From positions 1 to 37,769 of the forward strand of contig VBLC01000106.1 in NCBI GenBank assembly GCA_005879315.1: DNA of 37,769 nt, given 5' to 3'. Made by a program: the position numbers and the translations under genes. Below the pieces are notes generated by a model that ran no database searches, had not been told where the DNA came from, and saw only the letters and a program-made list of their open reading frames with translations. Below, piece after piece: positions 1 through 37,769 of the stretch; position 1 is the first letter of the stretch, and each line of letters begins with the position of its first letter. The DNA comes from Deltaproteobacteria bacterium. Lineage in GTDB: Bacteria > Myxococcota > Myxococcia > Myxococcales > 40CM-4-68-19.

Positions 1-713
1 CCGTCCGGGTCCGCGACGAAGCGTTTGCGGCCGCGGGCCATGAACTGGGCAATTCGCTGGGCGCGCTGCGGCTCCAGATCCACGCCCTTCTCCGTGTGGA
101 GCTCGCCCAAAAGTCCGCGACGCCGTTGCTGCAGCGCCTCCATTCGATGGAGCGGCAAGTGGCCCATCTCATCGGCTTGAATCAGCGCATGCTCGCGCCC
201 TCGCGGCTCACCGCGTACGGCTTCGAGCCCAGGCTCGAGCCGATCGACGTCAGCGAGATCATCCGCGAGGTGCTCGCGCGCGAGGCCGACCAGCTGGCCT
301 GGAGACGCTGCCCGGTGGAGTTCGTCAGCCCAGGACCGGTGGTCGGCCGCTGGGACCAAGGACTGCTCGATCAAATCTTCTCCAACCTGCTGACGAACGC
401 GATGAAGTACGGCCACGGAAAACCGATCTTGGTGACGCTCAAGACGACAAAGGCCTTCGCCTTCCTTGAAGTCCGGGACGAGGGGAGCGGGATCGCACTG
501 GAGGATCAAGGCCGCATCTTCGAGAAATTCGAACGGGCGACTGCGATCGAGACCGGGGGCAGTCTCGGTCTGGGCCTTTGGATCGCCCGCGAGATGGTGC
601 TTGCGCTGGGAGGAATCATCCGCGTACACAGCGCGATCGGCGCGGGCTCGACGTTCGTCGTCGAGCTCCCGAGAGGCGCACGCGCGCCGCGTCGCGAAGG
701 GAAGACGACTTGA
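1..713 (+). CDS. Sensor histidine kinase, C-terminal part (5' end outside window)
   Basis: The frame is open from the first bases (codons in phase with position 3), so the N-terminal sensor region lies upstream. The visible part starts with a HisKA-type H-box (GHELGNSLGALRL, His codon 39-41), so the first usable ATG/GTG near position 96 is not the real start. A HATPase_c domain follows: N-box NLLTNAMKYG, G1-like DEGSGIA, F-box IFEKFERA and G2 SLGLGLWIA. This is a complete transmitter core for ATP-dependent His autophosphorylation and transfer to a response regulator. The gene overlaps the next one (TTGA), which encodes a KaiC-like ATPase, and a receiver-only protein follows, so all three are likely co-translated. 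The signal sensed cannot be told from this fragment. Confidence 0.9.
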   Translation, partial: VRVRDEAFAAAGHELGNSLGALRLQIHALLRVELAQKSATPLLQRLHSMERQVAHLIGLNQRMLAPSRLTAYGFEPRLEPIDVSEIIREVLAREADQLAWRRCPVEFVSPGPVVGRWDQGLLDQIFSNLLTNAMKYGHGKPILVTLKTTKAFAFLEVRDEGSGIALEDQGRIFEKFERATAIETGGSLGLGLWIAREMVLALGGIIRVHSAIGAGSTFVVELPRGARAPRREGKTT

Positions 714-2215
714 AACGCTCCGGCTCTCCACCCGCCCCGCTTCCTCGCCAGAAGACCGGCATCCCCCACCTCGACATGATCCTCTCCGGCGGCTTCCTCA
801 GAGGCGGCAGCTACATCATCGCCGGGGCCCCAGGCGCAGGGAAGACGATCCTCGGCAACCAGATCTGCTTCGATCATGTCGCCTCCGGCGAGCGAGCCGT
901 CTACATCACGCTGCTCGCCGAATCGCACGGCCGGATGATGGCGCAACTGTCGCCGTTGAGCTTCTTCGATCCGAGCGTCGTCGGCACGAAGCTTTACTAC
1001 GTCAGCGGCTACAACCAGCTGCGCGAGGGAAAGCAAAGCCTGAAAGCGCTTCTGGCGTTGGTGCGAAAACTGATCAAGCGTCACGGCGCGACCCTCCTGG
1101 TCCTCGACGGAATCGTACGCATCGGCTCGTTTGCCTCCTCGCCAATCGATTTCAAGGAGTTCATCCACGAGCTCAACGTGCTGCTCAATTTCACGGGCTG
1201 CACCGCGCTCTTGCTCAGCGACAGCACCGGGGAGGACGTCGGCCATCCGGCGAGGACGATGGTGGATGGCCTCGTCGAGCTGCGCGACGTGATGGACGGA
1301 GTCCTCGCGGTCCGCGAGCTGGTCGTGCTCAAATTCCGGGGCAGCGCGTACTTGCGAGGCGCGCATTTCTTCGAGATCGATGGGAATGGCCTGCGGATCT
1401 ACCCGCGGGTTGAGGCGCGGCTGGCGGTTCCATCCAGCGTCCCCGCTGCGAAGGGTGTGCGATTGAGCCTCGGAGTTGCCGGTCTCGACCAGGTCATGGG
1501 AGGCGGGGTCCAGGAGGGGACGGCCACCTTGGTGCTCGGCTCTTCCGGCACGGGCAAGACGATTCTCGGACTTCATTTCCTCGCCGCGGGCCTGGACCGA
1601 GGCGAACCCGTACTCCACTTCGGCTTCTTCGAATCTCCGCCGCGCCTCCTGCAAAAAGGCGACGACCTCGGCCTGAAGCTCTCGCAACAGGTCGCGAAAG
1701 GCGGTCTGGAGATCATCTGGCAACCTGCCGGAGAGCTGATCATGGACGCGCTCGCGGAGAGATTGCTCGATGGCGTCCGGCGTAGAAAGGTCAAGCGAAT
1801 CGTCATCGACGGGCTGGCTGGCTTTGAAGAGTCGGTGGTGAGACCCGAACGGCTCTCCCACTTCTTCAAGGCGCTGACCAACGAGCTGCGGGGCCTGGGC
1901 GTCACCTGCATTCTCACCGAGGAGATGCGCGAGCTCTTCGGGCCGCAGATTGTCGTGCCGCTGACCGGCGTCTCCGGCGTGGCGGAGAACATCGTCCTGC
2001 TGCGCCAGATCGAGATCGCCTCCGAGTTGAAGCGCGTCATCGCCGTGATGAAGACGCGGGAAACGTCGCACGATGCCATGTTGCGCGAGTTGAGGATCAC
2101 CGACCGTGGCCTGGAGGTCGGCGATCCGTTCCCGACGAACGGTCCGGTGCTGGGCGTCGGAACCACCCGCGCTGCTTCTCGACTGCAAGTGCCCGGCGAA
2201 CGGGGCAAAGGTTAG
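710..2215 (+). CDS. KaiC-like double RecA-domain ATPase
   Basis: A protein of about 501 residues with two tandem KaiC/RecA-like domains. Walker A motifs are GAPGAGKT (about 39-46) and GSSGTGKT (about 277-284). Walker B-like strands are ATLLVLDG and VKRIVIDG. I chose the TTG at 710 because a GAAGGGA Shine-Dalgarno lies a few bases upstream, the domain begins right after it, and it overlaps the kinase stop as TTGA. Longer in-frame extensions would run deep into the kinase gene. The C-terminus resembles the KaiC CII end (IVLLRQIEI, then a MKTR segment). The clock phosphosite pair Ser-Thr reads Ser422-Gly here. KaiC-family ATPases outside cyanobacteria usually act as signalling or stress ATPases. 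With a kinase before it and a receiver after it, a phosphorelay partner role is an inference. Confidence 0.88.
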   Translation: MKRSGSPPAPLPRQKTGIPHLDMILSGGFLRGGSYIIAGAPGAGKTILGNQICFDHVASGERAVYITLLAESHGRMMAQLSPLSFFDPSVVGTKLYYVSGYNQLREGKQSLKALLALVRKLIKRHGATLLVLDGIVRIGSFASSPIDFKEFIHELNVLLNFTGCTALLLSDSTGEDVGHPARTMVDGLVELRDVMDGVLAVRELVVLKFRGSAYLRGAHFFEIDGNGLRIYPRVEARLAVPSSVPAAKGVRLSLGVAGLDQVMGGGVQEGTATLVLGSSGTGKTILGLHFLAAGLDRGEPVLHFGFFESPPRLLQKGDDLGLKLSQQVAKGGLEIIWQPAGELIMDALAERLLDGVRRRKVKRIVIDGLAGFEESVVRPERLSHFFKALTNELRGLGVTCILTEEMRELFGPQIVVPLTGVSGVAENIVLLRQIEIASELKRVIAVMKTRETSHDAMLRELRITDRGLEVGDPFPTNGPVLGVGTTRAASRLQVPGERGKG

Positions 2216-2220
2216 AAGCC

Positions 2221-2601
2221 GTGAAGACGATCCTCCTCGTCGACGATGAGTACGCGGTCGTGGAAATTCTCGCAACGCTTCTCACCGATGAGGGGTACGT
2301 CGTTCTGACGGCGTCGGACGGACAGCAGGCGCTGGACATGCTGTCGGAGAAGGTTCCCGACGCCGTGATCACCGATCAGATGATGCCGCTCGTCGATGGT
2401 GCGGAGCTGTTCCGCCGGATGCAAGAAAACGCCAGGCACCGTCGCATCCCGGTCGTCCTGATGAGCTCTGCGCCGATGCCCTCCGACCATTCCAAGTTGC
2501 CCTGGGCGATGTTTCTGCAGAAGCCGTTTGATTTCCAGGATCTGACTTCCTGGCTCCGAAGGCATTTCGGAGCTTCGGAAAAGCGCGCGCGCAAGACCTG
2601 A
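2221..2601 (+). CDS. Single-domain response regulator (CheY-like)
   Basis: A 126-residue receiver domain with no output domain. It has acidic pocket residues D8/D9 (LLVDDEY), the phosphoacceptor D51 in ITDQMMP and the conserved lysine K100 in LQKPF. It starts with GTG five bases after the KaiC-like gene stops, so it is very likely in the same operon and receives phosphate from the upstream kinase. A receiver-only protein must act by protein contact or as a relay intermediate, since it carries no DNA-binding or enzymatic part. The last dozen residues are basic (EKRARK). Confidence 0.9.
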   Translation: MKTILLVDDEYAVVEILATLLTDEGYVVLTASDGQQALDMLSEKVPDAVITDQMMPLVDGAELFRRMQENARHRRIPVVLMSSAPMPSDHSKLPWAMFLQKPFDFQDLTSWLRRHFGASEKRARKT

Positions 2602-2768
2602 CGCGTCCGCGCTTGATGACGGCGCTCTTCTCCAAGCCGGTGCTTCCGAGCCTGGGCCCGCGCGTCGAGGGGAGGGCCTGACCGCTTGCCCCGGCGGCAG
2701 GCGAGAGCGATCCGTCTTGTCATGGGCGCGGCAATCTGCGATGCCGAGCTCCGACAGGGAGGAATGAC

Positions 2769-3173
2769 ATGGCCACTGCCAAGAAGATCGATGTGCTCAC
2801 CGTCAGCCTGGACCCGAAGCCCGGAGCTCTTGCCAAGGTTCTCACGGCGTTCCGCGAGGCCAAAGTGAACCTCAACGCGAGCTGGGCATACCAGATGGGC
2901 CCAGGCGAGGCGCAAGCTCACTTCTTCGCCGCCGACCTCGATCGCGCGAAGCAAGTCCTCACCAAGGAGGGGAAGAGCCCGAAGACCGAGCCCGCATTCT
3001 GGGTCGAGGACACCGACCAGCTCGGCAATTATCAGAACGTGCTGCAGCGGCTCGCCCAGGCAGGGATCAACGTCGAGGCCACGGACGCATTCGCCCTCGG
3101 CGGGAAGTTCGCCACCGTCATCTTCGTCGCGCAGAACGACGTTCCGAAGGCGGCCAAAGCTCTCGGCGCCTGA
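2769..3173 (+). CDS. Tandem ACT-domain protein
   Basis: A 134-residue protein with two ACT-like halves. The first (KIDVLTVSLDPKPGALAKVL) has the typical strand followed by a Gly/Ala-rich turn and helix. The second begins near residue 75 (FWVEDTDQLGNYQNVLQRLAQAG). ACT domains bind small ligands, usually amino acids, and regulate enzymes. Here no catalytic domain is attached, so it is a free-standing ligand sensor of unknown target. A strong GGGAGG Shine-Dalgarno sits about 7 bases before the ATG. The gene stands alone, 167 bp after the response regulator. Confidence 0.8.
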   Translation: MATAKKIDVLTVSLDPKPGALAKVLTAFREAKVNLNASWAYQMGPGEAQAHFFAADLDRAKQVLTKEGKSPKTEPAFWVEDTDQLGNYQNVLQRLAQAGINVEATDAFALGGKFATVIFVAQNDVPKAAKALGA

Positions 3174-3214
3174 GGCGTCGCAGCGAGCGAAGCGCGGCGC
3201 GAAGGACGACGAGC

Positions 3215-3370
3215 ATGCGCGCAACAGCCGCCGTCGGTCTGGGGTTCTGCGCAGCGATGGGATGCACGAAGAAGCCGAGCGCGGAGGAGTGCGCGCGAGC
3301 CTGGCGCCACGTCTCCGACATCCTGGTGGAAATGGACATCGAGGACGTGAAACGAATCGGAGCGGGATGA
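3215..3370 (+). CDS. Small putative lipoprotein, possibly truncated
   Basis: A 51-residue ORF with a short hydrophobic start (ATAAVGLGFCAAMGC) ending in a Cys that could be a weak lipobox, then a charged tail (EECARAWRHVSDILVEMD). GAAGGACGACGAG upstream of the ATG gives a purine-rich ribosome site. The tail resembles the first part of short Cys-containing lipoproteins common in deltaproteobacteria and then stops abruptly, so it may be a degraded gene. No homologue is recognised with certainty. It is reported because otherwise the 255-bp gap between the ACT-domain gene and the hydrolase holds nothing. Confidence 0.35.
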   Translation: MRATAAVGLGFCAAMGCTKKPSAEECARAWRHVSDILVEMDIEDVKRIGAG

Positions 3371-3428
3371 AGGCATCGAGCGGCTTCCGCGGTGGCGTGT
3401 CGCTGTCCTGGCCGGACTGAGAGGATCC

Positions 3429-5267
3429 ATGCGCGTCTGCTTGTTCGGCCTCTTCCTGGTCTTCGCTCTCCCGCTCTTCGCCCAGGACGCGCTTCCGCCT
3501 GCGCGGGCTTTTGGCCCCGACACCACCCGGACCGGCGTCTTCACCGGCGAGGGAACGACACCGGTCGGTCTCGCATGCACGGCGGCGGCCGCGGAGATGG
3601 ACTGCTCCGGTTTCCTCGCCAGCGGCCTCGACGGCACCCGTCTGGACGTCACCGTCCGCGTGCCTTTCGCGTCCGCGCCACACCCACTCGTAGTGAACCT
3701 GCACGGCTATGGCGGCAGCAAGAACAGCTCCTCGGCGTGGGACGACAAGCTCATCGCGCGCGGTTACGCCGTCTTGCGCTATTCGGCCCGCGGTTTCGGC
3801 AAGTCGTGGGGCCAGGTGAACCTGGCCGACGTGAACGTCGAGCTCGCCGACCTTCGCAGCCTCATCGGCCAGGTCGTCGACGACCCCCAGGGATTGGGCC
3901 TCCATCTCGATGCCAGCGCCGTCGCCGTCCTCGGCGCCTCCTACGGCGGCGGCCAGTCCTGGCTCGCTGCATTGACGCCGGCCTTCGACTCGCCCGCCGG
4001 CACGAAAGTGCGCATCCGGACCATCGTTCCCGTCGTTCCCTGGACGGATCTGCTCGGCGCGCTCCGGCCCAACGGCTCGGAGACGAACTCCATCGACGTG
4101 CCCGGCTCCTACAAGCTGAGCTTTCTCGAGGGCCTCTTCCTCGGCGGCCTGCGGCGCGATCCGGAGCGTCCTTATTTGAATTATCCGGATTATCTCTTCC
4201 TATGGGACGCGTATATCCTGCTCACCGAGCCGAACAACTCTCCGCCCCTGGGAGCGCAGATCGTCGACGGCCTCGCCGGATATCGATCGATCTGGTGGCG
4301 GCCGGAATTCTTCCGCGCGGTCGTCGACAATGCGCAGAACAACCGTCCGCAGCTCCCGGTCTTCGAGCTGCAAGGCTTCACTGACGATCTCTTTCCTCTC
4401 CCCGAGGCGCTGCGGATGTACCGTGCGCTCAAGGCGCTCGACCCGAACTATCCGATCGGCGAATATCTCGGGGACATCGGGCATCCGCGCGCGGCGAACA
4501 AATCGGGCGAGGTCGATTACGCCCTCGAACGCGTGTTCGAATGGCTCGACTTCCATCTGAAGGGTCTGGGGGCGGCGTCGCCCTCCTGCCACGACCCCGC
4601 TCCCCAGCTTCGCTGCGACGTGCTCGCCGCCCTGACGCGGCCGCCGAGCGTCCCTTTCGACCCCGCCGACGTGCTGCGCGTCGATCGGATGGAGGATCTC
4701 GCCACTGCGTTCGCGAAGGAGGAATTCGCCGCCCCCTCGGTGCTGACCTACGACCCGGCGAATTTCGGCGGAGTCTTCTTCGATCCCTTCATCTTCTCCG
4801 CCTGCGAGCAGCTTCAGCCTGGCTGCCCCGCGCCGCCGCCCGACTTCATTCCGGGTGACGTCGCCGTCTACACGGTGGCCGCCTCCCGCGTTGCCGGTGA
4901 TGCGGGGCTGCCGCCTGCGCAACCGTTCCTCATCGCCGGACAGCCGACCGTCGCGCTGCGGGCGACCACCGCGGCCTACCGCGTCCAGCTTGACGCGCGG
5001 CTCTACCAGGTCAAGCCCGCCGGCCAGCGAACGCTCGTCACCCGCGGAACGTTCGCGCTCGACTCCGGCAATCCGTTGCTCCCGCTCGGCGCGCGCGACG
5101 TGCGCATTCCCATGTTCGGCAATCTCGTCGAGATCCAACCCGACGAGACGCTGCAGCTGGAGATCACCAACGTCGACAGCCCGTACATCGCGCCGAGCCG
5201 AGTGCCATCGGTCACGCTCGTGTCCGACGTGAAGTTCGGCGTTCCGCTGCGGCCGCCCTGGCGGTGA
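3429..5267 (+). CDS. Secreted CocE/X-Pro dipeptidyl-peptidase-like alpha/beta hydrolase
   Basis: A 612-residue protein with a signal peptide (hydrophobic residues 4-18, cleavage around FAQ-D). An alpha/beta-hydrolase core starts at about residue 85 (LVVNLHGYGGSKN). The nucleophile elbow is GASYGGG (Ser171); likely partners are Asp320 in GFTDD and His352 in DIGHPRA. The last 150 residues or so form a beta-rich region (TLVTRGTF, FGNLVEIQPDETLQLEI) like the jelly-roll C-terminal domain of the CocE/PepX group. The family hydrolyses esters or X-Pro peptide bonds, and the substrate here is unknown. It should act in the periplasm or outside the cell. The ATG follows a GAGAGGATCC stretch with a plausible ribosome site. 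Confidence 0.82.
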   Translation: MRVCLFGLFLVFALPLFAQDALPPARAFGPDTTRTGVFTGEGTTPVGLACTAAAAEMDCSGFLASGLDGTRLDVTVRVPFASAPHPLVVNLHGYGGSKNSSSAWDDKLIARGYAVLRYSARGFGKSWGQVNLADVNVELADLRSLIGQVVDDPQGLGLHLDASAVAVLGASYGGGQSWLAALTPAFDSPAGTKVRIRTIVPVVPWTDLLGALRPNGSETNSIDVPGSYKLSFLEGLFLGGLRRDPERPYLNYPDYLFLWDAYILLTEPNNSPPLGAQIVDGLAGYRSIWWRPEFFRAVVDNAQNNRPQLPVFELQGFTDDLFPLPEALRMYRALKALDPNYPIGEYLGDIGHPRAANKSGEVDYALERVFEWLDFHLKGLGAASPSCHDPAPQLRCDVLAALTRPPSVPFDPADVLRVDRMEDLATAFAKEEFAAPSVLTYDPANFGGVFFDPFIFSACEQLQPGCPAPPPDFIPGDVAVYTVAASRVAGDAGLPPAQPFLIAGQPTVALRATTAAYRVQLDARLYQVKPAGQRTLVTRGTFALDSGNPLLPLGARDVRIPMFGNLVEIQPDETLQLEITNVDSPYIAPSRVPSVTLVSDVKFGVPLRPPWR

Positions 5268-5298
5268 CGAGCTCGATCCTTCCGAGACAACGGGCGCC

Positions 5299-5307
5299 TG
5301 GTATAAT
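5299..5307 (+). promoter_or_regulatory. Extended -10 promoter
   Basis: TGGTATAAT is a perfect TGn-TATAAT extended -10 element, which stands out in this GC-rich sequence. No convincing -35 hexamer is visible 17 bp upstream, as is usual for extended -10 promoters. Transcription would start near 5314, giving a leader of about 15 bases to the GTG start at 5329. This separates the next two genes from the hydrolase before them. Confidence 0.6.
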
Positions 5308-5328
5308 GAACAGTCGGGGGAAGCTAAC

Positions 5329-6234
5329 GTGTCTCTGGTTCGCGCCGTGTGCGCATTGCTCCTATGCCTCTCGCCCGTCGCAGCGCTGGCACAGCTGCCG
5401 GTGCTCAAGTTCAATCCAAAGATTCCCGGCTACGAAGGCGGTTCTGGCGATCCCTCGACGTGGGTGGCCGAAAACACGTATCCAGGCGCGATTTTGTACG
5501 TATACCCATTTCGAGTTTTGAGCGGAGATTTCGCCGGACAGTTCCGCCGGACGCTGCTGCGCGACCTGGTCAGCAAGGACGTGCAGGAGGCGGGCCTGGC
5601 GCAGCCGGCTTCGATCGAGCCCCTGCAGATTTCCGGGGCAGATGCCGCGCTCGCGGCAAGATTCGTCGAGGACTACTGGGGAACCCCCCGGCATCGGCTG
5701 CGGATCGCAGTACTGGCCCGCGGAGCGGTCGCAATCGTCGATTACGTCTCCCACGACGCCGACTCCTTTCAGCGCAACCTCTACGGCGTCAGCGAAATGG
5801 TGAAGACGATGAGCGTAGGCGCGCAGCAGGCGGCGACACCACAGACGGCGCCGCAGCTCGCGGCGCTGAAATCGCTGGCCGGCCTGTACCTGGGGTCCGC
5901 CTTGCAGTTCGTTCCCAGCCCGGTGCTCGGCGCGACGCCGGGCGCGGGCAGCTGGATGCCCGGGACGCGGTTCTATCTGCTTTCCCCCGATGGCAAGGTG
6001 TACCGCGGGTACGGCTTGCCCAAGACGCCCGACGCCGACATCAGCCGCTTCGACTTCGAAAAGGCGCGGCTGGAGGACCCGTACAACTCCGGCGTCTTCA
6101 TCGTCGAGGGCCGCCGCGTGATCCTGCGGTTTGGCGGCGGCGTGGCTCCCGAAGAGCAGACCTCGGGGGTGCCGCGGGCTGGCGGCCCTCTGGAGATCAA
6201 TGGCACGACGTACAAGTTGCAGCCGTTGAAGTAG
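5329..6234 (+). CDS. Exported protein of unknown function
   Basis: A 301-residue protein with a clear signal peptide (SLVRAVCALLLCLSPVAALA, then QLPV). The GTG start is chosen because GGGGGAAG lies 7 bases upstream and the signal peptide begins there. The middle (about 45-160) alternates strands and helices and has no motif I know. The last 130 residues contain a YLGSALQF segment and a beta-rich end with FYLLSPDGKVYRGYGLP and GRRVILRFGGG. No catalytic residues or metal sites stand out. It is followed after 10 bp by another unknown gene with a good ribosome site, so the two form a small operon. Confidence 0.75.
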   Translation: MSLVRAVCALLLCLSPVAALAQLPVLKFNPKIPGYEGGSGDPSTWVAENTYPGAILYVYPFRVLSGDFAGQFRRTLLRDLVSKDVQEAGLAQPASIEPLQISGADAALAARFVEDYWGTPRHRLRIAVLARGAVAIVDYVSHDADSFQRNLYGVSEMVKTMSVGAQQAATPQTAPQLAALKSLAGLYLGSALQFVPSPVLGATPGAGSWMPGTRFYLLSPDGKVYRGYGLPKTPDADISRFDFEKARLEDPYNSGVFIVEGRRVILRFGGGVAPEEQTSGVPRAGGPLEINGTTYKLQPLK

Positions 6235-6244
6235 GAGGCCAGCG

Positions 6245-6649
6245 ATGCCATCGTCCGAGCAGCCGATCCGTTCGCGGGTGTGGATTCTTCGCGGACTGGG
6301 GAACTCGCCGGCAGTCATGACGCTCGCCAAGGGCCATCTCGCGCTCACAAGCGAGGAGGGCGCGGTCTTCGATGCGCCACTCGCCGAGGTCAGGGAGATC
6401 AAGTTCCCTTGGTACTACTTTGGAGGCGGCGTCAAGCTCACGGTCGGCACGAAACGCTACCGCATCTCGTTCGTGCGTCCGAATGGCGCGCAGGACGTGC
6501 CGGGCCGGCTACTCGCCGGTGCGGGCGCAGGCCCGGCGTCGGCGCTCGCGGCGGCCGGCGAGGTGTACGGCAAGTACCGAGACATCTCAGCGGGACGCTC
6601 GGCAGGCAAGACATGGAGACAGGCGCTCTCGTCATCGCCTCAGGCCTGA
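6245..6649 (+). CDS. Small PH/GRAM-like protein of unknown function
   Basis: A 134-residue soluble protein preceded by an AGGAGG ribosome site. The first 85 residues read as alternating beta strands (AVMTLAKGHLALTSEEG, VREIKFPWYYFGGGVKLTVG, KRYRISFV), like the bacterial PH or GRAM-like fold. The tail is Ala/Gly-rich and basic. There is no signal peptide or membrane segment. It probably works with the exported protein encoded just before it. Its function is not recognised; the fold assignment is by eye only. Confidence 0.65.
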   Translation: MPSSEQPIRSRVWILRGLGNSPAVMTLAKGHLALTSEEGAVFDAPLAEVREIKFPWYYFGGGVKLTVGTKRYRISFVRPNGAQDVPGRLLAGAGAGPASALAAAGEVYGKYRDISAGRSAGKTWRQALSSSPQA

Positions 6650-6665
6650 CTTCGGAAGTGCTGCT

Positions 6666-7214
6666 CTACCGCGGCTCGCGCAGGTCCGAGCCCTGGATCC
6701 GATCGGTGAGGTAGGCGAGGAAACCGGGCAGCTCCCACGACCCCTCGTAGCGCTCGCCGTCGACGAAGAAGGTGGGCGTTCCGTTCACGCCGCTGCGTGC
6801 GCCCGAGAGAAAATCGGCGCGGATCCGGGCAGTGACGGGTTCCGAGTCGAGGTCGCGGGCGAAATCGCCGAGGTCGAGACGGCACAGCTCGGCGTAGTGG
6901 AAGAGGTCCTCGTCTTCGAGGAACTGCTGGTTCTCGAAGAGCAGGTTGTGCATCTTCCAGTACGAGCCCTGCAGCCCGGCCGCCTCGGCGGCCTGCGCGG
7001 CGCGGAACGCGTGCGGATGGACCTGGCTCATGGGAAAATTGCGGAAGGCAAAAAGCAGATCCTCGCCCAGCGCGTCCACCAGGCTGTTCACCATGTAATA
7101 CGCCCGCCCGCAATGCGGACACTGGTAATCGCCATACTCGACCAGCCCAATGCGGGCATCGGGGTTGCCGAGCAGATGATCCTGGCTGTTGAGCGGAGGC
7201 CGGAGGCGGCTCAT
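6666..7214 (-). CDS. DsbA-like thioredoxin-fold protein
   Basis: A 182-residue protein of the DsbA/Thioredoxin_4 group. The redox motif is C32-P-H-C35 in EYGDYQCPHCGRAYY, a helical insertion follows, and the cis-proline loop is VNGTPTFFVDG. Its start ATG overlaps the stop of the peroxiredoxin gene (ATGA), so the two are translationally coupled. There is no signal peptide, so it probably acts in the cytoplasm, unlike classic DsbA. Given the coupling it may reduce the peroxiredoxin or handle thiols under oxidative stress; that partnership is inferred. Longer in-frame starts would run inside the peroxiredoxin gene. Confidence 0.85.
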   Translation of the reverse strand: MSRLRPPLNSQDHLLGNPDARIGLVEYGDYQCPHCGRAYYMVNSLVDALGEDLLFAFRNFPMSQVHPHAFRAAQAAEAAGLQGSYWKMHNLLFENQQFLEDEDLFHYAELCRLDLGDFARDLDSEPVTARIRADFLSGARSGVNGTPTFFVDGERYEGSWELPGFLAYLTDRIQGSDLREPR

Positions 7215-7681
7215 GGCCTGCCTTGCTGGAGAGCTTCCAGCGCCTCGAGGATGCCGTCGGCGCCGGGATTGATGCCGACGGGCGAGACGTAGCTCCAGCG
7301 GATGATCCCCTCGCGATCGAGCACGAAGAGCGCGCGCTCGGAAACACCGTCGCCCGGCCGGTAGGCGCCGTACATGCGCGCGACTTCGCCTTTGGGCTCG
7401 AAGTCGGCGAGCAGCGGGAAGCGCAGCTTGCGATCCTTGGAGAAGGCGAGATGGCACCAGACGCCGTCGACGGAGATGCCGAGCAGCTCGGCGCCCAGCC
7501 GGCGAAACTCGGGGAGGACCTCGTTGTAGAGCGCCATCTGGTCGCTGCACACCGGGCTCCAGTCAGCGGGATAGAAGGCGAGGATGACCAGCTTCCCGCG
7601 GAAGTCGCGCAGCGCGAGGCGCTGGTCCGGCGTGCTGTTCAACGTGAAGTCGGGGGCCTGCTTGTTCGGTTCGAGGGCCAT
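7211..7681 (-). CDS. Peroxiredoxin (AhpC/TSA, AhpE/BCP-like)
   Basis: A 156-residue peroxiredoxin. The peroxidatic cysteine is C45 in YPADWSPVCSDQ, matching the family P-x3-(T/S)-x2-C pattern. A second Cys, C76 in ISVDGVWCHLAF, could be the resolving residue or be incidental. The protein reduces hydrogen peroxide and organic peroxides in the cytoplasm using a thiol donor. An AAGGAG ribosome site lies about 8 bases before the ATG. It is coupled by ATGA overlap to the DsbA-like gene and lies downstream of dps and the racemase-like gene on the same strand. Confidence 0.9.
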   Translation of the reverse strand: MALEPNKQAPDFTLNSTPDQRLALRDFRGKLVILAFYPADWSPVCSDQMALYNEVLPEFRRLGAELLGISVDGVWCHLAFSKDRKLRFPLLADFEPKGEVARMYGAYRPGDGVSERALFVLDREGIIRWSYVSPVGINPGADGILEALEALQQGRP

Positions 7682-7768
7682 GGTCCAGCTCCTTGCGACG
7701 CTCGACGAAGATGGGTGTGCTCGAGTGAAAGCGCATGACGCTCGAGGACTCCGCGCGCGGCGGTGAAG

Positions 7769-8893
7769 TCATTCGAACGCGAAACGGGACACTGCCTCGT
7801 CGTTCCAGTCGAGACCGACTCCCGCAGCGTCGTCCGGGCGGGCCTGGCCGTCGGCGATCCCCAGCGGCCGGGCGAGGATCGCCGAGGCCCAGTCGACGTA
7901 CTCGAGGAAGTGGGCCGTGGGTGTGACGGCAAAGAGATGCGCGCTCACCTCGGGATAGAGGTGCGAAGACATCTCGAGCCCCGCTGCGTCGGCCAGCGCC
8001 GCCGCCCGCAGCCAACCCGTCACTCCGCCGATCCGGGCCAGGTCGGGCATGACGTAGTCCGCCGCGCCTGCAGCGATCGCCGCGGCCATCGGCCGCGTGC
8101 CGAGGAAGTTCTCGCCGATCTGGACCGGCGTCTCCACCTCGCGCGCGATCCGCGCCGTCCCCGCGTAGTCGTCGTGCCGCACCGGCTCCTCGATCCAGTA
8201 GATCCCCTCTCGATCGAGCGCCCGGCCGCGCGCGAGCGCCTCCGCCACGGTGAGCGCCTGGTTGAAGTCGGTCATCAGCAACGCTTCGGCCGGGATTTTC
8301 GCGCGCACCGCGCGTGCCGCGAGAACGTCGTCCCACAATGTCTTGCGTCCCAGGCGAAGCTTGATCGCATGAAAACCTTCGGCCAGGAGCTCGAGGGCTT
8401 CGTTCGCCACCTTCTCGGGCGCGTCGAGGCCAAGACCATTGCTGTTGTACGCCGGCACCGGGCGGAGCTCGCCGCCGAGCAGTCGCGCGAGCGGCAGCGA
8501 TGCGGCGCGGGCCAGCGCGTCCCACAGAGCCACGTCGACGCCCCCCATGGCGATCGCCGCGAACCCCTCGCGACCTGGCAGCGTGAAGCGGGCGTTCAGT
8601 TTCTTCGCGATCGCCACCGGCGCGACCGGATCATCACGGACCATCTCTGCGATCCCTGCCAGGATCTCCCGGAGCGCGCGTGCGCCCACGTCCGAATAGG
8701 CGAAGAGATAGGCGCGGCCCGGCACGCCTTCGTCCGTCTCGAGGTCGATGAGCACCAGCGGCGCGTGCTCGATCGTCCCGCCGCTCGTCCGGAGCGGCCG
8801 GCGCATCGGCGCACGGACGGCGCGCGTCCTGAGCCCGCGGATCGTGAGCGCCGCTACTCCTGCTGGAGATGCGCCTCGACCATCCAGAGCCAC
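7769..8893 (-). CDS. Mandelate racemase-like enolase-superfamily enzyme
   Basis: About 374 residues, colinear with mandelate racemase from the N-terminal (ALTIRGLRTRAV, APLVLIDLETDEG) to the C-terminal barrel. Metal ligands are Asp209 (MTDFNQ), Glu235 (WIEEP) and Glu261 (GENFLG). The His/Asp dyad is Asp284 (MPDLARIGG) and His311 (SSHLYPE), and Glu331 (HFLE) is also conserved. The KxK motif reads Lys178-Leu-Arg180, so the second lysine is arginine. Such enzymes abstract an alpha-proton from a carboxylate; the substrate is unknown (racemase or acid-sugar dehydratase). I use the GTG at 8893, overlapping dps by 40 bp, because the conserved N-terminal strand lies before the first Met (8806). The exact start is uncertain. 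Confidence 0.85.
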   Translation of the reverse strand: MALDGRGASPAGVAALTIRGLRTRAVRAPMRRPLRTSGGTIEHAPLVLIDLETDEGVPGRAYLFAYSDVGARALREILAGIAEMVRDDPVAPVAIAKKLNARFTLPGREGFAAIAMGGVDVALWDALARAASLPLARLLGGELRPVPAYNSNGLGLDAPEKVANEALELLAEGFHAIKLRLGRKTLWDDVLAARAVRAKIPAEALLMTDFNQALTVAEALARGRALDREGIYWIEEPVRHDDYAGTARIAREVETPVQIGENFLGTRPMAAAIAAGAADYVMPDLARIGGVTGWLRAAALADAAGLEMSSHLYPEVSAHLFAVTPTAHFLEYVDWASAILARPLGIADGQARPDDAAGVGLDWNDEAVSRFAFE

Positions 8894-9333
8894 TTGTCCA
8901 CACCTCGCGAGATCTCGATGAAGATGTCGTTCGTGTCCTCGTCGTTCACGCGATCGCTCTCGTCGATGGCGCTGCGGATGCCTTTGCCGAACGCCGCCAG
9001 CGCCGAGGAGAGAGCGTCGACATGCTGCCGTCCGCTTCCGCTCTTCACGGGGTATTCGCTGAGCGTCGATCGTTTCGCGACGGACCGCGCCGTGCCCTCG
9101 ACCGAGCCGCCGAGCTGGACGGCCCGCTCGGCGATCAGATCGACGTAGTCTTCGACGTCCTCGTTCACTTTGTCGAACAGCTCGTGCAGGGCGATGAATT
9201 GTGGGCCTTTCACGTTCCAATGGGCCTGCTTCGTCTGCGTCTGCAGATCGATGGCGTCAGCGAGCCGCGCATTGCAGAGCTCGATCATCGCCCGCCGCGT
9301 CGTTTCGGAAAGATCGTTCTTCGTCGGGAACAT
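8854..9333 (-). CDS. dps: Dps-family DNA-protection / mini-ferritin protein
   Basis: A 159-residue protein with the Dps signature. The ferroxidase residues lie in QAHWNVKGPQF, HELFDK and DVEDYVDLIAERAVQLGG, and the helical C-terminus ends LWMVEAHLQQE. Dps forms a dodecamer that oxidises and stores iron and protects DNA in starvation or oxidative stress. An AAGGAG ribosome site stands 6-7 bases before the ATG. It is the first gene of an apparent minus-strand stress operon with the racemase-like enzyme, the peroxiredoxin and the thioredoxin-fold protein. The 115 bp between it and the divergent CBS gene should hold both promoters; I see no clear boxes there. Confidence 0.92.
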   Translation of the reverse strand: MFPTKNDLSETTRRAMIELCNARLADAIDLQTQTKQAHWNVKGPQFIALHELFDKVNEDVEDYVDLIAERAVQLGGSVEGTARSVAKRSTLSEYPVKSGSGRQHVDALSSALAAFGKGIRSAIDESDRVNDEDTNDIFIEISRGVDKWLWMVEAHLQQE

Positions 9334-9448
9334 CGGTCGCTCCTTTCTCCGTGGTTGATGCCCGGCCGCCTGAGTCGATGCGGCAGCGTATGGAAATAGT
9401 GCCGAGGGCTTGCTTTCCCCGCTGCCAAAACGCTCTACTGCCCGAGCG

Positions 9449-9868
9449 ATGCCTGCCATCGACAGGTACGTGACCCGCGAGGTCGTGGCCCTCGACGCAT
9501 CCACCAGCTGCCGCGAGGCCGCGAAGCTGATGGCCGAGAAGCGCATCGGCGCGGTTGCGGTGAAAGAGGGCGGCCGCACGATCGGGCTGGTGACCGAGCG
9601 CGAGCTCGTCTACGGCGTGCTGGCGACTGGCGGCGGCTGCGACCATCCCATCGCCAAGGCGATGCGCCGCGACCTGCCCTTGATCTCCTGCGGCGCGTCC
9701 GAGACGGAGTGCGCCGACTTGATGCGCGTCCATTTCACTCGCCACCTCCTCGTCGCCGACCAGGACGCGGTGGTCGGCATCATCTCCATGCGCGACGTGA
9801 TCCGCCTGATGCTCGAAGAGAAGCAGTGGCTCATCGACGAGCTGCAGATCTACATCTCCGGCAGGTAG
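9449..9868 (+). CDS. CBS-domain pair protein
   Basis: About 139 residues consisting of two CBS domains (DRYVTREVVALDASTSCREA to LVTERELVYGV, then AMRRDLPLISC to GIISMRDVIRLMLEE). CBS pairs bind adenine nucleotides and regulate partner proteins. I take the ATG at 9449; an in-frame TTG 39 bases earlier would add a short unconserved leader. The gene ends 9 bp before pntAA, so it is probably part of the transhydrogenase operon. Confidence 0.82.
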   Translation: MPAIDRYVTREVVALDASTSCREAAKLMAEKRIGAVAVKEGGRTIGLVTERELVYGVLATGGGCDHPIAKAMRRDLPLISCGASETECADLMRVHFTRHLLVADQDAVVGIISMRDVIRLMLEEKQWLIDELQIYISGR

Positions 9869-9877
9869 CGGTCCCCA

Positions 9878-10981
9878 ATGAAAGTGCTCGTCCTGAAAGA
9901 AAGCGCCGAAGGGGAGCGGCGGGTCGCCGCTGTCCCCGCCACGGTCGAGAAGATGGCGCGGGCGGGGATGGAGGTACTCGTCCAGGCCGGAGCGGGCCTC
10001 GCTGCAGGTTTCGTCGACGCGGAGTACCAGACAGCGGGCGCGAAGGTCGCGGGCGATCTCGCCGGCGACGTGCTGCTCAAGGTGCAGCGGCCGTCGGCGG
10101 AAGAGATGGATCGCATTCCGGAGGGCGCCGCCCTCATCGCCTACAGCCTGCAGGGCCGCGGGGCGGCAGGGCTGCGGGAAGGTCTGCAGCGGCGCCGGAT
10201 CACCGCCTTCTCCCTCGACCTGGTGCCGAGGATCGCGCGCGCCCAGAACATGGACGTGCTCAGCTCGATGGCCAACATCGCCGGCTACAAGAGCGCGCTC
10301 CTCGCCGCCAATGCGCTGGGGAAGTTCTTCCCCATGCTGATGACGGCGGCGGGGACGGTCTTGCCCGCCAAGGTCTTCGTCCTCGGGGCGGGCGTGGCCG
10401 GGCTGCAGGCCGTCGCGACCGCGAGGCGGCTGGGCGCGGTGGTGAGCGCCTTCGACATCCGGCCCGCCGTCAAGGAGCAGGTGGAGAGCCTGGGAGCGCG
10501 CTTCGTCGGGGTGGGCCTCGACCAGCACGCCGAAGACGCCAAGGGCTACGCCAAAGAGGTCTCCGCCGAGACCGCCCAGAAGGAGAGGCAGCTGCTGCTC
10601 GAGGAGCTGAAAGCGACCGACGCTTGCATCACCACCGCGCTGGTCCCCGGCAAGCGTGCGCCTGTCCTCGTCACCGCGGAAATGGTGAAGGCGATGCGGA
10701 CCGGATCGGTGATCGTCGACCTGGCAGCCGAGCAGGGAGGCAACTGCGAGCTGACCCAGCCGGGGAAAGAGATCGTCGCGCACGGTGTCACCATCCTCGG
10801 GCCGGTCAACCTGGTCAGCTCGATGGCCTTCCAGGCCTCGCAGCTCTACTCGCGAAACGTCCTCAATTTCCTGCTCCATCTCTATGACAAGAAGGCTGGG
10901 AAGATCTCCCTCGATCGCTCCGACGAGATCGTCAAGGGCTGTCTGATCGCGCATGCCGGGGAGGTCGTTCAACAGATTTGA
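9878..10981 (+). CDS. pntAA: NAD(P) transhydrogenase subunit alpha part 1 (NAD-binding domain I)
   Basis: A 367-residue protein matching domain I of proton-translocating transhydrogenase. It starts MKVLVLKE with the alanine dehydrogenase/PNT N-terminal fold. YKSALLAANALGKFFPML is followed by the NAD-binding GAGVAG at about residues 170-175 and the downstream AFDIRPAVKEQ. The enzyme moves hydride between NADH and NADP+ coupled to proton flow across the inner membrane, and this subunit binds NAD(H) on the cytoplasmic side. The alpha chain is split in two (AA and AB), a layout common outside the enterobacteria. It is separated from pntAB by only 10 bases. Confidence 0.95.
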   Translation: MKVLVLKESAEGERRVAAVPATVEKMARAGMEVLVQAGAGLAAGFVDAEYQTAGAKVAGDLAGDVLLKVQRPSAEEMDRIPEGAALIAYSLQGRGAAGLREGLQRRRITAFSLDLVPRIARAQNMDVLSSMANIAGYKSALLAANALGKFFPMLMTAAGTVLPAKVFVLGAGVAGLQAVATARRLGAVVSAFDIRPAVKEQVESLGARFVGVGLDQHAEDAKGYAKEVSAETAQKERQLLLEELKATDACITTALVPGKRAPVLVTAEMVKAMRTGSVIVDLAAEQGGNCELTQPGKEIVAHGVTILGPVNLVSSMAFQASQLYSRNVLNFLLHLYDKKAGKISLDRSDEIVKGCLIAHAGEVVQQI

Positions 10982-10991
10982 GGAGTGTCCC

Positions 10992-11330
10992 ATGATCGAT
11001 CTCGGGCTGATCGGCGACCTCTACGTCTTCGTGCTGGCGGGATTTCTCGGCTACCAGGTCATCTCCCGGGTCTCGCCGCTCTTGCACACGCCGCTGATGT
11101 CGGCGACCAACGCCATCTCCGGGATCTCGCTGGTGGGCTCGCTGGTGGTCGCGGGAGCCGGATACAACAAGGTGAGCACGGCGCTGGGCTTCATCGCCGT
11201 CACCGCCTCGACCATCAACGTGGTGGGCGGATTCCTCATCACCGATCGCATCCTCAAGATGTTCCGCTCGGCAGGGCCCGGCGTCGCCGGTCGCGAAGGG
11301 CAGAAGGCCCTCGAGTCCGGAGACAAGTAG
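10992..11330 (+). CDS. pntAB: NAD(P) transhydrogenase subunit alpha part 2 (membrane)
   Basis: A 112-residue membrane protein with three or four hydrophobic helices (LYVFVLAGFLGYQVIS, ISGISLVGSLVVAGAG, STALGFIAVTASTINVVGGFLI), as in the alpha-chain part of domain II. The ATG at 10992 has a GAGGAG ribosome site ending about 6 bases upstream. A longer in-frame extension would overlap pntAA and is not needed. The stop codon directly abuts the pntB start with no spacer, so translation is coupled. Together with PntB it forms the proton channel of the transhydrogenase. Confidence 0.95.
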   Translation: MIDLGLIGDLYVFVLAGFLGYQVISRVSPLLHTPLMSATNAISGISLVGSLVVAGAGYNKVSTALGFIAVTASTINVVGGFLITDRILKMFRSAGPGVAGREGQKALESGDK

Positions 11331-12707
11331 ATGAAGCGGGACCTCCTCCAGCTCTTCTACCTGCTCTCCGCCATCCTCTTCGTGATGGGGCTGCGCGGGC
11401 TCAGTCACCCCAGGACCGCGCGCCGCGGGATGTTCCTCGCCGAGGCGGGGATGCTGCTCGCCATCGTCGGGTCGCTCCTGCACCACGAGATCATCGATTA
11501 CAAGTGGATCGTCGCCGGCCTGATCCTCGGGACGCTGATCGGCGCGCCGCTGGCGATCTGGATCCCGATGACCGCCGTCCCGCAGCGGACGGCGCTCTCC
11601 CACTCCTTCGGCGCGCTGGCCGCATCGCTGATCGGAATCTCCGAATACTACCGGCACGGAGCCGCGCTCGGCTCGGTGCGAGTCGGAGTGATCGGCGTCG
11701 AGGTGATGCTCGGGTCCCTGACCTTCACCGGCAGCCTGATGGCCGCCGGCAAGTTGCAGGGGCTCATCCGCGGTTATCCCATCACCTATCGCGGGCAGAA
11801 CATCTTCAACCTTTCGATCCTCGCGGGAATGCTGGGGCTGATCGTCGCCCTCATGTTCGTCCCCTCCTCCACCGCCGCCTTCTATTCGATGGTGGGGCTG
11901 GCCTTCTTCTTCGGCGTGATGCTCATCCTTCCCATCGGCGCGGCGGACATGCCGGTGGTCATCGCCCTGCTCAACTCCTACGCCGGCCTCACCGACGCGG
12001 CGATGGGCTTCATGCTCGACAACAAGATCCAGATCATCACCGGCTCGCTCGACGGCTCCTCCGGCTTCATCCTCTCCATCCTCATGTGCCGGGCGATGAA
12101 CCGCTCCATCACCAACGTCCTCTTCGGCGCCTTCGGCAAGGTGGAGCAGGAGCCGGCCGGGCTGCTCGAAGGAAAGAAGCCCATCCGGCAATGCTCGATC
12201 GAGGAGGCCGCGGAGATTCTCGGGACGTCGCGATCGATCGTCTTCGTCCCCGGCTACGGCATGGCGGTGTCGCAGGCGCAACATCGGGTGAGAGAGGTCG
12301 CGGATGTGCTCAAGAGCAAGGGCGTCCAGGTGCGCTACGGCATCCACGCGGTGGCCGGGCGGATGCCGGGTCACATGAACGTGCTGCTCGCCGAGGCCAA
12401 CGTGCCTTACGACGAGCTCTACGACATGGACCAGATCAATTCCTATTTCCCCGAGACCGACGTCGCGGTCGTGGTGGGCGCAAACGACGTGGTCAATCCC
12501 GCCGCCAAGCGCGAGCGCGGAAGCCCCATCTATGGAATGCCCATCCTCGAGGTGGAGAGGGCCAAGGTGGTGATCGTCTGCAAGCGAAGCCTCAACCCGG
12601 GCTTCGCCGGGATCGACAACGAGCTCTACTACAACGACAACACCCTGATGCTCTTCGGGGACGCGAAGGACACGATGGTCAAGCTGACGGCCGCGCTCAA
12701 GGCCTGA
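11331..12707 (+). CDS. pntB: NAD(P) transhydrogenase subunit beta
   Basis: A 458-residue protein. The first 260 residues or so are membrane helices (domain II). The C-terminus is the NADP-binding domain III: GYGMAVSQAQH dinucleotide loop, HAVAGRMPGHMNVLLAEA, DQINSYFPETDVAVVVGAND and ERAKVVIVCKRSLNPGFAG. All are hallmark PntB motifs and the length is normal. The enzyme uses the proton gradient to make NADPH, supporting biosynthesis and peroxide defence, which fits the peroxiredoxin and dps genes upstream. It converges on the glutathione S-transferase gene with only 10 bp between the stops. Confidence 0.96.
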   Translation: MKRDLLQLFYLLSAILFVMGLRGLSHPRTARRGMFLAEAGMLLAIVGSLLHHEIIDYKWIVAGLILGTLIGAPLAIWIPMTAVPQRTALSHSFGALAASLIGISEYYRHGAALGSVRVGVIGVEVMLGSLTFTGSLMAAGKLQGLIRGYPITYRGQNIFNLSILAGMLGLIVALMFVPSSTAAFYSMVGLAFFFGVMLILPIGAADMPVVIALLNSYAGLTDAAMGFMLDNKIQIITGSLDGSSGFILSILMCRAMNRSITNVLFGAFGKVEQEPAGLLEGKKPIRQCSIEEAAEILGTSRSIVFVPGYGMAVSQAQHRVREVADVLKSKGVQVRYGIHAVAGRMPGHMNVLLAEANVPYDELYDMDQINSYFPETDVAVVVGANDVVNPAAKRERGSPIYGMPILEVERAKVVIVCKRSLNPGFAGIDNELYYNDNTLMLFGDAKDTMVKLTAALKA

Positions 12708-12717
12708 GCCGCCAACC

Positions 12718-13314
12718 TCACGCCTTCTCTGCCTGCAGCGCCTCCCGCACCGCCGGCCGCGCGGCGATCCGCTCGAAGTAATTCTTCAGCGCCGGCCACT
12801 TCTCCAGCTCGACCCCGCGATTCTTCGACCAGGTCAGCACCGTGAAGAGATACGCATCGGCGACGGTGAAGCGCTCGCCGAGGAGGAAATCGTGGCCTTC
12901 CAGCTGGCCCACCAGGAAATCGTACTTGGCGGCGAGCTTGGCGCGGATCTCGTCCTTCAGTTCCGGCGGCGCGCCCTTCGGCTGCGACCCGCCCTTGTGC
13001 AACTCCGTCGCCACGTAGTTGAGCCACTCCTGCAGCCGGTAACGCTCCATCGTCCCCGGCTTGGGAGCGAGCCCCGCATCAGGCTTCTTGTCGGCGAGGT
13101 ACTGGACGATCACCGCGCCTTCGCTGAGAACCTGGCCATCGTCGAGCTGCAATGCCGGCACGTAGCCCTTGGGATTGATCTTGAGGAAATCCTCACCGTT
13201 CGCCGTCTTCCTGGCGCGCAGATCGACGCGCACCGTTTCCACCGGCAGCCCTGCTTCGCGCGCGACGATATGGGGAGAGAGCGAGCAGGCACCGGGGCTG
13301 AAGTACAGCTTCAT
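12718..13314 (-). CDS. gstA: Beta-class glutathione S-transferase
   Basis: A 198-residue cytosolic GST. The thioredoxin-fold N-domain starts MKLYFSPGACSLSPH with Cys10, the key residue of bacterial beta-class enzymes. NPKGYVPAL carries the cis-proline, and SEGAVIVQYLAD is the glutathione-binding turn. His106 (TELHKG) is in the same place as in the E. coli enzyme. The C-domain is all-helical and ends in the usual FTVADAYLFTVL segment. It conjugates glutathione to electrophiles or reduces peroxides. It lies after the secreted hydrolase gene on the same strand, but a strong hairpin separates the two, so it is likely its own unit. Confidence 0.93.
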   Translation of the reverse strand: MKLYFSPGACSLSPHIVAREAGLPVETVRVDLRARKTANGEDFLKINPKGYVPALQLDDGQVLSEGAVIVQYLADKKPDAGLAPKPGTMERYRLQEWLNYVATELHKGGSQPKGAPPELKDEIRAKLAAKYDFLVGQLEGHDFLLGERFTVADAYLFTVLTWSKNRGVELEKWPALKNYFERIAARPAVREALQAEKA

Positions 13315-13382
13315 CTGCGACCTCCTGGTTGATGCTCTTGAAGATGCATCTCGCGCCCGGAAGGTGCGGTATTCGATGCTTT

Positions 13383-13414
13383 CCGCCGTCGAAGCATCGT
13401 TGCTTCGACGGCGG
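13383..13414 (-). terminator. Strong hairpin after the alpha/beta hydrolase gene
   Basis: A perfect 14-bp inverted repeat (arms 13383-13396 and 13401-13414) with a TCGT tetraloop lies just past the hydrolase stop on the minus strand and before gst. It has no T-run, so it may be a GC-type terminator or an mRNA-stabilising hairpin. Confidence 0.6.
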
Positions 13415-13426
13415 CCGCCTGAAAAC

Positions 13427-15748
13427 TCAGGGCTTCGGATTACATTTTCCGCCGTCGCCGGGCTGGTTGCAGACGTTGCTGGTCATCGCGGCGTTGACGA
13501 GAACCGCCCAGTCGTCGGGGAACCCGGCCGGAATCGAGGCGGTGCACTTCGCGCCCATCTTTGCCGCATCCGCCCCGGCGAGAAGATAGCCCTGGCAAGC
13601 CGCACGATCCGCTGCCGCGCGCACCGCCGCGACGTAGCCGTCATGCGTGACGTAACGCTCTTCCAGCGAAAGGCGCGGATCACCGTTGGTCTGGCGCGCA
13701 TTCTTGGTCTTGGCGAAAGGAACCATTCCGCCGACGTAATTGCATACCTGACCTTTGTGGAATGGACGGCCGTCATAATGAGCGTCGCCGGGCCCAGCGG
13801 TGATATTCCATCCGAGATATGTGCCCAGCGGCGCATCGCGAAGGACGGTCGGGACTCCGCCCAGCTCGTTGCCGTCCGCATCCACGCGCGGCACCAGCAT
13901 CTTGATCACGTGCTTGACCGGCGGCGGCAGGTTCGTCGGGGTGCCGGTCGCGTTGAATTCATCGAATTGTGGACCCCAGTCGTAGTCGAGAACGGGGTTG
14001 ACGAGGTTGTCGGGAGAGAAGATCGAATCCGGAATGCCCGGAACGCCGCTCGGGAAACCCATCGCGGCCTTCGTCGGCTCGACCAGGGTGCGGTCGGCAT
14101 CGTCATCGTGCTTCCGACCCTCGCGATCATCCTCACCGTCTCGTTCATGCGCGTGGAGCATCGGCCAGCGGCTGGGCGGCGGATGCTTTCCAGTCATCAC
14201 CCATTCGCGCAAGGCGAGGCGCATCCGATTGACGAGCTGGGTTGCCGGCACCGGATTGGGCCGCAGCGTACCTGCACCCCAGTTGTTGCCAGGACAGTTG
14301 GCCACTCCGGTGTCGGGCGGGGCCTCGTCGAAGTTGCCTGGGCCGCCGCCGTGCGTGGAGCTGGGGAGATAGTAGCGGCGGACGTTGTGAGGCAGCGGGA
14401 TGTCGGTCCTGGCATCGGTGCCCACCCAGGAGGTCGTCATCTTCAGCGCAAAGACCTCGGCACCGCCGAAGGTCTCGATGATCTTCGGACAGGTCCCGCT
14501 GGAGTTGCAGCGCTCGAGAATCCCGCCGGACGGCAGCTGCCGGACGTGATCGGGCCAGGTGTGCCACCATTGCGGGCCTTCGCTGCCCATTTGATAGAGC
14601 TCGAGCACGCCGTCCGGCTGTCCCCAGCGGGAATTGTTGGCGACGCGCCGGCCGGCGATGAGCGGCCAGGCCCCTTCGTGCACGATGCGCCCGGACTCGT
14701 CCTGGTTCATCCCGAGGAAGATGAAGTGCCTGGTGAAGTTGCCCGACTGGGAGACGCCGCGAATGATCGACCAGCGGATCTTGCCGGCGAGTGGATTCTT
14801 GGTGCCGAAATCATCCGCAGCCGCGTATCTGAAGAACGACTGGACGTCGCGGAACGCCGCGGTGCCAGCGCCGAGCACGTAAGGATCTTTGACGGTGTAA
14901 ACCAGCTGGTACAGGTTCGCCGGGTCGAATCCGTTCCTCAGGCAGAGCTTGACCGGCAACATCGTGACTGGCGTTGGCGTGTCAAAGGTGCCGCCGCCGC
15001 AAAACTTCCAGTCGCTGTTCGGAATCGGTTTCCCCTCGGCCACGACGCCGGGGAGCGTCTCCTTGGTATGCGTCTTCAGCGTATCTCCAGAGTTGTCGGT
15101 CCAATCAGCAGGGAAATATGGGATCGGATTTCCCATCACATTGAGCGACTGCGCTGCCGGACCACTGCGATTGACGATACGCGCGAGAATCTTTCCAGTC
15201 ACGCCTGCGAGCACCGGTACCTTCACCCAATGGTTGGTAAATGGCGGGACAGCGCAAGGAAGGGCATAGGGCGGCAGGCAGCCGGCATTGACGGGAATCG
15301 TCGTTCCTCCGGCATTGTCACCCTGCCAGCCGCTGAGTAATTGCACGTCGCTTGCGGCGAACGAATCGTTTGGGAAGAGAACGTCGCCGCCCCGGTTCGG
15401 CACGTCATGCCACATCAGGCCGCTCACCGAGCTCCCTTCCTTCGGCTTGCGTATGCGGAAGCTGGCGATGTACTCGGCTTTGCCGTTGGCGTTCACCGCC
15501 AGGCCGATATCGGTAATGAGAATGTTGTGCGGATCGTTGGGATCGAGTTCCCCGAACGCGCGCCCGGTCAGCAGCTCATACGACGGCTGACCGGGGATGC
15601 TGGCTGTCGCATCGATGATGATCCTTGTTACTCGCGCGTGCGAGGGCGGCGCCCAGGCCAGAACCGTGGCAGCCACGGTGATGCCGACCAATGTCGACTT
15701 GCGATGCAGCTCGAGCGCGGCCGCGCAGACCGAAGGGAGCTTCGTCAT
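13427..15748 (-). CDS. Large secreted alpha/beta-hydrolase-domain protein
   Basis: About 773 residues. I take the ATG at 15748, which has GGGGA 8 bases upstream, over a GTG five codons earlier. A signal peptide follows (KSTLVGITVAATVLAWAPPSHA). The overall pattern (GRAFGELDPNDPHN, MWHDVPNRGGD, GFDPANLYQLVYTVKDP) matches the long alpha/beta-hydrolase domain family (Abhydrolase_10-like). The likely nucleophile is Ser333 in RGVSQSGNFTRHF, and LVEPTKAAMGFP is a conserved late motif. The substrate is unknown; family members are usually extracytoplasmic esterases. One oddity is a charged stretch of about 22 residues (roughly DNA 14094-14158, HERDGEDDREGRKHDDDA) just before LVEPTKAA that looks like an insertion. 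The neighbour on the other side is a divergently transcribed secreted propeller. Confidence 0.8.
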   Translation of the reverse strand: MTKLPSVCAAALELHRKSTLVGITVAATVLAWAPPSHARVTRIIIDATASIPGQPSYELLTGRAFGELDPNDPHNILITDIGLAVNANGKAEYIASFRIRKPKEGSSVSGLMWHDVPNRGGDVLFPNDSFAASDVQLLSGWQGDNAGGTTIPVNAGCLPPYALPCAVPPFTNHWVKVPVLAGVTGKILARIVNRSGPAAQSLNVMGNPIPYFPADWTDNSGDTLKTHTKETLPGVVAEGKPIPNSDWKFCGGGTFDTPTPVTMLPVKLCLRNGFDPANLYQLVYTVKDPYVLGAGTAAFRDVQSFFRYAAADDFGTKNPLAGKIRWSIIRGVSQSGNFTRHFIFLGMNQDESGRIVHEGAWPLIAGRRVANNSRWGQPDGVLELYQMGSEGPQWWHTWPDHVRQLPSGGILERCNSSGTCPKIIETFGGAEVFALKMTTSWVGTDARTDIPLPHNVRRYYLPSSTHGGGPGNFDEAPPDTGVANCPGNNWGAGTLRPNPVPATQLVNRMRLALREWVMTGKHPPPSRWPMLHAHERDGEDDREGRKHDDDADRTLVEPTKAAMGFPSGVPGIPDSIFSPDNLVNPVLDYDWGPQFDEFNATGTPTNLPPPVKHVIKMLVPRVDADGNELGGVPTVLRDAPLGTYLGWNITAGPGDAHYDGRPFHKGQVCNYVGGMVPFAKTKNARQTNGDPRLSLEERYVTHDGYVAAVRAAADRAACQGYLLAGADAAKMGAKCTASIPAGFPDDWAVLVNAAMTSNVCNQPGDGGKCNPKP

Positions 15749-16136
15749 GGTGGATGTCCCCACTTAGAGAGAGCCGCGGCCATACGCCCCGGCGAAAGCT
15801 TGCGTCAAGGCGGCCTGCGCAGTTCTCGCGGCCGACGACGCGCGGCGTCTTTCAGAAATCGCCGGGATAATCGTGATGGCCAGGAAAATGAATCGATTGT
15901 TTCCGTTTCGTTTCTTCTGGCGACGTTCGCAATTACAGACGAGCGCACGCCTGCCTGAAAACCGTCGCAAGGTTCGCCGCGCCGGGACTTGACCTCCGAT
16001 CTTTCGAGGCGCAGAAGGTGCGCGCGGAGAGCGCCTGCACCGTTGCGGTGCACCTCATTTTGCAGCACGGACCCTCACAAGGCGCTGAACCTGTAGCCGC
16101 AAACCGCAGCACCGTCCCCAGAAAGGGGAACATCAC
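15749..16136 (+). other. Divergent intergenic region
   Basis: These 388 bp separate the minus-strand hydrolase from the plus-strand propeller gene and should hold both promoters. I see no convincing -35/-10 pair. A 7-bp perfect inverted repeat, TGCACCG-TTG-CGGTGCA (16036-16052), lies about 85 bp before the propeller start and could be an operator or small hairpin. No gene is supported here. Confidence 0.4.
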
Positions 16137-17366
16137 ATGAAGCTCAGGAACGTCGTGATGAAGAAGTGGAGCTTCGTCTACCTGGCTACCGTCGTCGTGG
16201 CTCTCGCCGTCGGACTTGGCGTCTGGAAACCGCTCAAAGCGAAGGCGGACAATGACAACAAGGCCCCGGCTTACAAGGTCGATCCGTTCTGGCCGAAGGC
16301 GCTTCCTGATCGGTGGGTCACCGGCGAGGTCGCGGGAACCTGTCTGGACTCGAACGATCACCTCTTCACAGTCAACCGCGGCCCCCAGAACAACAACCTC
16401 ACGGCCAAGGAGACGCTCGTGGCGAAGGCGTCGCCGCCGGTCATCGAGTTCGACCGTCAAGGCAACGTGGTGAATGCCTGGGGCGACCTCGCCATCCTGC
16501 CCAACGGCCTGCACGGCTGCTTCGTCGATTATCAGGACAACGTGTGGATCGGTGGCAATGGCGACGGGATCGTCCAGAAGTACTCGCACAGCGGTAACCT
16601 GCTGCTGCAGATCGGAACGAAGGGCGTCTGTGACGGACCGTGTGGCGAGGCCACCAGCACGAACACCAGTACGACCTTGCTGAATGAGCCGCCCGACATG
16701 ACGGTAGATCCTTCGAACAACGAGGTCTACATCGCCGATGGGTACGGCAATCACCGTGTGGTCGTCTTCAAACAGGTGACTGCCGCAGGCAAGCTCACCG
16801 CGGTGTATCAGCGTCAATGGGGTTCCGCGGGCAAAGCCCCGGGGCAATTCTCCCCCACCGGCGGCGGGCATCCGCACTGCGTAGTGCTGGGCAAAGACGA
16901 GCACGTCTACGCGTGCGATCGCGCCAACGACCGCGTCCAGGTCTTCAGCAAGATGGGCGCGCTGATACAAGTCATTCCCATCAAGCCGGGCACTGGAGCC
17001 GCGCCGGGAGGCATCGGGTCCGCATGGGACGTCGACTTCTCGGCAGACAAGGATCAGAGCTTCCTGTTTAACGCGGACGGCGGGAACGAGGTCCTCTGGG
17101 AGCTGAACCGCAGGGCCGCTCTGAGTGGCGATCCCAACGCGATCCTCGTCGGATTCGGCCGACCGGGCCACATGGCCGGTGACTTCACCTTCCTGCACTC
17201 GGTGGCCGTCGACTCCAGGAACAACATGTTCATCGGCGAGACCATCGGGGGCCGGCGCGTCCAGAAGTTCGTGCGCGTTGGCGAACTGTCCCACGCGACC
17301 GACACATACAAGGGTAGCCCTCATTACGATCCGCGATTCCCGCACTCCGGGGACAACGAGGACTAG
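16137..17366 (+). CDS. Exported NHL-type beta-propeller protein
   Basis: A 409-residue protein. The N-terminal MKKWSFVYLATVVVALAVGLGV is a signal peptide or membrane anchor; the Met at 16158 is an alternative start. A GGGGAA ribosome site precedes the first ATG. The rest holds repeated NHL-like blades: GNVVNAWGD, LHGCFVDYQDNVWIGG, PPDMTVDPSNNEVYIADGYGNHRVVVF, HCVVLGKDEHVYACDRANDRVQVF and LHSVAVDSRNNMFIGETIGGRRVQKF. Such propellers bind ligands or act as lyases/lactonases. No catalytic set is clear to me, so function stays open. A strong hairpin follows the stop, so it is probably transcribed alone. Confidence 0.82.
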   Translation: MKLRNVVMKKWSFVYLATVVVALAVGLGVWKPLKAKADNDNKAPAYKVDPFWPKALPDRWVTGEVAGTCLDSNDHLFTVNRGPQNNNLTAKETLVAKASPPVIEFDRQGNVVNAWGDLAILPNGLHGCFVDYQDNVWIGGNGDGIVQKYSHSGNLLLQIGTKGVCDGPCGEATSTNTSTTLLNEPPDMTVDPSNNEVYIADGYGNHRVVVFKQVTAAGKLTAVYQRQWGSAGKAPGQFSPTGGGHPHCVVLGKDEHVYACDRANDRVQVFSKMGALIQVIPIKPGTGAAPGGIGSAWDVDFSADKDQSFLFNADGGNEVLWELNRRAALSGDPNAILVGFGRPGHMAGDFTFLHSVAVDSRNNMFIGETIGGRRVQKFVRVGELSHATDTYKGSPHYDPRFPHSGDNED

Positions 17367-17379
17367 CAGGGGCAGGCAG

Positions 17380-17409
17380 ACGGCCGGGAGCCGCGACGCT
17401 CCCGGCCGT
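17380..17409 (+). terminator. Hairpin terminator after the propeller gene
   Basis: A perfect 12-bp stem (17380-17391 with 17398-17409) and a 6-base loop lie 14 bp after the stop codon. There is no T-run after it. It ends 24 bp before the next ATG, so it should largely insulate the HupE-like gene. Confidence 0.65.
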
Positions 17410-17433
17410 TCAGCCACCATCAGGTGATTCCGC

Positions 17434-18780
17434 ATGAGCGGACGATTTGCGATCGCGCTCAGGCCCGTCTTGCTGGGCGCGCTGATGATTGCCTCGCGCC
17501 CGGCACGCGCCCACGAGTTCAAGCTCGAGAGCGTGATGACCGGCTTCGTGAAGATCGAGCCGCGAGAGGCGCACCTGGTCATCCGCGTGCCGTTCCACGT
17601 CTTGAGAGGGATCAGGTTCCCCCTGAACGGAGCGGAGATCGCGCTCGACAAGGCGGATCCCGCCATCCAGCAAGCGCTGGAGCTCATCGGGCGGGAGATC
17701 GTCCTCTTCGAGGATCGGACCCGGCTCGCCCCGACGACCGCGGTCGCCCGGCTCTCGCTGCCGTCCAACCGCTCCTTCGACAGTTATCAGGCAGCCATCA
17801 GCCATGTAGCCATGGGGTCAGACTCGGGAGCCGGCATCTACGCGGATCAGGGTTACGTGGACGCCCACTTCACCTACGGCATCGCGTCGCCCGGTTCACG
17901 ATTCTCAGTGCGCACTGTCGTCGCGCCTGATCTGAAGGACTACCTGAAGCTCGCGATCCGCTATCTGCCCCTCGGAGAATCCGGGCGGGCGATGGTGATC
18001 ACCAGCCGTTCGGGAACCGTGCCGCTCAACCCGGCGTGGTATCAGGCCGCGTCCGGTTTCGTGGTCCTCGGGATCGCGCACATCCTGAGCGGCATCGACC
18101 ACCTGCTCTTCCTGCTCTGCCTGGTGATCCCGCTGATCGGGCTGCGCCAGGTTCTCGCCGTGGTGACGGCGTTCACGGTCGCGCATTCGTTCACGCTGCT
18201 CGGCGCCGCCTACGGCCTGGCGCCAGAAGGCGCATGGTTTCCGCCGTTCGTGGAAACGGCGATCGCGGCATCGATCGTCTACATGGCCCTGGAAAACATC
18301 GTCGGCGCCGACTTGCGCCGCCGCTGGCTGATCACCGGACTGTTCGGCCTCATCCACGGTTTCGGGTTCTCCTACGGGCTGCGGGAGAATCTGCAGTTCG
18401 CCGGCCGGTACCTGGTGGTTTCGTTGCTCTCGTTCAACATCGGGATCGAGCTCGGGCAGATCGCGGTTCTCATCGTGCTGGTGCCGGCGCTCGCGTTCAT
18501 CCGGCGTCATGTTCGCCAGGAGCGCATCGCCGCCATCCTCCTCTCCGCGCTGGTGGCGCATACGGGCTGGCACTGGATGCTCGAACGCGGGGAGGTGCTG
18601 TGGAAGGTGGAGTGGCCTGACCTGAACGGCGAGACGTTGACTACGCTGGCCCGATGGGTTGCCGGCGTGCTGCTGGCGGCCGGAATCGTCGCTTTTCTCT
18701 CCCGGCGCGCGCCGGCGATTTTCTCCCGGTTGCGTCGGGTGCCCCAGGAGACGCGCCGCCCGCCCAAGGTCGAGGCCTGA
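17434..18780 (+). CDS. HupE/UreJ-like membrane protein
   Basis: A 448-residue protein with a signal peptide ending ARPARAH and an extracytoplasmic N-terminal half (about residues 25-200) rich in beta strands. The C-terminal half has about seven helices and opens with GIAHILSGIDHLLFLL (about 213-226), the HupE/UreJ family signature with its His residues. Later His-bearing segments are FTVAHSFTLLG and LFGLIHGFGFSYGL. Classic HupE/UreJ proteins are nickel permeases for hydrogenase or urease, but this longer two-part form is common and uncharacterised. No hydrogenase or urease gene is in the window, so metal transport is possible but unproven. The ribosome site (AGGTGAT) is weak. Confidence 0.82.
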   Translation: MSGRFAIALRPVLLGALMIASRPARAHEFKLESVMTGFVKIEPREAHLVIRVPFHVLRGIRFPLNGAEIALDKADPAIQQALELIGREIVLFEDRTRLAPTTAVARLSLPSNRSFDSYQAAISHVAMGSDSGAGIYADQGYVDAHFTYGIASPGSRFSVRTVVAPDLKDYLKLAIRYLPLGESGRAMVITSRSGTVPLNPAWYQAASGFVVLGIAHILSGIDHLLFLLCLVIPLIGLRQVLAVVTAFTVAHSFTLLGAAYGLAPEGAWFPPFVETAIAASIVYMALENIVGADLRRRWLITGLFGLIHGFGFSYGLRENLQFAGRYLVVSLLSFNIGIELGQIAVLIVLVPALAFIRRHVRQERIAAILLSALVAHTGWHWMLERGEVLWKVEWPDLNGETLTTLARWVAGVLLAAGIVAFLSRRAPAIFSRLRRVPQETRRPPKVEA

Positions 18781-19003
18781 ACGGCGCGGATCACGCGAAC
18801 GCGCCGACCCTGACAGCGCACTGGCGCGGCGAAGCAGCCGCGCGAGGGCTTGGTCGAGACGTAGCGCGGCGCCGTGAGCACGCTGCGGCGAGTCATCGCG
18901 AAAGTGTAGAACGACGTTGACTCGCGCCGCGCTCGTCCACGACAGTGCGTTCCCATTTCGAGCTGAACCAGACATTGCAACCTGACAAGGAGAAGTAAAA
19001 ACC

Positions 19004-21313
19004 ATGATCTCTACGGGAATTCGTTCGTGTTTCGTCGCGCTGCTCGCGACCGCGCTCGTGCCGCACGCGCGAGATGCAAGCGCCGATGATGATGACGGGC
19101 CGCGCGGCCTGCAGATCCGGACCCTCTCGACGCACGCCGACCGTGTGAGCGGCGGTGACGTGCTGGTCGAGATCTCGCTTCCGCGAGCGCCCCGCAAGGG
19201 CGAGCTGATCGTGAGCCTCAATGGCCGCGTCGTCACCAATCCATTCCATGAAACCGCGCCAGGAAGACTGGTCGGACTGGTGACCGGCCTCTCGGACGGT
19301 AACAACCGGCTGACCGCGGAGGCGAAAGGTCTCGGCACGAGGTCGCTGCGGATCGTGAACTACCCGATCACCGGGCCGATCGTCTCCGGGTCGCAGGGGA
19401 AGGTCGGACCGCAAGAGCGGCCCTTCATCTGCCAGACCGACTCGTTCAAGCTGCCCGACGGAAGCACGCTGGGTCCCGCCACCGACACCGATTGCTCGGC
19501 GCCGACGAAAGTCACCTACGTTTACTTTTCCAAAGCCGACGCGAAATTCAAGCCCTTCGACAGCAAGACGAATCCCACCGATGTCGCGATGACCACGACC
19601 ACCGCGGGCTGGACCATGCGTTACATCGTCCGCCTCGAGACGAGCACCATCAACCGAGGCATCGCCCAGAACGCGGTGCTGCACGATCCGACGGTGGAAT
19701 CGCCACCTACGCATTTCTCGCCACCGAAGGGCTGGAACAAGAAGCTGATCGCCGTGCAGGGAGCCGGCTGTCCCGGCGGCTGGTACATCCAGGGCGCGGT
19801 GGAGGGCAACCTGAACATTCCAGGAGTGCTCCGCGCGGAAGTGCTCGACACCACGCGCCTCGGCCAAGGCTACGCCACCTTCGGCAACACGCTCCAGCAC
19901 CCGTCGAACAACTGCAATGCGCTGCTCGGCGGCGAGACCATGATGATGAGCAAGGAGCATGTCATCGAGGAGTTTGGAGTGCCCAGCGCGACACTCAGCG
20001 TCGGGTGCTCGGGCGGCTCCTACACCAGCCTGCAGTACGGCGACACCTTCCCGGGCCTCATCGACGGGGTCCTGATCGCCTGCACTTTCCCGGACGCGCT
20101 CTCGATCGCCCTCTCCGGATCGGACGGTCACCTCCTCACCCATTATTTCCTGAACACGAAATCCCCCGAGTTCACCGATGCGCAGCAAGTCGCCGTTTCG
20201 GGGTACAAGGCGACGACCGGGACGGACATCAAGAAGGCATGGTACGACGCGGCCAAGCAGTCACAGCGCACGGACCCCGTGCCGCCGGCGATCGCCGCCA
20301 TGCGCAATGGGACGGAAATGACCGGCTACAATCCGGCGGTGTGGGCGACGCCGACGGGGGTAGTCGTCCCGAGTGACAAACAGTACGTTCCGCAGAAGAA
20401 CCCGACCGGTGCTCGCCCGACGGTCTATGACGTCGCGCGCAACGTGAACGGCATCGATCCGCACACCGGATTCGCGCTCCGGCCCTTCGACAACGTCGGC
20501 GTGCAGTACGGTCTCGCGGCTCTCAACGCAGGAACGATCACGCAAGAGCAGTTCCTCGACTTGAACGAGCACATCGGCGGCTACGACCAGGACGCGAACT
20601 TCGTCGCCTCGCGGTCAGTGGGCGACCTCGGCGCGATCGAGCGCATTCAGCAGGCCGGCGTGGCCTTCGGCGGCGGCGGTGGCATGGCGAACATCCCCGT
20701 GTTCGACATCACCGGCATCTACAACGACGACTCCGGCTACCACTACCAGTGGTTCCACTTCGCGGCGCGCGAAAGGATGCGCGAGGCGAACGGCAACACT
20801 GACAACCATGTGATGTGGCGCGGCAACCCTGTCCCGTTCGAAACCGCCTGGTCCACGCTCCTGCAATGGGTCGATGCGGTGAAGGCGGACCGATCGGACG
20901 CCCCGGAGCGCGTCAAGGTGGCGCGCCACAAGCCGACCGCGGATGGCTGCTGGACGAGCCCGACGGACTTCGTCAAGGAGCCGCAGACTTTCAGCAGCCA
21001 GCCAGACTCGCGGTGCAACGCGCTGTTTCCCACGTTTGCGTTCCCGCGGTCGGTCGCCGGATCGCCGGTCAAGGCGAACGTCTACAAGTGCCACCTGAAG
21101 GCCATCGACTCGGCCGATTATGCCAAGCCGTTCACGGCCGAGGAGATGGCGCGGCTGCAGGCCGTCTTCCCCAGCGGCGTGTGCGACTACTCGCGGCGCG
21201 GCGTTGGATACCGCCGCGTCGTCACCTGGCCGTCCTTCGGACCGTCGCCGGACAATCTCGTGTTCGACGTGGCGAATCCGCATCGCCGCGCGGACGACGA
21301 CAACGACAACTGA
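19004..21313 (+). CDS. Secreted DUF6351 / tannase-like hydrolase
   Basis: A 769-residue protein with a signal peptide (SCFVALLATALVPHARDASA). A beta-sandwich-like region follows (GDVLVEISLPRAPRKGELIV), then a hydrolase core. The nucleophile elbow is G334-C-S-G-G338 (SVGCSGGSYTS, Ser336), like the GCSxGG motif of tannase/feruloyl-esterase enzymes. The layout fits DUF6351. Many Cys residues suggest disulfides and extracytoplasmic action. It has a good AAGGAGAAG ribosome site. It is the third large secreted hydrolase in the window, and a strong terminator follows. The substrate is unknown; ester hydrolysis is inferred from the fold. The C-terminus ends in an acidic Asp/Asn run. Confidence 0.8.
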   Translation: MISTGIRSCFVALLATALVPHARDASADDDDGPRGLQIRTLSTHADRVSGGDVLVEISLPRAPRKGELIVSLNGRVVTNPFHETAPGRLVGLVTGLSDGNNRLTAEAKGLGTRSLRIVNYPITGPIVSGSQGKVGPQERPFICQTDSFKLPDGSTLGPATDTDCSAPTKVTYVYFSKADAKFKPFDSKTNPTDVAMTTTTAGWTMRYIVRLETSTINRGIAQNAVLHDPTVESPPTHFSPPKGWNKKLIAVQGAGCPGGWYIQGAVEGNLNIPGVLRAEVLDTTRLGQGYATFGNTLQHPSNNCNALLGGETMMMSKEHVIEEFGVPSATLSVGCSGGSYTSLQYGDTFPGLIDGVLIACTFPDALSIALSGSDGHLLTHYFLNTKSPEFTDAQQVAVSGYKATTGTDIKKAWYDAAKQSQRTDPVPPAIAAMRNGTEMTGYNPAVWATPTGVVVPSDKQYVPQKNPTGARPTVYDVARNVNGIDPHTGFALRPFDNVGVQYGLAALNAGTITQEQFLDLNEHIGGYDQDANFVASRSVGDLGAIERIQQAGVAFGGGGGMANIPVFDITGIYNDDSGYHYQWFHFAARERMREANGNTDNHVMWRGNPVPFETAWSTLLQWVDAVKADRSDAPERVKVARHKPTADGCWTSPTDFVKEPQTFSSQPDSRCNALFPTFAFPRSVAGSPVKANVYKCHLKAIDSADYAKPFTAEEMARLQAVFPSGVCDYSRRGVGYRRVVTWPSFGPSPDNLVFDVANPHRRADDDNDN

Positions 21314-21327
21314 GGAGCTCGGCAAGG

Positions 21328-21362
21328 CAGCCTCCCGCGCCGATTCCACGCGCGGGAGGCTG
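21328..21362 (+). terminator. Intrinsic terminator between converging genes
   Basis: A perfect 12-bp stem (21328-21339 with 21351-21362) with an 11-base loop, followed by TTGTCGTTCT. It lies between the DUF6351 gene and the converging CHRD gene and can serve both directions. Confidence 0.75.
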
Positions 21363-21382
21363 TTGTCGTTCTAGCGGTCAGC

Positions 21383-21892
21383 TCAGTCGTCGTCGCCAGG
21401 CTTCAGCTGGCCGCGAATCTCGCCTCCCGGGTACTTCGGGCTATGCACATTGGCGTAACCCGACCCGTGGCGGATGACGCTGATGACCGCGGCGAGGTCG
21501 CCGGGGGTAACTCCTTGCGCGGCCGCATTGGCGCCGACATTCGCGGCCACGATAGTTCCCGAGACGGTGCCCGATGCCCCGGGGCACGGCTTCTGTCCGC
21601 CACCGCCGCAGAGGAACACCATCACTGCACCGTTCACGTCCTCTTCGGCGAAGTGGATGTGCGAGAACAGCGCGGGCCCCGAGAGGCCAGTATACGAGAG
21701 CGTGTAGTCGATTCGGGAATCATCCGGGGCGATGGTCAAACCCAGGGTGCCGAAACCGTCGCTGATGGTTCCGGGGACTTCTTCGAAAGCGGTCAGCGTA
21801 GTTGCAAAATTGCGTGCGCTCTTCTTTGCATCTGCGGCCAGGGCGACCGACGCGATGACCGCGACCACGGCAAGCGATCGATTGGTCTTCAT
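21383..21892 (-). CDS. Exported CHRD-domain protein
   Basis: A 169-residue protein with a signal peptide (SLAVVAVIASVALAADA) and one CHRD domain: FATTLTAFEEVPG at the start, LFSHIHFAEEDVNGAVMVFLC in the middle and YANVHSPKYPGGEIRGQL at the end. CHRD domains were named from chordin and are common in secreted bacterial proteins; their role is poorly defined. It lies 77 bp downstream of a TonB-receptor fragment on the same strand and probably once shared its transcript. Confidence 0.88.
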   Translation of the reverse strand: MKTNRSLAVVAVIASVALAADAKKSARNFATTLTAFEEVPGTISDGFGTLGLTIAPDDSRIDYTLSYTGLSGPALFSHIHFAEEDVNGAVMVFLCGGGGQKPCPGASGTVSGTIVAANVGANAAAQGVTPGDLAAVISVIRHGSGYANVHSPKYPGGEIRGQLKPGDDD

Positions 21893-21969
21893 GAGACCCC
21901 CTTGTTGGAACGATCCTTCGATGTACTCGAACCCGAAGGGATCCGCACGCCGTTCTTTTCATGTTCAGT

Positions 21970-22164
21970 TCAGAAACGCCCCGTGAGCTTGGCGTAGAAC
22001 GAGCGCTCGATCTGGACCGTGCCCGGGTATTCGAGGTGGCGATCCTGCAAGAGATTTCTTCCCATCAGCGAGAACTCGAGCTGCTGCCATCCTTGCCAGG
22101 AAAGACGCAGGTCGCCTGTCACGTAAGCGGGCACGCTCGCTCCCGGGAAGCCCGGGATCGAGTC
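21970..22164 (-). pseudogene. C-terminal remnant of a TonB-dependent receptor
   Basis: The minus-strand reading gives about 64 residues ending in a stop: PAYVTGDLRLSWQ, LEFSLMGRNLLQDRHLEYPG and ERSFYAKLTGRF. This is the last part of a TonB-dependent outer-membrane receptor, with the final beta strands and terminal aromatic Phe. Upstream in the frame the similarity ends and no plug or barrel follows, because the MHYT kinase gene starts there on the other strand. It is therefore a truncated relic, probably left by a rearrangement that brought in the kinase cluster. The open frame extends a little further, without recognisable sequence. Confidence 0.75.
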
Positions 22165-22294
22165 GGAGTGCCTCTTGTTCCGCCTATGGCCATCCCAAGG
22201 TTTCTTGCAAAATGCTCTTGTATCGGCCCAGAATCGCGTCGCAATTCGTTCAGGCGTTCGCCGCGTGGCAAGCAGACGGAGGCGCGTGGCTGCC

Positions 22295-24157
22295 GTGAAC
22301 TTGATCGGCTCGTACAACTACACGCTCGTGGCGCTCTCGGTGTTGATCGCCATGTTTGCGTCGTACGCTGCTCTGGATCTTGCAGGTCGCGTAACTGCCA
22401 CGGGCGGTTGGACTCGCGCGGTCTGGTTGCTGGGCGGAGCTTGTGCGATGGGGACTGGCATCTGGTCCATGCACTACATCGGGATGCTGGCGTTCGTCCT
22501 GCCGGTTCCCGTGGCGTACCACTGGCCGACCGTCCTGCTGTCGCTGGTTGCGGCCATTCTCGCTTCGGTCGTTGCGCTGGGTGTCGTCAGCCGGCAGAAA
22601 ATGGGTTGGCTCCGGGCGCTCGCCGGAAGTGTCCTGATGGGTGCGGGTATTGCAGGCATGCATTACATCGGCATGGCCGCCATGCGAATCCCTGCCATGT
22701 GTCAGTATGATTCCTTTCTCGTCGTCCTGTCCGTCGTGTTCGCGGTCCTGATCTCTCTCGCTGCGCTCTGGATTACCTTTCACTTCCGAGACGAGAAAAC
22801 GGGGACCGGCTGGGAAAAGCTAGCCGGAGCCGTCGTGATGGGCGCCGCGATCCCCGTCATGCATTACACGGGCATGGCCGCCGCCAGCTTTACTCCCTCG
22901 AGCATGCCGATGGACCTGTCTCAGGCCGTCAGCATCTCCACACTCGGCACCGGCGGAATTGCCGCCGTCACCTTCGTCGTTCTCGGGCTGGCTCTGCTGA
23001 CGTCCTCGGTCGATCGACGATCCGTTACCCAGGCCTTGGAAGTCCAGGAAGAGAAGCTGCAGCAAACCGAGGCATATCTATCGGAAGCACAGCGATTGAG
23101 CCACGCGGGCAGCTTCGGCTGGAGGGTTTCCACCGGCGACATCGTCTGGTCCGAAGAAACCTTTCGAATCTTTCAATACGACCGGACGACCAAACCGACC
23201 GTGGAGCTCATTCTCCAACGGGTTCATCCGGAAGACGCGGCCTTCGTGCAGCAGACCATCGAGCGTGCGGCGCAAGGTGGGAATGATTTTGACCATCAAT
23301 ATCGCCTGGTGATGCCGGACCGTTCCATCAAACATGTCCAGGTCGTGGCTCATGCCTTGAATGCTGCATCGGGCGGCGTCGATTTTGTTGGTACCGTGAT
23401 CGACGTCACCGAGCGCAAGCGGGCGGAGGAAGAGCGCGAGAGATTGCGCCAGGCGCATGAGGACCTCGCGCGCGTGAACCGGGTCACCACGATGGGCGAG
23501 CTGACCGCTTCGCTGGCGCACGAAGTGAATCAACCGATCGCCGCCGCCATCACCAATGCCAATGCCTGCTTGCGCTGGCTGGCGGGGGACGCCCCGAATC
23601 TCGAAGAGGCGCGCGCCGCTGCCAGGAGAATCGTGAAAGACGGAACGCGGGCGGCGGAAATCATCAGCCGGATCCGTCTGCTCTTCAAGAAGGGGACCCC
23701 AGAACGGGAGCTGGTCGAGATCAATGAAGTCATTCGAGAGATGATCGTCCTCCTGCGCAGCGAGACCACGCAATATTCCATTTCAGTCCGGACGGAGCTG
23801 ACGGCAAGACTTCCCCGGGTCCTGGGAGATCGCGTCCAATTGCAACAGGTCCTGATGAACCTCATCCTCAACGGCATCGAGGCGATGAAGGATGTGGAGG
23901 GGATGCGCGAGCTCGCTTTGAAGTCGCAGCGAACGGAAAACGAGCAACTTCTCGTGACTGTCCGCGATACGGGCAAGGGCCTTCCCCCGCAGCGGGACCA
24001 GATCTTCGATGCGTTCTTCACGACCAAGCCTCTGGGGCTCGGAATGGGGCTGTCGATCAGCCGCTCCATCGTCGAGTCGCACGGCGGCCGCTTGTGGGCT
24101 TCGGACAGCTCTCCGCGCGGCGCAACATTTTCCCTCACGCTCCCCACCAAGGTGTAA
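22295..24157 (+). CDS. MHYT-PAS sensor histidine kinase
   Basis: About 620 residues. The N-terminal MHYT sensor has seven membrane helices and three signature repeats (MHYIGM at about 59-64, a second MHYIGM and MHYTGM); such domains are proposed to bind copper and sense diatomic gases or redox state. A PAS domain follows ([18 protein letters not shown] to [13 protein letters not shown]). The HisKA box is [14 protein letters not shown] with phospho-His409, and the HATPase has [17 protein letters not shown] and [18 protein letters not shown]. The start is GTG; 22295 matches usual family starts, and a second GTG at 22286 is possible (GGAGG at 22278-22282). Eight bases after the stop lies a FixJ-like regulator, its probable partner. 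Confidence 0.93.
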
Positions 24158-24165
24158 ACGCTGTC

Positions 24166-24795
24166 ATGCCCGAGCCGGCTGCAACCGTGTTCGTCGTGGA
24201 CGACGACGACGCCATTCGACAGGCTTTGGCAAGTTTGATCCGGTCGGCAGGGCTGAAGGTCGAGACCTTCTCTTCCGCGCAGGAGTTCCTCGCCCGCCCG
24301 CCGGCGGATGTTCCCGGCTGCCTGGTGCTCGACGTCCGGCTGCCGGGCCTGAGCGGGCTCGATCTCCAATCGCGGATGGCGGAGATCAACCTCGACATTC
24401 CCATCGTCTTCATCACCGGGCACGGCGATGTTCCGACCTCGGTGCGGGCGATGAAGGCAGGCGCCGTCGAGTTCCTCACCAAGCCGTTCCGCGACGGTGA
24501 CCTGCTGGATGCGATCGGACAGGCGATCGAGCGCCATCGGGCCGCACGACAGCGGCGAGCAGAGATGGACGAGTTGAACGGCCGCTATGAATCACTCACC
24601 CGGCGCGAGCGGGAAGTGATGGAACGGGTGGTCTCGGGGCTGCTCAACAAGCAGGTCGCCGCCGAGCTAGGCACCCGCGAAGTGACCGTGAAGGTCCACC
24701 GGGCCCAGGTGATGCACAAGATGCGCGCCGACTCCCTGGCGGACCTGGTGCGGATGGCGGAGAAACTGGGGATCCGGCGCGACAAGAAGGCATAG
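24166..24795 (+). CDS. FixJ/NarL-type response regulator
   Basis: A 209-residue protein with a receiver and a LuxR-type DNA-binding domain. The receiver has VVDDDD, phosphoacceptor D56 (LVLDVRLPG) and K106 (FLTKPF). The helix-turn-helix is [36 protein letters not shown] (shown as family motif; positions about 147-182). The ATG at 24166 is 8 bases after the kinase stop; upstream in-frame starts would overlap the kinase. It should be phosphorylated by the MHYT kinase and activate transcription. Its receiver is about 70% identical by hand alignment to that of the NtrC-like protein two genes on. Confidence 0.94.
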
Positions 24796-24875
24796 GACCA
24801 GGAGCGCGGCCACCTATACCAAGGTGTAATGGATCTTCTCCCGCGAACGGTGATCATCGGCGAGGAGAGATCCTC

Positions 24876-25247
24876 TTGGCGAAGACTCCTCTCATCTCGG
24901 TCGTCGATGACGATGACTCCGTGCGCGAGTCCCTTCGGGGCTTGCTCAGGTCCGTCCGGTTCGGCGTGGAGGTCTTTGCTTCGGCCGAGGAGTTCCTGGG
25001 TTCGGATCGCGTGCGCGAGACGGACTGCCTGATCCTCGACGTGCGCATGTCGGGAATGAGCGGACTCGAGTTGCAGCGCCGGCTCCTGGCCAGCCAGCCC
25101 GGCATCCCGATCATCTTCATCACTGCACACGGAGACGAGGGATTTCGGTCGCAAGCCCTGAAGGGCGGCGCAGTGGATTACCTGCTCAAACCTTTCAGCG
25201 AAGAGGCGCTCCTGAATGCGGTGCAAAAAGCCCTGAGGCCGGAATGA
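24876..25247 (+). CDS. Receiver-only response regulator
   Basis: A 123-residue single receiver domain with D11-D14 acidic cluster, phosphoacceptor D55 (LILDVRMSG) and LLKPFSEE with the conserved lysine. I use the TTG at 24876 because CGAGGAGAGA lies just upstream and the domain starts immediately after. No output domain is present, so it could be a phosphate sink or a relay. It sits between the FixJ-like and NtrC-like regulators, likely in the same transcript (80-bp and 23-bp gaps). Confidence 0.88.
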   Translation: MAKTPLISVVDDDDSVRESLRGLLRSVRFGVEVFASAEEFLGSDRVRETDCLILDVRMSGMSGLELQRRLLASQPGIPIIFITAHGDEGFRSQALKGGAVDYLLKPFSEEALLNAVQKALRPE

Positions 25248-25270
25248 CCTAGAGCAAGGAGAGGTGCGCG

Positions 25271-26617
25271 ATGAGCGAGACGACTGCTCCTGTCTATGTC
25301 GTGGATGACGACGTTTCGATGCGCGAGTCCGTGGGAAGCCTGATCCGGTCAGCGGGCCTGAGGGTCGAGGCCTTCGAGTCGGCGCAGCAATTCCTCGCCA
25401 GGCCGCGAACCGAAGTGCCCAGCTGCCTGGTGCTGGATGTGCAGCTGCCGGGCCTGAGCGGCCTGGATCTGCAACAGGAGCTTGCCAGGACGGACCTCCA
25501 GATCCCCATCATCTTTCTCACCGGTCACGGCGACATCGGCATGTCGGTGCGAGCGATGAAGGCCGGCGCCCTCGAGTTCCTCACCAAGCCATTCGACGAC
25601 GAGGTGCTGCTGGGGGCAATCCGGCGGGCGATCGTCCGCCACCACAAGCGCAGGCTCGCCGCGGAGAAGGCGCTGGGCCATTCCATCGTCGGCGACGGCC
25701 CCGCCATGCGCCGGCTGCTGGAGCTGGTCTCGCGGGTCGCGCCCAAGGACATCACCCTTCTCATCCGCGGCGAGACGGGGACGGGAAAGGAGTTGATCGC
25801 CTCGCTCGTTCACGCCCAGAGCCAGCGGGCGGCGCGTCCTTTCGTACGCTTCAACTGCGCGGCGATCCCCGGAGAGCTGGCTGAGGCGGAGCTGTTCGGG
25901 CACACGCGCGGCGCGTTCACCGGCGCCGTGCAGGCGCGCCGCGGATTTTTCGCCGAGGCGGACGGAGGCACGCTCGTGCTCGACGAGGTCAGCGAGCTTT
26001 CCCTGCCCGTGCAAGCAAAGCTCTTGCGCGTGCTGCAGGAGGGCGAGATCCAGCCGGTCGGCGCAGCCCGGGTGGATCGGGTCGACGTGCGCGTGGTCGC
26101 CTGCACCAACCGCGATCTCGCCGACGAGGTGCGCGCCGGCCGCTTCCGGGAAGATCTCTACTACCGCCTCGCGGTCCTCGAGCTGCTCCTGCCGCCGCTC
26201 CGCGATCACCGCGAAGACATCCCGGCGCTCGCCGCCGAATTCGCTCGCCGCCACGCGGAGCGGTTTGGAATGCAGGACGTTCGCCTCTTGGCCGAGCTGC
26301 TCGATGCGCTCCAGCGACTGGATTGGCCGGGGAACGTCCGCCAGCTGGAGAACGCAGTCGCGCGCATCGTCGCACTCAGCAACGGCGGCGAGATCGGGCT
26401 CGAGGCCTTCGCAGCGACGACGGCCGCGTGCGCTGAAGTGCCGCCCGAGGGGGCGCTCAACTTGCGCGAACAAGTCGAGGCGGTGGAGCGCGGCCTGATC
26501 GGCCGGACGATGACGGCGGTCGGCGGCAACCAGTCGGAGGCGGCGCGCCGCCTTGGCCTGAGCCGCGGGTCTCTCATCGAGCGGCTGAAGAAGTACGGCA
26601 CGATGGTCCCGGGCTGA
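25271..26617 (+). CDS. NtrC-family sigma-54 activator response regulator
   Basis: A 448-residue protein of three parts. The receiver has D56 in LVLDVQLPG and FLTKPF. The AAA+ sigma-54 domain has Walker A GETGTGKE (167-174), the sigma-54 contact loop GAFTGA (214-219), Walker B GTLVLDE, and the arginine-rich RFREDLYYRLAV region. The Fis-type HTH near the C-terminus is GGNQSEAARRLGLSRGSL. It activates sigma-54 promoters when phosphorylated. The receiver is of FixJ type and very close to that of the regulator encoded two genes before, so the MHYT kinase may feed both. An AAGGAGAGG ribosome site precedes the ATG. Confidence 0.95.
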   Translation: MSETTAPVYVVDDDVSMRESVGSLIRSAGLRVEAFESAQQFLARPRTEVPSCLVLDVQLPGLSGLDLQQELARTDLQIPIIFLTGHGDIGMSVRAMKAGALEFLTKPFDDEVLLGAIRRAIVRHHKRRLAAEKALGHSIVGDGPAMRRLLELVSRVAPKDITLLIRGETGTGKELIASLVHAQSQRAARPFVRFNCAAIPGELAEAELFGHTRGAFTGAVQARRGFFAEADGGTLVLDEVSELSLPVQAKLLRVLQEGEIQPVGAARVDRVDVRVVACTNRDLADEVRAGRFREDLYYRLAVLELLLPPLRDHREDIPALAAEFARRHAERFGMQDVRLLAELLDALQRLDWPGNVRQLENAVARIVALSNGGEIGLEAFAATTAACAEVPPEGALNLREQVEAVERGLIGRTMTAVGGNQSEAARRLGLSRGSLIERLKKYGTMVPG

Positions 26618-26646
26618 AGCTTTCCTGGCAGCGGCGTTCTCGAACG

Positions 26647-27237
26647 TCATAGCTGGTCGATGAAGCCGTGGAGCATCAGGCGGAGCCGATGCGCGTCTCG
26701 ACGTACCGCCGGCGGGGAGGCTTCGAGGATTGCCGCCGTTTCGTCGGCAGGTAGCTGGAGAAGGTCGCGCAAGACGAACGCAGCCCGAGTCTGATCGTCG
26801 ATGCATTCGAGCGCTTCGCGCAAGAGGCCGGTAACCTCGAACCGCTCGGAAGGGTTGTCGTCGAGCTCTTGCCAGCGGCCCTTGCTCGCCGCGAGACGGC
26901 CTGCGCCGTCGAAGGCAGGCAGGTACGACTCCAGCGAGCCGGCTGGGCTGCGGCGGTCCCGCTTCCGCTGAGCGAAGGCGGCCTTCATGGCCATCCCATA
27001 GAGCCAAGGGGTGAACCTCGCGCCTGGAGGGAAGAACGGGAGCTCGCGCCACGCGGCGAGGAAGGCTTCCTGGACCACCTCTGCCGCCTCTCGAGACGTG
27101 GCGCACATGTTTCTCGCGATCGCGTAGACAGCGTCGCTGTGCCGGGTCACCAGCACGGCGAACGCTGCGCCGCTACCTCTCGCTGCGCGCTCGGCCAGCG
27201 CGCGGTCGGGCTCCGGAAAGTCGTCGCGCTGCTTCAT
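26647..27237 (-). CDS. ECF RNA polymerase sigma factor
   Basis: A 196-residue sigma-70 family ECF protein. Region 2 is RHSDAVYAIARNMCATSREAAEVVQEAFLAAW with FTPWLYGMAMKAA. Region 4 is IDDQTRAAFVLRDLLQLPADETAAILE with a helix-turn-helix ending VRRDAHRLR (described here by segments). It directs RNA polymerase to stress promoters. Its ATG overlaps the stop of the lipoprotein gene upstream (ATGA), so the two are coupled. No anti-sigma factor is visible next to it; the lipoprotein is not of a known anti-sigma family, so regulation is unclear. Confidence 0.88.
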   Translation of the reverse strand: MKQRDDFPEPDRALAERAARGSGAAFAVLVTRHSDAVYAIARNMCATSREAAEVVQEAFLAAWRELPFFPPGARFTPWLYGMAMKAAFAQRKRDRRSPAGSLESYLPAFDGAGRLAASKGRWQELDDNPSERFEVTGLLREALECIDDQTRAAFVLRDLLQLPADETAAILEASPPAVRRDAHRLRLMLHGFIDQL

Positions 27238-27815
27238 GAACCCTTCCCGGCCGAAGAGAACTTGGCGAGGATCGCCGTGACCGTCTTCGCGAGCTCTTGC
27301 TCGTACTGCGCCTCGTTGTCCGAGACGCTGGCCACTCCCTGTCCGCGCCAGAGGAGCTCTTTGCTATTGGGATCGATCACGTCGACGATGACGGTCCCCT
27401 GGGTGTATTGCGTGACCATCGGAGCGGAAGCATCCAGACCGGGGCCCATCCCACCCCACCAACGCGGATAGTACGAGTACCCATAATCCCAGTAAGAGAC
27501 GTCCAGCTTTTCTTTCGTGCTTGCGTAGTAGGCGACTGCGAAGTCTGGTTTGTCGGAGAGGACGTAGCCGCGGTTTTCGAATCCTTTGACCAGGTCGGCG
27601 CGCAAGGCGCGGTTCGAGATCGAGTTCACCAGCATCGGGTCGTTTGCCGACTGCGCCGCTGGCGTTTTTGGCTGGGCGTGCGGCATGACGCCGAACGTGC
27701 GCAAGGCTGCCAGGTTGGCGTTGGGGCTCGTCACCGCGCGCACGTCGACCGAAGCGCAGGCGGTGAGTGCAAGCGTGATTGCCGCGAGCAGGGACAGGGA
27801 ACGGCGGATCGACAT
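27234..27815 (-). CDS. DUF4136 lipoprotein
   Basis: A 193-residue lipoprotein with signal peptide SLSLLAAITLALTAC and a lipobox LTAC, then the DUF4136-type body (ANLAALRTFGVMPHAQ, GYVLSDKPDFAVAYY, YTQGTVIVDVIDPNSKELLWRGQ and KTVTAILAKFSS). I choose the ATG at 27815 because GGAGGAA lies just upstream and the signal peptide begins there. The family is widespread in Gram-negatives and has no assigned activity; it is probably anchored in an envelope membrane. It is coupled to the ECF sigma gene through ATGA overlap. Confidence 0.88.
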   Translation of the reverse strand: MSIRRSLSLLAAITLALTACASVDVRAVTSPNANLAALRTFGVMPHAQPKTPAAQSANDPMLVNSISNRALRADLVKGFENRGYVLSDKPDFAVAYYASTKEKLDVSYWDYGYSYYPRWWGGMGPGLDASAPMVTQYTQGTVIVDVIDPNSKELLWRGQGVASVSDNEAQYEQELAKTVTAILAKFSSAGKGS

Positions 27816-28382
27816 GGATTCCTCCAATGACCTCCTGAAATGGGACCGACACTCCGATGTGCAGGCGATGTGCCATCGCCCACCCGCTGAGAGCGAAACC
27901 CGCGCACGGTGCCTTGCGCTGATCGATCCGCGACGATTCGACGCCACCCCTGTCGAACGTCTGGACAGCGCACACGCCTGGTGGGGCGCGCCGCACGAGC
28001 CGAGCGGATCAGCCAGGCCGTTGGCGCACCGGCTGCAATGGAGAGGTCAGCTGCCCCTGCGGGGCTGCGGGAGACAATGATGAAGTCATGGATACCGGCG
28101 TTGACCGTCGCGTGCTTCCTCGCCAGCTCGCGCGCATCAGCAGCTGCCCAACCGGCAGCAGCGGTGCGCTGCGATTGGACGAGCAGTCGTCAACCACCGA
28201 CGACCGCAAACCTTGAATCCGCCACGAACGCCTGCACACTCCTTCGACATCCCCTGTCGATAAGAGATCAGCGCGCCCGTTCGATGGCCCGACGTGAACC
28301 CGTATCTACAACTCGAAGGCCGCGTCGATTTGGAACGGGCCATGCAACGAGGGGGATTGGAAGATGGCCAAAAGGTGTCGCA
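27816..28382 (+). other. Intergenic region with signal-peptide-like relic
   Basis: This 567-bp stretch separates the lipoprotein gene (minus) from the LytTR gene (plus). At 28077-28160 the plus strand reads MMKSWIPALTVACFLASS followed by RASAAAQPAAA, which looks like a secretion signal with a GGGAGA site before it. It runs in frame without a recognisable mature domain into the LytTR gene, so it is probably the start of a lost exported protein. TCGACA-N5-TGTCGA (28244-28260) is an inverted repeat and may be an operator. An 88-codon ORF starting at 27814 has no recognisable sequence. Confidence 0.4.
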
Positions 28383-28862
28383 ATGGCGACGCGGACGGAA
28401 GACATCATGCCGAACAACGTGCTCGAAATGCCGATCGTTGGCGATCCTGACGCAGGCGGCGGCCAGCCTCGCCGCCCCGCCCATCGACGCCGGCAATTGC
28501 GGCGCGTGGTGGCGCGGCGAAAGAAGAGCCTCGTCTTCCTCGACCCGAAGAAGATCTGGGCGTTCGAGGCGGCGGACCGCCTCACCTTCGTGCACGCGCC
28601 GGAGGGCACCTTCGCCATCGACCTGTCCCTGGCCGCGCTCGAGGCGTCGTTCGGCCGCGCGCTCTTTCGCGTGCACCGCAACTGGTTGGTGAACCTGGCC
28701 TACGTCAAGGAGCTGGAGCGCGACCTCGGAGGGGCCACGCTGACCGTAGGCAGCGAGCTCGGGGCCGAGGGGCGGAGCATCCGCGCGCCCGTTTCGCACG
28801 ACCGCGCCAAGGCCCTCCGCAACCTGCTGCTGAAGAATGCAACCGGCCTGCGCTACCTCTGA
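28383..28862 (+). CDS. LytTR DNA-binding regulator without a receiver
   Basis: About 159 residues ending in a LytTR domain: KSLVFLDPKKIWAFEAAD, RLTFVHAPEGTFAIDLSL, FRVHRNWLVNLAYVKELERD and the closing VSHDRAKALRNLL. LytTR domains bind DNA by beta strands. There is no receiver; the N-terminal 50 residues are basic and poorly conserved. The ATG at 28383 has AAAAGGTG upstream; the ATG at 28407 is an alternative. It ends one base before the cytochrome c peroxidase ATG, so it probably regulates or is co-regulated with that gene. How it receives a signal is not evident. Confidence 0.8.
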   Translation: MATRTEDIMPNNVLEMPIVGDPDAGGGQPRRPAHRRRQLRRVVARRKKSLVFLDPKKIWAFEAADRLTFVHAPEGTFAIDLSLAALEASFGRALFRVHRNWLVNLAYVKELERDLGGATLTVGSELGAEGRSIRAPVSHDRAKALRNLLLKNATGLRYL

Positions 28863-28863
28863 C

Positions 28864-30138
28864 ATGAGTCTCTCGATCCGTCTGTCGGTCGTGATGGTCG
28901 GCTTGATGGCGGTAGCAGGCGACGCGTCGGCGCCTGCGCAGCACGCCGGTCCGCCGCCCATCCCCAAGGCAGGCCCGCTCGCTCAACCGCGATCGATCAA
29001 GCAAGTGGGCTTGCCGGCCGACCAGACGCTGGCAGCCATCCCGACCGACAATCCGCAGACGCCGGAGAAGATCGCGCTCGGCCAGAAGCTCTTCTTCGAC
29101 GGCAGGCTCTCCGTCGACCGGACCGTCGCCTGCGCCACTTGTCACGATCCGCAGCGCGCGTTCACCGACGGGCGGCCGACGTCCGTCGGCGTGCAGGGTC
29201 GCAGCGGCCAGCGCAACGCGCCGACGGTGCTGAACGCGCTCTACAACAAGACGCAGTTCTGGGACGGTCGAGCGAAGACGCTCGAGGAGCAGGCGGCGCT
29301 CCCGATCGTGAATCCCGTCGAGATGGGGCAACCAGATCTCGAAGCCGCCGTCAGATCGCTCGCCGCCTACCCCGAGTACCGGCAGGCTTTCGAGAAAGCG
29401 TTCGGACGGGCCCCGAACGGCCAGGATCTTCTGCGCGCGATCGCGTCGTACGAACGCACCTTGACCTCGTTCGATTCGCCCTTCGACCGCTTCCTCGCCG
29501 GCGACGGCAAAGCGATCGACGAATCCGCCAAGCGCGGATGGGTGCTCTTCAACGACCGGGCGCGCTGCAACAAGTGCCACGCGCTCCCCGACGAGACGCC
29601 CGATCTGACCAACTTCAAGGACGACGACTTCCACAACATCGGCGTCCTCATCGTCCGGCATCGCGTGGTCCCGCTCGCGCGCAAGGCGGAGAAGCTCGTC
29701 GATTCCGGCAACGCCGTCGAGGTCGACCGGGCGGCGATCCAGTCCGACATGAGCGCGCTGGGCCGCTTTCTCGTCACCAAGAAGGAGTCCGACATCGCCT
29801 CGTTCAAGACGCCGGGCTTGCGGAACGTCCTCGTCACCGCGCCGTACTTCCACGACGGGTCGCACCAGACGCTCTGGGACGTCCTCGACCATTACAACAA
29901 GGGAGCGGGCCTCCGAGACCCATGGCTCGATCAGGACATCCAGCCGCTCGGACTTCGGGAAAATGAGCTCGACGACCTCGTCGCTTTCATGGCCTCGCTC
30001 ACCAGCGACGTCTACCAAGCGCAAGGAGCGCAAGAGCTCGCGCGCCAGCGAGCGTTGGCGAGAGCGAATCGCCCGTTCCGCGACACGCGGCGCGCATTTG
30101 GTCCGAAGCCGTCGAGAACCGACGCGGGCACGCCCTAG
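28864..30138 (+). CDS. Di-haem cytochrome c peroxidase (MauG/CcpA family)
   Basis: About 424 residues with a signal peptide (IRLSVVMVGLMAVAGDASA) and two haem c sites: CATCH (C90-C93-H94) and CNKCH (C235-C238-H239). The flanking CCP motifs are present: LGQKLFFDGRLS, RNAPTVLNALYN, FWDGRAKTLEEQA, NPVEMG and LRNVLVTAPYFHDGS. It reduces hydrogen peroxide in the periplasm with electrons from small c-type cytochromes, or modifies a protein as MauG does. The ATG is one base after the LytTR stop. A long basic tail follows the catalytic part. Confidence 0.92.
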   Translation: MSLSIRLSVVMVGLMAVAGDASAPAQHAGPPPIPKAGPLAQPRSIKQVGLPADQTLAAIPTDNPQTPEKIALGQKLFFDGRLSVDRTVACATCHDPQRAFTDGRPTSVGVQGRSGQRNAPTVLNALYNKTQFWDGRAKTLEEQAALPIVNPVEMGQPDLEAAVRSLAAYPEYRQAFEKAFGRAPNGQDLLRAIASYERTLTSFDSPFDRFLAGDGKAIDESAKRGWVLFNDRARCNKCHALPDETPDLTNFKDDDFHNIGVLIVRHRVVPLARKAEKLVDSGNAVEVDRAAIQSDMSALGRFLVTKKESDIASFKTPGLRNVLVTAPYFHDGSHQTLWDVLDHYNKGAGLRDPWLDQDIQPLGLRENELDDLVAFMASLTSDVYQAQGAQELARQRALARANRPFRDTRRAFGPKPSRTDAGTP

Positions 30139-30147
30139 TAGATCTGC

Positions 30148-30266
30148 CCGGAAATTCGTTGCGTGTTGTTGAGCGATGAATGTCAGGGGCGGGTTGTAGA
30201 TTGTCCCGTGATTCGGATCGAAGGCAGGACGGTCAGCTTCAGGAGCCCCAGGCTGAAGCCTGGGGC
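30148..30266 (+). repeat. Left inverted repeat of a RAYT/REP-type element
   Basis: This 119-bp stretch is the reverse complement, at about 80% identity by hand, of 30589-30707. Its inner end is the palindrome GCCCCAGGCT-GA-AGCCTGGGGC (30245-30266), a REP-like hairpin. It bounds a remnant transposase gene with the right repeat. Confidence 0.8.
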
Positions 30267-30325
30267 TAGAAGGGCACCAAGCCTCCTTCGGAGGCTCGAG
30301 CGCGTTCTGATCGCGGGGGCGGTGG

Positions 30326-30600
30326 ATGGGTGAAAGAACGCGTGTCGAGCTGTACGTCCATCTCGTGTGGGGGACTTTTCGGCGTCGGCCGTTGATCTCC
30401 GCCGATCTCGAGGCAGACCTTTTCAGGGTCGTCACTGCCAAGAGTCTCGAGTTGATTGCGTGCCCTGCGCCATTGGCGGTACCGAGGATCACCTCCATCT
30501 GCTGACGCGGCTTCACCCTTCGACGCCCGTGGCTCGCCTCGTCGCAGAGGTCAAGGGAGCCTCGTCTCATCTCCTGACTCATCGGTTGGCCCCAGGCTTC
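30326..30600 (+). pseudogene. Frameshifted, truncated Y1 (RAYT-type) transposase
   Basis: From the ATG at 30326 the plus strand reads VELYVHLVWGTFRRRPLIS and EADLFRVVTAKSLELIA, the N-terminus of a Y1 transposase (IS200/REP-associated). A frameshift near 30465 moves the match to another frame, where it continues as AIGGTEDHLHLLTRL with the HUH motif (HLH) and VARLVAEVKGASSHLLTHRL. A one-base deletion explains the shift. The gene is cut where the right inverted repeat begins, so the region expected to hold the catalytic tyrosine is missing. It cannot be active and is a relic. Confidence 0.82.
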
Positions 30601-30707
30601 AGCCTGGGGCTCCTGAAGGCGACAATCCCGACTTCGATCCGAATCACGGAACAGTCTACAACCCACTCCTGAGATCCATCGCCAACCAACACGGAGCGTA
30701 TTTACGA
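30589..30707 (-). repeat. Right inverted repeat of the RAYT/REP-type element
   Basis: The mate of 30148-30266 in opposite orientation. Its inner end is the palindrome GCCCCAGGCT-TC-AGCCTGGGGC (30589-30610), and the shared core TTCGATCCGAATCACGG is identical in both repeats. The repeat starts within the transposase reading frame, so it was probably inserted into, or defines the broken end of, that gene. Confidence 0.8.
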
Positions 30708-31123
30708 TTACGTGTACCAGTTTCGAGCTCCGGGACCCTGATGGTCTGCAAAAGCACGGCGCTACCGAGACCATTCGCCGCACCCGGTCTGTCCGCACTC
30801 ACTGGCCCTTCGTCGCCAGGGAGCTGCTTCCGGTCGGATCGCCGCTCGCTCGGCACGTCGCCTTCCATACTCTAGGCAACCAGGAGGGGGACGATCATGC
30901 GCAAGGTGAGATACGGAAGGCGGGCTGCAGGAGGGGCTTCGCTCGTTCGCCTCGTCCGGCCCTCGAGCGAGCACGCTGATCATTCACCGACAGGGGTGTC
31001 GCAAAACCGGGCAGTTTTCGCGGCGGACTCTTCTTCGCGACACTCCAGCCAAGGCACGTCCCGAACCGGCACGGACCGTGAAAGGCCCCGTTGCTGGGGT
31101 CGATCGATCTTTGTGGAGGCGAG
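30708..31123 (+). other. Intergenic region before the formate dehydrogenase operon
   Basis: These 416 bp should contain the fdn promoter; I find no clear sigma-70 or -24/-12 sigma-54 element. A 76-codon ORF at 30897-31127 has a strong AGGAGGGGG ribosome site and overlaps the fdnG start by ATGA, but its Arg/Ser-rich product has no recognisable fold. It might be a leader peptide or chance. Confidence 0.35.
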
Positions 31124-34100
31124 ATGAAGCGGCGGATGTTCTTGAAGGGGGCGGCTGCTGCAGGCGCCGCCGTCGGAATCGGGTTCGACATGTCTCGCGC
31201 GCGCGCGGAGATGCGGCAGTTCAAGATCGCGCGCACCACCGAGACCCGAAGCATCTGCCCGTACTGCGCGGTGGCCTGCGGCGTCATCATCCACACGCTG
31301 GGCGACAAGGCGAAGAACGTCCGCCCCACGGTCGTGCATGTCGAAGGCGATCCGGATGCCCCCACCAACCGCGGCACGCTCTGCCCGAAAGGCGCGACGC
31401 TCAAGTACGACATCGACAACCCCAACCGCATTCTCACGCCCAAGGTGCGGCGGCCGGGCTCCGATCACTGGGAGGAGATCTCCTGGGACGAGGCCGTCCA
31501 GGGGATCGCGCGGCACATCAAGTCCACGCGCGACCGGACCTTCGTCGCCAAGAACGCGAAAGGCCAGACGGTGAACCGCACACCGGGCCTCGCGGTGGTC
31601 GGCGGGTGCACCGACACCAACGAGTTCAACTTCCTCCAATGGAAGTTCATCAGCGCGCTCGGGGTCGCCTACCGGGACAGCCAGGCAAGGGTTTGACACG
31701 GTCCCACGGTGGCCAGTCTGGCCGCCACGTTCGGGCGAGGCGCGATGACCAACGGCTGGGTCGACATCAAGAACGCCGACGTCATCCTGGTGATGGGCGG
31801 GAATCCCGCCGAGAACCATCCTTGCGGATTCAAGTGGACGGTGGAGGCGAAGCGGACTCGCAACGCGAAGCTGGTGGTGGTGGATCCGCGATTCACCCGC
31901 ACGGCATCGGTCGCGGATGTCTACGCGCCGATCCGGCCGGGAACGGACATCGCCTTCCTCAACGGCCTCATCCGCTACGCGCTCCAGACCGGCCGCTACC
32001 ACGAGGAGTACGTCCGCATCCATACTTCCGGCCCGTACATCGTCGGCGACAAGTACGCCTTCGAGGACGGCCTCTTCTCGGGATTCGATCCAGCGCAGGC
32101 GGAGTACGACAAGTCGGCCTGGGCTTATCGCGCCGATCCGAAGACCAAGGCCTACCAGGTCGATCCGACCATGAAGCACCCCCGCTGCACCCTGCAGCTG
32201 CTCAAGAAGCACGTCGAGCGGTACACGCCGGAGATGGTGGAAAGGATCTGCGGCACTCCGAAAGACCAGTTCCTCAAGGTCGCCGAAGTGGTCACCTCGA
32301 CCGGGAACGCGCAGCGGGTGGGCACCATCACCTACGCGCTGGGCTGGACACAGCATTCGGTCGGCGTTCAGATGATCCGCGCCGCGGCCACACTGCAGCT
32401 CTTGCTGGGCAACGTCGGCCGGCCGGGCGGCGGCGTGAACGCGATGCGCGGCCATTCCAACATCCAGGGTTCGACCGACCTCGCCGGCGTGTTCGACAAT
32501 CTGACCGGCTACCTGGCGACGCCCCGCGGCGAGTTGACTGATCTGAAGACCTACCTCAAAGCCGAGACGCCGACGACCCTCAATGGAGCGCCGTGGCCGA
32601 CCATGAACTACTGGTCGAACTATCCGAAGTTCATGGTGAGCTTGCTCAAGGAGCTCTACGGAGACGCAGCCACCAAGGAGAACGACTGGGGCTATCAGTG
32701 GCTGGCGAAGGTCGATGGCAACTATTCCTGGCTCTACATCTATGACGACATGTATCGGGGCAGCTCGCAGCGGGCGGGCGGCACCGAGCCTGGTCCGGAA
32801 GGCCTCCTCACTTTCGGTTTCAACCCCGTAGGCGTCGGCCCCAATACCTCGAAGATCATCAACGCGCTGTCGAAGTTGAAGTTCCTGGTGGTCGGCGACA
32901 ACTACCAGATCGAGACGGCGACCTTCTGGAAGGCGCCCAAGGAGTACGGCGGGCCCGACTCCTCGCAGATCAAGACCGAGGTGTTCCAGCTTCCCTGCTC
33001 CGGCTTCGCCGAGACGGACGGCAGCTTCACCAACTCTGCCCGCTGGCTGCAATGGAAGTGGAAGGCGCTCGATCCTCCGGGGCAGGCGAAGACGGACCAG
33101 GAAGTCCTCGCGCGCATCTTCCTGGCGGTCCGCGATCTCTATCGGAAGGAAGGCGGCGCGCTGCCCGAGCAGGTGCTGAACGTCTCCTGGAACTACACCG
33201 ACCCGGTCAATCCTGACCTGGGCGAGGTGCTCAAGGAGATCAACGGCAAGGCCGTCACCGACCTGAAGGACAAGGACGGCAAGGTGATCAAGCGCGCCGG
33301 CCAGCAGCTCGACGGCTTCTCGCAACTACAAGACGACGGCTCGACGAGCTGCGGCTGCTGGATCCATTCGGGCGTCTACACCGAGGCGGGCAACAACGCC
33401 GCGCGCAGAGGCACGCAGGATCCCACGGGCCTGGGCATGCATCCCGACTGGGCCTTCTCCTGGCCGGCGAACCGGCGCATCCTCTACAACCGCGCCTCGG
33501 CGGATGCGCAGGGCAGGCCGTGGGACCCGACCCGCCCAGGTATCGCCTGGAACGGGAAGCTCTGGGTCGGCGACGTGCCCGACATCCTGCCCAACTCGCC
33601 GCCGGGCCAGTACGGCGCGTTCATCATGAATCCCGAAGGCGTCGGACGCCTCTTCACGCCCTCGCTGAACGACGGGCCCTTCGCCGAGCACTACGAGGCG
33701 ACCGAGGCAGCGATCGAGAATCCGCTCCACCCGAAGGTCACCTCGAGCCCGGTGACCGTCCGGTTCCATTCCAACAAGGACGTCTACGGCACGCGCGATC
33801 AATTCCCCGTGGTCTGTACCACCTATCGCTTGACCGAGATGTACCATTACTGGACCCACCACACGAACGAGCTGAATCAATTGCAGCCCGGGTTTTTCAT
33901 CGAGATCCCGGAAGAGCTCGCTCGGGAAAAAGGGATCACCAACGGCTCGCGGGCGAGGGTCACCTCGGCGCGCGGCTCCATCGAGGGAGTCGCCATGGTG
34001 ACCAGGCGCCTCCGGCAGCTGACTATCGACGGCAAACGGGTGTGGCACATCGGATTCCCGCTGCACTGGGGCTACGAAGGCGATCCGAAGCACGTCGGGC

Positions 34101-34195
34101 CGCTCGCCAACTTCCTCACGCCCTCGGCGATGGATCCGAACACCTGGACGCCTGAGTTCAAGACCTTCCTCGTCCGGCTCGAGAAAGCGTCATGA
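31124..34195 (+). CDS. fdnG: Formate dehydrogenase alpha subunit, selenocysteine-containing
   Basis: A 1,023-residue molybdopterin (bis-MGD) enzyme that oxidises formate to CO2. The frame crosses a TGA at 31694-31696 read as selenocysteine, residue 191. The context QARV-Sec-HGPTVASL equals that of E. coli FdnG, and the following sequence GRGAMTNGWVDIKNADVI continues it exactly. The N-terminus is a Tat signal (KRRMFLKGAAAAG). A [4Fe-4S] site is formed by C45, C48, C52 and C87. The GARGT-like C-terminal cofactor-binding domain ends near LVRLEKAS. It is exported folded and works on the periplasmic face. It is followed by the Fe-S and cytochrome b subunits with ATGA overlaps. selA, selB, selC and fdhD/fdhE are not in the window. 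Confidence 0.95.
31697..31740 (+). promoter_or_regulatory. Bacterial SECIS element
   Basis: Immediately after the TGA, a hairpin forms with stem GGTGGCC (31708-31714) and GGCCGCC (31720-31726) around the loop AGTCT (31715-31719), one G-T pair included. The position and the AGUCU loop agree with the fdnG/fdhF SECIS, which recruits SelB with selenocysteyl-tRNA. Confidence 0.82.
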
Positions 34196-35076
34196 CCGCC
34201 GACGGGCTGGAGATCCGGCAGTCGTCCGCCAGCGTCTGGGGCTCGGCGACGGAGCTTCGCAACCTCAAGGTGGTCTCGAAGCTCATCGACACCACCACCT
34301 GCATCGGCTGCAAGGCGTGCGAGGTGGCCTGCCAGGAGTGGAACGATCTGCACATCGTGCCCACCACTCAGACGGGCACTTACCAGACGATGCCGAGCCT
34401 CGACGCGAACTACTGGAACCTGATCAAGTTCCGCGAGGTCGAGGAGAGCGGCTTCTTCGCCTGGCTCTTGCGCAAGGATGGCTGCATGCACTGCGCCGAT
34501 CCGGGCTGCCTCAAGGCCTGCCCGGCGCCCGGCGCGATCGTGCAGTACCAGAACGGCATCGTCGACGTGAATCCGGAAGCGTGCATCGGCTGCAAGATGT
34601 GCGAGACCGGCTGTCCCTTCGACATCCCGCGCTACTCGGCGAAGACCGACAAGATGGCGAAGTGCACCTTGTGCGTCGACCGCGTGCAGGTCGGCCTGGA
34701 GCCTGCCTGCGTCAAGGCCTGCCCAACCGGTTGCCTTGAGTTCGGCGACAAGGCGGAGCTGGTGGCGGTCGCCAAGGCGCGCGTCGAGCAGCTCAAGCAG
34801 AACGGCTTCACCCAGGCGGCGCTCTACGATCCGCCGGGCGTGGGCGGGACGACCGTGATCACGGTGCTCGCGCACGGCGATCATCCCGAGTGGTACGGCC
34901 TGCCGAAGGACCCTCAGGTGCCCGTCGCGGTGAGCCTCTGGAAGAACGTCGCCCGGCCGCTGGCGGCGCTTGCCATCGCCGGCTCCTTTTTCGCCATGGT
35001 GGCGCACTACCTCTCTTTTGGCCCGAAGACGCCGAAGGAAGGCGCGGAGAAGCCGAAAGGAGACAAGCCGGCATGA
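34192..35076 (+). CDS. fdnH: Formate dehydrogenase beta (iron-sulfur) subunit
   Basis: A 294-residue electron-transfer subunit with four Cys clusters for [4Fe-4S] centres: CIGCKACEVACQEW, CMHCADPGCLKACP, CIGCKMCETGCPFDIPR and CTLCVDRVQVGLEPACVKACP. A single C-terminal membrane helix (LAALAIAGSFFAMVAHYL, about residues 248-265) anchors it, as in FdnH. It passes electrons from the alpha subunit to the cytochrome b subunit. Its ATG overlaps the alpha-subunit stop (ATGA), and its own stop overlaps the next ATG. Confidence 0.95.
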   Translation: MTADGLEIRQSSASVWGSATELRNLKVVSKLIDTTTCIGCKACEVACQEWNDLHIVPTTQTGTYQTMPSLDANYWNLIKFREVEESGFFAWLLRKDGCMHCADPGCLKACPAPGAIVQYQNGIVDVNPEACIGCKMCETGCPFDIPRYSAKTDKMAKCTLCVDRVQVGLEPACVKACPTGCLEFGDKAELVAVAKARVEQLKQNGFTQAALYDPPGVGGTTVITVLAHGDHPEWYGLPKDPQVPVAVSLWKNVARPLAALAIAGSFFAMVAHYLSFGPKTPKEGAEKPKGDKPA

Positions 35077-35789
35077 GATCGATCCCGGTTGCGGATCAGA
35101 GAAGCGGGAGCGGCATGGGCGACGCCGCGATGGCGCGCGCCCGCAGCACCGAGGACGTGGTGGTGGGCGACGAGATCGTCCGCGAACGGCTCTCGGCGCG
35201 CGTGGTGCATTGGATCGTGGCGCTGACCTTCTTCGTCTGCCTCTTCACCGGGTTGCCCATCTGGACGCCTTATCTCGGCTTCCTCGCGCATTTGTTCGGC
35301 GGCTTGCACGTCTGCCGCATCCTCCACCCTTGGGCGGGCGTCGCCTTCGCGGTCGCCTCGGTCTTCATGTTCGTGCAGTGGGTTTCGCAGATGAAGCTCA
35401 CCAAGGCCGATCGCGAATTCATCACGCCCAAGGGCATGCTTCGATACTTCCAGTACCGCAACGAAGACGCCGACGTCGGCAAGTACAACGGCGGCCAGAA
35501 GCTGCTCTTCTGGGCCGCGGCGCTGGGCACGGTTGGACTGCTCATCACCGGCCTGGTGATCTGGTTTCCGCTCGAGTTCCCCCAGTGGGTGCGGGAAGCG
35601 AGCTACCTCTTGCACGACGCCGCCTTCAGCCTCTTCTTCGCGATGATCATCGGCCACATCTACCTGGGGACCGCCGCCGAGCCGGGCACCTTCCGCTCGA
35701 TGATCCGCGGGACGGTGACGAAGAGCTGGGCGCGCCTGCACCACCCGCGCTGGTACCGCGAAGTCACCGGCGAGAAGGCGGGGGGCTGA
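35073..35789 (+). CDS. fdnI: Formate dehydrogenase gamma (cytochrome b) subunit
   Basis: A 238-residue membrane protein with four helices (VVHWIVALTFFVCLFTGLPI, HPWAGVAFAVASVFMFVQW, LLFWAAALGTVGLLITGLVI, AAFSLFFAMIIGHIYLGT). Histidines for two b haems are His46 (VHWIV), HVCRILHPWAG, HDAAFSL and GHIYLG. It takes electrons from the Fe-S subunit and reduces quinone. The ATG at 35073 is coupled to the beta subunit by ATGA. The N-terminal 30 residues are longer than in E. coli FdnI and Ala/Arg-rich, and METs at residues 15 and 20 are alternative starts. Confidence 0.93.
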   Translation: MRSIPVADQRSGSGMGDAAMARARSTEDVVVGDEIVRERLSARVVHWIVALTFFVCLFTGLPIWTPYLGFLAHLFGGLHVCRILHPWAGVAFAVASVFMFVQWVSQMKLTKADREFITPKGMLRYFQYRNEDADVGKYNGGQKLLFWAAALGTVGLLITGLVIWFPLEFPQWVREASYLLHDAAFSLFFAMIIGHIYLGTAAEPGTFRSMIRGTVTKSWARLHHPRWYREVTGEKAGG

Positions 35790-35793
35790 GTAA

Positions 35794-37769
35794 ATGTGGA
35801 TCGTCCGTCTCGCCCTTCGCCGGCCGTACACCTTCATCGTCCTGGCGATGCTCATCGTCCTGATGGGCGTGACGACCGTCCTGCGCATGCCGGCCGACAT
35901 GTTCCCGCAGATCAACATCCCCGTCGTCGCCGCCATCTGGTCGTATACAGGCCTTCCTCCGCTGGAGATGGAAGGCCGCATCACTTCGCAATTCGAGCGC
36001 GCCGCGACGACGACCGTGAGCGGGATCGAGCACATCGAGAGCCAGTCGCTCGCCGGCGTGGCCGTGGTGAAGGTCTACATGCAGCCCGGCACCTCGATGG
36101 CATCCGCGGTCGCGCAGGTCTCGGCCGTCTCGCAGCCCATCCTCCGGCAATTGCCGCCGGGCGCGATTCCGCCGCTGGTCATGGCGTACAGCGCCTCCAA
36201 CGTGCCGATCCTCCAGCTCGGCTTGTCGAGCCCCACCCTCAGCGAGCAGGAGATCTTCGACCTCGGGACGAACTTCCTGCGGACCGGCCTGGCGACCGTG
36301 CAGGGGGCGCAACTCCCCTTGCCCGTCGGAGGCAAGGTGCGCGAGATCGTCGTCGACCTCGATCCGCAGAAGCTCTTCGCCTGGGGGCTTTCCCCGGCGG
36401 ACATCTCCACGGCGGTGAACACGCAGAACGTCATCCTGCCCAGCGGGACGGCGAAGATGGGAGCGCTGGAGTACCCGATCGTCTTCAACGGAAGCCCATC
36501 GGTCGTCGACGGCCTCAACTACCTTCCCCTCAAGAAGATCAACGGATCGATCGTCCACCTGCGCGACGTGGCGCACGTGCGCGACGGCTACATGCCGCAG
36601 ACGAGCCTGGTCCTGACCAACGGGATGCGCGGCGCGCTGCAACCCATCCTCAGCGCCGAGGGGGCCAGCACGCTGAGCGTCGTTGCGGGGGTGCGCGCGG
36701 CGCTGCCGCAAGTGCAGGCGACCTTGCCGCCGCAGCTCGAGGTCAAGCCTCTCTTCGACCAGTCGATCTTCGTCAAGGGAGCCATCACCGGAGTGGTGCG
36801 CGAGGCCATCATCGCCGCCGGGCTCACCGGCATCATGATGCTGCTCTTCCTCGGGAGCTGGCGCTCGACGGTGATCGTGCTGATCTCGATCCCGCTCTCG
36901 CTGCTGGTCTCGATCATCGCGCTCGACCAACTGGGACAGACGCTCAATTCGATGACGCTGGGCGGGATGGCGCTCGCCGTCGGCATCCTGGTCGACGATG
37001 CCACCGTCACCCTGGAGAACTACCATCTGCAGCGCAGCATGAAGAAACCGCTCGGCCGGGCCATCCTCGACGGCGCAGCCGAGATCGCCGTGCCGACGCT
37101 GGTGTCGACGCTCTGCATCTGCATCGTCTTCATTCCGGTGACGCTCATCTCCGGCGCGGCGCGCTCGCTCTTCATCCCGCTGGCGATGGCGGTTGTCTTC
37201 GCCATGCTCACCTCGTATTTCCTCTCGCGCACGCTGGTTCCCACGCTCATCCGCTACCTGCTGGGAAAGGAAGAGCATGGCGGCAGCCGCGGTCCGATCG
37301 CCTGGTTGAGCGCCCGCGTCGAGCGAGGCTTCGAGCGGATGCGCGGCGCCTACGGCCGCGCGCTCCAGGGCGCCCTCCACCATCGCAAGGTCTTCATCGT
37401 CGCCTTCGCCGCCTTCGTGATCGTCTCGCTCTGCTTCGTTCCCCTGCTCGGGCGGGACTTCTTCCCCACCGTCGACGCCGGCCAGATGCGGCTCCACGTG
37501 CGCGCGGCCCCCGGGACACGGCTCGAGGAAACGCAGCGCCTGTTCGGAGCGGTGGAGGAGCGCGTTCGCAAGATCGTCCCGGCCGACGAGCTGGACGTGA
37601 TCATCGACAACATCGGCGTCCCGGTCAGCGGGATCAACCTGACGCTCGGCGATCCGTCGATGATCTCCAGCGCGGATGGCGAGATGTTGATCTCGCTGAA
37701 GGCCAAGCACCATCCCACCGCCGAGTACGTGCGCGCGCTGCGCCATGACTTCAGCTCGGCCTTCCCGCA
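35794..37769 (+). CDS. RND-family efflux transporter (3' end outside window)
   Basis: The frame is open from the ATG at 35794 to the end of the window, 658 codons. It starts WIVRLALRRPYTFIVLAMLIV as in AcrB/MdtB-type inner-membrane pumps, with LRMPADMFPQINIPVV, then the porter domain (LPVGGKVREIVVDLD) and TM helices including VGILVDDATVTLEN, the acidic TM4 motif for proton transfer. The second half begins near LLGRDFFPTVDAGQMRLHVRA. It exports drugs or other small molecules using the proton gradient. It lies 4 bp after fdnI with a GGGGGG ribosome site and could share that transcript. The membrane-fusion partner is not seen. Confidence 0.93.
   Translation, partial: MWIVRLALRRPYTFIVLAMLIVLMGVTTVLRMPADMFPQINIPVVAAIWSYTGLPPLEMEGRITSQFERAATTTVSGIEHIESQSLAGVAVVKVYMQPGTSMASAVAQVSAVSQPILRQLPPGAIPPLVMAYSASNVPILQLGLSSPTLSEQEIFDLGTNFLRTGLATVQGAQLPLPVGGKVREIVVDLDPQKLFAWGLSPADISTAVNTQNVILPSGTAKMGALEYPIVFNGSPSVVDGLNYLPLKKINGSIVHLRDVAHVRDGYMPQTSLVLTNGMRGALQPILSAEGASTLSVVAGVRAALPQVQATLPPQLEVKPLFDQSIFVKGAITGVVREAIIAAGLTGIMMLLFLGSWRSTVIVLISIPLSLLVSIIALDQLGQTLNSMTLGGMALAVGILVDDATVTLENYHLQRSMKKPLGRAILDGAAEIAVPTLVSTLCICIVFIPVTLISGAARSLFIPLAMAVVFAMLTSYFLSRTLVPTLIRYLLGKEEHGGSRGPIAWLSARVERGFERMRGAYGRALQGALHHRKVFIVAFAAFVIVSLCFVPLLGRDFFPTVDAGQMRLHVRAAPGTRLEETQRLFGAVEERVRKIVPADELDVIIDNIGVPVSGINLTLGDPSMISSADGEMLISLKAKHHPTAEYVRALRHDFSSAFP

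Follow-up and report, generated by a model that had tools for sequence, protein, structure and literature searches.

An in-frame TGA in a formate dehydrogenase-N gene of a Deltaproteobacteria bacterium is very probably a selenocysteine codon

In a 37,769-nucleotide stretch of DNA from a Deltaproteobacteria bacterium (contig VBLC01000106.1; the whole stretch is referred to as the window), a formate dehydrogenase frame is interrupted by a TGA, raising the question of whether this codon ends the protein or is read as selenocysteine (Sec). Translation with TGA as U yielded 1023 residues with a single internal TGA and a terminal TGA at 34193–34195, agreeing to the base with the initial annotation, in which the frame was described as open from 31124 to 34195 except at 31694–31696. 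A GGAGG is present 5' of the ATG, and the residues flanking codon 191 are DSQARV-U-HGPTVASLAATFGRG.

31124–34195, + strand: fdnG, formate dehydrogenase-N alpha subunit, with one TGA predicted to be read through as Sec (TIGR01553; phmmer match to 1kqf_A)
31694–31696, + strand: in-frame TGA, predicted Sec codon (codon and residue 191; translation, homologue codons and 1kqf alignment)

The stake for genome annotation is that automatic calling would cut fdnG into two pieces, as had been anticipated; the mechanical ORF caller indeed breaks the gene into 31091–31696 and 31709–34195.

The read-through protein matched TIGR01553 with 1351.2 bits (cut-off, 814.2) over residues 2–1021, on both sides of the TGA, and contained Fe4S4, molybdopterin and dinucleotide-binding Pfam domains. 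A phmmer alignment with E. coli FdnG (1kqf_A) covered the protein from end to end, bearing out the assignment to FdnG-type formate dehydrogenases, and placed residue 191 opposite a modified residue printed as X, the known selenocysteine of the E. coli protein; the proposed match between the flanks of the TGA and the FdnG Sec site was thereby sustained. The in-frame UGA lies at the active-site position and is followed by HGP, fitting the motif U-H-x-P, and a recent review tabulates TIGR01553 with the motif UHxP (PMC13188914). The N-terminus, MKRRMFLKGAAAAGAAVGIGF (MKRRMFLKG, then hydrophobic residues), is similar by eye to a Tat signal.

The region beginning at the TGA was compared with covariance models and folded.

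31691–31749, + strand: bacterial SECIS, Rfam RF01989 SECIS_3 (the formate-dehydrogenase SECIS), 63.5 bits, E = 1.1e-12
31708–31726, + strand: apical hairpin of the SECIS (minimum-energy fold and covariation)

The score exceeds the gathering score of 63 by a narrow margin. SECIS_3 was over the cut-off in E. coli only among 14 control genomes, and in each of the seven same-genus genomes. Together, the TIGR01553 match across the TGA and the E value of SECIS_3 place the observation beyond chance. In the minimum-energy fold, 31708–31715 pairs with 31719–31726 to give an 8-bp stem capped by a loop of three bases, starting 11 bases past the TGA, where a SECIS-like hairpin had been noted before. Its folding energy was ordinary for the composition (z = -0.30) and by itself gives no support, so the evidence for the SECIS consists of the family-model match and comparison, not energy. 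Across 20 diverse homologues, two pairs of the hairpin were changed on both sides, giving 15 such cells where shuffles averaged 6.8, and the covariation score was 0.217 against 0.057 in shuffles and dropped when the partners were slid, a signal partly confounded by coding constraint and with one pair broken in half of the rows.

The species collection supplied 80 homologous loci. A motif search allowing any residue before HGPTV caught 76 of them and missed four, and in every homologue holding the motif the codon preceding HGPTV is TGA (76/76). The closest homologues belong to metagenome bins from soil that carry the names Deltaproteobacteria and Myxococcales, so that a Myxococcota-like soil bacterium is the probable source of the window. 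Against the four closest, dN/dS was 0.11–0.15 before the TGA and 0.11–0.24 after it, and in the two homologues compared, third positions carry most of the differences after the TGA. Purifying selection is comparable in the two parts of the gene, and these values, together with the third-position bias, indicate that the downstream part is made as protein in that frame and kept under selection. We therefore regard as virtually nil the chance that an error in sequencing or assembly has turned a Cys codon into this TGA, or that a decaying gene has acquired it as a nonsense mutation: the same codon recurs in the 76 homologues and in a second copy in the genome, the SECIS model matches, and the frame is conserved after codon 191. 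The sequencing error that the initial annotation had raised as a caveat is excluded for practical purposes.

The beta and gamma subunit genes adjoin fdnG, and their families, TIGR01582 and TIGR01583, both score over the cut-off.

34192–35076, + strand: fdnH, formate dehydrogenase beta (iron-sulfur) subunit (TIGR01582, 380 bits against a cut-off of 334.7; PF09163 transmembrane anchor)
35073–35789, + strand: fdnI, formate dehydrogenase gamma (cytochrome b) subunit (TIGR01583, 161 bits against a cut-off of 115.9; PF01292; start codon assigned from the sequence)

Each of these genes overlaps its predecessor by 4 bases, the start of fdnH lying inside the stop codon of fdnG and that of fdnI inside the stop codon of fdnH. 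An RND efflux permease gene (35794–37767; PF00873, 417 bits) directly follows fdnI and is cut by the window end; the listed frames at 35796–37748 (+) and 35764–37746 (-) are shadows of this gene. Upstream of the operon, 28837–30138 encodes a MauG/MbnH-like di-haem enzyme (PF03150; TIGR04039 at 239 bits, below its cut-off of 363). Elsewhere in the window are a DUF6351 tannase-like protein (19004–21313, 713 bits) and an MHYT-domain histidine kinase (22175–24157), followed by a sigma-54-dependent response regulator (25271–26617).

The genome assembly (4.43 Mb in 125 contigs, estimated to be 97.6% complete) was searched for the selenium machinery, and selA (485.8 bits to TIGR00474), selB (656 aa, 300 bits against a cut-off of 242) and selD (375 bits; L018:1141–2502, - strand, contig C78) were found. 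selD is itself a selenoprotein gene, with an in-frame TGA in HGSG-U-ACK, where SelD proteins are known to carry Sec. Contig C101 (L022) holds a second fdnG, with the Sec codon and a SECIS_3 of 72.7 bits; fdnH, fdnI and an fdhE-like frame come after it. The expectation that SelA, SelB, SelC and SelD are all encoded elsewhere in the genome was therefore borne out for three of them, whereas selC, the gene for tRNA-Sec, was not found in the 125-contig assembly by the Rfam model, ARAGORN on candidate loci, sequence patterns or DNA similarity.

The first look with the Rfam model scored only 150 of 650 candidates, and the eight best model matches with loci proved to be ordinary tRNAs by ARAGORN. Neither the pattern CTTCAAA...GGTTCRANTCC nor the relatives' selC anticodon arm with three mismatches allowed revealed a selC in the assembly, and a DNA comparison with the selC region of a relative did no better. 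The pattern GGGTTTGAAGNCC likewise found none, a result that carries no weight since the relatives' own selC would not match it. An 86-base match on contig C103 to DNA beside a relative's selC was rejected as a dispersed repeat without a tRNA. In two relatives this conserved element of about 86 bases (GGAGACAGTTTGGAGACGCCCGCGGAAGGCTCACTAACACT) immediately follows selC; other copies are scattered, in the present genome without a tRNA, and it may represent a small mobile element or an attachment site. Its copies are as follows.

L121:4053–4138: copy of the ~86-base element
L122:1030–1114: copy of the ~86-base element
L122:5641–5725: copy of the ~86-base element
L123:2934–2990: copy of the ~86-base element

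Within the genus, four of seven genomes encode a tRNA-SeC with the anticodon tca (UCA), so the missing selC is best explained by an assembly gap. In two selC-bearing relatives, a gene about 3–4.4 kb from selC (L123:7515–8000 and L124:1–412) corresponds to bases 25–507 of contig C58 here; the assembly therefore breaks off in the direction in which selC should lie. On contig C91, the homologue (54% protein identity) of a different gene neighbouring selC was set aside, being possibly a paralogue and lacking the relatives' next gene after it, and the gap argument accordingly rests on C58 only. A gap is the likeliest reason for the missing selC. Of the two genes whose absence had been named as a ground for doubt, selB is present, and selC is missing from the assembly for what is most likely this reason.

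Should selC instead be truly lost, fdnG would be a selenoprotein gene by descent that is nonfunctional here and ends at codon 190. The failure of the covariance model, ARAGORN on candidate loci and the patterns to find selC in a genome estimated to be 97.6% complete speaks for this reading, but we consider it very unlikely, given that selA, selB, a SelD with its own in-frame TGA and two SECIS-bearing fdnG genes have all been kept, that selection after the TGA is about as strong as before it, that selC occurs in four of seven same-genus genomes, and that the gene near selC in relatives sits at a contig edge here. That the canonical selC was lost or replaced, and that a divergent tRNA, missed by the Rfam model and the patterns, decodes the UGA of fdnG and selD, is exceedingly unlikely. 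The probability that the TGA is decoded as another amino acid, through genome-wide recoding or a suppressor tRNA, is close to negligible; nothing favours it beyond selC being unseen in the assembly, and against it fdnG terminates with TGA at 34193–34195, inside which fdnH starts, showing TGA to be a terminator as well, and the SECIS and sel genes are present.

As judged from sequence, 31124–35789 is thus very probably an fdnGHI operon for a membrane-bound, Tat-exported formate dehydrogenase of the E. coli FDH-N/O type with Sec at FdnG residue 191. This selenoprotein reading draws on the frame and its TGA, the SECIS_3 and TIGR01553 matches, the 1kqf alignment, the TGA in 76/76 homologues, dN/dS and covariation, as well as on selA, selB, selD, the second SECIS-bearing fdnG, the same-genus tRNA-SeC(tca) and the genus-wide SECIS_3; the selC missing from the assembly, the SECIS_3 score barely over the gathering score and the fold of no unusual stability count against it. 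We infer Sec insertion, expression, export and electron flow on this basis: during translation of fdnG, SelB with Sec-tRNA(Sec) would bind the hairpin immediately 3' of the 31694 UGA, the ribosome would put selenocysteine at residue 191 as the ligand of the Mo/W-bis-MGD cofactor, and formate electrons would reach the quinone pool by way of the iron-sulfur clusters of FdnH and the cytochrome b of FdnI.

The initial reading is correct and the operon is ordinary, with nothing new about it; E. coli FdnG is known to read its TGA as Sec. With E. coli formate dehydrogenase-N (FdnGHI; 1kqf) the operon shares three subunits and their order, an aligned Sec, the UHGPTVASL motif and the Rfam family of the SECIS. 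About half of the protein is identical (tblastn gave 52% to E. coli records, which could be those of either FdnG or FdoG), and no functional difference was seen. The second fdnG operon shares with the window copy the Sec codon, SECIS_3 and the succession of fdnH and fdnI, at about 70–75% protein identity, whereas 3' of the fdn genes it has the fdhE-like gene and the window operon the RND permease gene. Among bacterial selenoproteins, FdhA is the most widespread (PMC1794560; repeated in PMC13188914), and the fdnG described here adds one more Sec-containing formate dehydrogenase to that family. Anaeromyxobacter dehalogenans, with three FdhA and one SelD selenoprotein (PMC1794560, table 3), resembles the present genome in combining Sec-containing FdhA with Sec-containing SelD, a likeness drawn from that published listing.
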